Source of the DNA: Cytophagales bacterium
GTDB lineage: Bacteria; Bacteroidota; Bacteroidia; Cytophagales; Cyclobacteriaceae
Direction: 5' to 3'
NCBI GenBank assembly: GCA_017303805.1
Contig: JAFLBQ010000008.1
Coordinates: forward strand, 62,001-126,000
DNA length: 64,000 nucleotides
Shown here: positions 1-64,000 of the stretch, in pieces
Layout: each line of letters starts with the position of its first letter
Position numbering within the stretch: position 1 is the stretch's first letter
Notes under the pieces: generated by a model
The model's input: the letters and a program-made list of their open reading frames with translations, nothing else
Databases searched by the model: none
What the model was told of the DNA's origin: nothing
Translations under genes and position numbers: made by a program

Positions 1-889
1 ACCCTTTCGATTCGGTCTTACCTCCTGCTGCCGGCTTGTACGATTCTACATCGTGCTTGGTAACACGGCCACCTTCACCCGAACCCTGGATTTTACCAAT
101 ATCGAAGCCTAAATCTTTGGCCATCTTTTTTGCCAATGGCGAGGCTTTGATGCGACCGTCGGTAGTGGTGTGTTCTGTGGTAGTTGCTGGCGCAGTTGTT
201 TTTGTTTCGGCTTGCGGTGTAGCAGCCTTGGCTGGTGCTGCACCTTTGGCCTGATGTGCTTTAAGTAAGGTTTGCCAATCGGCATCCTTATCGCCAATAA
301 TAGCAAGCACCCCATTTACAGCAACTGCCTCCTTTTCTTTTGCACCGATATATAAAAGAGTGCCGGTATTGTACGATTCATATTCCATTGTAGCCTTGTC
401 GGTTTCAACTTCGGCTAGTAATTCGCCCGACTTCACACCATCGCCTACTTTCTTGTGCCACGCAGCAATCACGCCTTCGTTCATGGTATCGCTCATCTTA
501 GGCATAAGGACAATTTCAGCTTTTATACCCGAGGTGTCGATTGCTTCGGCCACGGCTGTGGCTTCAGTTTTAGGCGCTTCAGCTTTACCAACTGCTTTAG
601 ATTCTGTGGCACCGGCAGCCACACTCGCCAACAATGCCGAAAAATCTTCGCCCTTGTTTCCTACAATGGCCAGCACATCATTAATCTTTACTGCTTCGCC
701 TTCTTTGGCCCCCAGGTAAAGCACGGTGCCCGTGTTAAACGATTCGTAATCCATCGTGGCCTTGTCGGTTTCAATTTCGGCCATCAACTCGCCTGATTTT
801 ACGGTATCGCCTACCTTTTTATGCCATTTGGCGATAACCCCTTCGGTCATGGTATCGCTCATCTTGGGCATGCGCACTAACTCTGCCAT
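1..889 (-). CDS. Dihydrolipoamide acyltransferase (E2), 5' part
   Basis: This is the N-terminal part of an E2 component of a 2-oxo acid dehydrogenase complex, most likely pyruvate dehydrogenase, which transfers acyl groups from lipoyl arms to CoA. Reading from the start codon at 889, the protein opens with MAELVRMPKMSDTMTEG and has two lipoyl domains. Each carries an ETDKATM-type lipoylation site (residues about 37-43 and again about 130 residues later). They are joined by Ala/Thr/Lys-rich linkers, and a peripheral-subunit-binding segment (KASPLAKKMAKDLG) follows. The catalytic acyltransferase domain lies beyond the window edge. Two tandem lipoyl domains and the MPKMSDTM motif favour the pyruvate rather than the 2-oxoglutarate enzyme. 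The family is certain, the exact substrate slightly less so. Confidence 0.93.
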   Translation of the reverse strand, partial: MAELVRMPKMSDTMTEGVIAKWHKKVGDTVKSGELMAEIETDKATMDYESFNTGTVLYLGAKEGEAVKINDVLAIVGNKGEDFSALLASVAAGATESKAVGKAEAPKTEATAVAEAIDTSGIKAEIVLMPKMSDTMNEGVIAAWHKKVGDGVKSGELLAEVETDKATMEYESYNTGTLLYIGAKEKEAVAVNGVLAIIGDKDADWQTLLKAHQAKGAAPAKAATPQAETKTTAPATTTEHTTTDGRIKASPLAKKMAKDLGFDIGKIQGSGEGGRVTKHDVESYKPAAGGKTESKG

Positions 890-980
890 GTGTATTTTTA
901 TTAAGTCGGTTATTTCTTCTGTTGAGGGTCAAAAATAGCCTTATTTGCCCGATTTTCAAGCAATCAAAATCCCGGGTTTC

Positions 981-3932
981 TCAAAAATTAATACTGCTAA
1001 GCAATAGTTCGAATCGGGTTGTAGCAGGGTTTAATCCGTAGGAATACCGGAATCCAAAATCGAACTGCGGTAGCGTACGCAACAGGTTTACATCAAATTT
1101 TACTTCGGCCCCGGTGCTGAGGTAGGTGGCACTGTAGGACCGGTTATTTATCAGGCTGCTACCAAAACCATAGTCCAGAAACAAATTGGCCCGCACGCGC
1201 TGCACATTTACCAACGGCCCCAGGTGCACATCGGGGTACCAAACCGGTAGTGTATAATTGCCCGACATGGAGTAAAAGTTTTGAAACCTTGAAATCGCTA
1301 AACCACGGGGCAAGGGTATTTGGTTGCGGAAAGTATAGTTGTTAAGACCGGTGCCGCTACTTACGCGCACATCGGCTATGTAGGCGTTTTGATACGCCCA
1401 ATAACCCCATAACGAATGATGCTTGAATAACCCCGGTGCATACAGTTGGGTTTGCACCGAAACCTGGTTGCCGGAGTAATCGGTTTTATTTGGCGTATCG
1501 AAGTAGTCCAGAAAAAAAGCCATTCCCCATTTACTGTTGATATCGCGCCTGCTGCGTTTTTGCAACATGTAACCGCGCATGCCAAAATAATTATACACCA
1601 GGCTGCCCTTATCTAAATAGTTACGAAAAAAATACTGCGGGTAGTTGGCAGGTAACAAACGTCCACCGCCATCAATGCTGTTTTGAAAATCAGAAATGCT
1701 TTTTACACCTACATAGTTAAACACCGAGAACAAACTTAAAAATCGGGAAGAGGTGGTAAGCAACGGCAGGCGCAACCCGGCTTCCAGGGTTTTCTCCTGC
1801 CAGGTAAACTTAAGGTTTTCGGTTACGGTAGTGGTATCGGTGCCCACCACTTTATCGTAGGTAAGGTTGCCTTCTGTAATTGCCCGGCTGGATTTTGAAA
1901 CCGTTACATCCAATATCGGGTAAGCACCCTGGTAGCTCATGCCGGCACTCCAACTGCCAGTGCGTTCATTTACATCGTACAAATACCCGGCATTAAGCGA
2001 TAAGTTGTTCAATACATCGCGCGAGTTGATACCAACATCTACCCGTGTGAGTGTGTTATCGAGATAAGCGCCCCAATTGTAAGGGTTGAGTAAATGAGCC
2101 ACCCGCGAATACTTTTTGACCGGGTAGGTTTCTTTCGGTACAGCATTTAACAAGTGTGGGTTGCCTTCCTGCTCTACCAATGCGTTCAAAAATACCCCAG
2201 GCTGGGTGGTGAACGCGGGAGTCTCTTGCCAGGTACTTGCATTTAAAGGAGCGACAACAATATCCTGCCCATCGCGGGTTTGTTCGTTGTAATATAAATT
2301 TCCCGATGCACTAACCTCGGGATTATACGCACCGTAGCGACTTACCGTAAGCTGATAAACCTTTTGATCGTTTTTATTCAAAACATAAATGTTATCAATA
2401 CCGCTTCGAGGCGAATTGAAAAAAATGTACGCCTTCCACGCAACCGGGTACCCGATGTTCTCTTGTGTAGGTTCGGTATAATTCGTGCGCAAACCCGAAG
2501 CAACCGTGTAGCTGATCAGTTGTTTGCCGGCTGGCCCGGTAGCTAACGCAATTACCTCTTTACCATCGGCAGTCCAGCGCGGCATAGAAATAAAATCGTT
2601 ATCCGGATTTTCAAATTGCTGTACCACCGCTCCGGTTTCATAATCCAGAATTACAAGACGGGTTTGGTAATCCGTGCCGGTTTCAACGGTTGCCACACGT
2701 TTGCCATTGGGCGAAAGCGCAGCCGAAGCATACCGGCTCTTGATGGAAAGTTGCTTGCGTTGCCGGGTGGCTAAATCGTAGGCTACAATTACCGAATAGG
2801 TTTTAACCCGCCAGCGTGGATCGTACCGGTATTCGTTCCAAACTACCCGGCCGGCTGCTGCCGATAGCATACCTGTTTGATTGTAAGGCCCGAGTGTTAA
2901 AAGTTTCTTTTCCTTTCCGGCCGTAAGCAATACAAGCTCTTCGATGTCGCCAATACCCGATTTAATCGCTACAATCGAGTCGTTGCCTGCTTCTTGCGGA
3001 AACCGGTAATCGGTGTACGCATTGGAAGTTCGCTTTGTAATACTCTCGAAGGGCGTAGGGTTTAAATTATTCTGTTCCTGTTGCCATTCCTTTTGCAATT
3101 CAACAGCCATCTCTTTGTACAGGTCTTTAACATACAAGCCGGTTTCTTTTTTTATAGCGCGCGAAAATGTAAAGGGCATGAAGGGAGTTTGCCACGCCCT
3201 GCGGGTAATATTTTCCCAGGCTTCGGGGTTGTTGGTGCGCTGCCGCAAGTAGCCCACCATGTGGTAGCCCAACACGTAGTGATCGGGAATATTGTGTTTG
3301 TACGAGCGCAGGTATTGCTTGTTGTAATTAAAGGCCCGGCCCTCCAGCAAATTTGTTCGGAACAATAAATTAAAATATGGAATTCGCCCGCGGCCAGATT
3401 GCGTAAAAGCTGTTTCGGTAGCTACAGCATCGCCTTCCCAAAACCATTGCGGCACGGCCACATAACTCATAGCAGCCTGCGTGTTGGCGCCAAACAAGTA
3501 ATACAACGCCTTATTAAATCCACGGTTGGAATGATTGAACTGCACTACATGCCGGTATTCATGCACGGCCAATAAATCGAGCCAGTCCAACGTGCCCATA
3601 AAATTGTAGTTCTGCGAAGGCATGGCAAAAAACTCAGACCTGCGTGGGGTAATGGATACAAACCCGTTGCTGATTGCCGATTGATTTTGCAGGATTACCG
3701 AAATAGGCCGGGGCGTGGTGCCCAGCGATCTTGATTCTGGCTCGCGGATATGTTCTAAGGTGTTGGCCATGCGCATACCTTGTACCTCGAACCCTTTCGG
3801 GAAAACAACTCTGAAATGCGGAGACTTAACTTGCTTCCACTGCAAGTTGGGATTGTTTTCCAACACGGTAGTGGATTGACCAAATGCTATAAGACCTGAA
3901 GTCAAAAAGAAAAATACAACCAGTGCGCGCAT
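981..3932 (-). CDS. Secreted HExxH protein with TolB-like propeller and predicted C-terminal barrel
   Basis: A 983-residue exported protein with a signal peptide ending near FGQS at residue 20. Residues 124-128 read HEYRH, and WFWEGDAVATE follows about 40 residues later, with Glu166 placed like the third zinc ligand of gluzincin (peptidase MA-like) metalloproteases. Residues from about 300 to 600 contain repeated WD40/TolB-type blades (for example LSPNGKRVA and PRWTADGKEV). The last 350 or so residues are rich in alternating aromatic strands ending in LLLSSINF, as expected of an outer-membrane beta-barrel with a terminal Phe. The three-part arrangement is seen directly; protease activity is inferred from the motif and no substrate is evident. 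A short hairpin lies just before its start codon. Confidence 0.75.
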   Translation of the reverse strand: MRALVVFFFLTSGLIAFGQSTTVLENNPNLQWKQVKSPHFRVVFPKGFEVQGMRMANTLEHIREPESRSLGTTPRPISVILQNQSAISNGFVSITPRRSEFFAMPSQNYNFMGTLDWLDLLAVHEYRHVVQFNHSNRGFNKALYYLFGANTQAAMSYVAVPQWFWEGDAVATETAFTQSGRGRIPYFNLLFRTNLLEGRAFNYNKQYLRSYKHNIPDHYVLGYHMVGYLRQRTNNPEAWENITRRAWQTPFMPFTFSRAIKKETGLYVKDLYKEMAVELQKEWQQEQNNLNPTPFESITKRTSNAYTDYRFPQEAGNDSIVAIKSGIGDIEELVLLTAGKEKKLLTLGPYNQTGMLSAAAGRVVWNEYRYDPRWRVKTYSVIVAYDLATRQRKQLSIKSRYASAALSPNGKRVATVETGTDYQTRLVILDYETGAVVQQFENPDNDFISMPRWTADGKEVIALATGPAGKQLISYTVASGLRTNYTEPTQENIGYPVAWKAYIFFNSPRSGIDNIYVLNKNDQKVYQLTVSRYGAYNPEVSASGNLYYNEQTRDGQDIVVAPLNASTWQETPAFTTQPGVFLNALVEQEGNPHLLNAVPKETYPVKKYSRVAHLLNPYNWGAYLDNTLTRVDVGINSRDVLNNLSLNAGYLYDVNERTGSWSAGMSYQGAYPILDVTVSKSSRAITEGNLTYDKVVGTDTTTVTENLKFTWQEKTLEAGLRLPLLTTSSRFLSLFSVFNYVGVKSISDFQNSIDGGGRLLPANYPQYFFRNYLDKGSLVYNYFGMRGYMLQKRSRRDINSKWGMAFFLDYFDTPNKTDYSGNQVSVQTQLYAPGLFKHHSLWGYWAYQNAYIADVRVSSGTGLNNYTFRNQIPLPRGLAISRFQNFYSMSGNYTLPVWYPDVHLGPLVNVQRVRANLFLDYGFGSSLINNRSYSATYLSTGAEVKFDVNLLRTLPQFDFGFRYSYGLNPATTRFELLLSSINF

Positions 3933-3992
3933 ATACTTCCACGAAAGTGGAAAGCTACATTACACCGGTCAATTTTACTAAGCTGCTTAACC

Positions 3993-4952
3993 TCAATTCT
4001 CTGTAAGGTCGTCTAAACTATTAAACTTTCGCCCCAAACCAGTAACCGCTGCCACATTAAAAAAGCCCACCGCTTTACTACCTGCTGCCTGTGCGTTTCG
4101 GATGTTGGTAGAAACGTTGGCCAGCGGTGTGGAGAAGAGTTCGCCAAAGCCGCCCGGCCTGTTGGTTTGTACGGCCACTTCATTCAAAAAGTTAAATGCC
4201 GCTTCGGTTACAGAATGTAGTTGCACAAACACCGAATCGCCAACCTGATAGGGAGAGAGAAAATTTCCATTTGCATCGGTATCAAACGGATTAATCGATC
4301 TGCGAATAGGAGCAATAAATTGCACACCCCCAAAATTCCCACCTTTCGAAAAGCCCGCATCGTAGGCAGTTACAATCTCGCTGGGTTTATTTAATAGGAT
4401 ACCGTTTTTGTACGTGCGGATCCAATACGAATTGCCGGGCTCATCCGGGTCTTTGGCCCAAAACTCGGCCAGGTACAAATCATCCACAAACTGATTGCCT
4501 TTCTGAACATAAAACGTAATGCTATCTACCGGGGGTGCAACCCCCATTACCGACTCGGCATTAAAAATTTCGCCTCCGGTACTAATTTGTAATTGATACC
4601 GCAGCCCCACTTGTCCAAACGTATTACTTCCGGAAGGCACCCACACGTACTCGCCAGGTTTATTTTCAATAAAGGAATAAACAACACCATTCTGATCAGT
4701 AACCGTTACGGTGGCGCCTGCTACAGCCGGAGGCAGCAAGTTTTCAAAGTAAGGCTGCGTACGCGATAAGAAGATCTTTTGCGAATCCGGTAAATTGGTA
4801 ATCCAGGCATCTACAACCAAAACAGGGTCTGCCTTTTGCAGGTTAGGATTAATTACATCTTCGCAAGCCATAAGCACACCCACTGCTAAAATTGGTAACA
4901 GGTAGGTTAACTTTTTCAATCCGATAACGGAGACAATTCTTGTGAACACCAT
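3993..4952 (-). CDS. DUF4249 lipoprotein paired with TonB receptor
   Basis: A 319-residue lipoprotein of the DUF4249 type. I chose the ATG at 4952, four bases after the stop of the upstream receptor gene; the longer reading frame to 5117 would run inside that gene. The N-terminus has a hydrophobic stretch ending in the lipobox LMAC, so the mature protein should be lipid-anchored. The motifs NPNLQKADPVLVVDAWITN, DQNGVVYSF and DSITFYVQKG are typical of the family. DUF4249 genes regularly follow a TonB-dependent receptor, as here. The role is presumably a surface partner of that receptor, but the ligand cannot be told from sequence. Confidence 0.88.
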   Translation of the reverse strand: MVFTRIVSVIGLKKLTYLLPILAVGVLMACEDVINPNLQKADPVLVVDAWITNLPDSQKIFLSRTQPYFENLLPPAVAGATVTVTDQNGVVYSFIENKPGEYVWVPSGSNTFGQVGLRYQLQISTGGEIFNAESVMGVAPPVDSITFYVQKGNQFVDDLYLAEFWAKDPDEPGNSYWIRTYKNGILLNKPSEIVTAYDAGFSKGGNFGGVQFIAPIRRSINPFDTDANGNFLSPYQVGDSVFVQLHSVTEAAFNFLNEVAVQTNRPGGFGELFSTPLANVSTNIRNAQAAGSKAVGFFNVAAVTGLGRKFNSLDDLTEN

Positions 4953-4956
4953 GCCT

Positions 4957-7341
4957 TTAAAATTTGAAGTTGTAAGAAACCGAAGGAATAAACGTACCGA
5001 TGATAGCCAGTTGCCGGGCCTCGCTGTTGAGCGGACTGCCTTGTGCCACGCGCTCATCGCCTTGCGTAAAGTAAATTGAGAACGGATTTTTTCGGGCGTA
5101 CACATTGTAAACTCCAAACACCCAGTAATCGGAATTCTTGCGAGCCTTGCCGTTGGCCTTTACTGTTTTACCTTCTAACCGAAAGGCAATATCTAACCGG
5201 TGGTAAGCCGGAAGGCGCACATTGTTGCGGCCACCTTCGGCATTGTACGGAATAAGAATCCCTTGAATGACATAGCGCGAAGTGGGAAACGTGGCCGGTG
5301 TGCCACTTACAAATGTAAAGTTTGCCGATGCCGACCAGCGTTTGTTTAAATCATAGAAGCCACTAACCTTCACGTTGTGTGTTTGATCGTAGCGCGTTGC
5401 ATACCATTGGTTGTTGTTGATGCCATTTACTTTTAGTTCGGTGCGGGCAAGGGTATAAGCAATCCAACCGGTAAAGCGACCACTTTTCTTTTGCAGGTAC
5501 AATTCTAAACCATAAGCCCTTCCTATTCCTGAAAGTAAATCGCCTTCGAGGTATTGGTTGATAAGCAAGTCCGCCCCGTCTATATAATCGATTTGGTTTT
5601 GTGTGCTGCGATAATAGGCTTCGGCAGAAAATTCATACGTGCGGTCCTTACCGAAATCGCGAAACCAACCCACCGCATACTGGTTGCCGGTTTCGGGCTT
5701 AATATTGTTGGTGCTGGGTGTCCACACATCCAACGGATTGGAGGCAGTGGTATTTGAAATCAAGTGTACATATTGCGCCATGCGGGTGTAGCTGGCCTTT
5801 ACAGACGATACATCATTCAACTCGGCTTTAAAAGCAAGGCGCGGTTCCAGGTTTTGATAGGTAGCCATGCGCTGATTACGCGAGTAGGTACGTTCGGCTA
5901 CCGGGGTTCTGCGCGTGCCTGCGGTAGTATCGTTATAATCGTATTGCACCCCGCTTCCTAAACCCACAAAATGCGAAAACCGAATGCCATATTCCACAGC
6001 CACTCGCTGCGAAAGCTTTTGATTATTACCCGCATACAAAGCCGTTTCGAGATTGTATTTTCTTGGAAGACTTATATCGATACGGCTACCGTTGCTGGTT
6101 CCGTACGCATTGGCAGGTTCAAACCAATAGTAATTGGCTTCGGCCCCAAACGATACTTCGTTGTTGGTATTAATAAAGTAACTGAATGCCGGCCTGAAGG
6201 TTAGGTTTTGCACCGATGACTTCCATCTGAAATTATCGCGTTCGTTTTCTCCAAACTGCAGCGAATAATCGTATTTGCTAAATACCGTTGAAAAATTGGC
6301 GAAGAGCCGGTCGTTAAAAATTTTATTCCACCGCAAGGTGCCCGTGTTGTTGCCCCAGGAAAATCCCTGATTCTTGTCGAAGAAGAATTTATCGCGGCCG
6401 GTATAACCGGAAAGAAAAATTCGGTTTTGTTTGTTGAGGTTGTAGTTTACTTTTCCGGTAAGGTCATAAAAATTTAAGGCGGCACCCTCGTTCAAAATAT
6501 CAACAAAGGGTCGGGCTAAAATGTCTGCATACGACCTGCGGCCGGCTACAATAAACGAACCCTGGCTGTTGGCAATAGGGCCTTCTACCGATGCGCGGCT
6601 AAAGATGGTGCCAATACCTCCGTTTACCGCAAGAGTCTTGTTGTTACCTTCTTTCATGCGCACATCCAGCAACGAGGCAATGCGCCCCCCGTATTGGGCT
6701 GGTACCGCGCCTTTATAGAGCCGGGTATCCTTTACGGCATCGGGGTTAAATACCGAAAAGAAACCCAACAAGTGCGAAGAGTTGTAAACGGTGGCTTCAT
6801 CCAGCAAAATCAGGTTTTGCCCCACGCTGCCCCCACGCACGTTAAACCCCGATGCACCCTCGCCTACCGTAGAAACACCCGGCAACTGCTGCAAACTTTT
6901 TATTACGTCTGCTTCGCCCAAGAAAGCCGGAATGCGCAAAATGGTATTGATGTCAAGTCTGTTCACACTCATCTGCAGCGACTTTACACCTTGTAGTTCT
7001 TTTTCAGAGCTTACCACCACCTCCTCCAACTGCCGGCCTTCCGGCTGTAGTTCAAGATCTAACCGGATGCTTTCGTTTAGGTTAAGTGTTTTACTTTGAG
7101 CACTGTAGCCAATGTAACTAAAAACTATTTCGTACTCGCCCGGTTCTACGGTAAGCGAGTAAAACCCATACACATTCGTGGTGGTACCTGTGGCCAGCGA
7201 CCTCACATAGATATTAGCACCAATAAGTGCCTCGCCATTGGCACCGTCTTTCACATAGCCACTGAGGGTAAACCGGGTTTGCGCATGACCAAAGAAAGGA
7301 AGCAGGATAAAGGTTAGTAAAAGTAGCCGCATAGAAATCAA
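4957..7341 (-). CDS. TonB-dependent receptor with carboxypeptidase-like N-terminal domain
   Basis: A 794-residue outer-membrane receptor. A signal peptide (to about residue 20, FGHAQ) is followed by a CarboxypepD_reg-like beta-sandwich at about 25-105 (SGYVKDGANGEALIGANIYV). The plug domain spans about 120-230, with LQQLPGVSTVGEGASGFNVRGG and YGGRIASLLDVRMKEG. The rest is a 22-strand-type barrel ending SVSYNFKF, with the terminal Phe needed for BAM recognition. It heads a two-gene unit with the DUF4249 lipoprotein four bases downstream. Such receptors import large ligands with TonB energy; no substrate is indicated. Confidence 0.92.
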   Translation of the reverse strand: MISMRLLLLTFILLPFFGHAQTRFTLSGYVKDGANGEALIGANIYVRSLATGTTTNVYGFYSLTVEPGEYEIVFSYIGYSAQSKTLNLNESIRLDLELQPEGRQLEEVVVSSEKELQGVKSLQMSVNRLDINTILRIPAFLGEADVIKSLQQLPGVSTVGEGASGFNVRGGSVGQNLILLDEATVYNSSHLLGFFSVFNPDAVKDTRLYKGAVPAQYGGRIASLLDVRMKEGNNKTLAVNGGIGTIFSRASVEGPIANSQGSFIVAGRRSYADILARPFVDILNEGAALNFYDLTGKVNYNLNKQNRIFLSGYTGRDKFFFDKNQGFSWGNNTGTLRWNKIFNDRLFANFSTVFSKYDYSLQFGENERDNFRWKSSVQNLTFRPAFSYFINTNNEVSFGAEANYYWFEPANAYGTSNGSRIDISLPRKYNLETALYAGNNQKLSQRVAVEYGIRFSHFVGLGSGVQYDYNDTTAGTRRTPVAERTYSRNQRMATYQNLEPRLAFKAELNDVSSVKASYTRMAQYVHLISNTTASNPLDVWTPSTNNIKPETGNQYAVGWFRDFGKDRTYEFSAEAYYRSTQNQIDYIDGADLLINQYLEGDLLSGIGRAYGLELYLQKKSGRFTGWIAYTLARTELKVNGINNNQWYATRYDQTHNVKVSGFYDLNKRWSASANFTFVSGTPATFPTSRYVIQGILIPYNAEGGRNNVRLPAYHRLDIAFRLEGKTVKANGKARKNSDYWVFGVYNVYARKNPFSIYFTQGDERVAQGSPLNSEARQLAIIGTFIPSVSYNFKF

Positions 7342-7430
7342 ATTATGGTTTAAACAGCAATACCTGCATTTGTGTTGCGCACGAACGGTTAAATAATTAA
7401 GATGCTACTGTAGGTTGTTGCGTAATCACC

Positions 7431-7438
7431 TATTTTTG
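7431..7438 (+). promoter_or_regulatory. TAnnTTTG -7 element before the 40-aa ORF
   Basis: TATTTTTG matches the Bacteroidota -7 consensus TAnnTTTG and lies ten bases before the ATG at 7449. No convincing TTTG -33 partner is seen at 17-23 bp upstream. Confidence 0.4.
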
Positions 7439-7448
7439 CAATCGCAAA

Positions 7449-7571
7449 ATGAAAAAACTGATTGAACTATATAAAAAGTACCGGGCCTATGTGCGGGTGG
7501 ACCTGGTGATGTATGCAGTAATGCTGTTGCTGATCATCTTGTACTTTATCTATACAGTATGGGCCGGCTAA
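7449..7571 (+). CDS. Small single-span membrane protein (40 aa)
   Basis: This short reading frame begins MKKLIELYKKYRAYVRVDL, a strongly basic amphipathic start, and continues with one hydrophobic span of about 18 residues (VMYAVMLLLIILYFIYTV) ending WAG. A TAnnTTTG promoter element lies just upstream. Its stop codon overlaps the stop region of the convergent bestrophin gene by four bases. Basic-in, hydrophobic-out organisation predicts a small inner-membrane protein with a cytoplasmic N-terminus. I recognise no family. Length, promoter and amino-acid pattern support a real gene, but conservation has not been tested. Confidence 0.5.
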   Translation: MKKLIELYKKYRAYVRVDLVMYAVMLLLIILYFIYTVWAG

Positions 7572-8452
7572 TTCGTTAGCAAAATTTCGCGTACGTTGTC
7601 TTTGATCTTCATGGCCAGTTCATCGGTAGGCAAATCGTTAATATCCCGGCCAAACGGGTCTTCAATTTCTTCGGCAATCAGTTCCACACTCAGCAAAACA
7701 AAAGTAATGAGCATAACAATAGGAATAGTATAATACCCACTGGTGGTAACAAAGGCAAAAGGCAGGGTTATCAGATAAATGAAGATAAACTGCTTAATGT
7801 ACATACTATAATTATAAGGAATGGGTGTATTCTTAATGCGTTCGCAGGCACCAAGAATATCTGCAAACTCTTTCAGCTCTTTATCTACAAGAAACAACTG
7901 GTCACCGGTTAAAACCCCTTTTTGATACAGTGTATTTATCCGAGAATACATCATAGAGGCGATGCGGTTCGGTACATGTTTTACGCTTCGCAGGTTATCA
8001 AGAAACTTATCGTCCACTACATCAAATTCTTCCAGTTTGGCTCCTTTGCGCAAATGCTCCTTGGTGGCATATACAAAATTGGCGATCATGGCCGCAAACC
8101 AGGTTCGGTTTTCCTGATCGGCCAGGTTGAACATGGCATTTAGTTTATGCGCCAGGTTACGGGTGTTATTTACCATGCTGCCCCAAAGCTTGCGGCCTTC
8201 CCACCAGCGGTCGTACGAAGAGTTGGTGCGGAACACAAGAAACAAACCCAACACAATACCCAGCAGCGAGTGCATGGAGATCGTGGTATGAAAATCTTCT
8301 TCGTGAAAACGAAAGACATCCAGCAACAGGTAGCATAACCCAGCCGAAAAAACCGTCATAAAAATAATGGCCGGAGTAAGGGTGCGCATAACACCCCGGC
8401 TGTAGGCATGGAAAATAAGCGAAAACCAGACTTTGGGATTATAGTTTACCAT
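7568..8452 (-). CDS. Bestrophin-family (UPF0187) channel
   Basis: A 294-residue membrane protein of the bacterial bestrophin family. These proteins form pentameric anion or cation channels in the inner membrane. Visible family features are the opening MVNYNPKVWFSLIFHAYSRG, FRTNSSYDRWWEGRKLWG (the conserved YDRWWE block at about residues 80-85), and the C-terminal EEIEDPFGRDINDLPTDEL. Hydrophobic segments lie at about 25-45, 55-72 and 210-255. The length is usual for bacterial members. It is transcribed alone, with the SPFH operon divergent upstream. The ion carried is unknown. Confidence 0.92.
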   Translation of the reverse strand: MVNYNPKVWFSLIFHAYSRGVMRTLTPAIIFMTVFSAGLCYLLLDVFRFHEEDFHTTISMHSLLGIVLGLFLVFRTNSSYDRWWEGRKLWGSMVNNTRNLAHKLNAMFNLADQENRTWFAAMIANFVYATKEHLRKGAKLEEFDVVDDKFLDNLRSVKHVPNRIASMMYSRINTLYQKGVLTGDQLFLVDKELKEFADILGACERIKNTPIPYNYSMYIKQFIFIYLITLPFAFVTTSGYYTIPIVMLITFVLLSVELIAEEIEDPFGRDINDLPTDELAMKIKDNVREILLTN

Positions 8453-8546
8453 AAAAGGTGCGAAAAAGCGCCCTAATAAACCGATTCAAAAAAAGATTTC
8501 AAAATAGCAACCCGGTTACCGGAAAACCGTTACATTTATCATAATA

Positions 8547-8561
8547 ATATCAATTTGATAT
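8547..8561. promoter_or_regulatory. 15-bp palindrome upstream of the SPFH-Arc operon
   Basis: ATATCAATTTGATAT is a perfect inverted repeat (7-bp arms, one central base) in the bestrophin/SPFH divergent gap, about 95 bp before the SPFH start. It could be an operator, possibly for the ribbon-helix-helix protein encoded in the same operon. That is inference only. Confidence 0.3.
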
Positions 8562-8654
8562 CATCGTTTGAAATGACCATAGAACCGCCACACCAAAAAG
8601 GGTATGGCCTTCCTAGGCATTTCATCACACCTTAAACACAATAAATTTTTACAC

Positions 8655-9503
8655 ATGAAAGAAAAATCGTTTTCCCCGCTCTCAGGCTACCTCATGTTAC
8701 TGGTGGTTCTGGTGTTTATGCTTGCTGGCACTGTTGGAGTGCTGCTTACACGCAACCTGTATTTGCTGTGGTTTCTTGGTATTGGTTTGTTTTTAAGTTT
8801 TGGATTTTTCTTTGTGAACCCGAACGACTCGGTAGTGCTGGTTTTATTTGGCGATTACAAAGGAACCGTTAAGCAAAATGGCTTTTACTGGGTTAATCCC
8901 TTTTTCAGTCGGAAAAAGATCTCGTTGCGTGCGCGCAATTTTGACAGCGAAAAGATAAAAGTGAACGATAAAGTGGGCAACCCGATACAGATTGGGGTAA
9001 TTCTGGTGTGGCAGGTAAAAGATACCTTTAAAGCAGCGTTCGAGGTGGACAACTACGAAAATTTTGTACGCATTCAGAGCGACTCGGCAGTGCGTACACT
9101 TGCCGGGTTGTATCCATACGATAATTTTGATAATGAAAACGAAGTAACCTTGCGCTCGGGCCATACCGAAGTAAACCATGCATTGGAAGAAAATCTAAAG
9201 AACCGGTTGGAGATTGCGGGCATCCATGTGGTAGAAGCACGCATTGGGTATTTGGCCTATGCCTCTGAAATTGCCGGGGCCATGTTGCGCAGGCAACAAG
9301 CTGCAGCCGTAGTAGCGGCTCGCTTTAAAATTGTGGAAGGCGCGGTAAGTATGGTTCAAATGGCACTCGAACATCTCTCGAAAGAGAATATTATTGAATT
9401 GGACGAAGAGCGCAAAGCTGCCATGGTAAGTAACCTGATGGTTGTGTTGTGTGGCGATAAAGACGCCAGCCCCGTAGTGAATGCCGGAACGTTGCACTCG
9501 TAA
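8655..9503 (+). CDS. SPFH-domain membrane protein (stomatin/prohibitin-like)
   Basis: A 282-residue SPFH/Band 7 protein. I place the start at the ATG at 8655 (MKEKSFSPLSGYLML) rather than an upstream codon, because it precedes two closely spaced transmembrane segments (about residues 9-31 and 34-52). The SPFH domain follows from about 60: NPNDSVVLVLFGDYKGTVKQ, then LRARNFDSEKIKVNDKVGNP, and the helical part RLEIAGIHVVEARIGYLAYA with ALRRQQ-like segments. Such proteins oligomerise into membrane microdomain scaffolds. It is followed by a PH-like membrane protein and a 51-residue Arc-like protein, apparently one operon. Confidence 0.9.
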   Translation: MKEKSFSPLSGYLMLLVVLVFMLAGTVGVLLTRNLYLLWFLGIGLFLSFGFFFVNPNDSVVLVLFGDYKGTVKQNGFYWVNPFFSRKKISLRARNFDSEKIKVNDKVGNPIQIGVILVWQVKDTFKAAFEVDNYENFVRIQSDSAVRTLAGLYPYDNFDNENEVTLRSGHTEVNHALEENLKNRLEIAGIHVVEARIGYLAYASEIAGAMLRRQQAAAVVAARFKIVEGAVSMVQMALEHLSKENIIELDEERKAAMVSNLMVVLCGDKDASPVVNAGTLHS

Positions 9504-9557
9504 AACCTTATCTCCTTACGATATAGCTACAACTTCAGCAGGTAGATTTTAAACAGC

Positions 9558-10088
9558 ATGAAAACCCAATCTGAATTTTTGTTCGAGGAGAGTCAGCACT
9601 TTACACAATGGTGGCTTTGGATGATAATCGGACTTGCGGCTTTGACAACCAATTTGGTATTTGGCTATGGGCTGTTTCAACAACTGATTTTAGGTAAACC
9701 CTGGGGCAGTTCGCCCCTGCAAGATGAGCTGCTGCTGATTGTGAGCCTGTTTACGATAACCAGCACCGGAGCTGTTCTGCTTTTGTTTTATACAGCAAAC
9801 CTCCAAACTCGAATTTCAAAGGCCGGAGTGGCGTATCGGTTTACTCCGTTTATTCGTTCCTGGAAAATGATTGTTCCGGGCAACATTGTGGCATGTTCGG
9901 CACAAGCACACAAGGCTCTTGGATATGGGGTGCGGATTACCTTTCAGGGAGTTGTACTCTTAAGTGTAAGAGGGAGCCAGGCGGTGCAAATTACCCGACA
10001 AGATGGATCGGCCATTGCATTTGGTACGCAGCAGCCCGAAAAATTTCTGGAGGCGCTAGGCCACATTTGTTCTTCTACCCTTAGCTAA
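9558..10088 (+). CDS. Two-span membrane protein with PH-like cytoplasmic domain
   Basis: A 176-residue protein with hydrophobic segments at about 18-42 and 58-80 followed by a soluble domain of about 95 residues. The domain contains ISKAGVAYRFTPF, a Trp-containing strand, GYGVRITFQGVVLLSVRG and ITRQDGSAIAFGTQQPEKF, a pattern typical of bacterial PH-like (bPH/DUF6141-type) domains. The fold assignment is my reading of the pattern, not a search result. It lies 54 bases after the SPFH gene and five bases before the Arc-like gene, so the three are probably cotranscribed. Function unknown; membrane-associated scaffolding is a guess. Confidence 0.7.
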   Translation: MKTQSEFLFEESQHFTQWWLWMIIGLAALTTNLVFGYGLFQQLILGKPWGSSPLQDELLLIVSLFTITSTGAVLLLFYTANLQTRISKAGVAYRFTPFIRSWKMIVPGNIVACSAQAHKALGYGVRITFQGVVLLSVRGSQAVQITRQDGSAIAFGTQQPEKFLEALGHICSSTLS

Positions 10089-10093
10089 AAAAA

Positions 10094-10249
10094 ATGCCTC
10101 AGAAAAAACCATTTGTATTACGACTCGATCCGGAATTGCTAAAGGCCGTGGAGAAATGGGCAGCCGATGAGTTTAGAAGCACCAATGGCCAATTGGAGTG
10201 GATTATCAGCAAAGCCTTAAAAGAGGCGGGCCGGCTAAAGCAAAAGTAG
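10094..10249 (+). CDS. Arc-family ribbon-helix-helix small protein (51 aa)
   Basis: The frame reads MPQKKPFVLRLDPELLKAVE, then a helix with WAADEFRSTNGQLEWIISKAL and a basic tail. The beta strand (KPFVLRLDP) followed by two helices is the Arc/MetJ-type ribbon-helix-helix plan, and the RSxNGQLEWII segment is diagnostic of Arc-family proteins found beside SPFH genes. Only five bases separate it from the preceding gene. It probably binds DNA as a dimer and may autoregulate the operon; a palindrome sits upstream of the SPFH gene. Confidence 0.82.
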   Translation: MPQKKPFVLRLDPELLKAVEKWAADEFRSTNGQLEWIISKALKEAGRLKQK

Positions 10250-10312
10250 CAGCACGCTTGTTCATATTTAGCTTATTCGCGTATTTGGCAACCAGATAAC
10301 TAATCTTCTGAA

Positions 10313-11041
10313 ATGATACGCCTTTTGATTTTGATGTGCCTACCTGCTGCGCTATTCGCTCAATCCGATTTTATAGTTACCATGAAAGCCGATACGCTGA
10401 AAGGCACCGTGCGAATTTTAAATTACGACCACATAGATCGGGTGCAGGTAGCTGTTGGTAATAAAAAGGAAATTTTAACCGCGCTTCAGGTACTTACCGT
10501 TTCAATGGGCGGCAAAACTTATAAACCAGTACAATACCAAAACCGGGTTATGCTTATGCAGCAACTACAAGGTGGCTACCTGAGTTTATATGCCTTTCGC
10601 ATTGCCAACCAGGCCAGCTACGATGGCCGGTTTTTTCAGCGCCTGGATGGCAAAACCCTGGAGGTGCCCAACATGGCCTTTAAAAGAATAATGGCAAATT
10701 TTCTTGACGATTGTGTTGCCGTTACCGATAAAATAAAATCGGGTGATTTGGATAGAAAAGAAATAGAGCAGATTGTGATTGAATACAATGCGTGTGTACA
10801 AAAAGCACAACCGGTGGTTACCGACCTGGTACTGGCCATTATCGAGTTGCGAAAGAAAGTACAACCAGAAAATTTTGATCATAAAACAGAAGTTTTGGAG
10901 ATGCTTGCCGACATAGAGCAAAAGGCGGGGCGCAACGAAACCATTCCAAATTATTTAATGGATGGTTTGAAATCGTACCTGGCGCCAGTAGCAACAGCAC
11001 AAAAGGAACTAGAAACGGTGGTGCAACTGGCTAAGCATTGA
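10313..11041 (+). CDS. Secreted protein of unknown function
   Basis: A 242-residue protein with a clear signal peptide (MIRLLILMCLPAALFAQS). The segment after it, DFIVTMKADTLKGTVRILNY, resembles the start of many Bacteroidota periplasmic proteins whose short beta domain includes an xDTLKGxV strand. The C-terminal half is helical and charged (about residues 130-240). I recognise no catalytic motif. It stands 63 bases after the Arc-like gene on the same strand and may or may not belong to that operon. Confidence 0.7.
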   Translation: MIRLLILMCLPAALFAQSDFIVTMKADTLKGTVRILNYDHIDRVQVAVGNKKEILTALQVLTVSMGGKTYKPVQYQNRVMLMQQLQGGYLSLYAFRIANQASYDGRFFQRLDGKTLEVPNMAFKRIMANFLDDCVAVTDKIKSGDLDRKEIEQIVIEYNACVQKAQPVVTDLVLAIIELRKKVQPENFDHKTEVLEMLADIEQKAGRNETIPNYLMDGLKSYLAPVATAQKELETVVQLAKH

Positions 11042-11071
11042 ATTAAAAACTTTGCCTTCTTCGAATTGGAG

Positions 11072-11914
11072 TTATAAATTATTGGAGGGCTTAAGCAATT
11101 CAAATACTTCCGGGTTAAGAATTAGTAGAACTACTATGGCTATGGCTATTAGTAACCCCAATGCCAATTGCGATACCAGATACACTCCAAAGCCTTTTAA
11201 AAAAGCTTTTACCCGATTCTGATAAGTAAACATGTTTGCATACGCAAAAGAAAAATAGCCGATACCCAAAATCATTTGGGCCCAGTTAGGAATAAAACTT
11301 CCGAATAACCAAAAGGCTATAAGGCTTGCAATACTAAACCAATACAAGTGGCCCAGCGCATAAAAAGGAAGCACCATGTGTTCTATAAAATTCCAATTGC
11401 TCTTTCTAAAAAAAATATAGCGCGAGCAAAATGCCTGAATAGGAACGATGATAAATGAAACTACTTTCATATTGTCGGATACTACCCTGACCGTTTCTTG
11501 CATAAATTTTTCTTGTCCGCTGCCTGCTTTGGGTGGTTTTTGTAATCCGGTATCGGCAGCATTCTTCAAAAAATCAACCATATCAATTCCCAGTAAGCTT
11601 GCTACCACATACAAAAGCGTGATCATTAAAAAGAAATACCCCACCGGGCCATAGTATTGCACGCGGTTTCTCTCAATAAATTTCACTGCTGCTTTTCCGG
11701 GTCTGATCGTCAGGTCGCGCAACGTGCGGGGAAGCATTCCATCAAACCCGTAGATGCGGGCCCAGAAGTCGTTCCAGCCTTCTCTAAAACTTAATCGCTT
11801 AACAGTTGCACGTTGCCCGCAGTTGGCACAATAGGTACCGGAGGTTACGGTGCCACAATTAATACACGTTGGTTCCACCTGGAGTAGAGTTTGTACCAAA
11901 TAACACTTTTGCAC
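11072..11914 (-). CDS. DUF3667 membrane protein with N-terminal zinc ribbon
   Basis: A 280-residue protein with a zinc-ribbon-like start (CINCGTVTSGTYCANCGQ, two CxxC pairs at about residues 17-35). It continues with the DUF3667 signature WARIYGFDGMLPRTLRDL and then four or so membrane segments between about 90 and 265. The start shown is a GTG immediately after the TGA of the response regulator gene (TGAGTG), implying translational coupling; an internal start before the CxxC pair is possible. Family members are common in Bacteroidota and of unknown function. Confidence 0.82.
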   Translation of the reverse strand: MQKCYLVQTLLQVEPTCINCGTVTSGTYCANCGQRATVKRLSFREGWNDFWARIYGFDGMLPRTLRDLTIRPGKAAVKFIERNRVQYYGPVGYFFLMITLLYVVASLLGIDMVDFLKNAADTGLQKPPKAGSGQEKFMQETVRVVSDNMKVVSFIIVPIQAFCSRYIFFRKSNWNFIEHMVLPFYALGHLYWFSIASLIAFWLFGSFIPNWAQMILGIGYFSFAYANMFTYQNRVKAFLKGFGVYLVSQLALGLLIAIAIVVLLILNPEVFELLKPSNNL

Positions 11915-12670
11915 TCACTTATCCAACCAGTCTTTAAACTCTTGCACCCGCTCGCGGGCAACCACCACATCGTTGTCATCGCTGGTTTTAAGTAATAGTT
12001 TAATGCGGCTGTTGGTATGGCTGATCATGTCCTTTATCGAATCTATGCGCACAATATATTTCCGATTGATGCGAAAGTAGCGCGCAGGGTCTAACAACGC
12101 ATCCAATTGGTCGAGTGTGAAGTCGAGAATATGTTTACGGCCATCGGTTGTTTGGGCAAATGTGGTTTTCTCCAGGCTGAAAAAGAACAGGATCTCAGAC
12201 ACTTCGATAGATTTTAAGTGTTCGCCTACTTTGATTACAAAACGTTCTTTGTACTTTTTGGTAAGCATGTGCATAGCCTGCGTTATGCTTTCCATCAATT
12301 TCTCGGGCGAAGGTTTGCCGGTAAGGGTTTGATACTTGGCGAAGGCTGCCCGCAACTCTCCGGCATCAACAGGTTTCAGTAAGTATTCAATGCTATTAAC
12401 TTTAAAGGCCTTGAGTGCGTACTCGTTATAGGCGGTTGTAAAAATTACAGGCGCATTTACCGGTACTTGTTCAAAAATCTGAAAACTCAATCCATCTGCC
12501 AATTGAATATCCATAAAGATTAAATCAGGGGATTGGTTTTTTTGTAGCCACGCAACACTGCGCGTTACCGTATCGAGCTGGGCAAGGATGGTAACTTGGT
12601 GCTGTTCTTTGATGAGCGAAATTAACCGCTCAGCAGCCAGTGGTTCGTCTTCAATTATAAGGATCTTCAT
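11915..12670 (-). CDS. LytTR-family response regulator
   Basis: A 251-residue regulator. The receiver domain covers about 1-120 with the acidic pair IIEDEP, phospho-acceptor Asp54 in DLIFMDIQL, and KPVDAGEL containing the conserved Lys. A LytTR DNA-binding domain covers about 145-250, with KVGEHLKSIEVSEILFF and FRINRKYIVRID. It is phosphorylated by a LytS-type kinase, presumably the one encoded upstream on the same strand, although a 234-bp repeat-bearing gap separates the two genes. Confidence 0.94.
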   Translation of the reverse strand: MKILIIEDEPLAAERLISLIKEQHQVTILAQLDTVTRSVAWLQKNQSPDLIFMDIQLADGLSFQIFEQVPVNAPVIFTTAYNEYALKAFKVNSIEYLLKPVDAGELRAAFAKYQTLTGKPSPEKLMESITQAMHMLTKKYKERFVIKVGEHLKSIEVSEILFFFSLEKTTFAQTTDGRKHILDFTLDQLDALLDPARYFRINRKYIVRIDSIKDMISHTNSRIKLLLKTSDDNDVVVARERVQEFKDWLDK

Positions 12671-12714
12671 TTTTTAAAGTTCATTCGTTGCCGTGAGGCA
12701 AGAAATTTATTACG

Positions 12715-12860
12715 TTTAAACCACAGAGGAACACAATGATTAAATCCAAAATAAACTTTCTCTGTGAAACTCTGCGAATACTTTGTGTAACTCTGTGATA
12801 CTTTAAGCTATTTCACAAAGTTGCACCGAGAAGCAAAGAAAAACACAAAGATACCGCTGT
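12715..12860. repeat. CTCTGTG-type intergenic inverted repeat
   Basis: The 234-bp gap between the kinase and regulator genes is filled with variants of the words CTCTGTG and CTTTGTGTAA. CCACAGAGGAACACAA at 12721-12736 is an imperfect inverted copy of CTTTGTGTAACTCTGTG at 12781-12797. Further partial copies follow to about 12850. No reading frame is apparent. Confidence 0.6.
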
Positions 12861-12904
12861 GGTACAAAATGCTATCGCTAAGCTTTACCAAGTTCTAAGC
12901 TGCA

Positions 12905-13939
12905 CTAAAGTTTAGCCTCAGTAAAAATAATGGGCACGCTTACTCTAAACAGCCGCTTTGATTCTTCCACCTTCACGGGCACCGAACTTAAAAATGTGTA
13001 CCGCCTCTTTATATTTTCCAAACCAGCACCGGTTGACTCAACAGATGGAATGGATTTTTTTTGCAAGGTGTTTTCCACAATCAATATTTCCGCTTCACTA
13101 TAAACCCGAATGGTTAAGGGCTGCTCGTCTGCAATAATGTTGTGCTTGATTGCATTTTCTACCAGCATTTGCAGCACCAATGGTGCAACCAGCCCCGTTT
13201 CATTTAAATCCACCTCCAATTTTAATTTCTCGCCAAACCGGATCTGTTGCAAAAACAAATAAGACCGTAAAAACTCAACCTCTGCACTCAATTGAACCAA
13301 CTCCTTATCGCGTGTGTCCAGTACATACCGATAAACGGTAGATAACTGTTTGATAAACTTCACGGCCTCATCCGGATTCTTGTGTACCAATCCCGTAAGG
13401 GCATTTAAACTATTAAACAAAAAATGCGGATTTACCTGATTGCGCAAACTGTTATACTGGGCTGTAACACTCTCCTTCTGCAACCGCTCGGCATCAACTG
13501 CCGACTGGCGCCAGTTGAGTAAAAATGATCGGCCTGTCATAAACATGGTTATAATAAGAGTAATAACGATGGTGGACAAAAAAGTACCCTCCAACCTGTT
13601 ACCCACATTAAACCCAAAGGCAAAATCAAATCCGTAAATAATTCCGAAAACAATTCCCACGGTATAAACCGTCATACCAACCAGGCCCGCTACCAATCGC
13701 TTTACAGGATCTTTGTGCCACGAAAAGATATTATCCAGCCAGGTGGACACGTACGCATTGCCCCACCACAGCGAAATCCACAAACTGACAGTAAAGAAAA
13801 TTATCCAGTATAGAGATGCGGTTGTTTCGCAGCATCTGCGCCAGATAAACCAACTCATAATACTACCTGCGATGATCGTACCCAGCAAAGCCCTCAGGCT
13901 ATCTCGTAAGAAAGGTAGTAATGCAGGTAACTTTAACAT
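12905..13939 (-). CDS. LytS-type sensor histidine kinase
   Basis: A kinase of about 344 residues. I prefer the ATG at 13939 (MLKLPALLPFLRDSL) over an upstream one at 13993. Four hydrophobic segments occupy about residues 15-145. The His_kinase motif QVNPHFLFNSLNALTGLV is at about 170-188, with the phospho-accepting His in NPHFLFN, and the ATPase part has VLQMLVENAIKHNI (N box) and STGAGLENIKRRY (G box). It pairs with the downstream LytTR regulator. No extracellular sensor domain is visible, so signal sensing probably involves the membrane segments. Confidence 0.93.
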   Translation of the reverse strand: MLKLPALLPFLRDSLRALLGTIIAGSIMSWFIWRRCCETTASLYWIIFFTVSLWISLWWGNAYVSTWLDNIFSWHKDPVKRLVAGLVGMTVYTVGIVFGIIYGFDFAFGFNVGNRLEGTFLSTIVITLIITMFMTGRSFLLNWRQSAVDAERLQKESVTAQYNSLRNQVNPHFLFNSLNALTGLVHKNPDEAVKFIKQLSTVYRYVLDTRDKELVQLSAEVEFLRSYLFLQQIRFGEKLKLEVDLNETGLVAPLVLQMLVENAIKHNIIADEQPLTIRVYSEAEILIVENTLQKKSIPSVESTGAGLENIKRRYTFLSSVPVKVEESKRLFRVSVPIIFTEAKL

Positions 13940-14030
13940 AATTTGTTCGTGATGCGCTAATATAAAAATTAAACAGAGTACTACCGATAGCACGGTATCT
14001 TCAAATATCTATCCTGCGCACACAGTCATT

Positions 14031-14663
14031 TTAATTGCATTGTTTAACTAATTCCTGAGTCATCTCTCTTCCCCAGGTGGGCGCTAATGGGTTGTTTGTT
14101 TTATGTAAATCAAATTGCGCCAATGCCTTCTTGGCAAGGCCGCACGCTTCGGTTGTTGACGAACCTAAAAACCGGGCGGTGCCAAACTGCATTTGTGCCA
14201 TAAGCGCCAAAGCCCGCGGGTTGTTCGGGTTTATGCCAAGCGCCATTCCATAAGTTTGATAGGCCAAGCCTGAATAGTGCGGACCACGGGCAGCCGGATC
14301 AACGGTTACACGAATCATGTGCACAAAGCCTTCCAGCGCTACCAACTCCGCCTCATTCGCTTGAATGGCCTTTCCTTTTTCAATAGCTATTAATGCTAAA
14401 TCCAGGTAGCTGTCTTTCCTGGAACCTTCTGATGCCTGTGTGGCTAGCATAATATTTCCAAATGCACTATAGTAATAAGGTTCCCATTTTGTTTTTTCGG
14501 CAAGCGCAATCCGATCCAACGCATTGATGGCCGACTGGTACTCTTCGGTGGTCTTGGCAGTGTACACCGCATGAATGTACTTACCCATTTGCTCGCTGTA
14601 TTTATCGGAAGCGAATGCACCTACTGAAATAACGAGGGCAAGAAAAAAATTGATTGTTTTCAT
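14031..14663 (-). CDS. Secreted TPR-like protein
   Basis: A 210-residue protein with a signal peptide (MKTINFFLALVISVGAFAS) followed by helical pairs resembling tetratricopeptide repeats, such as YYYSAFGNIMLATQASEG and YQTYGMALGINPNNPRALAL. It starts 24 bases after the TonB receptor gene and is therefore likely in the same operon. TPR-like periplasmic proteins next to receptors often act as structural partners, but no function can be assigned. Confidence 0.72.
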   Translation of the reverse strand: MKTINFFLALVISVGAFASDKYSEQMGKYIHAVYTAKTTEEYQSAINALDRIALAEKTKWEPYYYSAFGNIMLATQASEGSRKDSYLDLALIAIEKGKAIQANEAELVALEGFVHMIRVTVDPAARGPHYSGLAYQTYGMALGINPNNPRALALMAQMQFGTARFLGSSTTEACGLAKKALAQFDLHKTNNPLAPTWGREMTQELVKQCN

Positions 14664-14687
14664 AATTGAAAATGTTTAGATGAATAA

Positions 14688-16847
14688 TTAAAGATTTGGC
14701 AATTGGTTAATTGATTTATTTTTAGAAAGAGTAATAAACACACCTACAAATGCAAACCGGTTGGCAGCCTGGCGAACGGCCCTGCTTTCGTATTGACCTT
14801 GTGCGTTGGGTGATGAACTGTATTGATAGCCAAAAATATTATTGCGGCCCAGCAGGTTAGTACACGAAACGTACACAATAAGATTGCGTTTGGGAAGGTA
14901 TGCCAGGTTGGCGCTTAAATCGTGGTAAGCGGGGGTACGGTCGTGGTGAAACTGAGAAGCCGGTTTATTAGGATTATAGTACGGACGACTGCTGCTAAAA
15001 CTATAGGTAATGCCTACCTGCGATTTTAGTTTGTTAATAAAATGTTTGTACACTGCCGAAAAGTTATGAGCCGATGCGAATGTGGGTGTAGCTGAGATCG
15101 GATAATCCAGGTACAGACGTTTGGTGTCGAGGAATGAATACGACAACCAATAATCTACATTTTTGAAACTTTTGCTATCGCGCCAGAAAAATTCCACACC
15201 CCGGGCGTTGCCTTTACCTTGGTTGGAGATAAGCAGGGGGTTGGCATTTGAAAACTTTACCAGGTTGCGGTATGCTTTGTGGTAAGCTTCAATCCTAAAT
15301 GTCTTTTGGTCGGTTGTAAATTGATAGTTGAGAATAACGTGCTGCGCAGTTTCTTGCTTCAATTGATTATTGAAACGTAGGTATTCGTTTTGAGCAGATT
15401 GGGTGAACGATCCGTAAGCAAAGGAAAACTGCCCTTGCTTACCGGGTTTATAAGCCAATGCCAGCCGGGGGCTAAGCGTAGCCGATTGATTGAGTTGAAT
15501 ATATTCAAAACGACCACCGGCTTTTGCTACTATTTTTGAATTCAAATAATACTCTGCTTCCGTAAAGGTGGCCGAAAGCAGTTCATTAAAAGAAACTTGT
15601 TCACTTTTTCCTAATCCCTCATTGTACCGAACCGCTTCGTAGTGCCGTTGAATAATCTCACTGCCCATCCTGATCTCCAACTGATCCGAAACCGAATGTT
15701 CGGCCACCAGCTTTGTATGTACCCCGGTCTCCGTTTCGCCCATTGGATTGTTGGCCACGCGAACATCGTTTTGGTAGTAGTTGTAGGAAGTGCCGCCACG
15801 CAACGTCCAGGCAGAACTGATAGCCTGCTGATACGAGGCGTTGGCATACCGGTAGCGATTGGTGAGTTCGAATTCTTGCTTTTGACTTGGATCAAGGATA
15901 TCGTGATTGAAAAGTGAAAAGGAAGATTGATTAAAGTTGCCAAAGAACTTTAACATGCCGGTCTTTCCTACCTGTTGGCGGTAAGCCGCGCTTCCTTCAA
16001 ATGCTTCAGGAGCTACTTTCCAGTCCACCCGCTGATTGATTAACCCAAAGTAGGGTTGAACATTGGTATATTGTACTTTGCCTGAAAGCGAGGCGCGATC
16101 CCAAACCTGCGTGTGTGCCACATCTGCACCCACCGAAAGCAGACCGATGTCGGTTTGATTCATTGTGGCTTTGTCTTTGGAGGTAAGCACCAAAGCCGAA
16201 GAAAGAGCCTGGCCATACTCAGCCGAGTAACCACCCGTACTGAAACTTGTACCTTTAAACATAAAGGGCAGAAATCTTCCGCGCGATGGCGTGTTGGGTG
16301 CAGCCGGTGCGTAGGCATTTAATACCAACAGGCCGTCAATGAACGCGCGGGTCTCTGAACCATCGCCACCACGTACAAACAAGCGCCCACTCTCCCCTAC
16401 TTTTTGAGTGCCGGGTAAAGTATTCAATGCCCCGGCAATGTCGGCAGTGGCTCCGGCCGTCATGGCAATATCAACCGGTTTTAAAATGGTTCTGCGCTTC
16501 TCTTCACCGGCTGTAAATGATCCCGCTGAGATCACTACGCCATCCAGTTGATTGATTTCTTCTTTGAGTATGGCAGCAATTGTGAGTGTAGTGCCCGTAA
16601 GTTCTACCGGTTGGGTAAACAGTTTATAGCCGACAAAGGTGATAACCAAAGTCTGCACTCCGCGCTCTTCTGTAACAAACGAAAACGTGCCGTCTAATCC
16701 GGAGCTGTCGCCATCGTAAGAATCTTTGATGAGTACGTTTGCGCCCGGAATGGGTTCGCCTGAAACATCGGTTACGCGACCTGAGATTTTGGTTTGCCCT
16801 ACAGCGAGGCCCGAGATCAACAGCAGAAAAATGGTAACGGTCTTCAT
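14688..16847 (-). CDS. TonB-dependent receptor
   Basis: A 719-residue receptor with a signal peptide (to about LAVGQ), a carboxypeptidase-regulatory-like domain at about 20-105 (SGRVTDVSGEPIPGANVLIKD), and a plug at about 115-225 with ALNTLPGTQKVGESGRLFVR and GGYSAEYGQALSSALVL. The barrel follows, ending with a short hydrophilic tail (NKSINQLPNL) rather than a terminal aromatic strand, which is slightly unusual. It is first in a run of five minus-strand genes (TPR-like, LytS, LytTR, DUF3667), suggesting some regulatory link. Ligand unknown. Confidence 0.9.
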   Translation of the reverse strand: MKTVTIFLLLISGLAVGQTKISGRVTDVSGEPIPGANVLIKDSYDGDSSGLDGTFSFVTEERGVQTLVITFVGYKLFTQPVELTGTTLTIAAILKEEINQLDGVVISAGSFTAGEEKRRTILKPVDIAMTAGATADIAGALNTLPGTQKVGESGRLFVRGGDGSETRAFIDGLLVLNAYAPAAPNTPSRGRFLPFMFKGTSFSTGGYSAEYGQALSSALVLTSKDKATMNQTDIGLLSVGADVAHTQVWDRASLSGKVQYTNVQPYFGLINQRVDWKVAPEAFEGSAAYRQQVGKTGMLKFFGNFNQSSFSLFNHDILDPSQKQEFELTNRYRYANASYQQAISSAWTLRGGTSYNYYQNDVRVANNPMGETETGVHTKLVAEHSVSDQLEIRMGSEIIQRHYEAVRYNEGLGKSEQVSFNELLSATFTEAEYYLNSKIVAKAGGRFEYIQLNQSATLSPRLALAYKPGKQGQFSFAYGSFTQSAQNEYLRFNNQLKQETAQHVILNYQFTTDQKTFRIEAYHKAYRNLVKFSNANPLLISNQGKGNARGVEFFWRDSKSFKNVDYWLSYSFLDTKRLYLDYPISATPTFASAHNFSAVYKHFINKLKSQVGITYSFSSSRPYYNPNKPASQFHHDRTPAYHDLSANLAYLPKRNLIVYVSCTNLLGRNNIFGYQYSSSPNAQGQYESRAVRQAANRFAFVGVFITLSKNKSINQLPNL

Positions 16848-16998
16848 AGCTTCTTTTTTGTGCGATTACACGGTAAATGTGTGGTCTGGCACAGGGCATT
16901 GGTAAAAAGAGTTACCCAACTGTTGGCTGGAGGAGATGACCTGTTACAGATTAAAACCAGGCTGATTAGGAGTTTTGATTTTTCGCGTATCTTTAAAA

Positions 16999-17865
16999 AT
17001 GCAACAATCAGCCGCTACCGCCTTGTTTCTTCCCATCGCCCTCGGCATCATTATGCTCGGGCTCGGACTTTCGCTTACGCTGGAAGATTTTAAACGTGTT
17101 ACCAAATACCCACGAGCCATAACCATTGCGCTGGTGTGCCAGATGGTTTTACTGCCGGCACTTTGTTTTGGCATTGCCATGTTCAGTGGACTTGGCCCGG
17201 TGTTATGTGTGGGGTTGATATTATTGGCTGCTTCGCCTGGCGGACCAACGGCAAATCTTTATAGTCATCTATCCAAAGGCGATGTGGCATTAAATATTAC
17301 ACTCACTGCTGTGAATAGTGTACTCACGCTTTTCACGTTGCCCTTCCTTGTTAATCTGGCGATGGAATATTTTATGGGTGCGGGTCAATACATTCCGTTG
17401 CCTTTTGCCAAAGTAGTAGAAGTATTTGTGGTAGTATTGGTTCCCGTTGCGCTCGGTATGCTTATTAAAAGCAAAGCACCCGCCTTTGCTGATAAGATGA
17501 ATAAGCCGGTTAAAATTATTTCGGCCGTGTTACTCATTATTATTATTGTATCGGTAACCCTCCGCGAAAAGCAAGTCTTGCTCGATCACTTTGCACAATT
17601 GGGCATGCCCGTTTTACTTTTCAATGTTTTAAGTCTGGCGGTTGGGTATTACCTGCCCATGCTGTTTAAAGTTGAAAAGAAACAGGCTATTGCCATTGGC
17701 ATGGAAATCGGAATCCACAATGGTACGCTGGCCATTTACATAGCTTTAAATGTATTGAACAACTCCACCATGAGCATACCTCCGGCCATCTATAGTTTGC
17801 TGATGTTCTTTACCGCAGCCGCCTTTGGTTTTTTTGTAAACATTGGCAGCAAACAAACCGCCTGA
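16999..17865 (+). CDS. Bile acid:sodium symporter family transporter
   Basis: A 288-residue integral membrane protein of the BASS/SBF family. The start at 16999 (MQQSAATALFLPIALGII) is chosen because the family begins just before the first membrane helix. Characteristic segments are LGLGLSLTLEDFKRV, ASPGGPTANLYSHLSKGDVALN (the conserved crossover region with Gly/Asn at about residues 76-95) and EIGIHNGTLAIYIAL near 235-250. About nine to ten helices are expected. Substrates of bacterial members range from pantoate to taurocholate, and none can be chosen here. A TATCTTTA element ends three bases before the start codon. Confidence 0.92.
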   Translation: MQQSAATALFLPIALGIIMLGLGLSLTLEDFKRVTKYPRAITIALVCQMVLLPALCFGIAMFSGLGPVLCVGLILLAASPGGPTANLYSHLSKGDVALNITLTAVNSVLTLFTLPFLVNLAMEYFMGAGQYIPLPFAKVVEVFVVVLVPVALGMLIKSKAPAFADKMNKPVKIISAVLLIIIIVSVTLREKQVLLDHFAQLGMPVLLFNVLSLAVGYYLPMLFKVEKKQAIAIGMEIGIHNGTLAIYIALNVLNNSTMSIPPAIYSLLMFFTAAAFGFFVNIGSKQTA

Positions 17866-17896
17866 CATTGCCTTTTGCAGGTTTGTGAAAAGTGCT

Positions 17897-17926
17897 TTTG
17901 GCTGCCAATATTGTTTGCTATGTTTG
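17897..17926 (+). promoter_or_regulatory. Bacteroidota promoter of the M28 peptidase gene
   Basis: TTTG at 17897-17900 and TATGTTTG at 17919-17926 are separated by 18 bases, matching the TTTG-N17-23-TAnnTTTG consensus. The start codon at 17931 is only four bases further, so the transcript may be nearly leaderless. Confidence 0.65.
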
Positions 17927-17930
17927 GCGA

Positions 17931-19235
17931 ATGAAGAAATTTATCCTACCTGCATTTTTCTGCGCAAGCTTCATAAGCTTTTCGCAACCAGTAACTAAAC
18001 ACATTACTGAAGCCAATGTAACCCGCGTACTAAAAACCCTGGCTGCAGATGATATGATGGGCCGATCGGCAACCCAGCCGGAGCACATCGACAAAGCCGC
18101 AGCATTTATCGCCAACGAATTTAAAACCATCGGGCTTACGCCACTGCAAGGATTAAAAACCTTCCGGCAAGAATTCAAAAAAGATATGATTGCTCCTCAA
18201 ACTTTGGAGGTAGTCATTAATGGCCAGAAAATTTTACCTGAAAATGCATTGCTCGTTACAGAAAACACTTCGGTTAACCTGGCCAAAAATGTTGGGGTAA
18301 TTGTTATCGCGTACGATACAGCCATCAAAAACACGCGCCAGTATTTATTAAGTAAAGCCTTTAACCTTACCCGCGATACCACCACAGCTTTTGTATTGGT
18401 GGCGCCCGAGTTCAAAGAAACCTTTAAAGAATTGAAGGGCTATTTTGGAAAACGGTTTCTTACCGGCCGAAAGACTACCAAGATTTTTGTGGTAGGTGTT
18501 ACCTCTGTACTTAGCTATTCCGTAAAGGCTACCCAAAAAATTGAAGCGATTACCATGAGCAATGTGGCTGGAATAATTCCTGGCAAAACCAAACCCGATG
18601 AATTTGTCGTGTTCTCCGGCCATTATGATCATATAGGCATTCGCCCAGCGGTAGCGGGCGACTCGATTGCCAACGGTGCCGATGATGATGCCTCAGGCAC
18701 TACCGCTGTTATTGAGCTTGCACGGTATTTTAATAAGGTTAGAAACAACAACCGCACACTAATCTTTGTTGCCTTTACAGCAGAAGAAATTGGTGGTTAC
18801 GGTTCGCGTTATTTTTCAGAACAACTTAATCCCGACAAGGTAGTGGCAATGTTTAACATTGAAATGATTGGTAAGCCCAGTAAGTGGGGCCAGAACTCGG
18901 CATTCATTACCGGCTATGAGCGGTCAGACTTTGGAGAGATCCTTCAAAAAAATTTGAAAGGCACCCCATTTCAGTTTCACCCCGATCCATATCCGCAGCA
19001 GAATCTATTCTATCGTTCTGATAATGCCACGCTGGCACGGCTAGGTGTTCCGGCTCACACTATATCTACTGATGAAATTGACATTGATAAATTTTATCAT
19101 ACCGTAAACGATGAAGTGGAAACGTTGAATATGGCCAACATTACCACAACCATTCGGGCGATTGCTTTGAGTGCCCAATCTATTGTGGCCGGAACGGATA
19201 CACCTAAACGGATTGATAAGAGTACGGTTAGATAA
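17931..19235 (+). CDS. Secreted M28-family metallopeptidase
   Basis: A 434-residue exported peptidase. The ATG at 17931 begins a clean signal peptide (MKKFILPAFFCASFISFSQ); the longer frame adds an unlikely extension. The M28 zinc site is visible: VVFSGHYDHIG, GADDDASGTTAVIELA, AFTAEEIGGYGSRYF with the catalytic Glu pair, and FNIEMIG. The final ligand His is in VPAHTISTDEIDIDKFYH. A protease-associated-like insert precedes the catalytic domain. It probably acts as an aminopeptidase or carboxypeptidase in the periplasm or outside. A good promoter lies directly upstream. Confidence 0.92.
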   Translation: MKKFILPAFFCASFISFSQPVTKHITEANVTRVLKTLAADDMMGRSATQPEHIDKAAAFIANEFKTIGLTPLQGLKTFRQEFKKDMIAPQTLEVVINGQKILPENALLVTENTSVNLAKNVGVIVIAYDTAIKNTRQYLLSKAFNLTRDTTTAFVLVAPEFKETFKELKGYFGKRFLTGRKTTKIFVVGVTSVLSYSVKATQKIEAITMSNVAGIIPGKTKPDEFVVFSGHYDHIGIRPAVAGDSIANGADDDASGTTAVIELARYFNKVRNNNRTLIFVAFTAEEIGGYGSRYFSEQLNPDKVVAMFNIEMIGKPSKWGQNSAFITGYERSDFGEILQKNLKGTPFQFHPDPYPQQNLFYRSDNATLARLGVPAHTISTDEIDIDKFYHTVNDEVETLNMANITTTIRAIALSAQSIVAGTDTPKRIDKSTVR

Positions 19236-19240
19236 GAAGT

Positions 19241-19320
19241 AAGCAGTTGGCAGGGTGCAGTAGGCAGAAAAACTTTCTCTGCTCTTACCGCCTGCTTCCT
19301 GCCTACTTTTCTTTTGCTTC
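19241..19320. repeat. GTAGGCAG-word inverted repeat upstream of leuS
   Basis: The gap before leuS carries GTAGGCAG at 19260-19267 and its inverse CTGCCTAC at 19299-19306, with additional partial words (AAGCAGTTGGCAG, CTGCTTCCTGC, GCTTCCTGCT). This forms a potential long hairpin of degenerate units just upstream of the leuS promoter. Confidence 0.6.
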
Positions 19321-19344
19321 CTGCTAACCCGCTCCGTACTTTTG
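19313..19344 (+). promoter_or_regulatory. Bacteroidota promoter of leuS
   Basis: TTTG at 19313-19316 and TACTTTTG at 19337-19344 with a 20-base spacer match the Bacteroidota housekeeping consensus. The leuS start follows 29 bases after the -7 element. Confidence 0.6.
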
Positions 19345-19373
19345 TGGTTCACATTTTACAGAACTGAACAAAA

Positions 19374-22300
19374 ATGGCCGAATACACCAAAGACGAGATT
19401 AAACGCATTGAAGAAAAGTGGCGTAAAACCTGGATTGAAAAAGAAGTTTACAAGGTTTCGAACGATACCACAAAGCCCAAGTGCTATGTGCTGGATATGT
19501 TCCCCTACCCGTCTGGGGCGGGGTTGCACGTAGGCCACCCGCTGGGCTACATCGCGTCTGATATTTATGCCCGCTTTAAGCGCACTAAAGGCTTTAATGT
19601 GTTGCACCCTATGGGCTTCGATGCCTTTGGTTTGCCGGCCGAACAATATGCGCTGGAGCATGGCATTCACCCGTCTGTTTCTACAGCCGATAACATCAAC
19701 AACTTTAAGCGGCAATTGGGCAACATTGGCTTTTCGTACGATTGGAGCCGCGAGGTGCAGACGTGCGATCCGAAATATTACCGCTGGACACAGTGGATCT
19801 TCTTGCAGATTTTCGATAGCTGGTTTAATCGTAAAAAACAAAAGGCCGAACGCATTTCTGAGTTGGTGAAAATTTTTGAAACGGAAGGGAACGTCAATCA
19901 TCCGATTCCGAATTCAAAATTTCGAATCTTGAATTTCAAATCGAACGATTGGAAAAGCTATTCTGAAAAAGAGCAGCAAGAGATCTTAATGGAGTATCGT
20001 CTCGCTTACCTCGCTTACACCGATGTAAACTGGTGCGAAGCCTTGGGCACGGTACTCGCCAACGATGAAGTAATTAATGGTGTAAGTTATCGCGGGGGAT
20101 TTCCCGTAGTAAAAAGGCAAATGCGCCAATGGAGTTTGCGCATTACCGAATATGCCGACCGGCTTTTGAAAGGATTGGACGAAATCGACTTTAGCGAAAG
20201 CATGAAGGAGATACAGCGGAATTGGATTGGCAAGAGTGTGGGGGCAGAGTTGGAGTTTAGCCTCACCCCCCAACCCCCTCTCCGGGGGAGAGGGGGAGAA
20301 AACTTCGAGAAAGGTTATGAGACTTCAGAAAAAAAATACTGGAAATACCTAAAAGAGTTTGCTAAAGAAAACAGGCTACATCAGACCGAAGAGGAAGATA
20401 TTCTTTGGCAGGAACTAAGAAATAATAGGCTTGGCTTTAAGATCAGAAGACAACACACAATTGGAGTTTTCATTGCCGATTTCGTTTGCCTTGACAGAAG
20501 ATTAGTAATCGAAGTTGATGGAGGCTACCATTTAGCTAATACAGAATTCGATCAGGCAAGAACAGAATTTTTAAACTCAGCAGGTTTTTCTGTTATTCGA
20601 TTTACAAATGAAGAAGTTAAGCAGGACTTGTCGAAAGTTCTTACTTCCATCAAAGATTCATTAGACAAAGCTCCATCCATAAAACAATCCACCCCCCTCT
20701 CCCCTGGAGAGGGGGGTGAGGCGATACGCGTCTTCACCACTCGCCCCGATACCATATTCGGTGTTGACTTTATGGTACTCGCACCTGAACATGATTTGGT
20801 AAAACAAATCACAACACCAGAACAACAAGAAGAAATTGATAAGTACCTGAAATACGTTGAAAGCAGAAGCGAAGTGGATCGCATGGCCGAGGTAAAAAAA
20901 ATTACCGGTGCGTTTACTGGTGCTTACGCGATCAATCCATTCAATGGAAAACAAATTCCGGTGTGGATTAGCGAATATGTACTGGCCGGTTATGGAACAG
21001 GCGCCATCATGGCGGTACCGTGTGGCGATGAACGCGATCACAAGTTTGCCAAACATTTTAATATTCCCATCACCAATATTATCGGCTCGCATTATACAGG
21101 TAGCGAAGCCAACCCCACCAAAGATGCCATTCTCGAAAACTCAGGCTTTTTAAATGGCATGGTGATGCACCAGGCTATTGACGCAGCTATTGAAGAAATT
21201 GAAGCGTTGGGCATTGGTAAACGTAAAGTAAATTATAAAATGCGCGATGCCGGCTGGAGCCGCCAACGTTATTGGGGCGAACCCTTCCCCATCTATTTTA
21301 AGGACGATGTGCCCTATGCGATGAGCGAAAATGAGTTGCCATTGGAACTCCCCCCTTCCAACAACTTTAAACCAAGTGGCAACGGAGAAGGTCCACTCGC
21401 TAACTTAACCGAGTGGATAAACTTTTCACCGAACGCTAAGCGCGACAGCAATACCATGCCTACGCACGCGGGTGCAGCATGGTATTTTTTACGGTACATG
21501 GATCCACACAACACCCACGCTTTTGCAGATAGGAAAGCGTTGGACTACTGGAATCAGGTGGATGTGTACATTGGTGGTTCAGAACATGCTGTTGCACACT
21601 TGTTATACTCACGCTTGTGGACCAAAGTTCTGCACGACTTGGGTAATCTGAATTTTGATGAGCCGTTCAAGAAGTTAATTAATCAAGGAAAGATTACGGG
21701 CGATTCGAGGTTTGTGTATCGGATCCGAGGTACCCAAAAGTTTATCTCCAGCGGCTTGAAGAAACAATATGAAACCGATGAACTCCATGTTGACATTAGT
21801 ATCGTAAACGGATTGGAACTCGATACCGAAGCGTTCAAAAAATGGAAGCCTGATTTCGCCAACGCAGAATTTATTCTGGAAGATAGCGAAGGCAATCCCT
21901 TCCCCACTGGGGAGAGCCAGGGTGGGGTTTACATCTGCGGAAGCGCCATCGAAAAAATGTCTAAGTCCTACTTCAACGTAGTAAACCCCGATCAGATCAT
22001 AAACGATTACGGAGCCGACACGCTGCGCATGTACGAAATGTTCCTCGGCCCATTGGAAGCCAGCAAACCGTGGAGCACGCAAGGCATTGACGGGGTATTC
22101 AAATTTTTAAGACGCTTCTGGAATTTGTTTCATGATAACACCGGCAAGTTAAAAATCACTGATGCCGAACCTACACGCGAGGAATTGAAAGTGCTTCATA
22201 AAACGTTAAAGAAAGTTGAACAGGATATTGAAAACTTCTCGTTCAATACTTCAGTAAGTGAGTTTATGATTTGCGTAAATGAACTTTCATCACTCAAGTG

Positions 22301-22637
22301 CAATAAGCGTGCGGTGTTAGAAAAGTTAGTCATTGCCCTCTCGCCTTTTGCACCCCACATTGCAGAAGAGTTGTGGTCGTTGCTGGGCCATAGCGATACG
22401 GTGCTGAACGCATCCTTCCCTAAATACGATGAAAAATACTTAACCGAAAGTTCGCACAACTACCCTATCTCCATCAATGGGAAAGTACGGGCTCAAATGG
22501 AATTTGCGCTGGACATGCCAAAGGAAGACATCGAAAAGCAGGTACTCGCTTCGGAAATAGTATTGAAGTGGAGCGAAGGCAAACCACCCAAAAAAGTGAT
22601 TGTGGTGCCGGGTAAGATTGTGAATGTGGTGTTGTAG
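19374..22637 (+). CDS. leuS: Leucyl-tRNA synthetase with in-frame DUF559 endonuclease insertion
   Basis: Leucine-tRNA ligase, attaching leucine to tRNA-Leu in the cytoplasm. The class I motifs are intact: HVGH at residues 52-55 and KMSKS at 861-865. The editing (CP1) domain keeps FTTRPDTIFG (454-463) and YGTGAIMAVPCGDERDH. At 1087 residues it is about 150 longer than usual. The excess is residues 297-449, between GAELEFS and AIRVFTT, which form a DUF559/Vsr-like endonuclease domain bounded by palindromes. Two smaller expansions lie at about 178-192 and 842-853, the second at a place where relatives run directly from ILED to YICG. All key synthetase motifs survive and the frame stays open, so the enzyme is presumably functional. 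Confidence 0.95.
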   Translation: MAEYTKDEIKRIEEKWRKTWIEKEVYKVSNDTTKPKCYVLDMFPYPSGAGLHVGHPLGYIASDIYARFKRTKGFNVLHPMGFDAFGLPAEQYALEHGIHPSVSTADNINNFKRQLGNIGFSYDWSREVQTCDPKYYRWTQWIFLQIFDSWFNRKKQKAERISELVKIFETEGNVNHPIPNSKFRILNFKSNDWKSYSEKEQQEILMEYRLAYLAYTDVNWCEALGTVLANDEVINGVSYRGGFPVVKRQMRQWSLRITEYADRLLKGLDEIDFSESMKEIQRNWIGKSVGAELEFSLTPQPPLRGRGGENFEKGYETSEKKYWKYLKEFAKENRLHQTEEEDILWQELRNNRLGFKIRRQHTIGVFIADFVCLDRRLVIEVDGGYHLANTEFDQARTEFLNSAGFSVIRFTNEEVKQDLSKVLTSIKDSLDKAPSIKQSTPLSPGEGGEAIRVFTTRPDTIFGVDFMVLAPEHDLVKQITTPEQQEEIDKYLKYVESRSEVDRMAEVKKITGAFTGAYAINPFNGKQIPVWISEYVLAGYGTGAIMAVPCGDERDHKFAKHFNIPITNIIGSHYTGSEANPTKDAILENSGFLNGMVMHQAIDAAIEEIEALGIGKRKVNYKMRDAGWSRQRYWGEPFPIYFKDDVPYAMSENELPLELPPSNNFKPSGNGEGPLANLTEWINFSPNAKRDSNTMPTHAGAAWYFLRYMDPHNTHAFADRKALDYWNQVDVYIGGSEHAVAHLLYSRLWTKVLHDLGNLNFDEPFKKLINQGKITGDSRFVYRIRGTQKFISSGLKKQYETDELHVDISIVNGLELDTEAFKKWKPDFANAEFILEDSEGNPFPTGESQGGVYICGSAIEKMSKSYFNVVNPDQIINDYGADTLRMYEMFLGPLEASKPWSTQGIDGVFKFLRRFWNLFHDNTGKLKITDAEPTREELKVLHKTLKKVEQDIENFSFNTSVSEFMICVNELSSLKCNKRAVLEKLVIALSPFAPHIAEELWSLLGHSDTVLNASFPKYDEKYLTESSHNYPISINGKVRAQMEFALDMPKEDIEKQVLASEIVLKWSEGKPPKKVIVVPGKIVNVVL
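19909..19943. repeat. AT-rich palindromic expansion inside leuS
   Basis: A stretch with arms ATTCAA (19912-19917) and TTGAAT (19929-19934), built from the words GAATTCAAAATTTCG and CTTGAATTTC, encodes IPNSKFRILNFKSND. Relatives as I recall them have a variable loop here, so this may be a repeat that entered in frame. The assignment is tentative. Confidence 0.35.
20261..20300. repeat. Left terminal palindrome of the leuS insertion
   Basis: CCTCACCCCCC, then a 10-bp stem (CCCCCTCTCC / GGAGAGGGGG) with a GGG loop. Translated in frame it gives SLTPQPPLRGRGGE. Confidence 0.85.
20688..20721. repeat. Right terminal palindrome of the leuS insertion
   Basis: A perfect 13-bp stem (CACCCCCCTCTCC / GGAGAGGGGGGTG) with a CCT loop, followed by AGG. 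It is inverted relative to the left copy and reads STPLSPGEGGE in frame. Confidence 0.85.
21897..21927. repeat. Solitary decayed copy of the C/G-rich palindrome in leuS
   Basis: CCCTTCCCCACTGGGGAGAG followed by CCAGGGTGGGG: a TCCCC/GGGGA stem with a G-rich tail, the same order (stem, then GGGTGGGG-type end) as the reverse complement of the left palindrome at 20261. It encodes residues 842-853 (PFPTGESQGGVY region), directly before the YICGS...KMSKS segment. No endonuclease ORF accompanies it. Confidence 0.6.
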
Positions 22638-22749
22638 ATAGCTACTGCTTCAGGCATTTAACTTTCTTGGATTTCAGGAAAGTTTTTGAAAATCATTCTT
22701 GATTAACAGGAAATCCTACCAATCAAATGATATTGTTCATTTAAAAATG

Positions 22750-22800
22750 AATAAACCCTCCAGTTACAGGTTCCAGTTATTGGTAACTGGAAACCTTAAC
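22750..22800. repeat. CCAGTTA-word hairpin between leuS and fabH
   Basis: CCAGTTA TTGG TAACTGG is a perfect 7-bp stem with a 4-base loop, extended by GGTT and AACC, and preceded by another CCAGTTAC word. The 224-bp gap otherwise holds a GGATTTC/GAAATCC pair and no gene. Confidence 0.5.
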
Positions 22801-22861
22801 TAACACACATTAGTCTTTCCGTAACATTTCATTAATTTTAGAGCGTACTTAACACACTTCT

Positions 22862-23860
22862 ATGCGCTACTCCAAAATTGTAGGCCTTGGCCACCACGTG
22901 CCAGAGCAAATAATTACCAACGATTACCTCGCCACCCAAATGGACACCAATAACGAGTGGATTGTGGAACGCACCGGCATTCAGGAAAGACGGTGGATTG
23001 ATCCCACCAAAGATACGGTAGCCAACATGGCCGCCAAGGCTACACGGCTGGCATTGCAACGCGCCAACCTTACCGAAAAAGACATTGAGTTTATTGTGTT
23101 CGCCACCATTACCCCCGATTACTTTTTTCCAGGCTCTGGTGTTTTGCTGCAACGCGAATTAGGCTTAGAAAGCATTGGCGCGTTGGACATACGCAACGCC
23201 TGCTCAGGATTTATTTATGCGCTTTCGGTTGCCGATCAGTTTATCAAGTCGGGTATGTATAAAACCATTTTGGTAGTAGGTGCCGAAATACAATCAACTG
23301 CCATTGATGTTACAACGCGTGGCCGCAACACCGCAGTAATTTTTGCCGATGGTGCCGGGGCGGCCATTCTTCAGCCAACCGATAAGCCTGGAATTCTTTC
23401 CACCCACCTGCACTCCGATGGCCGGTTTGCAGAGGAACTCTACGTGCGCGACCCGGGCAGCAGCCGCAAAAGAGAAGAGCGCCAACCCGAGCAAATTTTA
23501 GATACCACCCACTTTAAAGTGGTGATGAACGGCAATCAGGTATTTAAACACGCAGTGGTGCGTTTTATGGAAGTGATTAACGAAGCCCTTGCCGCCAACA
23601 ACCTGAAAAAAGAAGACATTAACCTGTTGGTGCCACATCAGGCCAACTTGCGCATTAGTCAATACATACAAGAGAAACTTGCGTTGCGCGATGACCAGGT
23701 TTATAACAACATTATGCGCTATGGCAACACCACAGCCGCATCCATACCCATAGCCCTAAGCGAAGCCTGGGCTGAAGGAAAGATGAAAGAAAATGACGTA
23801 ATTTGTTTAGCGGCCTTTGGCAGCGGGTTTACGTGGGCATCTGCGTTAATCCGATGGTAG
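22862..23860 (+). CDS. fabH: 3-oxoacyl-ACP synthase III
   Basis: A 332-residue beta-ketoacyl-ACP synthase III, which starts fatty acid synthesis by condensing an acyl-CoA with malonyl-ACP. The catalytic triad is visible: Cys in DIRNACSGFIYAL (about residue 119), His in LLVPHQANLRI, and Asn in RYGNTTAASIPIAL. TNDYLATQMDTNNEWIVERT and ERTGIQERRW at the start are also typical. Length is normal. Bacteroidota often carry more than one KASIII, so a secondary-metabolite or branched-chain role cannot be excluded, but the sequence looks like the housekeeping enzyme. Confidence 0.94.
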   Translation: MRYSKIVGLGHHVPEQIITNDYLATQMDTNNEWIVERTGIQERRWIDPTKDTVANMAAKATRLALQRANLTEKDIEFIVFATITPDYFFPGSGVLLQRELGLESIGALDIRNACSGFIYALSVADQFIKSGMYKTILVVGAEIQSTAIDVTTRGRNTAVIFADGAGAAILQPTDKPGILSTHLHSDGRFAEELYVRDPGSSRKREERQPEQILDTTHFKVVMNGNQVFKHAVVRFMEVINEALAANNLKKEDINLLVPHQANLRISQYIQEKLALRDDQVYNNIMRYGNTTAASIPIALSEAWAEGKMKENDVICLAAFGSGFTWASALIRW

Positions 23861-23882
23861 TAATTTCAAAATTTTGAATTAC
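23860..23882. repeat. AT-rich palindrome after fabH
   Basis: GTAATTTCAAAATTTTGAATTAC is nearly self-complementary and begins at the last base of the fabH stop codon. It shares words with the AT-rich expansion in leuS. It has no T-tract and is not a typical terminator. Confidence 0.5.
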
Positions 23883-23923
23883 AGGTTGGCTAATCCAGAA
23901 TCTTAAATTTTGAAGCAAACAGA

Positions 23924-24148
23924 ATGAAGACCACATCGTATAACCCCAGCCCGCTGGAAGTTGACTTTGCCAATGCGTTGGTAATTTTACAAAAGCAGCT
24001 CGAAGCACACCTGCAAGACAGCCAAATAGTAAATGTAGAACCCAACATTACCCGCGATAACCCGGTTGTAAAATTTAACCTGGTTGATAAAGATGGCGAC
24101 CCGCACGAACTTGTAGTTCGCATTGTTCAAATTCCGGATAAGTTTTAA
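23924..24148 (+). CDS. Small conserved-looking protein (74 aa)
   Basis: A 74-residue acidic protein beginning MKTTSYNPSPLEVDFANALV, with a helix (ALVILQKQLEAHLQD) followed by strands (NPVVKFNLVDKDGDPHELVV, RIVQIPDKF). It looks like a compact alpha/beta domain without catalytic or metal motifs. It lies nine bases before the GntP-type permease gene, suggesting cotranscription. I do not recognise a named family. Confidence 0.7.
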   Translation: MKTTSYNPSPLEVDFANALVILQKQLEAHLQDSQIVNVEPNITRDNPVVKFNLVDKDGDPHELVVRIVQIPDKF

Positions 24149-24157
24149 TTCCCAGCC

Positions 24158-25474
24158 ATGTCCATACTCATTATTGTAGTATGCATTGCACTGCTGGTGG
24201 TGCTCATCTCCTATTTCAAAGTAAACGCATTTCTTTCCTTTCTTATAATTTCCATACTGGCCGGCTTGTTATTGGGCATCGAGGTTTCCAAAATCAGCGG
24301 CTCCGTTCAAAAAGGCGTGGGCGATATGCTTGGCTCGCTAGTGATTGTGGTTATTGCTGGCGCGATGCTGGGTAAGCTGGTAGCCGATAGTGGGGCCGCG
24401 CAGCGCATCTCATCCGGATTAACTAAAATTTTTGGCGAAAAGAATTTGCAATGGGCACTCATGACAACCGGGTTCGTAATTGGCATCCCGTTGTTTTACA
24501 ATGTGGGCTTTGTGTTGGTGTTTCCGCTCATTGCATCCATTGTGTACCGCTACAAACTACCGGCTGTTTACATTGGTTTGCCCATGATGGCCGCACTATC
24601 GGTTACGCACGGGTTTTTACCGCCTCATCCCTCACCCACTGCGTTGGTAGCACAATTTAATGCGCACATGGGCACTACCCTGTTGTATGGATTTGCCATT
24701 GCCATCCCTACCGTACTCATTGCCGGATTACTTTACTCCAAAACACTAAAAGGAATTCACGCTAACCTTATCAAAACATTTCAATCGGAAGGGTTACCGG
24801 AAGATAAACTGCCGGGCCTTGGCAATAGTTTAATTTCGGCCTTGCTGCCCGTACTGTTTCTTACCGCCACCACCATCTTAAATCCTTATGTAGGCAAAGA
24901 GTCTTTTTTCAGACCCCTACTAACCTTCCTCAGCGATCCGGCCATTGTAATGCTTATCTCACTGGGGGTGGCTACTTTTTCGTTGGGGATCTTTCGCGGC
25001 ACTACCATGAAACGCATTATGGATACCTATGGTGATGCTGTTAAAGATGTAAGCATGATTTTATTGATAATGGCCGGTGCCGGAGGGTTAAAGCAAGTAT
25101 TGCTAGACAGTGGTATCAGCACCGAGGTGGCTGCGCTGCTGGATGGCATCAATGCACACCCACTCGTGCTAGGTTGGATTATCGCCTGCATTATTCGCGT
25201 ATGCGTAGGGTCGGCAACGGTGGCCGGGCTTACTGCTGCCGGTATTATGCTGCCATTTATTGGCCGACCCGATGTGGACCCTAATTTAATGGTGCTTTCT
25301 ATTGGTGCCGGCAGTTTAATGTTTTCGCATGTAAACGATGCCGGCTTCTGGCTCTTTAAAGAATACTTCAACCTCAGCATCCGCGATACAGTACGGTCGT
25401 GGTCGGTAATGGAAACCATAGTAGCCGTGTGCGGTTTGATTGGAGTAATGACTATCAACACTTTTCTGAATTAA
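24158..25474 (+). CDS. GntP-family permease (gluconate / D-serine type)
   Basis: A 438-residue integral membrane protein of the gluconate:H+ symporter family, with about 12 hydrophobic segments. Signature segments are GDMLGSLVIVVIAGAMLGKL, HGFLPPHPSPTALVAQF (the conserved PPHPxP loop at about residues 153-158), and RVCVGSATVAGLTAAGIMLP near the C-terminus. The GntP family includes gluconate transporters and the E. coli D-serine permease DsdX. The downstream RidA, D-TA-type and dipeptidase genes make a D-amino-acid substrate an attractive inference, not demonstrated. Confidence 0.9.
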   Translation: MSILIIVVCIALLVVLISYFKVNAFLSFLIISILAGLLLGIEVSKISGSVQKGVGDMLGSLVIVVIAGAMLGKLVADSGAAQRISSGLTKIFGEKNLQWALMTTGFVIGIPLFYNVGFVLVFPLIASIVYRYKLPAVYIGLPMMAALSVTHGFLPPHPSPTALVAQFNAHMGTTLLYGFAIAIPTVLIAGLLYSKTLKGIHANLIKTFQSEGLPEDKLPGLGNSLISALLPVLFLTATTILNPYVGKESFFRPLLTFLSDPAIVMLISLGVATFSLGIFRGTTMKRIMDTYGDAVKDVSMILLIMAGAGGLKQVLLDSGISTEVAALLDGINAHPLVLGWIIACIIRVCVGSATVAGLTAAGIMLPFIGRPDVDPNLMVLSIGAGSLMFSHVNDAGFWLFKEYFNLSIRDTVRSWSVMETIVAVCGLIGVMTINTFLN

Positions 25475-25482
25475 TTACTTTT

Positions 25483-25953
25483 ATGGATAACCTTACGCCC
25501 GATCAGCGCTTCGCGCAACTCAATCTTACATTACCACCAGCTCCTACTCCACTTGGTGTGTACAAACCTTTCCTCATCGTAGATAAGTTCGTCTATGTAT
25601 CGGGCCATGGAACGGTAAAGGAAGATCGTAGCCTGATTATTGGAAAAGTAGGTATTGATTTAAATGCCGAGGAAGCTAAGCTGGCCGCGCAACAAGTGGG
25701 GCTGGCTATTCTGGCTACCTTAAAAGCAAACCTGGGTAGTTTCAACAAGATCAAACGCGTAATTAAAGTTTTAGGAATGGTAAATGCCGTACCAGAATTT
25801 GAACGCCACCCGTTTGTAATCAATGGCTGCAGTGAGTTATTCGCTAAAGTGTGGGGGCCTGATAATGGTGTGGGTGTGCGCAGCGCAGTAGGCATGGGCT
25901 CGTTGCCGGATAATATCCCGGTTGAAATCGAAGCGATGTTTGAATTGGAGTAA
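25483..25953 (+). CDS. RidA-family deaminase
   Basis: A 156-residue RidA (YjgF/YER057c/UK114) protein. The start at 25483 (MDNLTPDQRFAQLNL) is eight bases after the permease stop; the longer frame lies inside the permease gene. Family features are PLGVYKPFLIVDKFVYVSGHG, AQQVGLAILATLKANLGSFN, RVIKVLGMVNAVPEFERHP and GVGVRSAVGMGSLPDNIPVEIEA (shown in parts). The conserved Arg of RSAVGMGSLP binds the carboxylate of 2-aminoacrylate-type imines. Hydrolysis of aminoacrylate released by a D-serine/D-threonine PLP enzyme next door would fit. Confidence 0.9.
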   Translation: MDNLTPDQRFAQLNLTLPPAPTPLGVYKPFLIVDKFVYVSGHGTVKEDRSLIIGKVGIDLNAEEAKLAAQQVGLAILATLKANLGSFNKIKRVIKVLGMVNAVPEFERHPFVINGCSELFAKVWGPDNGVGVRSAVGMGSLPDNIPVEIEAMFELE

Positions 25954-25962
25954 GCGAGTCTT

Positions 25963-26054
25963 GAGTCCATAGTCCTGAGTCATTAGTCCAAAGACTAACT
26001 ACTAAAAGACTAAGGACTTAAGACTAAGGACTAAATACTAACGACTATGGACTC
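25963..26054. repeat. GACTAAGGACTAA word repeat whose right arm contains a start codon
   Basis: GAGTCCATAGTC (25963-25974) and GACTATGGACTC (26043-26054) are a perfect 12-bp inverted repeat. The region between is built from degenerate GACTAAGGACTAA words. The ATG at 26047-26049 of the next gene lies inside the right arm. Confidence 0.8.
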
Positions 26055-27153
26055 TTCTTATATAATAAAAAACATTAACGCATTAGATTCTCCTGCACTC
26101 GCTGTCTATCCCGATCGCGTAAAGCAAAACATCAAAATCCTGCAACAGTTTGTGCCGGATGTTACACAACTACGCCCGCATGTAAAAACTAACAAGACGG
26201 CCGAAGTTTGTAAACTCATGATGGATGCCGGAATTAAAAAATTTAAATGCGCCACCATTGCCGAAGGTGAAATGCTGGCAACTATCGGTGCACCCGATGT
26301 TTTACTTGCGTACCAGCCGGTTGGCCCGCGCGGGGTGCGCTTTGCACAGCTCATTAAAAAATTTCCGGCTACACAATTTGCTTGCCTGATTGATAATGAA
26401 ACTACCGCACAGGAACTCGCAGCCGTAGCGCAGGCAAATGATCTCACCATTCGTATTTTTCTTGATCTGAATGTGGGTATGAGCCGTACCGGAATATTAC
26501 CAGAAAATGCATTATCACTTTTTCTTTTCTGTAAATCCGTAAAGGGAATAAACCCGGTTGGCTTACATGCGTATGATGGTCATCATCGCGATGCTGATCT
26601 GGCAGTAAGAACAAAAGGGTGTGATGAAGGTTTTGAACGAGTATTAAATCTGAAAGAAACTATTGCTGCACAAACCGGAATTGATGCAACCATTGTAACC
26701 AGTGGCAATACTACCATCTCCATTCACGGTAAACGAAAAAACATTGAAGTAAGCCCGGGCACGTTTATTTTCTGGGATTATGGTTACCATAAACAGTTTG
26801 CAGAGCAACCTTTTGTATTCGCTGCACTGCTTATTACCCGCATCGTTTCAAAACCAGATGATGAAACACTTTGCATTGACCTGGGGCATAAAGCCGTTGC
26901 TTCCGAAAATCCCCTGCACAACCGGGTGTTTTTCTTAAATGCACCCGAGTTACAAGCGTATGGCCATAGTGAAGAACACCTTATCTTAAAAGCGCCAAAA
27001 GGTAATTCATATAAGGTGGGCGATGTGTTATACGGAGTTCCCTTTCACATTTGCCCTACCGTTGCGTTATACGAAACTTTAGCCGTGGTTGAAAACAATG
27101 TAGTTACCAAAACGTGGAATGTGGTGGCACGGAAAAGAAAAATTACTATTTGA
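26047..27153 (+). CDS. D-TA family PLP enzyme (D-threonine aldolase / D-serine dehydratase-like)
   Basis: A 368-residue fold-type III PLP enzyme. The N-terminal alanine-racemase-like barrel has DSPALAVYPDRVKQNI and RPHVKTNKTAEV, where Lys47 should hold PLP. The C-terminal domain ends with PFHICPTVALYETL; His334 and Cys336 are the metal-binding pair, with Cys as in eukaryotic D-serine dehydratase rather than Asp as in classical D-threonine aldolase. It should therefore cleave D-threonine or dehydrate D-serine with a divalent metal. The start codon sits inside an inverted word repeat, which may affect translation. Neighbours RidA and M19 dipeptidase fit D-amino-acid use. Confidence 0.9.
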   Translation: MDSSYIIKNINALDSPALAVYPDRVKQNIKILQQFVPDVTQLRPHVKTNKTAEVCKLMMDAGIKKFKCATIAEGEMLATIGAPDVLLAYQPVGPRGVRFAQLIKKFPATQFACLIDNETTAQELAAVAQANDLTIRIFLDLNVGMSRTGILPENALSLFLFCKSVKGINPVGLHAYDGHHRDADLAVRTKGCDEGFERVLNLKETIAAQTGIDATIVTSGNTTISIHGKRKNIEVSPGTFIFWDYGYHKQFAEQPFVFAALLITRIVSKPDDETLCIDLGHKAVASENPLHNRVFFLNAPELQAYGHSEEHLILKAPKGNSYKVGDVLYGVPFHICPTVALYETLAVVENNVVTKTWNVVARKRKITI

Positions 27154-27160
27154 AACTTAA

Positions 27161-27245
27161 AGTCGATAGTCTTTAGTTGATAGTACTTCGTTACTAGGGA
27201 CTAGGGACTATCGACTATCGACTAAAGACTAAGGACTAAAGACAA
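27161..27245. repeat. GACTATCGACT word repeat between D-TA and dipeptidase genes
   Basis: AGTCGATAGTC at 27161-27171 is inverse to GACTATCGACT at 27206-27216 and overlapping 27213-27223. The remainder is degenerate ACTAAAGACTAAGG words. Same vocabulary as the repeat at 25963-26054, about 1.2 kb away. Confidence 0.8.
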
Positions 27246-27268
27246 TGGACTAATAAACCAACAAAAGA

Positions 27269-28333
27269 ATGTCACGTCTCATTATTGATGCCCACCTTGA
27301 TCTGAGCATGAATGCGATGGAATGGAATCGCGATCTGCGTAAACCCATTTCTGAAATCCGCGAGCGTGAAAAAAATCTTACAGACAAACCTGATCGGGGA
27401 AAAGGAGTGGTTAGTTTTGAAGAACTCCGTAAAGGAAATATTGGCTTAGTGGTAGCTACACAAATAGCGCGGTACGTGGGGCCCGATAATCCGCTACCTG
27501 GGTGGCACTCGCCCGAGCAAGCATGGGCCCATACGCAAGCACAGCGTACATGGTATGCAGAAATGGAAAAGGCCGGTGAATTAAAATCGATCTCAAATCT
27601 TGTTTCACTTGAAGATCACATCAAAAATTGGTCGCCCGAAAAACCTATCGGTTACATTTTAAGTTTGGAAGGGGCCGATTCGCTGGTAACACTTAAGCAT
27701 CTTGAGATAGCCTATGAATATGGGTTACGTGCCATTGGCCCGGCACACTACGGGCCGGGAAGGTATGCTCAAGGTACCGATGCCACAGGCGGAATAGGAT
27801 CAAAAGGAAAAGAGTTACTAAAAGAAATGGAGCGACTCAACATGATTTTGGATGCCACGCATTTGTGCGATGATTCTTTTTGGGAAGCAATGGATAACTT
27901 TAATGGAGCCGTGTGGGCCAGCCATAATAACTGCCGGGCACTGGTGAATCACAACCGGCAATTCAGCGATGAACAACTGAAAGAGCTGATTAAGCGCGGT
28001 GCCGTGATTGGCGGTGTGCTGGATGCGTGGATGCTGGTACCTGATTGGGTACGGGGCAAGTCCACACCACAAAGCATGAATTGCACGCTGGAAAAATTAA
28101 TTGACAATTACGATCACATCTGTCAACTGGCCGGCAATGCCAACCACATTGGTATCGGTTCCGATCTTGATGGAGCTTTTGGCAAAGAGCAATGCCCCAC
28201 CGATATCGAAACGATTGCCGACCTTCAAAAAGTTTCAACCCTCCTATCGCAACGAGGTTATACCAGGCAAGACATTGAAAATGTGATGCACGGCAACTGG
28301 CTACGGTTTTTGAGAAAGGCATGGGCTACGTAG
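27269..28333 (+). CDS. Membrane-dipeptidase-like M19 peptidase
   Basis: A 354-residue renal-dipeptidase-family (M19) amidohydrolase. Metal-binding elements are visible: IIDAHLDLSMN (His-x-Asp), LSLEGADSL (bridging Glu at about residue 132), DATHLCDDSFWEAM and VWASHNNCRAL (His ligands), and GIGSDLDGAFG (catalytic Asp). There is no signal peptide, so it is cytoplasmic, unlike some family members. M19 enzymes hydrolyse dipeptides, often with a D-residue at the C-terminus, which suits a cluster for D-amino acid recovery. Confidence 0.92.
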   Translation: MSRLIIDAHLDLSMNAMEWNRDLRKPISEIREREKNLTDKPDRGKGVVSFEELRKGNIGLVVATQIARYVGPDNPLPGWHSPEQAWAHTQAQRTWYAEMEKAGELKSISNLVSLEDHIKNWSPEKPIGYILSLEGADSLVTLKHLEIAYEYGLRAIGPAHYGPGRYAQGTDATGGIGSKGKELLKEMERLNMILDATHLCDDSFWEAMDNFNGAVWASHNNCRALVNHNRQFSDEQLKELIKRGAVIGGVLDAWMLVPDWVRGKSTPQSMNCTLEKLIDNYDHICQLAGNANHIGIGSDLDGAFGKEQCPTDIETIADLQKVSTLLSQRGYTRQDIENVMHGNWLRFLRKAWAT

Positions 28334-28439
28334 TCTTAATGCTCAAGGCGGTCAAGTCTCCCCGCTTTAAATTTCCAGATAATATTTCCAACCTGCGCGG
28401 GTAGTTTTCGTACCTTTCATTGTTGAACCGAGTGATTAT

Positions 28440-28495
28440 GAAATGCCCATCAGCAAAAGCAGGCCAATCGATGATGACAATGTGTCGGGCATTTC
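28440..28495 (+). other. Inverted repeat in the S41 leader
   Basis: GAAATGCCC (28440-28448) and GGGCATTTC (28487-28495) can pair across a 38-base loop about 30 bases before the S41 start codon. A TACCTTTC element near 28411 could be the -7 box, which would put the repeat in the 5' leader. Function unknown. Confidence 0.3.
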
Positions 28496-28525
28496 CATGT
28501 GACCATAAAAAATAAAAATTAACAC

Positions 28526-30178
28526 ATGAAATTCCGAAATAAAAAATGGGCACTTGGCGCCCTTGTTGTTGGCGGGGCCATTGGCCTTGCTTTTACCCCC
28601 CCAGCCGAGCGCTACTTCGAAATAGCCAGAAACCTGGACATATTCGCCTCGCTTTTTAAAGAGGTAAACGCCCTGTATGTGGACGAAATTAATCCTAACA
28701 AAACTATTCGCACCGGTATCGATGCCATGTTGGAGTCGCTCGACCCGTACACCAATTTTATTTCGGAGGATGAAGTAGAAGACTTTCGCACCCTCAATAC
28801 CGGCCAGTACGGAGGCATTGGTGCCGTAACGCGGCCCATTGGTAAACGCACCATGGTAACCATGGTATTCGAAAACTACCCGGCTTATAAGAGCGGCCTG
28901 CGCATTGGCGATGAAGTGGTTAAAATAAATGGTGTAGATCTTAGCCGGCTCACATCGGAAGAAGCCAACCACATTATGCGCGGGCAGGTGGGTACGCCCG
29001 TAGTACTTACCGTTAAAAGAACCGGAGTAGATAAACCGTTCGACCTCGAATTTAAACGCGAGAAAATTAAAATCAGCAACGTGCCCTACTTTGGGATGGT
29101 TGCCCCCGATGTAGGCTACATTAAACTAACCGAGTTTACGCCCGATGCCGGCAAAGAAGTAAAAACTGCTTTGATAAGTTTAAAAGAAAAGGGCGCCAAA
29201 TTTCTGGTACTTGACTTACGTAACAATGGCGGGGGTTTGCTGCACGAAGCCGTAAACATTTGTAACCTCTTTATCCCGAAAGGAAAAAAAGTAGTTGATA
29301 CGCGGGGTAAGGTAGAAGAAAATAACATTACCTATGAAACACTTAACCCACCGGTAGATCTGGAGATACCGGTAACGGTACTTATTAACCGCGGTAGCGC
29401 TTCGGCCTCTGAGATTGTAGCCGGCACGTTACAGGATTATGACCGCGCACTTATTTTAGGCGAACGTTCTTACGGAAAAGGATTGGTTCAGGTACCGCGC
29501 ATGTTATCGTATAACTCGCAGGTAAAAATTACAATTGCCAAATACTACACACCCACCGGCCGGTGCATACAGGTGCTGGATTACACGCATCGCAGAGAAG
29601 ATGGCAGTGTGGCTTCGGTGCCTGATTCGGTAAAGAAAGAATTCAGAACCTCGCGCGGCCGTAAAGTGTTTGATGGTGGCGGCATCGAGCCCGATCTTAC
29701 GCTCGCGGTTGCCGATGAGGCCACCGTAACCCGCGTAATCTACTTTAATGGGTTTATTTTTGATTATGCTACGGAGTATGCATCTCAACACCCCACGCTG
29801 GCAGAGCCTAAGAATTTTTCGCTTTCTGATAAAGAGTACAGCGACTTTGTAAGTTGGATGAAGACAAAAGACTATACATACCGATCTCCCATAGAAGCTG
29901 AATTGGAAGCGTTGATTGCAGAAGCCAATCGCGAAAAGACTTATGGCGAGTTAAAAGCAAACATTGACCAGATTCAGGGCAAATTAAAAGAGCTGCGCAA
30001 AAATGAACTGGTAAATCATAAAGAGGCAATTAAAGCTTTGTTGGAGCGTGAGATTGTATCAAGATATTACTATGAACGGGGAGCTGTTGAAAATACGTTT
30101 AGAAACGATAAAGAATTGAAAGCAGCAATGGAAGTGATGCGCAACGCAAGTGAGTACAAACGCATTCTTAAAATTTAA
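28526..30178 (+). CDS. S41-family C-terminal processing protease
   Basis: A 550-residue Ctp/Prc-type serine protease. An N-terminal membrane anchor or signal (ALGALVVGGAIGLAF, residues 9-23) is followed by a PDZ domain at about 95-168 (GIGAVTRPIGKRTMV, YKSGLRIGDEVVKINGVDL). The S41 core has DLRNNGGGLLHEAV, NRGSASASEIVAGTL with Ser293, and GERSYGKGLVQ with Lys318. The 25-residue spacing of the Ser/Lys dyad matches CtpA. It should act in the periplasm on C-termini of proteins. A coiled-coil-rich tail follows (about 460-550). It is coupled to the next gene by TAATG. Confidence 0.94.
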   Translation: MKFRNKKWALGALVVGGAIGLAFTPPAERYFEIARNLDIFASLFKEVNALYVDEINPNKTIRTGIDAMLESLDPYTNFISEDEVEDFRTLNTGQYGGIGAVTRPIGKRTMVTMVFENYPAYKSGLRIGDEVVKINGVDLSRLTSEEANHIMRGQVGTPVVLTVKRTGVDKPFDLEFKREKIKISNVPYFGMVAPDVGYIKLTEFTPDAGKEVKTALISLKEKGAKFLVLDLRNNGGGLLHEAVNICNLFIPKGKKVVDTRGKVEENNITYETLNPPVDLEIPVTVLINRGSASASEIVAGTLQDYDRALILGERSYGKGLVQVPRMLSYNSQVKITIAKYYTPTGRCIQVLDYTHRREDGSVASVPDSVKKEFRTSRGRKVFDGGGIEPDLTLAVADEATVTRVIYFNGFIFDYATEYASQHPTLAEPKNFSLSDKEYSDFVSWMKTKDYTYRSPIEAELEALIAEANREKTYGELKANIDQIQGKLKELRKNELVNHKEAIKALLEREIVSRYYYERGAVENTFRNDKELKAAMEVMRNASEYKRILKI

Positions 30179-31044
30179 TGAGGTTCTTTAACCCGAAGCA
30201 CTGGAAGCGGCCACTCATTGTGGCCGTTCTTTTTGGGTTTTGCTTTTCGATGCATTCGTGTTTTCAATTCAGAATGAGCAAATCTGAAATTGAAAAGTAT
30301 TTTCAAAACAAAAGACCGAAAGCCGAACTTAAAAGCTACTCCACAGGCAAGCGCAAACAAACTTACCTTATAAATGGAGATTCGCTAAAACCTGTGGTGG
30401 TATTTGTGCACGGTTCGCCCGGCTCGCTCAGTGCATTTATTGATTTTATGGCCGACACTACGTTGCTACGCCATGCACGTTTGATAAGCGTTGATCGGCC
30501 CGGGTTTGGTAGCGCTAACTTTGGCTATGCCGAACCCTCGTTGGCAAAACAAGCCGCGCTGCTCAAACCCGTGCTGCTCGCCCACAAAAGCAACCAACCG
30601 CTTTACCTTGTCGGGCACTCGTTGGGTGGGCCCCTGATTGCCCAAATGGCCATGGACTACCCAGAACTGATTGACGGTTTGACTCTGGTGGCGCCCTCTA
30701 TCGATCCGGAGCTAGAACCGAATGAGTGGTTTCGTGCACCGCTGGCTACCCCCTTTTTGAAATGGTTGCTGCCGCGCTCGCTGCGGGCTTCAAATGATGA
30801 AATCTACCAACTAAAGCCTCAATTGCAGGCCATGCTACCGCGATGGAAAGAAATCCGTGTTCCGGTAATAGTCATTCAGGGAGGCAAAGATACGTTGGTG
30901 CATCCCGCCAATGCCGACTTCGCCAAACGCATGCTTACCAACGCCCCGGTGGATGTAATCTTTAAAGAAGAAATGGATCACTTTGTACCGTGGAACAATC
31001 CGGAATTGATTAAGGAGGCGATTGTGAAGATGATCCTAAAATAA
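30178..31044 (+). CDS. Alpha/beta-hydrolase, likely lipoprotein
   Basis: A 288-residue hydrolase whose ATG shares a base with the stop of the S41 gene, so translation is probably coupled. The N-terminus has a hydrophobic segment ending in SMHSC, a plausible lipobox. The hydrolase core shows VFVHGSPGSLSAFIDF (oxyanion HG), LVGHSLGGPLIAQMA (nucleophile Ser in GHSLGG), a late Asp in IQGGKDTLVHP and His in EEMDHFVPW. Substrate is unknown. A bidirectional terminator follows. Confidence 0.9.
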   Translation: MRFFNPKHWKRPLIVAVLFGFCFSMHSCFQFRMSKSEIEKYFQNKRPKAELKSYSTGKRKQTYLINGDSLKPVVVFVHGSPGSLSAFIDFMADTTLLRHARLISVDRPGFGSANFGYAEPSLAKQAALLKPVLLAHKSNQPLYLVGHSLGGPLIAQMAMDYPELIDGLTLVAPSIDPELEPNEWFRAPLATPFLKWLLPRSLRASNDEIYQLKPQLQAMLPRWKEIRVPVIVIQGGKDTLVHPANADFAKRMLTNAPVDVIFKEEMDHFVPWNNPELIKEAIVKMILK

Positions 31045-31046
31045 AA

Positions 31047-31068
31047 GAGGCCGACTTGCATCGGCCTC
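31047..31068. terminator. Bidirectional hairpin terminator
   Basis: GAGGCCGA / TCGGCCTC stem with a CTTGCA loop between two convergent genes. The minus-strand exit has a T-rich run (TTTTATTTTA), suiting glnA; the plus-strand exit is only CTTTC. Confidence 0.8.
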
Positions 31069-31091
31069 CTTTCAATAACAATTAGACTTCA

Positions 31092-33254
31092 CTATCTCAA
31101 AAACAACAACTCTCGGTATTTTACCAGCGGCCAATCTTCATCGTCCACCAGTAACTCCAATTTATCAACCGCATCGCGAATTTTATCAAAGTATTTTTCT
31201 TTAATATCATCGCAGTAGCCGAAAGCGCGCTTGTGCGTATCGCTTACTTTATTAAGGCGCTTGCGTTCCTCCACCATTTCGCGCACACTACCCTTAATGG
31301 TTTCAATATGCCCCGAAATCTCCTTGATGGTTTGTACCACCGCGGCATTGTCCACACCCAGGCCTTTTAAACCATTTGCGTTAGTAATCAACTTGTTTTG
31401 ATAGGCTATGGCAGTTGGAATAATGTGGTTCATAGCCAAGTCACCAATTACCCGGGCTTCAATCTGCACTTTTTTAATGTAGCTTTCCAGCTTAATTTCG
31501 TTCCGGGCTTCCACTTCTTTGTGGCTCATCACTTCATGCTTCTCAAACAACGCCAACGATTTCTTTGCAACGTAAGCTTCTATTGCGCGAGGCATGTTCT
31601 TAATGTTGTTCAAGCCACGCTTCTCCGCTTCTTTCACCCATTCGTCTGAGTAGCCATCACCTTCAAAACGTATTGCCTTCGACTCTTTAATATATTTGCG
31701 CAATTCGTTTACTAGCGCGAGGCGCTTTTCTTCACCTTTATCAATTTCCTTCGAAACAGAATCAAACAGTTGCGTTAATTGCTCGGCAACAATCAGGTTA
31801 AGCACCGCCATGGGCGTAGCACAATTGTCGGAGCCCCCTACTGCCCGGAACTCAAATTTATTTCCTGTAAAGGCAAATGGCGAAGTGCGGTTACGATCGG
31901 TGGCATCCAGAATAATTTCCGGAATCTGATCGATGCCCAATTTCATGTACATGTTATCGCCTTTCTCAATTTTAACGTTGCCGTTCTTCTCCAACTCATC
32001 CAACACGGCTGTCATTTGCGAACCAATGAAAACCGACATGATAGCCGGTGGGGCCTCGTTGGCTCCCAGGCGGAAATCATTACCGGCAGTTGCAATGCTG
32101 GCGCGCAATAAATCGGCATATTCGTGCACCGCCTTAATGGTAGTGATAAAGAAAGTTAAGAAGAGTAAGTTATCGCGGGCCGAACTGGATGGGGCATACA
32201 GGTTTACTCCGGTATCTGTTATCAGCGACCAGTTATTATGCTTACCACTTCCGTTAACACCGGCAAAAGGTTTTTCATGGAATAAGATTTTTAATCCATG
32301 CTTCTCGCCCACACGGCTCATCACATCCATCAATAACTGGTTATGATCGTTCGCTACGTTTACTTCTTCAAACAAGGGCGCTACTTCAAACTGACTGGGT
32401 GCAACCTCGTTGTGGCGGGTACGCACCGGTATGCCCAACTTCCACGCTTCAATTTCAAACTCGCGCATAAAATCGTAAACCCTACCCGGTATCGTACCGA
32501 AGTAATGATCTTCCAATTGCTGGCCCCGTGCCGGAGCATGACCAAACACGGTACGACCGGCCATGATAAGGTCGGGGCGCGCATCGGCCAGGGCTTTATC
32601 AACGGCAAAGTATTCCTGCTCGCTCCCGAGCGAAGCTACTACGTGCTGAATGTCTTTATCAAAGAGCTGGCACACTTTGGTTGCTGCGATATCTACAGCC
32701 TTTAATGCTTTCAGCAAAGGAGATTTTGTATCCAATGTTTCGCCCGTGTACGAAACAAAAACGGTGGGGATGCTCAACGTTTTTCCATATAAGAACATGG
32801 GTGAGGTTGGATCCCACGCGGTATAACCCCGCGCTTCAAAGGTGCTGCGAATACCTCCGCTGGGAAAAGAGGAAGCATCGGGCTCTTGCTGCACCAGTTC
32901 ACTTCCTTTAAACTTTTCAATCCCCGAAAGGGCATCGAAAAATGAATCGTGCTTTTCGGCAGTACCGCCCGTCATAGGTTGAAACCAGTGGGTAAAGTGG
33001 GTAGCGCCTTTTGCAATCGCCCACGACTTGGCAGCAGAGGCAACAGCATCGGCAGTGGCTTCGTCTATCTTTTCGTGGTTTTTGATTGCATTGCTAACTT
33101 TTTTGAAAACGGCTGGGGCCAGTGTAGCGCGCATTTGCTCCATACCGAATACATTTTCGCCAAAGAATTGCGAAATGTGGGGTGTGGTTGCTTCTACATG
33201 TACCTTGGTGCGTTCGTTTAATTTTTTGAGGGCCTCAAATCGCAATTGTGCCAT
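31092..33254 (-). CDS. glnN: Glutamine synthetase type III
   Basis: A 720-residue GSIII, the long glutamine synthetase common in Bacteroidota, making glutamine from glutamate, ammonia and ATP. Diagnostic segments are FTHWFQPMTGGTAEKHDSF, SLGSEQEYFAVD (metal Glu), HNEVAPSQFEVAPLFEE, FAGVNGSGKHNNWS (ATP/metal) and RTSPFAFTGNKFEFRAVG. The last 150 or so residues are helical, as in family members. It is monocistronic. A TAATTTTG -7-like element lies upstream on the minus strand (33285-33292). Confidence 0.95.
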   Translation of the reverse strand: MAQLRFEALKKLNERTKVHVEATTPHISQFFGENVFGMEQMRATLAPAVFKKVSNAIKNHEKIDEATADAVASAAKSWAIAKGATHFTHWFQPMTGGTAEKHDSFFDALSGIEKFKGSELVQQEPDASSFPSGGIRSTFEARGYTAWDPTSPMFLYGKTLSIPTVFVSYTGETLDTKSPLLKALKAVDIAATKVCQLFDKDIQHVVASLGSEQEYFAVDKALADARPDLIMAGRTVFGHAPARGQQLEDHYFGTIPGRVYDFMREFEIEAWKLGIPVRTRHNEVAPSQFEVAPLFEEVNVANDHNQLLMDVMSRVGEKHGLKILFHEKPFAGVNGSGKHNNWSLITDTGVNLYAPSSSARDNLLFLTFFITTIKAVHEYADLLRASIATAGNDFRLGANEAPPAIMSVFIGSQMTAVLDELEKNGNVKIEKGDNMYMKLGIDQIPEIILDATDRNRTSPFAFTGNKFEFRAVGGSDNCATPMAVLNLIVAEQLTQLFDSVSKEIDKGEEKRLALVNELRKYIKESKAIRFEGDGYSDEWVKEAEKRGLNNIKNMPRAIEAYVAKKSLALFEKHEVMSHKEVEARNEIKLESYIKKVQIEARVIGDLAMNHIIPTAIAYQNKLITNANGLKGLGVDNAAVVQTIKEISGHIETIKGSVREMVEERKRLNKVSDTHKRAFGYCDDIKEKYFDKIRDAVDKLELLVDDEDWPLVKYRELLFLR

Positions 33255-33284
33255 GGTGTGGTTGTTTAATTAGGTAGATGATGC

Positions 33285-33292
33285 CAAAATTA
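33285..33292 (-). promoter_or_regulatory. Possible -7 element of the glutamine synthetase gene
   Basis: On the minus strand this reads TAATTTTG, a match to TAnnTTTG, 30 bases before the start codon. No clear TTTG partner is seen. Confidence 0.35.
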
Positions 33293-33451
33293 TATTTTTT
33301 GGAAGTATTTAGGTCTCTGGTTAACCCTAAATGTTTAAAAAACATTACAATTTTTTTTCACCAGGCTTTAAAATGGCCTAACAGAAATTAGCACAATCGG
33401 TTTCGGGGAAAGGCGGGGTAGCATCTTGCCGACTAATGTTAAGATTTTGTT

Positions 33452-33670
33452 TTGAGCTACGAACTAAAACCGCCCAAACTACGTCTAACCTCGCAGAGCA
33501 ACTTTTTTAAACGTATGATGAATCTTGCCCCCTTATATGAATACAACCCGAAGCAAGTAGGTTCGTATTTGCGAAATTTTAATCTGGCGCTTTTAAATTG
33601 GGAGTTGAACCGCAAGGAAGACCGCGAGGCTGGCCGCAAAAGCCGGAGGGCTGAAAAAAGTAGAGCCTGA
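33452..33670 (+). CDS. Possible small basic protein
   Basis: In the 438-bp stretch between the glutamine synthetase and DUF2807 genes, the only sizeable frame starts at a TTG (33452) or at ATGs at 33515/33518. It reads NLAPLYEYNPKQVGSYLRNF and ends in a very basic Arg/Lys/Glu tail (NRKEDREAGRKSRRAEKSRA). Composition of the first part looks protein-like, but there is no ATG near the frame start and no promoter match. It may be a real short gene or chance. The rest of this stretch shows nothing recognisable. Confidence 0.35.
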   Translation: MSYELKPPKLRLTSQSNFFKRMMNLAPLYEYNPKQVGSYLRNFNLALLNWELNRKEDREAGRKSRRAEKSRA

Positions 33671-33692
33671 CCTCCAAGCCCAACTCTATAAT

Positions 33693-34376
33693 CTAATTAG
33701 CTTTTTTAACAGACCCACCGCTGCTGGAGTCGGTGTTTACTTTACCCGGGCTACCCCGATAGCGAATGCTGCCCCCGCTACTAGCCCTTGCCTGAAGTTC
33801 TTTTGAAGCCGAAACCTTAATGGTGCCGGCACTGCTGGCGTTGGCACGCACCGCCTCGGAATCCAATGAATACGCATCTATTTCACCTGCACTGCTGGCA
33901 TCTACTATCAGATTACGGGCTTTACCCTCCAATTGTATATCGCCCGCGCTGGATGCCTCTGCTGTTACCGATCCTGCATCAATCGAAATTTCAATAGAAG
34001 CTGCGCTGGAGGTGCTGAGGTCGATGTTGTTGGCGCGGATTACACCTTCGGAAAAAATATTGGCGGCCGAACTGGCGTGTATTTTATCGAGCGTAACATA
34101 GGTTACGTACACTTTTACTGTGCGACTTTTATACCGGCCTTCGCGCATGTGTATGCGCAAGTAACTTCCGCCCACTTCGGTAAGAATGTTGGATAAATCC
34201 GTGCCGGATACCTCCACCCGCACACTTTCCTTGTCGCCTTTCTTCAGGTACACATCAATTGCCTGTCCTACTTTTACGCCACTAAATGATCCTACCGTTC
34301 TAACTTCACTTTGCTGCGCGTATGCAGGTACCAACACAAAAAGTGAGAAAACAAAAAACCAATTCTTCAATTTCAT
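33693..34376 (-). CDS. DUF2807 head-GIN-domain secreted protein
   Basis: A 227-residue exported protein with a signal peptide (MKLKNWFFVFSLFVLVPAYA) and a DUF2807 (putative auto-transporter adhesin, head GIN) beta-helix. Motifs are VRTVGSFSGVKVGQAIDVYL, the repeated SSAA/SSAG turns (ASSAANIFSEG, ASSAGDIQLEG, ASSAGTIKVSA, ASSGGSIRYRG) and a C-terminal GGSVKKAN. The regular spacing of about 20 residues between turns indicates stacked parallel strands. Surface or periplasmic; function not established. Confidence 0.92.
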   Translation of the reverse strand: MKLKNWFFVFSLFVLVPAYAQQSEVRTVGSFSGVKVGQAIDVYLKKGDKESVRVEVSGTDLSNILTEVGGSYLRIHMREGRYKSRTVKVYVTYVTLDKIHASSAANIFSEGVIRANNIDLSTSSAASIEISIDAGSVTAEASSAGDIQLEGKARNLIVDASSAGEIDAYSLDSEAVRANASSAGTIKVSASKELQARASSGGSIRYRGSPGKVNTDSSSGGSVKKAN

Positions 34377-34493
34377 TTTGCGAACTTTAAATTACAGACT
34401 AACCCCATTCGGGAAGGTTGCCTGGATGGTAATATTTTTAAAGATGTGTAAGAAAAATTCAATTTTTACTCTAAATTTCGAATACTGTCACCC

Positions 34494-34501
34494 TATTTTT
34501 G
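34494..34501 (+). promoter_or_regulatory. -7 element of the TerB-like gene
   Basis: TATTTTTG, matching TAnnTTTG, 22 bases before the start codon; the -33 element is not clear. Confidence 0.45.
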
Positions 34502-34523
34502 CACACAAAACTAAAAACTCGTC

Positions 34524-34916
34524 ATGATAAAAGAACAACTAAATGTATTGATTAACCTGGCTGCCAGCGATAGTTCTGTTGGCGAAAAGGAAGCCAAGGT
34601 AATTCATATGATTGGTAAGGCCAATGGCATATCGCGGGAAGAAATCGACAATATGATGAAGAGCCCTAAGCCAATAGGAGATTTAAGCGCATTTTCGGAA
34701 GATCAGAAGTTTGAAAATCTTTACCACCTTATTCAGCTTATGAAAGCCGATGGCCAGGTATTTAAAAGTGAAATTCATTTTTGCGAACAAGTGGCCGAAA
34801 AGCTTGGCTACAAAAAAGGCGTGGTGGGCGAGTTATCTAGTCGCATTTATGCCGACCCCTCCATTACGGCCGACCGCAAATTGCTTTTTGAACGGGCTCA
34901 TAAATTCCTGAAATAA
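34524..34916 (+). CDS. TerB-like protein
   Basis: A 130-residue helical protein resembling the TerB (tellurite resistance/DjlA N-terminal-like) domain: LINLAASDSSVGEKEAKVIH, IGKANGISREEIDNMM and LIQLMKADGQVFKSEIHFCEQ. The alternating acidic pairs (SDSSVGEKE, KADGQVFKSE) are the pattern of the TerB metal-binding helices. It is monocistronic with a strong terminator. TerB domains appear in stress and membrane-associated systems; there are no other ter genes nearby, so a specific role cannot be inferred. Confidence 0.75.
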   Translation: MIKEQLNVLINLAASDSSVGEKEAKVIHMIGKANGISREEIDNMMKSPKPIGDLSAFSEDQKFENLYHLIQLMKADGQVFKSEIHFCEQVAEKLGYKKGVVGELSSRIYADPSITADRKLLFERAHKFLK

Positions 34917-34940
34917 GGTTTAAAATAACCCGCATAAAAC

Positions 34941-34970
34941 AAGGCCCCTCGCGGGCCTTTATTTTTTCTC
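34941..34970 (+). terminator. Rho-independent terminator of the TerB-like gene
   Basis: AAGGCCC CTCGC GGGCCTT followed by TATTTTTT. The T-tract overlaps the stop codon region of the convergent amidohydrolase gene. Confidence 0.85.
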
Positions 34971-36671
34971 GTACACAACCCTACCGCCTAAAATTGTCAT
35001 ACTCACCTCGGTTGAAAGGATTTCTGAATCGGGCACTGTCATAAGGTCTTTCGAAAAGATTACAAAATCGGCAAGCTTGCCGGCTTTAATGGAGCCCTTC
35101 AATTTTTCTTCGAAAGCGCCATACGCAGCATCGAGTGTATAGGAGCGTAATGCCTGCGCGCGGGTCATCTTTTCTGCCGGTTCATACCCACCTTCCGGCT
35201 CACCTTTCAAAGTCTGGCGGGTTACGGAAGCAAAGAATGAAGCTACCGGATTAATCGGTTCTACCGGAACATCGGTACCATTTACAATTACAGCACCCGA
35301 TTTTAATAACGACTGCCACATGTAGGCACCTTCTTTTATTCGCTTTTCACCCAACCTATCAATTGCCCACGGCCTGTCGGACGATAAATGAATTGCCTGC
35401 ATTGCCGGAATTACTCCAAGCTTCCCAAACCGGGCAATGTCGTTGGGATGCAAATGCTGCGCATGCTCAATTCGGTAACGATGGTTGGTTGCTTGTGCTG
35501 GGTTTTCATTGAAAGCAATTTCGTACCGATCGAGAATTTCTTTGTTCGCTCTATCGCCAATGGCATGCGAACAAATCTGAAACCCATGCTTTAATCCTTC
35601 GCGCGAAATCTTGAGCACCGTATCCATCGACAGTGTAGCCATGCCACTGAAGTCGGGGCGATCGCTGTACGGTTCAAGCAACCACGCACCGCGCGAGCCT
35701 AAGGCACCATCGCAATTAAGTTTTATGGCGCGAATGGTAAGCAAATGCTGCGCATCTACTTCGGGGCCTTTGCGAAACCATTCGTAAAGAAGGTCGCTAT
35801 CAAAACCGGTAAGCATTACATAAAGGCGGGTATTTAATTTTCCGGCTGCTTTAAATTTCCGGAACAGTTCAATGTTTTCGCGCGAGACTCCGGCATCGTG
35901 AAAGCTGGTGATGCCGTTTCTTAAGCTGGCCGCAATAGCCAGATCCAACGCTTGCTCATCAGTCTCGGTGGTTGTGCCGGGTATGTGGCGCGTAATCAGC
36001 GATTGGGCCCGCTCGTTGAACAAGCCCGTAGGGTTGCCCAATTCATCTACCAGTATCTCGCCACCTTCGCCCATATTTTTACCCATTTTTTCTACCGATA
36101 ATTGATTTACTCCAGCCAACTGCATGGCTTTGGCGTTGGCAAAACCTGCATGGCCGCTGGCATGGCGAAGAAACACGGGGTTATCGGGCGAGGCCTCGCT
36201 TAATAACTGATGCGTCTGAAATCCTTTAATTAACTTCTCTGGTTTGGTAGTCCATTTATCCTGATGCCAGCCGCGGCCTACAATCCATTGGCCAGGTTGG
36301 GCTTTCGCTACGGCTGCTTTTACTTTGGCAACCATTTCCTCGTAACTGGAAATACTGGAAAGGTCGAGGTTAAGTTCGCTGTAGCCCAGCCCCATAAAAT
36401 GTCCGTGGCCTTCAATAAATCCGGGAGTCATGGTTTTTCCGGCCAAATCCAGCACGCGTGTTTTTTCGCCCTGGTATTTCGAGAGCCCTGCCAGGCTACC
36501 TGCATACACAATCGTATCGCCCTGCACGGCCACTGCCTCAACAACCGGGTTGTCAACTTCAACCGTATAAATGGTGCCACCTTTAATAATGAGGTCGGCA
36601 GGTTCTTTCTTTTCAGAACATTGAACGGTAGCGAATAATAAAAGTGCCGCAAACCCTATATACTGTTTCAT
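34959..36671 (-). CDS. Amidohydrolase (YtcJ/Amidohydro_3 type), lipoprotein
   Basis: A 570-residue amidohydrolase with a lipoprotein signal (LLLFATVQC at residue 19). The composite domain begins DLIIKGGTIYTVEVDNPVVE and carries TPGFIEGHGHFMGLG (His-x-His metal site at about 91-93), GRGWHQDKW, CSHAIGDRANKEILDRYE, EHAQHLHPNDIARFGKLGV and NGTDVPVEPINP (catalytic Asp). It closes with GKLADFVIFSKDLMTVP and LGGRVVYEKK. These traits match the YtcJ-like branch whose substrates are mostly unknown N-acyl or cyclic amides. Located in the periplasm or outer membrane. Monocistronic. Confidence 0.9.
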   Translation of the reverse strand: MKQYIGFAALLLFATVQCSEKKEPADLIIKGGTIYTVEVDNPVVEAVAVQGDTIVYAGSLAGLSKYQGEKTRVLDLAGKTMTPGFIEGHGHFMGLGYSELNLDLSSISSYEEMVAKVKAAVAKAQPGQWIVGRGWHQDKWTTKPEKLIKGFQTHQLLSEASPDNPVFLRHASGHAGFANAKAMQLAGVNQLSVEKMGKNMGEGGEILVDELGNPTGLFNERAQSLITRHIPGTTTETDEQALDLAIAASLRNGITSFHDAGVSRENIELFRKFKAAGKLNTRLYVMLTGFDSDLLYEWFRKGPEVDAQHLLTIRAIKLNCDGALGSRGAWLLEPYSDRPDFSGMATLSMDTVLKISREGLKHGFQICSHAIGDRANKEILDRYEIAFNENPAQATNHRYRIEHAQHLHPNDIARFGKLGVIPAMQAIHLSSDRPWAIDRLGEKRIKEGAYMWQSLLKSGAVIVNGTDVPVEPINPVASFFASVTRQTLKGEPEGGYEPAEKMTRAQALRSYTLDAAYGAFEEKLKGSIKAGKLADFVIFSKDLMTVPDSEILSTEVSMTILGGRVVYEKK

Positions 36672-36886
36672 CGGTTATTATTTATTGTGTTTAAAGTCAG
36701 ATTGCATTTTGAAATTCTAAGACTGTGGCTATAATTTTTTTGTACAATTGGTCGGTGCAAGGTATTATAACGATTTTGATGGCTTACAAAATTTGCATTA
36801 AAAGTACAGGTTTTTGTTAAGGTGAATAACCTTGTTGTTACCAGTGGTATCGGATTAACACTTTAAGATTATCTTTACAACTGAAA

Positions 36887-38716
36887 ATGCGGCACCGCCT
36901 TCGCTTCTTTGGTTTGTTGGCCTTGTACTGGATGGGTTTCTTTACCCTGGCCCGAATTATTTTCTTCGTTTACCAACTGCCGCAAACTCAGAGCCTTTCA
37001 TTTTATGAGGTTGCTATGCCTTTACTGTTGGGCCTACGTATGGATGCGGCCATGGCCGGATATTGGTTGTTGCTTCCGGGATTGTTGTTGGTAGCCTCAG
37101 CATTTACTTCTACGCGGTTTTGCTACTATGCAATCGGATCTACCACCACCTTGTTGCTGCTGGTATCGTGCATGCTGGTTGCAGGCGATATCGAGTTGTA
37201 CAAACACTGGGGCTTTCGGATTAACACCACACCCCTTATGTACCTGCAGCGCGAAGCGCTGAGCAGTGTGAACCCCGGAGTGCTGATTCTTTTAATTGCA
37301 ATTTTCGTTATCCTGTTCGGATCTTTTTGCTGGTTGTATTGGCGCAGGCTGGCCCCGCAGCTACTCACATTACCTGCCATGGGTACGAAACGGGCACTTA
37401 CGTGGCTTTTAATAACTGCTGCACTGCTACTGCCCATTCGAAGCAGCATTTCGGTGGCCCCGCTCAACACCGGTGTAGTTTACTTTCATAAAACCAAATC
37501 GTTCCCCAACCATGCTGGTATTAACCCCGTATGGAATTTTTTTAAGAGCGTATCGAAAAGCAACCGCATCAACTATCCGGCTGATTTTTATCAAGCACTG
37601 GAGCTTACTTCTCAATTTGATTCGCTCATGCATACGCAAGGAGCCACTTTTTTGATTGACACCACAGTAGCCCGGCCCAATGTGCTGCTGATAATTTTGG
37701 AGGGCTTTACTTCTAAAATTATTGAACCGCTGGGTGGCCTTACCAACATTACACCCCAATTCAATGCGCTTGCCAGCGAAGGAATCTTGTTCGAAAATTT
37801 TTACGCCAGTGGCGATCGCACCGATAAGGGGTTGGTTTCTATACTCAGTGCGTTTCCGGCCCAGCCGCGCACATCTATTATAAAGTTTCCTGAAAAGACC
37901 GAGCACCTTCCATTTATAAGCAACGTTTTTAACCAACATGGATATACTACTTCGTTTGTTTATGGAGGGGATATTGGTTTTGCCAACATGGAGTCGTACG
38001 TAAACCTGGCCGGGTTTAGCCACATTACCGAAGAAGGCGACTTTGACGAAGCGCTGGACGATTCGAAATGGGGGGTTGCCGACCATTTCGTATTTGACCG
38101 GATGCTAACGGAACTGGATACCACCACCGCTCCGTTTTTTAAAGTAATGTTAAGTCTTAGCAGCCACGAGCCGTTTGAAGTACCGATGAAGACCGTAATT
38201 GCCGGCAACGATGAAGGCTCGCTCTATTTAAATGCCTGTTACTACACCGATAAAAGCCTCGGAGAATTTATCGCGCAAGCAAAACAAAAACCCTGGTGGC
38301 ACAACACGCTGGTAATTATTACAGCCGACCACGGCCATCGTTTTCCGGATGTGCAGGAGCTGAAGGATAAATCGAGATTTAAAATACCCATGCTGTGGTT
38401 GGGTGGCGCAATTACACAACCCGGCAGCCGGATAAAAACTTTTGCCGGCCAACCCGATATAGCTGCTACGCTGCTGGCACAACTTAAAATTGAACCTCAC
38501 GCTGAATTTAAGTTTAGTAAAAACATTTTAGCCCCGGTTGTCCATCCGTTTGCGGTTTATGTATTTAATAATGGCTACGGGTATGTGAGCCCAACACACG
38601 AAAGTATTTACGATTTTGAATTGAAGGACTATGTGCACAACACCGGCAATACCACAGAATTGCGCAACGGCACCGTTTACATTCAAACCTTATTTAATGA
38701 GTACAACCTGAAGTAA
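36887..38716 (+). CDS. LTA-synthase-family membrane sulfatase
   Basis: A 609-residue protein with five N-terminal transmembrane segments (about residues 10-35, 45-65, 70-95, 125-155 and 165-190) and a sulfatase-type domain from about 260. The domain shows NVLLIILEGFTSKIIEPLGG (metal Glu), ASGDRTDKGLVSIL with the Thr nucleophile, SLSSHEPFEVP and VIITADHGHRFP (metal Asp/His). This is the LtaS-like architecture. Gram-negative bacteria lack lipoteichoic acid, so it more likely transfers phosphoglycerol or phosphoethanolamine-type groups to glycans in the periplasm. Confidence 0.92.
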   Translation: MRHRLRFFGLLALYWMGFFTLARIIFFVYQLPQTQSLSFYEVAMPLLLGLRMDAAMAGYWLLLPGLLLVASAFTSTRFCYYAIGSTTTLLLLVSCMLVAGDIELYKHWGFRINTTPLMYLQREALSSVNPGVLILLIAIFVILFGSFCWLYWRRLAPQLLTLPAMGTKRALTWLLITAALLLPIRSSISVAPLNTGVVYFHKTKSFPNHAGINPVWNFFKSVSKSNRINYPADFYQALELTSQFDSLMHTQGATFLIDTTVARPNVLLIILEGFTSKIIEPLGGLTNITPQFNALASEGILFENFYASGDRTDKGLVSILSAFPAQPRTSIIKFPEKTEHLPFISNVFNQHGYTTSFVYGGDIGFANMESYVNLAGFSHITEEGDFDEALDDSKWGVADHFVFDRMLTELDTTTAPFFKVMLSLSSHEPFEVPMKTVIAGNDEGSLYLNACYYTDKSLGEFIAQAKQKPWWHNTLVIITADHGHRFPDVQELKDKSRFKIPMLWLGGAITQPGSRIKTFAGQPDIAATLLAQLKIEPHAEFKFSKNILAPVVHPFAVYVFNNGYGYVSPTHESIYDFELKDYVHNTGNTTELRNGTVYIQTLFNEYNLK

Positions 38717-38775
38717 CACCCAACATGGTAGTAACGTGGTTTCGCCAGACAAATAAAAATTTACAAGCAATAAAA

Positions 38776-39450
38776 ATGAAAAAGTACCTGATTCTTACTT
38801 TGCTGAGTGCGGTAACATTAAGTGTGCAAGCACAAAATGTGGGCTTGTCGTTTTCTTATTTCATTCCCCGCAACGGTTACTTCTCTACGCCTATCAGTCC
38901 GTTTTCGTTCAGAGGTGTGGGGGTAAATCTTAACCGTTACATCGCGTTGGAAACCGGCTTCTCGCTGTACCGCATGTCGGGATTAAACATGCTTGATTTA
39001 CCCTTTGCAAGTAAAGAACCGTTGCTGGGCCCCAACTTTACTTTCTTTGTACCGGTTGAGCTGGTGTTGGAGTTTAAGGGCAAGCAAGGCGAATTTGATA
39101 TTAAAGGCGGTGGCTTTGCTTTTTATGGATTCGATCAGAAATTAAACACCGGTAATTTCGACAGGGCCATCCGCACGTTCGAAAGCTGGACAGTGGCCAA
39201 CAGCGATTTACGTTTTAAAAACAATCCGGGCTTTGGCTACCATGCAGGTGTTGAGTTTACCTTTCCGGTTACGAAGCAATTCTCTGTGTCGCTGGAGATA
39301 AACTACCTGGTGGGCACTGCCCGGTTTCCGCTGCGCGGATCGTACACGGGCGGTTCGGATTTAAATGGACTTGAAACAAAACCTGTGGACTACAAAGACG
39401 GCAAAGTAGATTTTACAGGGCTGGAGTTTTCTATTGGAATAATTTTCTAG
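38776..39450 (+). CDS. Outer-membrane beta-barrel-like protein
   Basis: A 224-residue exported protein. The ATG at 38776 starts a standard signal peptide (MKKYLILTLLSAVTLSVQAQ), while the longer frame prefixes an implausible extension. The mature part consists of amphipathic strands (VGLSFSYFIPRNGYF, VNLNRYIALETGFSLYRM, FGYHAGVEFTFPVTKQFSV) and ends GLEFSIGIIF with a terminal Phe, typical of small outer-membrane barrels of about eight strands. Function unknown. It follows the LTA-synthase-like gene by 60 bases and may share its transcript. Confidence 0.75.
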   Translation: MKKYLILTLLSAVTLSVQAQNVGLSFSYFIPRNGYFSTPISPFSFRGVGVNLNRYIALETGFSLYRMSGLNMLDLPFASKEPLLGPNFTFFVPVELVLEFKGKQGEFDIKGGGFAFYGFDQKLNTGNFDRAIRTFESWTVANSDLRFKNNPGFGYHAGVEFTFPVTKQFSVSLEINYLVGTARFPLRGSYTGGSDLNGLETKPVDYKDGKVDFTGLEFSIGIIF

Positions 39451-39459
39451 AGCGGGTGC

Positions 39460-40086
39460 TTACTTTAAGAAGTCGTTCACAGCTATTGCAATTTGGCGTT
39501 GCACACCTTTCCAGGTTTGCCCTTTCAGGCTAACGGGCTCATCGCTTTCTTCGGCATCGGCAAAATAGGTTAAGGCCATTGGCACCGAAATTTGAATTTG
39601 ATTATCAGGATATTTTCGCAAGTAACAATCTATGCAATGCGAAAGCGGGTAATGTTGAAGTAATTCCGCCATATCCCAAAAATCTTTCTTTTGTGCTCGT
39701 TTAAGAATTGCCATAATTTTCATAGCAATAATATCATCATCACCATAAAATCGAATTCCATCTTCATCCACAATTTCACTGATTCTTGGAAAAAAATGAT
39801 GTTTAATAAGATCGATCTTTATTCCATCTATAAAACCGAATACCCCAATGGCGCTCTCATCAGATCGATAAGAAAACGATGGAATTTCTTTGCGAATAGA
39901 TTTTGCGATCTGTGAATTATCAAACGGCTTATCGGAGAATAAGTCCAGGTCGATGGAGGTTCTATGACCATATCGCAATGAAAGTGCTGTACCGCCTACT
40001 AAATAGAAACTATTCAATTGCTCAATGGCCATGAGTTTCTTTAGTACTGAAAATGTAGCGGGTTGGACTGTGCCAATATGTAACAT
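39460..40086 (-). CDS. AbiEii/AbiGii-type nucleotidyltransferase
   Basis: A 208-residue protein with the minimal nucleotidyltransferase signature YLVGGTALSLRYGHRTSIDL followed by DLFS, that is G-G-x10-13-DxD with the two metal aspartates at about residues 46 and 48. The family (AbiEii, type IV toxins of toxin-antitoxin and abortive phage-infection pairs) is well defined by this motif. It overlaps the upstream small gene by 46 bases, as a toxin-antitoxin cistron would. Anti-phage activity has not been shown for this branch; the pair could also be a stability module. Confidence 0.88.
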   Translation of the reverse strand: MLHIGTVQPATFSVLKKLMAIEQLNSFYLVGGTALSLRYGHRTSIDLDLFSDKPFDNSQIAKSIRKEIPSFSYRSDESAIGVFGFIDGIKIDLIKHHFFPRISEIVDEDGIRFYGDDDIIAMKIMAILKRAQKKDFWDMAELLQHYPLSHCIDCYLRKYPDNQIQISVPMALTYFADAEESDEPVSLKGQTWKGVQRQIAIAVNDFLK

Positions 40087-40340
40087 CTATAATCTTCAAG
40101 TGAGTTATTAAATAATGCGCTAGCCAGATAAATTGATTTTAAAGGCAACCATTTCGCTTTCACCAACGCCTGCTTTACAGCCTCATCGCCATAGTAGCGC
40201 CTGCATTGCCGAATGTCTTCCACATCGCCCCGCTCAAATACGCGTTCTATTACAAACGATGAACGCAAATCGTAATCGAGGTTATCGAAATTAATATCCC
40301 AAAAAATACGCCTGTTGAAAACGGGTTTCGGTTTCTCCAT
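40041..40340 (-). CDS. Small partner of the AbiEii-type protein
   Basis: A protein of about 99 residues; the likely start MEKPKPVFNRRIFWDIN is at 40340, with a longer alternative at 40358. It has the pattern RIFWDINFDNLDYDLRSSF, VIERVFERGDVEDIRQC and RRYYGDEAVKQALVKAKWL, a short helical domain often found immediately 5' of AbiEii-type toxins in Bacteroidota (I believe DUF6922-like). It overlaps the toxin gene, so it is probably the cognate antitoxin. It lacks the helix-turn-helix of classical AbiEi. Confidence 0.7.
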   Translation of the reverse strand: MEKPKPVFNRRIFWDINFDNLDYDLRSSFVIERVFERGDVEDIRQCRRYYGDEAVKQALVKAKWLPLKSIYLASALFNNSLEDYRCYILAQSNPLHFQY

Positions 40341-40366
40341 AAACCAAAGATAGCTCAAATTGAAAA

Positions 40367-41683
40367 CTAATTTACTACTCTTACCACGCGGGCATTCTTA
40401 AAACGGGTGCGGGTGCGAATCTCCGCCAGGGCCATCCACGCCACTTCGGCTTCGTAAAATCGGCCTGCATACCAGATGGCCTCCTGCGGGTTAATCACTT
40501 CTTTTTTTAACCCATAAAACGTAAGCAGTTCTTCGTGCACCTCCAATGAATCTGCCGCGCTTACTATGCCCAGGCAAACTTCAAAGGCTACACTATCAAC
40601 AGTTGGCCGTTGGCGCTCGGCTATGTTCACATTATGGCGTTTTAGCAACGCGCGCGAGTCATTGGCAAACATCGCCATCGCCTCGCGTGCTGTTTTATCT
40701 TTTATAAACAGAGTATCGCCTTCAAAGTAACGCAAAGGCCGCATAACAAATTCAGTTGTTTTATGTACCCATGCCAACTCATAGCTTGCCTGGTGTATGC
40801 GAGTATGGCTAACTGTATCACGAACCACTTTTTCTAAATCCACCCATAACATGGCACCTCCATCGCGGTAACGCGGGCGCTGCCCCGATACAAAGTTGCC
40901 GAGAGAATAACTTACTACCTGATCGCGCTCTTTATTCCACTCCATAGGCTGTAACACATGCGGGTGCGCACCAATTACCAGTTTGGCGCCTTCGCGGAAT
41001 AAAAGTTTCGCTAACTTTTTTTGTGCCGTGTTGGGTAAACTCTGGTATTCATCGCCCCAGTGCATAAACACAATAATTGCATCTGTCTTTTGAGCCCGGG
41101 CTTTAGCCAAATCGAGTTTTATCTGCACCGTATCAATCAGGTTTACAATATTGGGTTGGGTAACAGGAATTCCGTTGGTGCCATACGTATAGTTTAACAA
41201 CGAAAGTCTGAACCCGTTCTTTTCCAGGATTAAGGGATACGTGTTGGCCCGCGCAATTGAATCGATGAATGTGCCGGTGTGTAAAAACTGTAACGAATCG
41301 AGAACCCGAATGGTGCGCTCCACGCCTTTCCTGCGCCTGTCAACACTATGGTTGTTGGCCGTTACCAGTACATCAAACCCGATGCGTTTTAATTCGATGG
41401 CCAGCGCATCGGGCGCGCTAAACTGCGGATACCCTTTGTACGGAGCGCCCGCTAAGGTAAGCTCCAGGTTGCCGATGGCAAGGTCGGCTGCGCGGGCAAT
41501 CGGAGCCACGTACTCAAAGCAAGCCTGATAGTCATATTTTTTTCTAACCGGATCGTAAGCAGCAGTAATATTTGAATCGTGCTGCATAATATCGCCCGTA
41601 AAGAGCAGCGATAACCGCGTGGTATCTTGTGCATACGCACCCATCGAAACCAACACCACCAGCGCAAGCAAAGTCTTATTCAT
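40367..41683 (-). CDS. CapA-family protein
   Basis: A 438-residue exported protein related to the poly-gamma-glutamate biosynthesis protein CapA, a metallophosphatase fold. The start at 41683 (MNKTLLALVVLVSMGAYAQ) gives a clean signal peptide. Motifs are SLLFTGDIMQHDSN, ANNHSVDRRRKGVERT, VFMHWGDEYQSLP and VIGAHPHVLQPMEW, the conserved histidine and aspartate loops of the family. Many Bacteroidota carry such periplasmic CapA homologues with no PGA operon, and none is seen here. It overlaps the pdeM stop by eight bases, suggesting cotranscription. Confidence 0.92.
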   Translation of the reverse strand: MNKTLLALVVLVSMGAYAQDTTRLSLLFTGDIMQHDSNITAAYDPVRKKYDYQACFEYVAPIARAADLAIGNLELTLAGAPYKGYPQFSAPDALAIELKRIGFDVLVTANNHSVDRRRKGVERTIRVLDSLQFLHTGTFIDSIARANTYPLILEKNGFRLSLLNYTYGTNGIPVTQPNIVNLIDTVQIKLDLAKARAQKTDAIIVFMHWGDEYQSLPNTAQKKLAKLLFREGAKLVIGAHPHVLQPMEWNKERDQVVSYSLGNFVSGQRPRYRDGGAMLWVDLEKVVRDTVSHTRIHQASYELAWVHKTTEFVMRPLRYFEGDTLFIKDKTAREAMAMFANDSRALLKRHNVNIAERQRPTVDSVAFEVCLGIVSAADSLEVHEELLTFYGLKKEVINPQEAIWYAGRFYEAEVAWMALAEIRTRTRFKNARVVRVVN

Positions 41684-42323
41684 GCGGATAGGCAATTACT
41701 TTATTGTCTGCAATTACAAATATCCGATCATTCTTTTTTGGAACGATGCGGGCTGTGCCGGTAAACGAACCAAATGCCGGAAGAATGCCCTGGCGCTTAC
41801 CGAAATAAAAGCATGGTAAGGTAATAGACTGTTTGCCCGGGCCGCGCAACTGCACGGCCGGATGCACGTGGCCCGAAAGATTGTACACCGTTTCCGGCAC
41901 TGTGGCCAGCGGTTCGTGCGTAAACAAGAAGTTGCCCATCTGGTATTTTTCCAGGTGCACCACCATTTTATTACGCTCGTATTGCAAGGCACTTAGTATA
42001 TCGTGGTTACCCAACACCAACTCGAACGAACAGGAAACAAAATGCCTGCGCACCTGGCCCAGCACCTCCCACTCCTCATTGTAATGACTGTGAAATAAAT
42101 CGCCCAGAAAAATTAAACGCTCGGCCCGCGTGTGTTGCAACACGGCAATAAGCAGCTCGGCATTTTTTTCGTTTGCGCGCGGTGGCACCGCAATGCCCGA
42201 CTTTCTAAAGTGGGTGATCTTCCCGAAGTGAAGATCGGCCATCAACACCGTACTTCTTTGCTTATACCAGATTGCCTTTTGGGGCAATAAAGTAATCGGT
42301 TCATTCAGAAGTTCCAGTTCCAT
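41676..42323 (-). CDS. pdeM: Ligase-associated DNA damage response endonuclease PdeM
   Basis: A calcineurin-like metallophosphoesterase of the PdeM family, about 215 residues with the start at MELELLNEPITLL (42323; upstream ATGs at 42332-42371 are less likely). Motifs are VLMADLHFGKITHFRKSGI, IFLGDLFHSHYNEEW, LVLGNHDIL and FTHEPLATV with GHVHPAV (metal ligands Asp, His, Asn). PdeM usually belongs to a four-gene DNA repair set with a DNA ligase, a DEXH helicase and an exonuclease-like protein. Here the helicase lies 5.7 kb away and no ligase gene is in the window. Confidence 0.9.
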   Translation of the reverse strand: MELELLNEPITLLPQKAIWYKQRSTVLMADLHFGKITHFRKSGIAVPPRANEKNAELLIAVLQHTRAERLIFLGDLFHSHYNEEWEVLGQVRRHFVSCSFELVLGNHDILSALQYERNKMVVHLEKYQMGNFLFTHEPLATVPETVYNLSGHVHPAVQLRGPGKQSITLPCFYFGKRQGILPAFGSFTGTARIVPKKNDRIFVIADNKVIAYPHE

Positions 42324-42482
42324 CAGTTGCATTAAACACAGTTGGCAAATTGGCATATTTGCCCTTGCCAAAGAAGCATATTTGCTACGGCCTTGTAATT
42401 TTTTATTGGCTGATAGTCATGGGCTTGAGGTTCTTTATTAGCACCCAACCGCGCCCTGCCCCTGTTGCCAATCAAACCAAAT

Positions 42483-42496
42483 TGGTAACATTACCA
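42483..42496. promoter_or_regulatory. 14-bp palindrome upstream of the phosphate transporter
   Basis: TGGTAACATTACCA is a perfect inverted repeat (6-bp arms) just upstream of the predicted promoter; a candidate operator site. Confidence 0.3.
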
Positions 42497-42501
42497 TAAC
42501 A

Positions 42502-42529
42502 TTGACCGCTGCTCAACCGCTTACCTTTA
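42502..42529 (+). promoter_or_regulatory. Candidate promoter of the phosphate transporter gene
   Basis: TTG at 42502-42504 and TACCTTTA at 42522-42529 with a 17-base spacer approximate the Bacteroidota consensus; one mismatch in the -7 box. Confidence 0.4.
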
Positions 42530-42547
42530 CCACTCTTCTAGCACCTT

Positions 42548-43960
42548 ATGTTCGACTTAGAGTTCTCCTACACCATCCTGCTTGTACTTTGTTTGTTGGC
42601 AGCCTGCGGCTTTGAGTTTGTGAATGGATTTCACGATACGGCCAATGCAGTAGCAACCGTTATCTATACTAACTCGCTTAAGCCCTGGGTGGCGGTGGTC
42701 TGGTCGGGTATTTGCAATGCTGTGGGAGTTTTTCTGGGTGGCATTACGGTAGCTATGGGCATTGTAAACCTGTTGCCGGTGGAGTCGCTGGTAGATCAAA
42801 ACATTACGCATAGCCTGGCCATGGTAATGGCGCTGTTGCTAAGCGCCATCTTCTGGAATTTACTAACCTGGTATCTGGGCATTCCCTGCTCCAGCTCGCA
42901 TACGTTAATTGGATCTATATTGGGTGTGGGGCTTGCCTATTCGCTACTGCCCGGAGCCAACGAGGCGGCCGTAAACTGGGGCAAAGCACAAGAGATTGGC
43001 GCCTCACTTTTAATCTCACCTTTATTCGGCTTCTCGCTTACCATTATTCTGATGTTTCTGCTGCGTAACTTAACCAAGAATACCGATGCTGGCGATGGAT
43101 TGTTTAAAGAACCTAAAAAAAACCAACCACCCCCGTGGTGGATACGCAGTATTCTGATTCTTACCTGCACAGCCGTTAGCGGCTTTCATGGTTCTAACGA
43201 TGGGCAAAAAGGCGTTGGGCTGGTAATGCTTATCCTTATCGGGATTGTGCCGGCATACTTTGCGCTTAACCCGAATTTTGTGCCAACCACCTTGCAAGCA
43301 CCGCTTACCAAGATCGAATTATCTATTAACAACCTGAACGCTGCACCGCTGGCACAATCGGACAAAGCTAAACTCGATAGCGCCCGCATAATGACCAGCC
43401 GCCTGCTCACCAAACTTAAAGGGCAACATACCATCAGCAACATACCGGCAACAGAGCGGTTTTTAGTTCGTAAAGATATAATGCTATTGAACAGCCACCT
43501 GAAGGCACTAACGGCAAACGAAGACTTAGCCATGAGTGAGGCGGACAAAAAAGTATTTGCCGACAGCCTGAAGGCCGTTCGAAAAATTACCGACTACTCG
43601 CCCCGCTGGGTAATTGTTATGATTGCACTCTCGCTGGGGTTAGGCACCATGATTGGCTGGAAGCGGATTGTAAAAACCATTGGCGAAAAAATCGGTAAAG
43701 AACATTTGACCTATGCACAAGGCGCAAGTGCGGAATTAGTAGCCTCTACCACCATTGGACTTTCTACTGCCTTTGGCTTGCCGGTAAGTACTACGCACGT
43801 ATTGTCTTCAGGCATTGCCGGCTCTATGGTAGCCAGCAAGGGTATTAAGAATCTGCAACCTGATACGGTGCGCAACATTTTAATTGCCTGGCTGCTTACA
43901 CTGCCGGTAGTAATGGTAATGGCCGGCACGTTGTTTCTGATTTTCCGATCGGTGTTCTAA
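42548..43960 (+). CDS. PiT-family inorganic phosphate transporter
   Basis: A 470-residue Na+ or H+/phosphate symporter. The duplicated PiT signature is present: GFHDTANAVATVIYTNSL (about residues 28-45) and SGFHGSNDGQKGVGLVML (about 215-232). CSSSHTLIGSILGVGLAYSL and PVSTTHVLSSGIAGSM carry the conserved phosphate-site serines/threonines. Between the halves is a hydrophilic loop of about 130 residues (250-350), longer than in E. coli PitA and typical for Bacteroidota members. Inner membrane. No phosphate regulator is nearby. Confidence 0.95.
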   Translation: MFDLEFSYTILLVLCLLAACGFEFVNGFHDTANAVATVIYTNSLKPWVAVVWSGICNAVGVFLGGITVAMGIVNLLPVESLVDQNITHSLAMVMALLLSAIFWNLLTWYLGIPCSSSHTLIGSILGVGLAYSLLPGANEAAVNWGKAQEIGASLLISPLFGFSLTIILMFLLRNLTKNTDAGDGLFKEPKKNQPPPWWIRSILILTCTAVSGFHGSNDGQKGVGLVMLILIGIVPAYFALNPNFVPTTLQAPLTKIELSINNLNAAPLAQSDKAKLDSARIMTSRLLTKLKGQHTISNIPATERFLVRKDIMLLNSHLKALTANEDLAMSEADKKVFADSLKAVRKITDYSPRWVIVMIALSLGLGTMIGWKRIVKTIGEKIGKEHLTYAQGASAELVASTTIGLSTAFGLPVSTTHVLSSGIAGSMVASKGIKNLQPDTVRNILIAWLLTLPVVMVMAGTLFLIFRSVF

Positions 43961-44043
43961 TTTAAAATTTGCCTTAGTAGTGGGCGTTTACCCGTGGTCA
44001 TTTCCTTTTATAAGTAACACTTCCCATTACGGGAACTTTTACT

Positions 44044-44051
44044 TACCTTTG
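44044..44051 (+). promoter_or_regulatory. -7 element before higBA
   Basis: TACCTTTG, matching TAnnTTTG, 15 bases before the TTG start of the toxin gene. Confidence 0.4.
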
Positions 44052-44066
44052 ACCAAAGATTAATAC

Positions 44067-44360
44067 TTGAGAGTAATTGCTAAGAAGGTACTCCGAGAGT
44101 TTTGGGCTAAACATTCGGACTGCGAACAACAACTTAAATCATGGTATCGAGAAGTTGAAAAGAGTGAATGGAAAAATACCAATGAAATAAAAAAAGAGTA
44201 TCCTTCAGCAAGCGTTCTCAGGGAGAATAGGGTTGTTTTCAACATAAAGGGAAACAACTATCGACTAATTGTTAAGATTAATTTTCACTATCAAATGATG
44301 TGGATACGATTTGTTGGGACTCATAAAGAATACGACAGGATTGACGCGAACAAAATTTAA
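44067..44360 (+). CDS. higB: HigB-type mRNA interferase toxin
   Basis: A 97-residue RelE-superfamily toxin of the HigB type: RVIAKKVLREFWAKHSDCEQ, LKSWYREVEKSEWKN, VVFNIKGNNYRLIVKINFHY and MWIRFVGTHKEYDRID. The final H/Y segment matches the catalytic C-terminus of the family. The only plausible start is a TTG at 44067, a weak codon that may limit toxin synthesis. The antitoxin gene follows after five bases, toxin first, the order usual for hig loci. GC content is visibly lower than in the neighbours, suggesting transfer. Confidence 0.9.
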   Translation: MRVIAKKVLREFWAKHSDCEQQLKSWYREVEKSEWKNTNEIKKEYPSASVLRENRVVFNIKGNNYRLIVKINFHYQMMWIRFVGTHKEYDRIDANKI

Positions 44361-44365
44361 AGGCT

Positions 44366-44722
44366 ATGAACTTAAAACCAATAAAGACTAAAAAAGACTA
44401 CCAACAAGCTTTGGACAGGCTTGAGTTAATTTTTGACGCTAAAAAAGGAACAAAGGAAGGGGATGAACTTGAGATATTGGGAATATTGATTGAGCAATAT
44501 GAAAACGAACATTTTCCTATTGACTTACCCGACCCAATTGAAGCAATAAAATTCAGAATGGAACAACTTGGTTATACTCAGACTGACTTAGCAAAAGTCG
44601 TAGGACTTAAAAGTAGGGCAAGCGAGATACTGAGCAAAAAGAGAAAGCTATCGTTGGACATGATTAGACAACTCCATGAGAAGTTGAATATTCCGACAGA
44701 TGTTTTAATTCAAGCCTACTAA
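44366..44722 (+). CDS. higA: HigA-type antitoxin with helix-turn-helix
   Basis: A 118-residue antitoxin. The N-terminal half is acidic and helical (LKPIKTKKDYQQALDRLELI, the usual HigA-type start). The C-terminal XRE helix-turn-helix is MEQLGYTQTDLAKVVGLKSR with ASEILSKKRKLSLDMIRQLH. It neutralises HigB and represses its own promoter. AT-rich codon use like higB. Confidence 0.92.
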   Translation: MNLKPIKTKKDYQQALDRLELIFDAKKGTKEGDELEILGILIEQYENEHFPIDLPDPIEAIKFRMEQLGYTQTDLAKVVGLKSRASEILSKKRKLSLDMIRQLHEKLNIPTDVLIQAY

Positions 44723-44773
44723 ACCGGCACAGCCGCCAATCGAGTAGTCGGCCTAGCCAGTTTTACCTGACGA

Positions 44774-44815
44774 GGTGCGCCTCTCGCACCACGTAGCGTG
44801 CGGGTCGCGTACTAC
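44774..44815. repeat. GC-rich double hairpin (REP-like)
   Basis: Two back-to-back hairpins: GGTGCG CCTCT CGCACC (44774-44790) and GTAGCGTGCG GGT CGCGTACTAC (44793-44815, two mismatches). They sit between higA and the TonB remnant in an otherwise AT-rich stretch. Not followed by a T-tract, so not a classical terminator. Confidence 0.65.
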
Positions 44816-45023
44816 GCGGTTCGTTAAGCATATTGCAATCGCTCTTTACACCAATAACGAAGATGGTACTCCAGGTGACTTTAACGTAATTCAAGGAATA
44901 GGTTATGGATGTGACGAAGCTGTGGTTGAAGCCTTCAAAAAAATACCTAAATGGAAACCCGCAACTATTAAAGGGAAACCTGTTAAATTTCGGACCCAGA
45001 TGGGATATTTATACAAATTATAA
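44775..45023 (+). pseudogene. Remnant of a TonB C-terminal domain
   Basis: From about 44840 the frame reads NVIQGIGYGCDEAVVEAFKK, IPKWKPATIKGKPVKFRTQM and GYLYKL, a near-complete match to the end of TonB C-terminal domains (QGIGxGCDEEA, MPKWKPGxxxGKPV). There is no signal anchor, proline-rich spacer or first half of the domain. The codons before it are the translation of a GC-rich double hairpin. I read it as the 3' stump of an energy-transducer-type gene truncated by rearrangement beside the HigBA cassette. Confidence 0.75.
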
Positions 45024-45061
45024 AGTTTGATTTAGGTACAATACCTACCAGCAAAAAGAAT

Positions 45062-45595
45062 ATGAATAAAATACAATTCCTCGTTAACACGGTGGCAACA
45101 GAACGTAACCTGTACCTGGATCAATTGCAGCAAATTTCCGAAGAACAAGCGCTATGGAAACCAACCGAAGAAGAGTGGAATCTAAACGAAATTACTGAAC
45201 ATCTTTTTTGGGCAGAACAAGGTGGCATTGCCGGCATGTGGAAAACGCTTAAGGCCATAAGAGCAGGCAAGCTGGAACGCACACTGGATTTTATACACAA
45301 GAACATGCCGATTGAACAACTGATTGAGCTCACCTGGAAACCCAAAGAAATAGTACCCGCGGTAGCCGCACCTCGCATGGGCGGCACGCTGGCATTTTGG
45401 ATAGCTTCGTTAAAAAATTTACAAGAAATACTGGCAGCCTTTGCGCAGGATTTGCAAGAAGATGAACTACGCCTAATGGCTCATCCGCACCCCATATCAG
45501 GGCCAATGGACTTTCATCAGCGCCTGGAATTTTTGGGGTTTCATATTGCCAGACACCGAGATCAATGCGCAAGGCTAATATCGATGATAAACTAA
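45062..45595 (+). CDS. DinB-superfamily protein
   Basis: A 177-residue four-helix-bundle protein of the DinB/YfiT-like superfamily. The typical helix pair is LYLDQLQQISEEQALWKPTE with EWNLNEITEHLFWAEQGGI (first His at about 43), and the last helix region reads FHQRLEFLGFHIARHRDQCA with the metal-ligand histidines at its end. Members are metal-binding and often act in thiol or bacillithiol chemistry, but the substrate is unknown. It is followed by a Crp-type regulator gene. Confidence 0.85.
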   Translation: MNKIQFLVNTVATERNLYLDQLQQISEEQALWKPTEEEWNLNEITEHLFWAEQGGIAGMWKTLKAIRAGKLERTLDFIHKNMPIEQLIELTWKPKEIVPAVAAPRMGGTLAFWIASLKNLQEILAAFAQDLQEDELRLMAHPHPISGPMDFHQRLEFLGFHIARHRDQCARLISMIN

Positions 45596-45659
45596 AGCCT
45601 GTTCCTTAAACTCTGTTGCAATAGTACAGCAGCACGTTGTGAAAAAAGGACAAACATTC

Positions 45660-46256
45660 ATGCACATGGAATCCGTCTCTGAAATCTTTTTAAACTCGGT
45701 AAGGTATGTTTGCCCAACCATTTCAGAAGCGGAACTATCAGCGTTTTCGAACATCCTTCACATCCGGGAATTTGAAAAGAAAGTCACCATTATAGAAGCC
45801 GGTACAGTTCAGCAAGAGATCGGGTTAGTGGTACAAGGGTTGGTACGATCGTCCTACATTGATACTCGCGGAGATGAAATAACCGTGGGTTTTTATCCTG
45901 AAGGTGAATATGCCACGCACTACCCTTCTTTCATTGCGCGAAAGCCAAGCCGGTACTGCATTCAAAGCCTTGAGCCCACTACAATGGTGTTCATGTCTTA
46001 CGAAAACATACAACTGATGTATGAAAAATTCCCCAGCGTTGAACGGTATGGGCGCTTAATTGCCGAGGCAGTCTTAAAAAGACAGCAGGCCCGTATTGAA
46101 AGTTTTATTTTTCAGTCGGCCGAAGAACGATACCTTGATTTCATGCACCAGTATCCCAGTCTTTTTAACAGGGTTACCCTCTCCCACCTTTGCAGCTATC
46201 TTGGCATCGAACGCCAATCACTTACCAGAATTCGTCAAAAATTAGCGCATAAGTAA
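45660..46256 (+). CDS. Crp/Fnr-family transcriptional regulator
   Basis: A regulator of about 198 residues. The ATG at 45660 is preceded by an AAAAAAGGA ribosome-binding-like stretch; a GTG at 45639 would add seven residues. The cyclic-nucleotide-binding-type beta roll covers about 25-115 (FEKKVTIIEAGTVQQEIGLV, FYPEGEYATHYPSFIARKPS) and a helix-turn-helix lies at the end (VTLSHLCSYLGIERQSLTRI). It lacks the canonical cAMP-binding Arg-Ser pair, and there are no Fnr-type cysteines. The flavoprotein and hydrolase genes downstream are plausible targets. Confidence 0.88.
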   Translation: MHMESVSEIFLNSVRYVCPTISEAELSAFSNILHIREFEKKVTIIEAGTVQQEIGLVVQGLVRSSYIDTRGDEITVGFYPEGEYATHYPSFIARKPSRYCIQSLEPTTMVFMSYENIQLMYEKFPSVERYGRLIAEAVLKRQQARIESFIFQSAEERYLDFMHQYPSLFNRVTLSHLCSYLGIERQSLTRIRQKLAHK

Positions 46257-46333
46257 TTATTGACACTTATGTGTCAGGCGTAGCCCACCCCAGGCGCCCA
46301 CCTTTGTGATATCAAATTAAACATGGAATCACA

Positions 46334-46921
46334 ATGGAAAAGAAAATTTTATTGATCCTCGGGCACCCCTCAAAAAATTCGTTCAACAAGGCATTGCTGG
46401 ATTCTTACCAGGCTGCAGCAGAAGCGAATGGGGCTACCTGCCAAACAATTTATATCTCCGATTTGCAGTTTGATGGCAACCTGGCCGATGGGTACAAGAC
46501 AGGTAAAGCAAACCAATTGGAGACCGATCTGCTTACTGCGCAAAAACTTCTGCAATGGGCTAACCACGTAGTATTTGCATTTCCAAATTGGTGGGGCTTT
46601 ATGCCAGCCGTTACCAAAGGCTTTATCGACAGGGTATTTCTACCGGGCTTTGCGTTTAAAAATCACTCCGGAAAAAATTTTCCTGAACAATTACTAAAAG
46701 GAAAAAGCATGCGGGTGTTGGTAACTATGGATACGCCCAGGTTTTGGTTCTACCTTGTTCATAGAGCATCGCTCTACCTCATCCTTAAAAAAGTGGTATT
46801 TGGCTATGTGGGTTTCAATCCCATTCGTTTTTCCACATTCGGATTCATCAGAAAATCAACTACCGAGCAGCGAACAAAGTGGCTACACACTGTAGCACAA
46901 CTAGGCAAACAATTCAAATAA
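46334..46921 (+). CDS. NAD(P)H-dependent oxidoreductase, flavodoxin-like (NQO type)
   Basis: A 195-residue flavodoxin-fold reductase. It begins MEKKILLILGHPSKNSFNKA (phosphate-binding loop with GHPxxxSFN), followed by ATCQTIYISDLQFDG, ADHVVFAFPNWWGFMPAVTKG-type text (seen as WANHVVFAFPNWWGFMPAV, the conserved FPxWWxxxPA motif at about residues 80-90) and GFIDRVFLPGFAFK. These are the FMN/FAD contacts of NQO1/YwrO-like quinone reductases. Cytoplasmic, likely reducing quinones or electrophiles. Confidence 0.9.
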   Translation: MEKKILLILGHPSKNSFNKALLDSYQAAAEANGATCQTIYISDLQFDGNLADGYKTGKANQLETDLLTAQKLLQWANHVVFAFPNWWGFMPAVTKGFIDRVFLPGFAFKNHSGKNFPEQLLKGKSMRVLVTMDTPRFWFYLVHRASLYLILKKVVFGYVGFNPIRFSTFGFIRKSTTEQRTKWLHTVAQLGKQFK

Positions 46922-46988
46922 AAAAAACCAACGGACATGCCGAACACCGCAAACAAAGTAGGCACCAAATTCAAAAAATTTTAAAACT

Positions 46989-47867
46989 ATGAAAACAATC
47001 ATTCAACCAAAACAAGCAGTTTTCCAATCTTCAACTGGCGAAAAAATTTTCTACCGAAACTGGAAATCGGAGAATCCGCAATCCCTTGTTGTAATTGTTC
47101 ATGGACTCAACTCGCACAGCGGGTACTATCAAAACTTTGCTGCTACGCTTGCCGCCCAAAATCACGAAGTAGTTGCACTAGACCTTCGTGGACGGGGGAA
47201 GTCTGAAGGCGAGCGCTTCTTTATCGGAGACTACCAACTAATTATCGATGACATAGATAAACTAGTTGATATTGCAAAAAGCTTGCACCCCACGCTGCCG
47301 GTGTTCTTACTTGGGCACAGTGCGGGTGGTGTGTTTGCTTCTGTTTATGCATTGCAACATCAGCAAAAGCTAAATGGTTTAATATCCGAGAGCTTTGCAT
47401 TTCACGTGCCGGCCCCAGCATTTGCCCAGGCGCTGCTAAAATTTATGGCCACCGTGGCGCCCCACAAACAACTTATTCAATTAAATAATGCAGACTTTTC
47501 GCGCAACCTGCAGGTAGTAGCGCAAATGAACTCAGACCCACTAATTGCCGGTGAAAAACAACCTGCTAAAACAATGCAACAGTTGATAGTAGCCGGCAAA
47601 CAGTTGGGCGAGAACATGGCCCATCTGAAATTACCGTTGTTGATTTTGCATGGCACTGCCGACAAAGCCACCCTACCCAGCGGCAGCGAGTATTTTCTGG
47701 CCAATGCAACCTCCACCCATAAACTCCTGAAACTCTACGAAGGCCATTATCATGATTTACTAAATGATGACGAAAGCGAGGTAGTAATTCAGGATATACT
47801 TGATTGGCTGCAGCAACGTATTCAAATCGGTGCTTACTCTTCAAAAGCTGTTGAACAGGTGTATTGA
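46989..47867 (+). CDS. Monoacylglycerol-lipase-type alpha/beta-hydrolase
   Basis: A 292-residue hydrolase without a signal peptide. Key elements are VVIVHGLNSHSGYYQNFA (HG oxyanion loop and the GxxxHSxxY lid typical of monoglyceride lipases), LDLRGRGKSEGERFFIGDY, VFLLGHSAGGVFASVYAL with the Ser nucleophile at about residue 113, ILHGTADKATLP (Asp) and LYEGHYHDLLND (His). It follows the quinone reductase by 67 bases and probably shares a transcript ending in a strong hairpin. Confidence 0.9.
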   Translation: MKTIIQPKQAVFQSSTGEKIFYRNWKSENPQSLVVIVHGLNSHSGYYQNFAATLAAQNHEVVALDLRGRGKSEGERFFIGDYQLIIDDIDKLVDIAKSLHPTLPVFLLGHSAGGVFASVYALQHQQKLNGLISESFAFHVPAPAFAQALLKFMATVAPHKQLIQLNNADFSRNLQVVAQMNSDPLIAGEKQPAKTMQQLIVAGKQLGENMAHLKLPLLILHGTADKATLPSGSEYFLANATSTHKLLKLYEGHYHDLLNDDESEVVIQDILDWLQQRIQIGAYSSKAVEQVY

Positions 47868-47891
47868 ATAGGTACCTCGTTTGTGATTCCT

Positions 47892-47920
47892 AAGGGTTGG
47901 CGTAACGTCCAACCCTTTTT
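47892..47920 (+). terminator. Rho-independent terminator after the hydrolase gene
   Basis: AAGGGTTGG CGTAACGT CCAACCCTT followed by TTT; a 9-bp perfect stem. Confidence 0.88.
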
Positions 47921-47987
47921 AATAGCCTCCACTTTAACTTAATGGAGCTTGGTTAAGTTCTTAGAAGAAAAAGTTTTAAGCTAAATC

Positions 47988-50414
47988 TTACCGGAATGCA
48001 ATGTGCATTTTTCGGATGCGATCTTCCAATTTTTCGGTAGTAAGCTTTTCGCGGGTGCGATCTACCATAATCGGAAACGCAAAGGGTGTAGGCTTCTCCG
48101 GTTCGGTAATAATAATTTTTTGATGGGCGATGCGCTCCAATGCCTTACGCAGCCGCGCTTCTTCCAATTGAAAGTCCATTACCTCTTCAAATGCCTGCAG
48201 TAACAGCAGGTTGTGCGACTCATATTCATGGAACACATTAAAGAACAACTGCGAAGATGATTGCAGATGGCGCTCTTTTATTTTTTGTCCGGGTAGCCCT
48301 TTAAAAATTAATCCAGAGATGGCGGCAATGTCGCGAAACTTGCGTTTGGCCATTTCAGTAGAATTAATGCTGGCCTGAATATCTTTCAGTAACTCTTCGC
48401 TGCCCAGCACGTTGGTTTCGATGGCCTCGTAGATGGGAATCTCCTGGTCGGATAGCAGCTCAAAACCATAATCGTTCATAGCGATAGAAAACGTAATGGG
48501 TTGAATCTGAGCTATACGGTACGCAATCAAAGCCGCCATCCCCTCGTGCACCGCCCTGCCTTCAAACGGATACATCAACACATGGTAGCCTTCGGTAGTG
48601 TGAAAGTACTCGATCAGAAATTCATTGGCTTTTGGAAGGTGCGAGCGATCGCGCTGTAAGTGCATGAGCGGGCGCAGAAATTTCATTTCCGGATCCGATT
48701 CCTTGCCGGTGGCGGCTTCATCAATTTTTAACCGGATCATCTCACTCATTTGCGAAGACAACGGCATGCGGCCGCCTTGCCAGGAGGGTACCTTGCCACT
48801 CTTCTTTTTTGACTTGCGCACGTGCGCTTCCATTTCTTTTATGCGTACCAACTCCAGGCTTTGGCCCGTAAACCAAAATACATCGCCAATCTTTAGGCTG
48901 CTTATAAAGTATTCTTCAATGGTGCCTAAAAATTTTCCACTCACGTACTTCACATACAACAGGCTATCGCCTACAATGGCGCCAATAGATAACCGGTGTT
49001 TGAAGGCAATGCGTTTGTTTTCTACTTTGAATAAACCATTTTCAACTACCACTTTCCTGTATTCGTTGTATGCGGTTAACGCTTCGCCACCGGTGGTAAT
49101 AAAACCGAGCAACCAATTCCATTCCACATCGGATACGGATGCGTAGCTTACCGTGCTGCGTACTTCGCGCAAAATATCTTCTTGCCTGAAGCCATCCGAT
49201 ACCGCCAGGGTAATCAGGTACTGAATTAAAACATCGAACGAACGCAGGTACGGCAATCGATCTTCAACGATGCCGCGTTGCATGGCTTCGCGCAGAGCCG
49301 CGCCTTCGGTTAGTTCTAAGGTATTGGTGGGCAAAAAATAAATCCGGCTAACCGCACCCGGTTGGTGACCGCTGCGGCCTGCCCGTTGCAAAAATCGAGC
49401 AACCCCTTTTGGGCTGCCCACTTGTATCACCGTTTCCACCGGACGAAAATCAACACCTAAGTCGAGGCTGGAAGTACACACCACCGCTTTGAGTTTGCCG
49501 GCATGCAGTTGGTCTTCTACCCAATCGCGCAATTCTTTGCTGATGGAACCATGATGCATGGCAATTAATCCTGATAACTCAGGAGCGGCATCGAGCATTT
49601 TCTGATACCAGATTTCGGCAAACGATCTTGTATTGGTAAAGATGAGTGTGCTGTTGCTTTGCTTTACGATGGGAATTACTTTATCCAGCAATTGAATTCC
49701 TAAATGACCCGACCACGGCATCCTCTCCACTTCATCCGGAAAGATTGAAACAACTTCTACCTGCTTTTGAATGTCTGCTTTTACTACTTTAATCTTATGC
49801 TCCGAATAAAAATTACCCAGTAATATCTGCATGGATTGTTCCATGTTGCCAATGGTAGCGGAGATTCCCCAAATGCGCAGCGCGGGCGAAATAGTTTTCA
49901 ATCGCGAAAGCGCAAGCTCCATCATTACACCCCGCTTGGAACCTACCAACTCGTGCCACTCGTCAATTACAATGGTGCGCAGGTCGGCAAAGTATTCGGC
50001 ATACCCTTTTTGTGAAATAAGCAGGTGCAGACTTTCGGGTGTGGTAATTAAAAACTCGGGGGGTTGTTCTTTTTGTTTGCCGCGTTCGCGGGTGCTGGTA
50101 TCGCCACTGCGCACGCCTACGCGCCAGCCCGGTTGTAAATCTTTTATGGCCCGGTTGGCAGAAATTTCAATTTCTTTGGCCAGCGCCCGGATGGGTGTAA
50201 TCCAGATTGCCCGCGGGCCTTTGGTTTTTTTTGTTCCGTTGACTTCCAACAGAATCGGAATCAGTAAAGAATACGTTTTTCCGCTACCGGTTGGGGCATT
50301 TACCATGCCGTGGTAGCCGCTCCATAAACTTTGCCAGGCTTGCAATTGAAACGGAAAGGGTGTCCAGCCGCGGGCTTCAAACCATTTCTCTCCTTGCGCA
50401 AGCATCGTATCCAT
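47988..50414 (-). CDS. Ligase-associated DEXH-box helicase
   Basis: An 808-residue superfamily 2 helicase of the Lhr-like, ligase-associated DNA damage response type. Motifs in order: FPFQLQAWQSLWSGYHGMVN with APTGSGKT (Walker A, about residues 41-48), IWITPIRALAKEI (Ia), ITTPESLHLL, VIDEWHELVGSKRG (motif II, DEWH), GISATIGN (III), STLIFTNTRSFAEIW (IV), CTSSLDLGVDF (V) and LQRAGRSGHQPG (VI). C-terminal Lhr-type domains follow. It usually sits with a DNA ligase, PdeM and an exonuclease-like protein. The start at 50414 (MDTMLAQ) or 50405 is uncertain. Confidence 0.92.
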   Translation of the reverse strand: MDTMLAQGEKWFEARGWTPFPFQLQAWQSLWSGYHGMVNAPTGSGKTYSLLIPILLEVNGTKKTKGPRAIWITPIRALAKEIEISANRAIKDLQPGWRVGVRSGDTSTRERGKQKEQPPEFLITTPESLHLLISQKGYAEYFADLRTIVIDEWHELVGSKRGVMMELALSRLKTISPALRIWGISATIGNMEQSMQILLGNFYSEHKIKVVKADIQKQVEVVSIFPDEVERMPWSGHLGIQLLDKVIPIVKQSNSTLIFTNTRSFAEIWYQKMLDAAPELSGLIAMHHGSISKELRDWVEDQLHAGKLKAVVCTSSLDLGVDFRPVETVIQVGSPKGVARFLQRAGRSGHQPGAVSRIYFLPTNTLELTEGAALREAMQRGIVEDRLPYLRSFDVLIQYLITLAVSDGFRQEDILREVRSTVSYASVSDVEWNWLLGFITTGGEALTAYNEYRKVVVENGLFKVENKRIAFKHRLSIGAIVGDSLLYVKYVSGKFLGTIEEYFISSLKIGDVFWFTGQSLELVRIKEMEAHVRKSKKKSGKVPSWQGGRMPLSSQMSEMIRLKIDEAATGKESDPEMKFLRPLMHLQRDRSHLPKANEFLIEYFHTTEGYHVLMYPFEGRAVHEGMAALIAYRIAQIQPITFSIAMNDYGFELLSDQEIPIYEAIETNVLGSEELLKDIQASINSTEMAKRKFRDIAAISGLIFKGLPGQKIKERHLQSSSQLFFNVFHEYESHNLLLLQAFEEVMDFQLEEARLRKALERIAHQKIIITEPEKPTPFAFPIMVDRTREKLTTEKLEDRIRKMHIAFR

Positions 50415-50480
50415 TACAACAAATTAGAGCATTTAAAAACATTTTGGCTACAGCTTTGTTACATTGCAAAATCATTCTTT

Positions 50481-51356
50481 ATGGGTAGGTATTCAATTAA
50501 AGAACTGGAGAAGCTTTCCGGCATAAAGGCGCACACCATTCGCATTTGGGAGAAACGCCACCGGCTGGTAAGTCCACAGCGCACCCAAACCAATATCCGC
50601 TATTATACTGATGAGGATCTGAAAAAGATTATCAACGTGTCGGTGCTTAACAACCACGGAGTAAAAATTTCGCGCATTGTTGGGCTAAGCCTGGCCGATC
50701 TGAACCAGAAGGTTTCGGAGCTAAGCGAAACCAACAACACCATCGAAATTCATATCGATCAATTGGTGTTGGCCATGATTGATTTAGAAGAAGAAAAATT
50801 TGAGAAAATCCTCTCGAACCTGATTTTGAAATTTGGCTTTGAAAGAACAATTGTAGAAATCGTTTATCCCTTTCTTGAAAAAATCGGAGTGCTGTGGCTC
50901 ACCAACAATATCTCCCCGGCACAGGAGCACTTTATCTCCAACCTGATTCGGCAAAAATTAATTGTAGCCATCGATGGTCTGCCTTTAGCGCCTAAGTCGG
51001 CACCTAAAATTTTACTCTTCTTACCCGAAAACGAATTGCACGAATTGGCTTTGCTGTTTTACTACTACCTGGCCAAACAACATGGCTTGCGCACCTATTA
51101 CCTGGGGCAAACCGTTCCGCACAAAGACCTTAAATCGGTTTATGACGAACACCAACCGGCTTTACTGGTAACCTCACTTACCAGTGGCCCTTCGCCCAAA
51201 ATACTCCCTTCTTATCTGGCGCGGTTGAGTCAGGACTTTGCCGCAGCAAAAATTCTGGTTTCGGGTAGTGCACTTAAAAAAGGCCGGGTAGAGTCCTACC
51301 CTAACATCACTACCTTTAGCAACGCCCTGAATTTCAAAGAATTGATCAGTAACTAA
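50481..51356 (+). CDS. MerR-type regulator with B12-binding domain (CarH/LitR-like)
   Basis: A 291-residue regulator. A MerR helix-turn-helix occupies residues 1-70 (GRYSIKELEKLSGIKAHTIR, IWEKRHRLVSPQRTQTNIRY). Next is a helical cap (about 90-165) with W139-x9-E149-H150, exactly the W-x9-EH signature of the adenosylcobalamin photoreceptor CarH. The Rossmann B12 domain follows, with His187 in LPENELHELALL at the place of the lower axial cobalt ligand. CarH represses in the dark as a tetramer and is released by light. Target genes are probably the adjacent sigma factor and crt genes. It lies divergent from the helicase gene. Confidence 0.9.
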   Translation: MGRYSIKELEKLSGIKAHTIRIWEKRHRLVSPQRTQTNIRYYTDEDLKKIINVSVLNNHGVKISRIVGLSLADLNQKVSELSETNNTIEIHIDQLVLAMIDLEEEKFEKILSNLILKFGFERTIVEIVYPFLEKIGVLWLTNNISPAQEHFISNLIRQKLIVAIDGLPLAPKSAPKILLFLPENELHELALLFYYYLAKQHGLRTYYLGQTVPHKDLKSVYDEHQPALLVTSLTSGPSPKILPSYLARLSQDFAAAKILVSGSALKKGRVESYPNITTFSNALNFKELISN

Positions 51357-51380
51357 TTGTCTAACCTTTTATAAAATTAA

Positions 51381-51453
51381 TTAAACATTAATTTGGATAT
51401 CTGCACGGTGTGGTTAATTTTGTTCAACATTTTAAAATAAACGTTAAACATTA
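51381..51453 (+). promoter_or_regulatory. Three TTnAACATT boxes around the sigma-factor promoter
   Basis: TTAAACATTA at 51381-51390, TTCAACATTT at 51423-51432 and TTAAACATTA at 51444-51453. The start-to-start distances are 42 and 21 bp, about four and two helical turns, so all face the same side. They flank the promoter and the last reaches the ATG. A candidate operator for the adjacent CarH-like regulator; inference. Confidence 0.45.
51392..51422 (+). promoter_or_regulatory. Bacteroidota promoter of the ECF sigma gene
   Basis: TTTG at 51392-51395 (inside ATTTGG) and TAATTTTG at 51415-51422 with a 19-base spacer, an excellent consensus match 30 bases before the start codon. Confidence 0.7.
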
Positions 51454-51956
51454 TGACTGCGATAGAATTCAGCAAACAACTGGCGCTTTTAAGGCCAACG
51501 CTCAGAACGTTTACACGTAGATTTACTACCGACCGGGATGAGAGCCTGGATTTGGTGCAAGACACAATCCTGAAAGCGCTAACCTACCGCGACAAGTTTA
51601 GAGAAGATACAAACCTGAAGGGGTGGCTCTTTACTATTATGCGCAACACGTACATCAACAGCTATCGCAAAAACCAAAGAGCCCGCACTTCGCATGATAC
51701 CACCAAAGAACTTTACTACCTGAACGTGGAAGACACCCACACCTTTAACCGGCCCGAGGGCAGCGTAGAGTTTAAAGAAGTTTGGCGCAATGTAAACGAT
51801 CTGAAAGACGAGCTATTGATACCCTTTAAGATGCATACCACAGGCTACAAGTACCACGAAATTGCCGAACACTTGAATATTCCTATCGGAACGGTGAAGA
51901 ACCGGATTTTTCATGCCCGCAAAGAAATTCAGAAAAAACTAACCGGCTATAATTAA
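51453..51956 (+). CDS. ECF-type RNA polymerase sigma factor
   Basis: A 167-residue sigma-70 family factor with regions 2 and 4 only. Region 2 reads DRDESLDLVQDTILKALTYR and NLKGWLFTIMRNTYINSYRK; region 4 reads YKYHEIAEHLNIPIGTVKNR, IFHARKEIQKKL. The linker is short. No anti-sigma gene is adjacent, so control is probably transcriptional, through the CarH-like regulator immediately upstream. Light-inducible ECF factors next to CarH/LitR-type repressors and crt genes are known in other bacteria. It may drive the crt-phr genes downstream. Confidence 0.93.
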   Translation: MTAIEFSKQLALLRPTLRTFTRRFTTDRDESLDLVQDTILKALTYRDKFREDTNLKGWLFTIMRNTYINSYRKNQRARTSHDTTKELYYLNVEDTHTFNRPEGSVEFKEVWRNVNDLKDELLIPFKMHTTGYKYHEIAEHLNIPIGTVKNRIFHARKEIQKKLTGYN

Positions 51957-51964
51957 CTTAACCG

Positions 51965-51995
51965 AACCCGGTATCAAAAAGCCGGGTTTTCTTTT
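51965..51995 (+). terminator. Terminator or attenuator between sigma gene and crtI
   Basis: AACCCGG / CCGGGTT stem (loop TATCAAAAAG) followed by TTCTTTTT, beginning eight bases after the sigma stop and ending 13 bases before the crtI ATG. Confidence 0.8.
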
Positions 51996-52007
51996 TATAC
52001 TCACAGC

Positions 52008-53510
52008 ATGAAGAAAGTGGCCGTACTGGGTGCCGGGTTTGCAGGCCTGAGCGCTGCAACCTGTTTAGCGAAAGCAGGCTATGCCGTTACCTTATTTGAA
52101 AAGAATAGCACTACTGGCGGCAGAGCCCGTAAATTTGAAACAGAGGGTTTCACTTTCGATATGGGCCCCAGTTGGTATTGGATGCCCGATGTGTTTGAAA
52201 AATACTTTGCGCTTTTCGATAAAAAACCTGGTGACTATTACACGCTGGAAAGACTGAGCCCCTCCTACCGCATTTTTTATGGCAAAGATGATTATCTGGA
52301 TATTCCGGCCGGAGTAGAAGCGCTGGGTAAGTTATTTGATGAACTGGAACCCGGAAGCTCCACGCAATTACTCCGCTTTTTGGAAGAAGGAAAATACAAG
52401 TACGATATTGGCATTAACGAACTGGTTTATAAACCCGGCATTTCGCTTACAGAATTACTGGATGCCCGCCTGATGTTGGGCGTGTTTAAACTGCATGTGG
52501 TTCAGTCTATAGCACGCTACGTTCGCAAATTCTTTAAGCACCCGCGCATTATTCAATTGTTAGAGTTCCCCGTGTTGTTTCTCGGTGCCACGGCTCAAAA
52601 AACCCCGGCCTTGTACAGCCTGATGAACTACGCAGATATAGCCTTGGGCACGTGGTACCCCAAAGGCGGCATGCACAAAATTGTAGAAGGCATGACCACC
52701 CTCGCAAAAGAGCAAGGCGTTACGTTTAAATTCAACAGCGAGGTAACTCAGTTTAAAATGCAGCAAAACTCCATCCACGAAGTAGTTGTTAACGGAGCGG
52801 CACATCGCTTTGACTATGTAGTGGCCGGGGCCGACTACCATTTTGTTGAACAAACGCTGCTGCCGGCAACGCACCGCCACTATAGCGAAACCTATTGGCA
52901 GAGCCGCAGCATGGCGCCCTCCAGCCTTATTTTTTATTTGGGTCTGAATAAAAAAGTTGAAGGGCTGCTGCACCATACCTTATTCTTTGATGAAGATTTT
53001 GGGTTACATGCCCGCGAGATTTACGAAAACCCGCAGTGGCCAACCGCACCTCAGTTTTATGTTTCGTGTACATCGCAAACAGACCCCACGGTGGCTCCAC
53101 CCGGTTGCGAAAATATTTTCATTTTAATTCCGGTTGCACCCGGCTTGCACGATACCGAAGCAACACGCGAAAGCTACTTTAACCTGGTGATGGATCGGTT
53201 TGAGCATCTAATAGGCCAGCCCCTGCGCCCGCATATTGTGGTTAAGCGCAGCTATGCACACAACGATTTTATGAACGACTACCACGCCTTTAAAGGCAAT
53301 GCCTACGGCCTGGCCAATACACTTAAGCAAACTGCCAATCTTAAACCGGCAATCGTAAACAAAAAGGTAACAAACTTGTTTTTTACTGGTCAGCTTACTG
53401 TTCCCGGGCCTGGTGTGCCACCCGCCATTATTTCGGGGCAGGTGGTTGCCCGCGAGCTTGTAAAGCGCGACCAACGTAAATTAAATTTAACAGGCGTGGT
53501 AAACGATTAG
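52008..53510 (+). CDS. crtI: Phytoene desaturase
   Basis: A 500-residue FAD-dependent carotenoid desaturase, converting phytoene toward lycopene. The N-terminal dinucleotide fold KKVAVLGAGFAGLSAATCLA leads into LFEKNSTTGGRARKF and FDMGPSWYWMPDVFEKYF. The C-terminal FAD motif is VPGPGVPPAIISGQVVAREL, the CrtI-family ending. Length is usual. It is one base upstream of crtB. Because only about 13 bases separate it from the preceding hairpin, its promoter must overlap that hairpin or it depends on read-through. Isomer specificity and number of desaturation steps cannot be told. Confidence 0.95.
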   Translation: MKKVAVLGAGFAGLSAATCLAKAGYAVTLFEKNSTTGGRARKFETEGFTFDMGPSWYWMPDVFEKYFALFDKKPGDYYTLERLSPSYRIFYGKDDYLDIPAGVEALGKLFDELEPGSSTQLLRFLEEGKYKYDIGINELVYKPGISLTELLDARLMLGVFKLHVVQSIARYVRKFFKHPRIIQLLEFPVLFLGATAQKTPALYSLMNYADIALGTWYPKGGMHKIVEGMTTLAKEQGVTFKFNSEVTQFKMQQNSIHEVVVNGAAHRFDYVVAGADYHFVEQTLLPATHRHYSETYWQSRSMAPSSLIFYLGLNKKVEGLLHHTLFFDEDFGLHAREIYENPQWPTAPQFYVSCTSQTDPTVAPPGCENIFILIPVAPGLHDTEATRESYFNLVMDRFEHLIGQPLRPHIVVKRSYAHNDFMNDYHAFKGNAYGLANTLKQTANLKPAIVNKKVTNLFFTGQLTVPGPGVPPAIISGQVVARELVKRDQRKLNLTGVVND

Positions 53511-53511
53511 C

Positions 53512-54351
53512 ATGAGTAAACAACTTTTCGATTCGGTTTCTTTAAGATGCAGTAAACTTACTACGCGCGCCTATAGCACTTCGTTTTCGTTGGGTATTCG
53601 CTGCCTGCGTAAGGAGTTGCAAGGCCCCATCTATTCCATCTACGGCTTCGTTCGGTTTGCCGATGAAATAGTTGATACCTTTCATGAGTACGATAAGGCT
53701 GCTTTGCTAAGCCGGTTTAAGGAAGATACCTTCCGGGCCCTCAGCGAAAAGATCAGTCTCAATCCTATCCTCAACAGCTTTCAACAAACAGCCAACCAAT
53801 TTAAGTTTGAAAAAGAATTGATTGAGCAGTTTTTAAAGAGTATGGAGATGGACTTACATCTTACCACGTACGATCAGCAAGGAATCGAAGACTATATTTT
53901 GGGTTCGGCCGAAGTAGTTGGCTTGATGTGCTTGCGCGTTTTTTGTAATGGAGACGAAAGCGCGTATCAGAAGTTAAAGCCTGCCGCCATGAAGTTGGGC
54001 TCGGCATTTCAAAAGATAAATTTTCTGCGCGACTTAAATGCGGATTTCAACGGCATGGGCCGCACGTACTTTCCGGGTATTGATCTTACCCGTTTTGACG
54101 AAGCCAGCAAAGCTCAAATTGAAGCCGGCATTGCAGAAGATTTTCATGCGGCTTACCAGGGCATCCGCCAATTGCCACGCCCGGCCCGCTTTGGTGTTTA
54201 CGTAGCCTACCTGTATTACCTGGCCTTGTTTAAAAAAATTAAAAATACCCCCTGCCATGCGGTGTTGCAGAACCGCATTCGCGTTCGTAACCGCCATAAA
54301 CTTTCTATTTTGGCATACTCATTTGTAAAACACCAGTTAAACCTGATTTAA
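53512..54351 (+). CDS. crtB: Phytoene synthase
   Basis: A 279-residue squalene/phytoene synthase joining two geranylgeranyl diphosphates. The two Asp-rich substrate motifs are visible: FVRFADEIVDTFHEYD (about residues 47-53) and GSAFQKINFLRDLNADFNGM with RTYFP (about 163-182). STSFSLGIRCL at the start is also typical. It begins one base after crtI and its stop overlaps the idi start (TAATG), so the three are translationally coupled. Confidence 0.95.
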   Translation: MSKQLFDSVSLRCSKLTTRAYSTSFSLGIRCLRKELQGPIYSIYGFVRFADEIVDTFHEYDKAALLSRFKEDTFRALSEKISLNPILNSFQQTANQFKFEKELIEQFLKSMEMDLHLTTYDQQGIEDYILGSAEVVGLMCLRVFCNGDESAYQKLKPAAMKLGSAFQKINFLRDLNADFNGMGRTYFPGIDLTRFDEASKAQIEAGIAEDFHAAYQGIRQLPRPARFGVYVAYLYYLALFKKIKNTPCHAVLQNRIRVRNRHKLSILAYSFVKHQLNLI

Positions 54352-54875
54352 TGGAAGCGGTAATCTTAGTGGATGCGCAGGATAATGAGATCGGCACCAT
54401 GGAAAAACTGGAAGCACACCAGAAGGGTTTCCTACACCGGGCATTTTCCATTTTGGTGTTCAATAGCAAAGGAGAATTAATGTTACAGCAACGTGCAACC
54501 TCGAAATATCATAGCGGTGGCTTGTGGACAAACACCTGTTGCAGTCATCCGCGGCCAGGCGAAACAGCGCTTGAAGCCGGTAAAAGAAAATTACGGCATG
54601 AAATGGGTTTTGATTGCGACCTGGCCTACTCGCATAAATTCATCTACAAGGTTGAGTTAGACAATAACCTGATTGAACATGAGTGGGACTATGTACTGAT
54701 TGGTTATTCGGATGCAACCCCGAAGTTAAATGCAGAAGAAGCCGCAGCCTGGAAGTATGTAACCCTGGAAGAAGTGCGCAGAGATGTTGATAAAAATCCC
54801 AACAACTACACCCGGTGGTTTAAACTCATTCTGCAACACCCCGAGGTGGCTAATTTGAAACCTGTTCGTGTATAA
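54351..54875 (+). CDS. idi: Isopentenyl-diphosphate isomerase type I
   Basis: A 174-residue Nudix enzyme interconverting IPP and DMAPP to supply carotenoid precursors. The catalytic Cys is in LWTNTCCSHPRPGE (about residue 65) with the Nudix-like segment GETALEAGKRKLRHEMGFDC, and the catalytic Glu is in NLIEHEWDYVLIG. Type I enzyme length is usual. It overlaps crtB by one base and the photolyase gene by eight. Confidence 0.95.
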   Translation: MEAVILVDAQDNEIGTMEKLEAHQKGFLHRAFSILVFNSKGELMLQQRATSKYHSGGLWTNTCCSHPRPGETALEAGKRKLRHEMGFDCDLAYSHKFIYKVELDNNLIEHEWDYVLIGYSDATPKLNAEEAAAWKYVTLEEVRRDVDKNPNNYTRWFKLILQHPEVANLKPVRV

Positions 54876-56190
54876 AACTTTTGCACAGTATTCGTTGATT
54901 GATACCCAAACCACCATTTTTTGGTTGAGGCGTGACTTGCGCTTGCAGGATAATGCGGGGCTGTACTATGCGCTGCGCTACAACAAGAAGGTGGTATGCA
55001 TTTTCATTTTTGATACTGAGATTTTAAACAAGCTGGAAGACAAAGCCGATGCGCGCATAGAATTTATTCTTGATGCCTTACAGCACCTTCAAACCCAACT
55101 TGTTGAACTTGGTTCTTCGTTGGTTGTGTTTTTTGATACCCCGCCTTCGGTTTTCAAAAAACTGAATCCAAAAGCGGTATATACCAACCACGACTATGAA
55201 CCGTATGCCCTTCAACGCGATGCAGCGGTGCAAAAAATTCTGGAAGAAAAAGGCGCTACTTTTAAAAGCTTTAAAGACCAGGTAATTTTTGAAAAAGGTG
55301 AGGTATTGAAAGACGATGGCAAGCCTTATACCGTGTTTACCCCGTACAGTCGCAAGTGGAAATCGCTCTTAAAACCATTTTATCTCAAATCGTACCCCAC
55401 CGAAAAATATTTTGACTCCTTCAAAAAAATGAAACCGGTAGCACTACCGGAACTGCATGAAATCGGTTTTGAGAAATCGGGAATATCATTTCCGGAGCGC
55501 GTAATTAAGCAGGCTGTTATCGATAAATACGACAAGCAACGCAACTTTCCGGCTATAGCCGGCACAACTAAACTAAGTGTGCACTTGCGGTTTGGCACCG
55601 TAAGCATTCGCAAACTTGCGCAGGTGGCAAAAAAGAAAAATGAAACGTGGCTTAACGAACTAATCTGGCGCGATTTCTACCACATGATTTTGTGGCACTT
55701 TCCGCATGTGCCAACAAAAGCCTTTAAACCCGCCTACGATAAGATTGAATGGCGAAACGATGCCAATGAATTTAAACGTTGGTGCGAAGGGAAAACGGGT
55801 TACCCGATTGTGGATGCCGGCATGCGCGAACTCAACACCACGGGTTTTATGCACAACCGCGTGCGCATGATAGTGGCCAGTTTTCTTACCAAACATTTAT
55901 TAATTGACTGGCGCTGGGGCGAAGCCTACTTTGCAAAAAAACTTCTCGATTTTGACCTGGCGGCCAACAATGGTGGTTGGCAGTGGGCGGCCGGATCGGG
56001 GTGCGATGCGGCTCCGTACTTTCGGGTATTTAATCCGGAACTTCAAACTGAAAAATTTGATCCTGACCTAAAGTACATCAAACATTGGGTGCCCGAAGCA
56101 GGTACTGCCAACTATCCTAAACCAATGGTTGATCATAAGTTTGCCAGAGACCGGGTATTGAAAGTTTACAAAGAGGCGCTGGAATCTTAA
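54868..56190 (+). CDS. phr: Cryptochrome/photolyase-family protein
   Basis: A 440-residue FAD photolyase-type protein that would repair UV dimers using light. The N-terminal antenna domain begins IFWLRRDLRLQDNAGLYYAL. The FAD domain has KLSVHLRFGTVSIRKLAQVA, ELIWRDFYHMILWHFP and MREL...HNRVRM-type text. ANNGGWQWAAGSGCDAAPYF and RVFNPELQTEKFDPD are the dimer-binding and FAD contacts. The start is a GTG at 54868 overlapping idi; a TTG at 54896 is possible. It belongs to the crt operon and probably answers to the same light control. It could be a cryptochrome, but the WRDFYH and NGGWQW motifs favour a CPD photolyase. Confidence 0.92.
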   Translation: MYKTFAQYSLIDTQTTIFWLRRDLRLQDNAGLYYALRYNKKVVCIFIFDTEILNKLEDKADARIEFILDALQHLQTQLVELGSSLVVFFDTPPSVFKKLNPKAVYTNHDYEPYALQRDAAVQKILEEKGATFKSFKDQVIFEKGEVLKDDGKPYTVFTPYSRKWKSLLKPFYLKSYPTEKYFDSFKKMKPVALPELHEIGFEKSGISFPERVIKQAVIDKYDKQRNFPAIAGTTKLSVHLRFGTVSIRKLAQVAKKKNETWLNELIWRDFYHMILWHFPHVPTKAFKPAYDKIEWRNDANEFKRWCEGKTGYPIVDAGMRELNTTGFMHNRVRMIVASFLTKHLLIDWRWGEAYFAKKLLDFDLAANNGGWQWAAGSGCDAAPYFRVFNPELQTEKFDPDLKYIKHWVPEAGTANYPKPMVDHKFARDRVLKVYKEALES

Positions 56191-57248
56191 CCCGCCATTT
56201 CGCCTGCCATCGGTTTACCGATTTGAGCCCGTGTAACTTCAACTCCAAATTCACCTAACATTAACATTAGCTTGGTAACGGCTGCCTCCAACGTAATGTC
56301 GCGGCCACTGATTACACCAATTGTTGCCAGTTCTTTGCTGGTTTCATACCGCCCTTGCTCCACCATGCCACCGGGGCATTGCGATACATTGAAGAGAATA
56401 ATTCCGGCATCAATGGCCGCTTTTAAACTCGTAATAAACCAATCGGCAGTAGGCGCATTCCCCGATCCAAATGTTTCAATAATTACCGCCTTCACCCCCT
56501 TGCAATTCAATACAGCTTCTACCGTATGTTGCTGAATGCCCGGAAATAATTTGAGTATGGCAATTGCACCATCAAACGCAGCCAGTAAGTTAAACTCATG
56601 AGCCAAAGGCTGGGCAATAGCGGCTGCATTGTAATCTATTTTCACACCTGCCCGCGCCAGAGCCGGATAGTTGCCCGACTGAAATGCATCGAAGTGCATA
56701 CTCTCTACTTTTTTTGCCCGGTTGCCGCGCAACAATTGGTTGTCGAAATAGATGCACACTTCCGGAACCACCGGTTTGCCATCAATGCGGGCAGAGGCAA
56801 TCTCTAAAGCCGTAATAAGATTTTCGCGCGCATCGGAGCGCGGCTGACTGATGGGCAATTGGGCACCTGTAAAAATTACCGGCTTTCGTAAACCCGGAAG
56901 CATAAAACTAATGGCCGAAGCGGTAAAGGCCATAGTATCGGTGCCGTGCAACACCACAAACCCATCGTGGCTGGCATAGTTTTCGAAAATAATTTGCCCG
57001 ATTGCCTTCCAATGGTCAGGCGAAATGTTCGATGAATCTACCGGGGTGGTAAATGCCACCACCGTAATTTCCAAATAGAGATTTCGGAGTGCCGGCAGTT
57101 GTTCTTTGATGAGCGAAAAATCGAAAGGCACCAATACACCGGTTTCGTTGTAGGTCATACCAAACGTACCCCCCGTATAAATCAGCATAACCTTCGACCG
57201 TGGTTTGGCCGGGGTTGCAGTGTCTATCTGAATGCGGGTGTAATTCAT
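56187..57248 (-). CDS. ansA: Type I L-asparaginase
   Basis: A 353-residue asparaginase hydrolysing L-asparagine to aspartate. The active-site threonines are in VMLIYTGGTFGMTYNETGVL (first Thr, about residue 26) and FVVLHGTDTMAFTASAISFM (second Thr-Asp pair, about 105). PVIFTGAQLPISQPRSDARE and ETFGSGNAP also match. There is no signal peptide, so it is the cytoplasmic type. Its 3' end overlaps the convergent photolyase gene by four bases, so each must terminate within or past the other. Confidence 0.94.
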   Translation of the reverse strand: MNYTRIQIDTATPAKPRSKVMLIYTGGTFGMTYNETGVLVPFDFSLIKEQLPALRNLYLEITVVAFTTPVDSSNISPDHWKAIGQIIFENYASHDGFVVLHGTDTMAFTASAISFMLPGLRKPVIFTGAQLPISQPRSDARENLITALEIASARIDGKPVVPEVCIYFDNQLLRGNRAKKVESMHFDAFQSGNYPALARAGVKIDYNAAAIAQPLAHEFNLLAAFDGAIAILKLFPGIQQHTVEAVLNCKGVKAVIIETFGSGNAPTADWFITSLKAAIDAGIILFNVSQCPGGMVEQGRYETSKELATIGVISGRDITLEAAVTKLMLMLGEFGVEVTRAQIGKPMAGEMAG

Positions 57249-57274
57249 TGTACAATATTATTCATTTCCGCGCT

Positions 57275-58054
57275 TCAATGGCGGCCTGGAGAAAATAACC
57301 GCATCGCGTTTCGGTACGTGCGTTCCATTAGTTCTTCTTCGGTGCAATTCATTAATGCAGCCACGCGTGCAGCTATTAAAGGCAAGTATTCGGGGCTGTT
57401 GCGCTTGCCGCGATGCGGAACCGGGGCCAGGTAGGGGCTATCCGTTTCCAGCACGATAAAATCACTATTGAGCTCCGGAATTACTTTATCCAAGCCTCCG
57501 TTTTTAAAAGTGGCAACCCCACCCAAACCAACATAAAAGCCCAACTTAGTTATGCGTTCGGCTTGCGCCACACTTCCGGAAAAACAATGGAACACTCCTG
57601 TAAGGTTTTTACCCGCCAGCGGTTCCAATAAATTAATGGTTTCGTCAATCGACTCGCGGCTATGAATTACCAGCGGCAGATTGTAGTGCTTTGCCCATTG
57701 CACCTGAATCTTAAAAGCCTCTTGTTGCTGGGGCCAGAAAGTTTTATCCCAATATAAATCGGTACCCATTTCGCCCAAAGCGATAAACCTTTTACGTTGC
57801 AACCAACTTTCTACTACGTACAATTCTTTTTCAAAATCTTTTTTTACCGAACATGGATGCAGGCCCATCATGGCCACGCATTGATCGGGAAACCGATGCT
57901 CAACCTCCAGCATGCTATCGATGGAGGTGTGATCTACATTGGGCATGTAGATTTTTCGGATCTGCCCGGCTGCGCATCGGGCCAGTACGTCACCCCGGTC
58001 TTCTTTAAAATCATCGGTGTAAATATGGGCGTGTGTATCAATCCAAAAACTCAT
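57275..58054 (-). CDS. TatD-family metal-dependent hydrolase
   Basis: A 259-residue TatD-type hydrolase (DNase-like, TIM barrel). Metal-binding motifs are FWIDTHAHIYTDDFKEDRGD, ALGEMGTDLYWD (Glu at about 93), LPLVIHSRESIDETINLL, GVFHCFSGSVAQAERI and VLETDSPYLAPVPHRGKRNS. The DNase activity known for E. coli TatD and YcfH may apply. The ATG overlaps the stop of the upstream glycosyltransferase gene (ATGA, four bases), suggesting coupling. Confidence 0.94.
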   Translation of the reverse strand: MSFWIDTHAHIYTDDFKEDRGDVLARCAAGQIRKIYMPNVDHTSIDSMLEVEHRFPDQCVAMMGLHPCSVKKDFEKELYVVESWLQRKRFIALGEMGTDLYWDKTFWPQQQEAFKIQVQWAKHYNLPLVIHSRESIDETINLLEPLAGKNLTGVFHCFSGSVAQAERITKLGFYVGLGGVATFKNGGLDKVIPELNSDFIVLETDSPYLAPVPHRGKRNSPEYLPLIAARVAALMNCTEEELMERTYRNAMRLFSPGRH

Positions 58055-59121
58055 CGGTCCAAAGTTAGGAAATCGGTGAGCGCCTCTTTTGCCTGTTGCT
58101 GCTGAAAATGAGCACCGGTAAACCCGAAGGTAGCCGGCAGTTGTTCCAGGGCACGCTGCAGATCAAAATCGTTTTGAGACTGCACAACGGCCAGCTTATT
58201 GCGCTTTATTTCTTCGGCCAGGTGCTCCTGCTCGGCCTGCCCAGGCGTGGGCACCATAATTACGTTGCGCTTTTGCAACTGGTACAAATCCATAATTGTG
58301 CTGTAGCCACTGCGGGCCACTACTACCTCAGCCTGTTGAATAAGCGCCTCTAAATCGGCCGCTGGCAGGTGGTCTATTAACTCCACACCATTCCTAAACT
58401 GGCTCTGTGTAGAGTTTGGAAGTCCTCGGACAATGACGGTTGGTTTGTGCATCCGCTCGAACTGCTGAAGTAGGATTCGCTCAAATTCCGAGCGCTGATT
58501 CTCCGGACCGGAAATAAGCCCTAACACAAACTGCTGGTCTGTTACCGCATCAGATTTATTAAACCGACTCAACATCCCAACAAACCGATGCGGTATGGCC
58601 ACGCCTTCGGTAAAAGCCCTTGTTACGCCTTGTGCATGAAAATCCGGAACCCACACCTGGTTAAACTTTTGTAGCCGCCCTTTTATTCGCCCATTCATCC
58701 ACAAGGATACGGGGCTCCAGGTTTTGGGAATCAATACTTTTAATTGATGGGTAATGATAACGCTGGCAATACCGGGGCTATAGCAGCCGTACCGGTTGTC
58801 CGAGATAATATGCGTTATGGCCTGCGCCTCAACTATTTGTTGCACCTGCCGTTGCTCTTCGCGGATAATCTGCCACAAGGCAGGAAGGTGTCGCAACATT
58901 TCAAACATTAACGAGCCCGAAACCGGATAGGTAACTTTGTAGCCGGGCAATTCTGCGTAGGGTAATTGCGGAAACTCCTGCCGGAGTAAATCGAGGGCTA
59001 CCCCATCGCTGGCAAGGGTTACCTTAACGCCACGTTCCAATAATAATCGCACAACGGGAATGGTGCGGGTTGCGTGCCCGAGGCCCCAATTTAAAACAGC
59101 AACCAAAACGTGCATGTGCAA
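58051..59121 (-). CDS. GT-B glycosyltransferase (MurG-like C-terminal domain)
   Basis: A 356-residue glycosyltransferase resembling the GT28 group. The N-terminal nucleotide-free half begins VLVAVLNWGLGHATRTIPVV with LLLERGVKVTLASDGVAL; the C-terminal donor site reads VVARSGYSTIMDLYQLQKRN, VIMVPTPGQAEQEHLAEEI. The GxGHxxR-like start and PTPGQxEQ motif are features of MurG-related enzymes that use UDP-sugars. It is not MurG itself. The start could be Met1 or Met3. Product unknown. Confidence 0.85.
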   Translation of the reverse strand: MHMHVLVAVLNWGLGHATRTIPVVRLLLERGVKVTLASDGVALDLLRQEFPQLPYAELPGYKVTYPVSGSLMFEMLRHLPALWQIIREEQRQVQQIVEAQAITHIISDNRYGCYSPGIASVIITHQLKVLIPKTWSPVSLWMNGRIKGRLQKFNQVWVPDFHAQGVTRAFTEGVAIPHRFVGMLSRFNKSDAVTDQQFVLGLISGPENQRSEFERILLQQFERMHKPTVIVRGLPNSTQSQFRNGVELIDHLPAADLEALIQQAEVVVARSGYSTIMDLYQLQKRNVIMVPTPGQAEQEHLAEEIKRNKLAVVQSQNDFDLQRALEQLPATFGFTGAHFQQQQAKEALTDFLTLDR

Positions 59122-59138
59122 ATGTAGAGTTTAAAAAC

Positions 59139-59792
59139 TTAAAGCACCCCGAAGGTGTAGCCTTCGGCTTGAAGGTAATCGAGGTAACGGGGCAAAACGT
59201 AGGTGAGATTTTTTTCAGCTTTGTAGCTGTCGTGAAAAACCACGATGGAGCCGGGCCGGGTTGCCTGCCGCGTACCTTGCAAGCACCGTTCGGGGCTCAG
59301 GCTCTTATCATAATCATTGGTTAAAACATCCCACATAACAATCCGGTAATGGTGCTGTAACGCATTTATTTGCGCGCGGGTTATACGCCCATAGGGTGGC
59401 CTGAAGGCAATATTATTACCCGCTAGTTGATTACCAGGTTTTATCCAATTTTCGTGCTGCGAAAATGCGGCAGTACATTGCTGAATGTTATCGAGGTATA
59501 ACTGCAAGGGTGTATTCCATCCTTTTAAATGATTAAAGGTATGGTTGCCCACCACATGCCCGGCCTGAAGTATTTCATTGAATACCCGCGGATGTTTGCG
59601 CACGTTATCGCCAATGCAAAAAAATGTAGCCCGGGCCTTAACCTGTTGTAATGTTGCTAACACAAAAGTAGTGGGACCTGGCACGGGGCCATCGTCAAAA
59701 GTGAGGAACACTTTTTTTTCAGACGTAGGTACACGCCAGGTAAGCCGAGGGTAAAGCCAGGGTAAGAAAAACGGAGTGCGGAACAGGTTCAA
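59139..59792 (-). CDS. Polysaccharide deacetylase (NodB-type)
   Basis: A 217-residue carbohydrate esterase family 4 protein. The catalytic motif 1 is KVFLTFDDGPVPGPTTFVL with the Asp-Asp metal pair (about residues 31-32), motif 2 is GHVVGNHTFNHLKGW (His ligands), and motif 3 is FRPPYGRITRAQINAL. The start is a TTG at 59792 (LFRTPFFLPWLYPRLTWRVP follows), giving the family's usual short N-terminus; no ATG is available nearby. It probably deacetylates a cell-surface glycan. Same strand and close to the glycosyltransferase gene (17 bases). Confidence 0.9.
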   Translation of the reverse strand: MNLFRTPFFLPWLYPRLTWRVPTSEKKVFLTFDDGPVPGPTTFVLATLQQVKARATFFCIGDNVRKHPRVFNEILQAGHVVGNHTFNHLKGWNTPLQLYLDNIQQCTAAFSQHENWIKPGNQLAGNNIAFRPPYGRITRAQINALQHHYRIVMWDVLTNDYDKSLSPERCLQGTRQATRPGSIVVFHDSYKAEKNLTYVLPRYLDYLQAEGYTFGVL

Positions 59793-59849
59793 GATGTACG
59801 ATTTAAGATCTGAGCCACTTGAATTGTGAATAAACGAAAGAACTACAAA

Positions 59850-61064
59850 TCACTCCACCCGGCACGAAAGCATTGTAATATCATCGCGATAGCCATTGCG
59901 CCCCTTAAAGCTATCCAGCGCCACAATAATATCCTGGTGAATGGTTCGCAAATCTTTCTTGGAATTGGCTTTTAAATAGTCGAGCAACGCCTGCGACCCA
60001 AACTCAGTACCGGCTTCGCTAACTGTTTCGGTAAGTCCATCGGTATAAGCAAACAGGGTAAACTCTTCGAGATCGGTAATAAAGCCTTCGTTCATAAAGG
60101 GCAGCGGGCTCATGGCGCCTAACACTGTGCTCCCTTCTTCCAGCAGCCTGTAGCCCGACTTATCGAGTAAGATGGGTGGGTTATGCCCTGCGTTTACATA
60201 CACCATCGTTTTTAAACTCAAGTCGTAAATCGCACCAAAGAACGTAATGAACTTTTCGCCTTTGGTATTTTCCATTACCTGGTAGTTCAACGCCTCAACA
60301 ATTTCGGTAAGGTTAGGTGTTTGTCGTAACAATGTTCTAAGCGAAGCCTGGAAATTAGACATCATCAGCGCAGCCGGAATTCCTTTGCCGCTTACATCGG
60401 CCACACAAATTAAAAACTGATTTTTGTTAATGGGTACATAATCGTAATAGTCGCCTCCTACCCGGTCGTGTGGCAGGTAGCTGGCTTCAATCTTAAGGCG
60501 GTCGGTATTAGGCAGTTTTTCAGGAAACAGAAACTGCTGCACATCGCTGGCAATTTCCAGCTCTTTGCGAAAAGCTTCCTGCTCCAATTGCTTGCGCGCC
60601 AGTTTTTTATTTTCGATAGCAACAATAATGATGTTGCTGAGGGCCTGAATAAACTTAATGCTCTCGTCCCGGTCGTACGCATTATTATTAAAACCACCCA
60701 CAAACACAAGGGCCAGGGTTTCGGTTTTGTGTGCTACGGGTATAACCAAATCGAATTCATGAAAATCGCAACGCTCATCAAACTCATCCATCTGGTGAAT
60801 GCTTTTAATGAGCTTGAAGCGGTCGTCCAGCCTGTGGCGCATAAAGTTTGTCTGCGAGCCGAAGTTCACTTTGCAATTCCAGACCTCGTCCAGAACAAAC
60901 AAAGCCAGTTTCTTGATGTTAAGGTTGCTGCGCAGGGTGAAATTGAAAATCTTGTAGAGTGATTCTTCCGGCACATTGTTGTTGATGGACTGGGTGATTT
61001 CCAGCAACGCATTGAGTTCCAGTTCTTTTCTTTCAACTAATTTCCGAAGCTCCAGCTCGCCCAT
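59850..61064 (-). CDS. PP2C-type (SpoIIE) phosphatase with GAF-like domain
   Basis: A 404-residue phosphatase. An N-terminal coiled segment (LRKLVERKELELNALLEITQ) is followed by a GAF-like domain at about 25-160 and a short coiled linker (KKLARKQLEQEAFRKELEIA). The SpoIIE/PP2C domain covers about 195-404: YLPHDRVGGDYYDYVPINKN, LICVADVSGKGIPAALMMSN, YVNAGHNPPILLD and FTLFAYTDGLTETVSEAG (metal Asp residues). Such proteins regulate anti-sigma-antagonists in partner-switching, but none is seen near. Confidence 0.92.
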   Translation of the reverse strand: MGELELRKLVERKELELNALLEITQSINNNVPEESLYKIFNFTLRSNLNIKKLALFVLDEVWNCKVNFGSQTNFMRHRLDDRFKLIKSIHQMDEFDERCDFHEFDLVIPVAHKTETLALVFVGGFNNNAYDRDESIKFIQALSNIIIVAIENKKLARKQLEQEAFRKELEIASDVQQFLFPEKLPNTDRLKIEASYLPHDRVGGDYYDYVPINKNQFLICVADVSGKGIPAALMMSNFQASLRTLLRQTPNLTEIVEALNYQVMENTKGEKFITFFGAIYDLSLKTMVYVNAGHNPPILLDKSGYRLLEEGSTVLGAMSPLPFMNEGFITDLEEFTLFAYTDGLTETVSEAGTEFGSQALLDYLKANSKKDLRTIHQDIIVALDSFKGRNGYRDDITMLSCRVE

Positions 61065-61203
61065 AGGTTAATGGTAAAAATACAAAAAGCCAACGCAAAT
61101 GGCTATTCTTTGGTATGAGGCGTAAAAGATTAACAAAAATTTTAAAAACAACCGCAGGCGCAACGGGGTTGCTCCTACTATACCTACTGAACTTATACTT
61201 GTG

Positions 61204-62316
61204 TTATTCTCCGGGCAATGTGGTGCGGCCTTTCCAGGAATAGCCCATAAGTTGAGAGGCCACGGCAACGGCCAACACATAGGGTGCGTATAAAATTTGC
61301 AGACAAGCAAAAGCAAGCACATCAAAGCGCTGGCGGGTAACAAAAGAAACTGTGAGCAGCAAAAGCAACTCGAGCATTATTTTAAATACCACCACCACAG
61401 AAAGCCCTGCATGGGGCGTAACCAAAGCCGCTGCCAATAATGGCCACCAGCTTAGCTGAACCAAAAAAATAAAAACAGCGAGAAGCCGGGCAAACCCCGA
61501 TTGATTTGCGCGCCACTTGCCAGCCCACCGCACCCGCTGATCAAAAAAATCGGCTACTGTAGTGACCGGAAGAGTTGTACCCAAGTTTAAACCCGGAGGC
61601 ACCGCCTTCACTGATCTGGGAAAGTGGTTTGCAACCTTGTGCATCAGAAACTCATCGTCACCGGAAGGAATATGTTCGTTGCCTTTGTAGCCACTTACGG
61701 CATAGAATGCTGCCTTGCGAAATGCGAGGCTTGCCCCATTGCACATAAGCGGCATCCCCCAACCAAGGCTACCCAAACCCGTTGCAATAACACTGGCAAA
61801 CTCCATGGCCTGCAACTTACTCCACACCGTTGCGTTGGTTGTAAGCTTTACAACACCCACCACCAGTTGCGTGTGGTTGTCAAATGCCTGTACCATATCA
61901 TTTATCCAATCTGCCTGCAATTCGCAATCGGCATCGGTAGTTAGTATAATTTCGCCCCCGGCTTTTGCAATACCGGTAGCAAGGGCTTGCTTTTTACCGG
62001 CCGCCTCTGATGCGAGCAGTTCAATTTTTAAATTACTGAAATGTACTTTTAACAAGCCCGCAACATACAACGTATTATCCGTAGAGTGATCATCGACCAA
62101 CAAAATCTGAAATGGACCGGAGTACGTTTGTGTCTGCAGCGATTGCAGTAAAGGTTGGAGATTTTGTGCCTCGTTGCGCATGGCAACCACTACCGATACC
62201 AACGGATGTTGCCTTTGCCTTGAAGATGGGGTTTGCTTTTGCCATCGCCAAAGCCCGCCCGCCACGAACATCAAAAAAAGAAAGTAGGTGCCAAAGACTA
62301 CATACACAACTACCAT
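61204..62316 (-). CDS. Family 2 glycosyltransferase with membrane segments
   Basis: A 370-residue inner-membrane GT2 enzyme. A first transmembrane helix (residues 1-24) precedes a GT-A domain with PLVSVVVAMRNEAQNLQPLL, ILLVDDHSTDN, ILTTDADCELQADWINDM (DxD metal site at about 135-140), GNEHIPSGDDEFLMHKV and DQRVRWAGKWRA (QxxRW-type motif). Two or three C-terminal helices follow (about 275-350). It resembles processive or lipid-carrier glycosyltransferases. Acceptor unknown. Confidence 0.92.
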   Translation of the reverse strand: MVVVYVVFGTYFLFLMFVAGGLWRWQKQTPSSRQRQHPLVSVVVAMRNEAQNLQPLLQSLQTQTYSGPFQILLVDDHSTDNTLYVAGLLKVHFSNLKIELLASEAAGKKQALATGIAKAGGEIILTTDADCELQADWINDMVQAFDNHTQLVVGVVKLTTNATVWSKLQAMEFASVIATGLGSLGWGMPLMCNGASLAFRKAAFYAVSGYKGNEHIPSGDDEFLMHKVANHFPRSVKAVPPGLNLGTTLPVTTVADFFDQRVRWAGKWRANQSGFARLLAVFIFLVQLSWWPLLAAALVTPHAGLSVVVVFKIMLELLLLLTVSFVTRQRFDVLAFACLQILYAPYVLAVAVASQLMGYSWKGRTTLPGE

Positions 62317-62330
62317 TGTACGATTATCAG

Positions 62331-62338
62331 TAAGTTTG
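62331..62338 (+). promoter_or_regulatory. -7 element of ruvC
   Basis: TAAGTTTG, matching TAnnTTTG, ends four bases before the ruvC ATG, implying a near-leaderless transcript; no good -33 box is seen. Confidence 0.45.
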
Positions 62339-62342
62339 GGGC

Positions 62343-62909
62343 ATGAGCAAAGTTGCTAAAAAAGTTGCGAAAGAAAAGATAATTCTTGGCCTGGACCCGG
62401 GTACTAACATTATGGGCTATGGAGTTATTTTAAACCAGGGCGGAGCATTAACCGTATTGCAGTTTGGGGTAATACAAATGGGTAAAAGCGGAGACCATGC
62501 GTTAAAGCTTAAAAAAATCTTTGAGCGGGTGCTGGGGCTGGTAGATGAATTTAAACCCGATGAAGTTGCCCTGGAGGCGCCCTTCTTTGGTAAGAATGTG
62601 CAATCGATGTTAAAGCTGGGGCGAGCACAAGGTGTAGCCATGTCGGCTGCACTCTTTCGCGAAGTACCCATTACCGAGTATGCGCCTAAGAAAGTTAAAC
62701 AATCTGTTACCGGTAATGGCAACGCCTCGAAAGAGCAAGTAGCTAAAATGCTGATGCAGATTTTTAACATTAAAGAAATGCCCAAATTGCTGGATGCCTC
62801 CGATGCGCTGGCCGTGGCTGTTTGTCATCATTATCAACAAGGCACGGTAAAACTTAAATCAAAAGGCTGGGGCGATTTTTTGAAGGCAAATCCCGGAAGA
62901 ATTAAGTAG
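62343..62909 (+). CDS. ruvC: Holliday junction resolvase RuvC
   Basis: A 188-residue crossover junction endonuclease. Catalytic acids are visible in ILGLDPGTNIMGYGVI (Asp at about residue 17), VALEAPFFGKNVQSMLKLG (Glu at about 77) and KLLDASDALAVAVCHHYQ (the late Asp pair at about 150-153). YAPKKVKQSVTGNGNASKEQ is also conserved. It resolves Holliday junctions with RuvAB. It is transcribed divergently from the GT2 gene and alone. Confidence 0.95.
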   Translation: MSKVAKKVAKEKIILGLDPGTNIMGYGVILNQGGALTVLQFGVIQMGKSGDHALKLKKIFERVLGLVDEFKPDEVALEAPFFGKNVQSMLKLGRAQGVAMSAALFREVPITEYAPKKVKQSVTGNGNASKEQVAKMLMQIFNIKEMPKLLDASDALAVAVCHHYQQGTVKLKSKGWGDFLKANPGRIK

Positions 62910-62919
62910 CTGTTGGTTA

Positions 62920-63002
62920 CTAGTTTCTTGCTTCTCGTTACCTGATTTACTTACAGAAACCCTTTACATAACCCTGATTACCGAATACTGATCACCGAAT
63001 AA
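62920..63002. repeat. Word repeat between ruvC and wecB
   Basis: CTGATTACCGAATA (62974-62987) and CTGATCACCGAATA (62988-63001) are tandem 14-mers differing at one base, preceded by GTTAC/GGTTAC-type words. The 104-bp convergent gap shows no gene or typical terminator. Confidence 0.6.
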
Positions 63003-63013
63003 AATATTACCAA

Positions 63014-64000
63014 TCACTGCGCGCCCAACTTCAACAACTCATGCACAATTCTTTCTGCAGTTCGTCCATCCCATAACTGCGGAATTTTTCCAGCTTTCCA
63101 ATCACCACTTTTCACCTTAGCTAATGCGCTTGAGAGTGCTACAAAATCATCGCCAATCATTTCGTTGGTACCTTCAGCTACGGTTTCGGGGCGCTCGGTA
63201 TTGTTTCGAAGTGTTAAGCATGGCACACCCAATACGGTAGTTTCCTCTTGTACACCCCCCGAGTCTGTAATTACTGCTTTCGATTCTTTGATCAGATAAA
63301 TAAATTCGAGGTAGCTGAGCGGATCGCAGGCACGAATATTTTTAGGTTTTTGGGCTAGCCTGGAAAAATTTTTCAACGTGCGTGGATGCACCGGAAATAC
63401 AATTGGTAAACCGGTAGTGTCTAACACCTGCATCCACCGGGCAAATTTTTCTGGGTCGTCCACATTGCTGGGGCGATGGAGGGTAAGCACAAAATAATTT
63501 TTGGATTGCAGTCCAAGTTCTTCCCAAAGTACCGGCTTTTGCGTGCGCGGTAAATGAGTAAGCAACGTATCAATCATGGTATTTCCTACAAAGAAAATCT
63601 GTTCATCATTAACACCCGCTTTCTTCAGGTTTTCATTTGCTACCTGAGAGGTGGTGAAAAAATAATCGGCTAACGAATCGGTAACAAGCCGGTTAATTTC
63701 TTCGGGCATGCTTATATCAAACGAACGGATACCACCCTCTACATGGGCAACTTTCGTGTTAAGTTTTTTGGCCACAATGGTACAAGCCATAGTTGAGGTT
63801 ACATCGCCTACTACAATTACCAGATCGGTTGGGTTGGCGAGTAAATCTTTTTCAAACTCAATCATAATGCGGGCTGTCTGCTCGGCCTGTGTTCCGGAGC
63901 CCGCACCCAGGTTTATGTGCGCCTCTGGTATCTGCAACTGCTCAAAAAAGATTTTACTCAGCTTATCGTCATAATGCTGGCCGGTGTGTACCAGCCGGTA
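63014..64000 (-). CDS. wecB: UDP-N-acetylglucosamine 2-epimerase (non-hydrolysing), 3' part
   Basis: The reading frame stays open past the window edge; the residues nearest the edge (RLVHTGQHYDDKLSKIFFEQ) are the conserved N-terminal region, so only a short 5' part is missing. Other family motifs are VVVGDVTSTMACTIVAKKLN, KVAHVEGGIRSFDISMPEEI (catalytic His/Glu), VLTLHRPSNVDDPEKF, FPVHPRTLKNF and VITDSGGVQEETTVLGVPCL with LRNNTERPET. It converts UDP-GlcNAc to UDP-ManNAc for surface polysaccharide. Confidence 0.94.
   Translation of the reverse strand, partial: YRLVHTGQHYDDKLSKIFFEQLQIPEAHINLGAGSGTQAEQTARIMIEFEKDLLANPTDLVIVVGDVTSTMACTIVAKKLNTKVAHVEGGIRSFDISMPEEINRLVTDSLADYFFTTSQVANENLKKAGVNDEQIFFVGNTMIDTLLTHLPRTQKPVLWEELGLQSKNYFVLTLHRPSNVDDPEKFARWMQVLDTTGLPIVFPVHPRTLKNFSRLAQKPKNIRACDPLSYLEFIYLIKESKAVITDSGGVQEETTVLGVPCLTLRNNTERPETVAEGTNEMIGDDFVALSSALAKVKSGDWKAGKIPQLWDGRTAERIVHELLKLGAQ

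Follow-up and report, generated by a model that had tools for sequence, protein, structure and literature searches.

The window analysed here, the whole stretch of 64,000 nucleotides, contains a leucyl-tRNA synthetase gene (leuS) with a nuclease domain nested in its coding frame (Table 1). The initial annotation had described leuS as an uninterrupted frame of 1087 codons with an insert at 20261–20721, equivalent to residues 297–449. A single open reading frame was indeed found, the measured bounds of the insert (459 nt, or 153 codons) agreed with the earlier ones to one base, and reading of the junctions gave the same residues. Pfam placed normal LeuRS domains on the N-terminal and the C-terminal side of the nuclease domain; a terminal fusion was rejected on these grounds, and the nested arrangement proposed earlier was upheld. 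A second intact leuS had been raised as an objection, and the source genome contained one gene above the TIGR00396 cut-off and no other.

Table 1. Features of the leuS locus, in window coordinates.
Feature	Coordinates	Strand	Evidence
leuS, host of the insert	19374..22637	+	single frame of 1087 aa; Pfam and TIGR00396
In-frame insert	20262..20720	+	DNA junctions and comparison with 19 empty congener genomes
Left end, REP-like palindromic repeat R: CCTCACCCC..CCCCTCTCC-loop-GGAGAGGGG	20261..20296	+	inverted repeats I1, I2, I4; genome copies
DUF559 (PF04480) domain, residues 325–430	20346..20663	+	Pfam; predicted model; fold matches
Motif codons Asp369 (20478), Glu380 (20511), Asp382 (20517), His386 (20529)	20478..20531	+	invariant alignment columns
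Right end, repeat R inverted, ending ..GGGGTGAGG	20690..20721	+	inverted repeats I1, I2, I3; similar congener ends

The PF04480 match (E 8.4e-33; 112.9 bits against a cut-off of 20.6) covered positions 2–108 of the 109 in the profile, and the D..ExDGxxH motif was intact in the LeuRS insert. The four residues named in the earlier claim of a complete DUF559 domain were thus all present. We take Asp369, Glu380, Asp382 and His386 (D73, E84, D86 and H90 of the insert) to be catalytic; they were invariant across a 40-row alignment, and the motif was found in 171 of 172 pooled domains, three shorter pieces having been set aside first, and in all 111 nested ones. Fold matches indicated that the predicted nuclease (model ma1b4d351a2d3, pLDDT 84.9) shares its catalytic core fold with I-Bth0305I, an EDxHD homing endonuclease, and DUF559 has already been assigned to the EDxHD homing nucleases (PMC9403480). 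On whether the nuclease folds independently, a check proposed in the initial annotation, the model of the whole LeuRS was weak (mean pLDDT 71.8, pTM 0.51) and no more than suggests a separate module between poorly predicted linkers (residues 301–315 and 437–447). The linkers beside the nuclease are translated palindromes. The GC content of the nuclease was 35.7%, compared to 46.6% and 45.5% in the two parts of leuS, with a GC3 of 31% compared to 57% and 51%, and in 110 of the 111 nested cases the nuclease was lower in GC than its host. PADLOC gave no match for the insert, and identity with a known defence protein was rejected on that basis.

Conceivably, the segment might be removed from the RNA or the protein, or bypassed by the ribosome, as an intron, an intein or a bypass element, and its two inverted ends would be capable of pairing with each other. 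However, Pfam found no Hint or protein-splicing domain around the nuclease (E 0.001), and a search of 19300–22700 with Rfam cmscan up to E 1 found no intron RNA, the only match being a chance one to mir-59 (E 0.62). Intron or intein identity was therefore rejected, and the earlier remark that splicing signals were absent is borne out within the reach of these searches. In the carriers read, moreover, the insert was open and both flanks shared one frame, which removal would not require. The insert contains no ATG, no GTG and a single TTG (residue 419, past the motif residues); because of this, the nuclease would hardly be made except within LeuRS. Removal or bypass is accordingly very improbable. 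If the frame is translated, the nuclease would be displayed on the synthetase.

Each end of the insert is palindromic, and the two ends are inverted copies of one another, with arms of 29 nt (20268–20296 and 20693–20721) that are 90% complementary. The palindrome core was found at 20 sites in the source genome at up to three mismatches, against none for the reversed control, and the insert ends therefore belong to a REP-like family. Among the 15 of these 20 loci for which positions were given, two are the ends of the insert, three lie within long ORFs, and ten are outside long frames. The insert has the appearance of two inverted palindromes enclosing a nuclease gene. Palindromes on their own were in frame at three other places in the source genome (L013 1501–1521, at C1:39926; L014, at C7:60610; and L015, at C7:358148), in hosts identified by eye as methylmalonyl-CoA mutase, aspartyl-tRNA synthetase and a TPP-dehydrogenase-like protein. 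The copy in the mutase lies near the linker where Mucilaginibacter has a nuclease. By eye, R has no GTAG or CGTC tag. R had been expected to keep a single reading frame relative to its host, an expectation that was rejected when all three phases were found (34, 12 and 8) among the 54 of 111 nested cases in which the left motif was readable.

The state of the LeuRS site was read from an alignment of 36 genomes of the genus, including the source genome. A nuclease was present in 12, palindromes only in one (G020), and 19 were empty; the site was unreadable in four (G004, G009, G021 and G028), leaving 32 readable genomes. A palindrome without a nuclease was also seen by eye at this site in G054, and seven further carriers came from a DUF559 search of the genus, which favours carriers. 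The empty site is a short stretch of 25–33 residues in the extract, and close congeners have occupied and empty alleles of the same LeuRS site. Relatives all of the same length, which the initial annotation had named as evidence against an insertion, were not what we found, and an ancient, vertically inherited domain was rejected because 19 of the 32 readable genomes lack the insert. At the level of sequence, the nested architecture, the common frame, the intact motif and the empty sites in sister species are demonstrated.

Two lineages of nuclease, type 1 and type 2, occupy this site within the genus. A tree was built from 60 LeuRS cores, 20 of which came from other genera, after removal of the insert columns. 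Four states (empty, palindrome, type 1 and type 2) required 20 changes on it, compared to a mean of 19.6 for shuffled labels, 165 of 200 shuffles being as low. The starred branches of this tree force at least 14 changes between empty and not empty, and the state differed between the members of several close pairs (G023/G012, G035/G007, G013/G022 and G075/G006). Between carriers of the same type, the cores of G010 and G065 were 95% and 94% identical and their inserts 67%, while for G000 and G060 the values were 93% and 92% for the cores and 79% for the inserts. This pattern of occupancy is best fitted by repeated arrival rather than descent. Faster change of the insert may be part of the answer to its low identity, since synonymous sites are near saturation. 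The median dN/dS of the nuclease was 0.057 for type 1 (from 6 of 28 pairs) and 0.093 for type 2 (from 4 of 45 pairs), with 0.050–0.058 for the core. Within 30 nt of the junction, carriers were more similar to one another than to noncarriers (8 of 1000 permutations on the left, 50 of 1000 on the right); windows of 0–15 nt alone gave 77 and 218 of 1000, and the sign reversed further out. As a signal of co-conversion, the excess of identity near the junction is suggestive only.

In overlapping samples, DUF559 was present in 40 of the 58 genomes taken from the genus, in 239 of 391 from the order and in 222 of 392 from the phylum. Without one-by-one inspection, 39 of the 150 matches shown for the phylum lay in ORFs of at least 700 aa. 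Among the best 80 of 538 relatives, 79 were from Bacteroidota or from records with no named phylum and one was labelled Myxococcales; 57 of these 80 domain matches had at least 100 aa before and at least 80 aa after them in a single frame. When the sets were pooled and identical domains removed, 111 of 172 were nested (25 of 58, 36 of 41 in a set of loci chosen for long frames, and 50 of 73); the class of domains scored as alone includes contig-end copies that look nested (L078, L201 and L255) as well as N- and C-terminal joins. The hosts, assigned with Pfam for 24 proteins in total and through BLAST clustering for the remainder, were LeuRS (61), MetH (15), IleRS (8), UvrD (6), methylmalonyl-CoA mutase (5), RecG (4), UvrA (3), HsdM (2) and GH31 (2), with single cases in HsdR, an ISP-type enzyme, an MmeI-type enzyme and ValRS, and one (L113) with no assigned host. 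Of the LeuRS cases, 48 were at the site described above (site A), where 45 of the 48 N-terminal flanks ended at core residue 295–299, 12 were at a site before the stretch reading TMPGWAGSSWY (site C), and one was elsewhere. Twelve of the 15 MetH cassettes occupied the linker that precedes the B12 domain, and one MetH (L193) held two. Over nine host families, one out-of-frame case stood against 106 in frame, a ratio that is flattering because part of the set had been chosen for long frames. The exception was the MetH of G205, which an out-of-frame DUF559 cassette splits into two overlapping frames (L187 2158–6320).

The source assembly consists of 13 contigs, with a single DUF559 match, and an artefact of assembly or binning, such as the initial annotation had also raised, might be supposed. 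Site A of LeuRS, however, is occupied in many independent genomes, including records titled as strains rather than as MAGs (Pedobacter arcticus A12, Flavobacterium lacus and Taibaiella soli), and a MetH cassette is present in the record titled Rufibacter ruber CCM 8646, which leaves the probability of such an artefact close to negligible.

The spread over hosts also bears on whether the nuclease has been domesticated, that is, whether it serves the host in repair, defence or RNA work as a part of LeuRS. Its low dN/dS (from few pairs) and intact motif would agree with such a role, as would the DUF559 protein VsrA of Caulobacter, which acts as a Vsr-like nuclease with a proposed role in mismatch repair (PMC12907096). 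On the other hand, the site is empty in more than half of the readable congener genomes and its state is scattered like shuffled labels, similar cassettes sit in proteins with unrelated tasks, and PADLOC had no match. At a further LeuRS site, G039 retains a degenerate DUF559 copy that has lost the motif Asp and His (L146 590–3709, minus strand; frame residues 647–737). Domestication therefore seems improbable, less so than removal or bypass.

A tree of the 172 nuclease domains was short on columns (31 of 169 branches starred). Site labels required 48 changes on it, compared to 97 when shuffled, and site and nuclease lineage are therefore linked but not fixed. The nuclease at site A of G075 paired with that at site C of G020 (94), and the Mucilaginibacter site-C cassettes (95*) fell inside the mutase cassettes (branches 88–91). 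At the level of sequence, it is also demonstrated that one site has been used by different lineages of nuclease and that related cassettes are found in different genes.

Palindromes and nuclease were found together well beyond the leuS locus. An inverted-repeat score of at least 12 was reached by 73 of the 111 nested domains (130 nt on each side of the domain) and by none of 110 controls from the same frame at a distance of 300–430 nt. Among standalone domains, for which flanks of 250 nt were used, 21 of 57 reached a score of at least 14, against none of 50 controls. Forty plasmid records with DUF559 were found, and all four of the genes examined, from Picosynechococcus, Pseudanabaena, Sphingomonas and Deinococcus, had GC-rich inverted repeats on both sides, with scores of 16–40 compared to 7–9 for controls; these represent three other phyla and other palindrome sequences, and the four loci were chosen among the best-covering matches, which favours copies with read-through ends. 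On the Sphingomonas parapaucimobilis plasmid, the palindrome-flanked DUF559 gene lies between sufB and sufC (L315 1234–1644). Four of 50,697 phage records matched, each at less than 60% identity, and phages were rejected as a major vector on this count.

The main rival explanation is that the palindromes are what moves, in the manner of REPs or REPINs, through a RAYT or through replication and recombination, and that DUF559 is their cargo. Solitary palindromes are commoner than nucleases, they stand in frame with no nuclease in the three other genes of the source genome and at site A in G020 and apparently G054, and REPs inside uvrA and further repair genes are on record (PMC3733652). Against this, a search for four R motifs of 9 bases, matched exactly, found none within ≈1.5 kb of the three Y1_Tnp loci of the source genome, and a RAYT of the source genome was rejected as the mobiliser within the reach of these exact motifs and this short range. 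Furthermore, the nuclease motif is kept in every nested case, and the four plasmid genes examined from other phyla likewise lie between GC-rich inverted repeats. Transport of the nuclease as a mere passenger is thus unlikely, but less so than domestication. A weak Y1_Tnp match of the source genome (L319) lies amid hairpins of the GGTTCGTG type, apparently of another REP family.

We consider it probable (roughly 0.7) that the insert is a mobile, palindrome-flanked cassette of the DUF559/EDxHD type that colonises loops and linkers and persists through being read in frame, with no splicing. Of the options in the initial annotation, that of an in-frame selfish element is preferred because sister species lack the insert, its ends form an inverted palindrome pair, its GC content is low in nearly all nested cases, and its hosts are unrelated proteins. 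A homing-like cycle is the most likely mechanism. The frame of the insert would be translated, the nuclease being produced without splicing and exclusively as part of the host protein, and LeuRS would presumably function with this domain attached. When occupied leuS DNA enters a cell that carries an empty allele, the nuclease would cut the vacant site in the host gene, or a palindromic R end, and repair from the occupied copy would move the cassette, as in homing endonucleases. Rare ectopic repair might found new sites, the survivors being mostly in-frame insertions at tolerant loops, and solitary palindromes would be non-autonomous relatives or remnants.

The cassettes of the LeuRS type resemble inteins, which also carry a nuclease and recur in frame at particular sites of conserved proteins; unlike inteins, they have no splicing domain, sit in loops and linkers, and show nothing that points to removal. 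The insert is a DUF559 domain with a homing-endonuclease core fold that fails the tests for intein and intron, and its ends resemble REPIN pairs. I-Bth0305I (PDB 3r3p) is labelled "Mobile intron protein", whereas neither intron nor intein was found at the LeuRS cassette, whose nuclease is in the frame of the host and bounded by inverted palindromes. The short, GC-rich palindromes, single or in inverted pairs and associated with a nuclease gene, recall REP/REPIN and RAYT systems, but the nuclease here is DUF559 rather than a tyrosine Y1 transposase, and it lies between the palindromes in the host frame. The Rickettsia palindromic elements (RPE), described as ≈150-bp palindromic elements that interrupt numerous unrelated proteins in frame (PMC10969869, in the part available), are likewise palindromic DNA within unrelated genes; the cassette differs in having a nuclease, which that part of the source does not mention for RPE. 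Other DUF559 or Vsr-like nucleases (3hrl and VsrA) are, as far as seen, not nested in other proteins. The presence of REPs and RPEs within genes and the place of DUF559 in the EDxHD homing family are already known, and searches of the openly licensed papers in PubMed Central gave no account of palindrome-bounded DUF559 cassettes in frame inside host proteins.

In the usual view, homing nucleases spare the host gene by residing in an intron, in an intein or between genes, and depend on such a location. Here, a nuclease of homing fold is found within the frame of enzymes of translation, repair and metabolism, at sites that are hit repeatedly. If the cassettes are mobile, a selfish nuclease can be sustained by nothing more than tolerance of in-frame insertion; the occupied sites would then show where LeuRS, IleRS, MetH and other hosts naturally accept insertions, and it would become possible to test directly where many orphan REP-like palindromes come from. 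It is possible, at somewhat less than even odds, that they form a distinct class of mobile element ("in-frame homing without splicing"), with a homing-type nuclease and REP-like inverted ends, that lacks a splicing system and survives in conserved proteins only in frame at linkers, and that DUF559 may mobilise a large share of the REP-like palindromes of Bacteroidota, perhaps also of Cyanobacteriota, Deinococcota and Alphaproteobacteria, as RAYTs do elsewhere.

DUF559 was also seen in frame at one end of frames for N-formylglutamate amidohydrolase, amidohydrolase, QueG or RecQ (L098, L101, L116 and L224 with Pfam; L099, L100, L103, L115, L117, L118 and L122 by eye), which are either read-through from a neighbour or real fusions. 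By eye, two loci (L272 and L278) have DUF559 in one frame with parts resembling guanylate kinase and the tRNA pseudouridine synthase TruB. The linker ahead of KMSKS in LeuRS (residues ≈780–806 of the present protein) varies among congeners, some having several dozen additional residues that others lack, with no DUF559 profile match there among the genus rows scanned. At window positions 19905–19945 (LeuRS residues ≈178–190), the stretch PNSKFRILNF looks like the in-frame translation of another repeat, rich in AT; several congeners have NSKFKIQNF-like stretches at the same residues, and KIQNSKFKI-like ones occur at empty site A.
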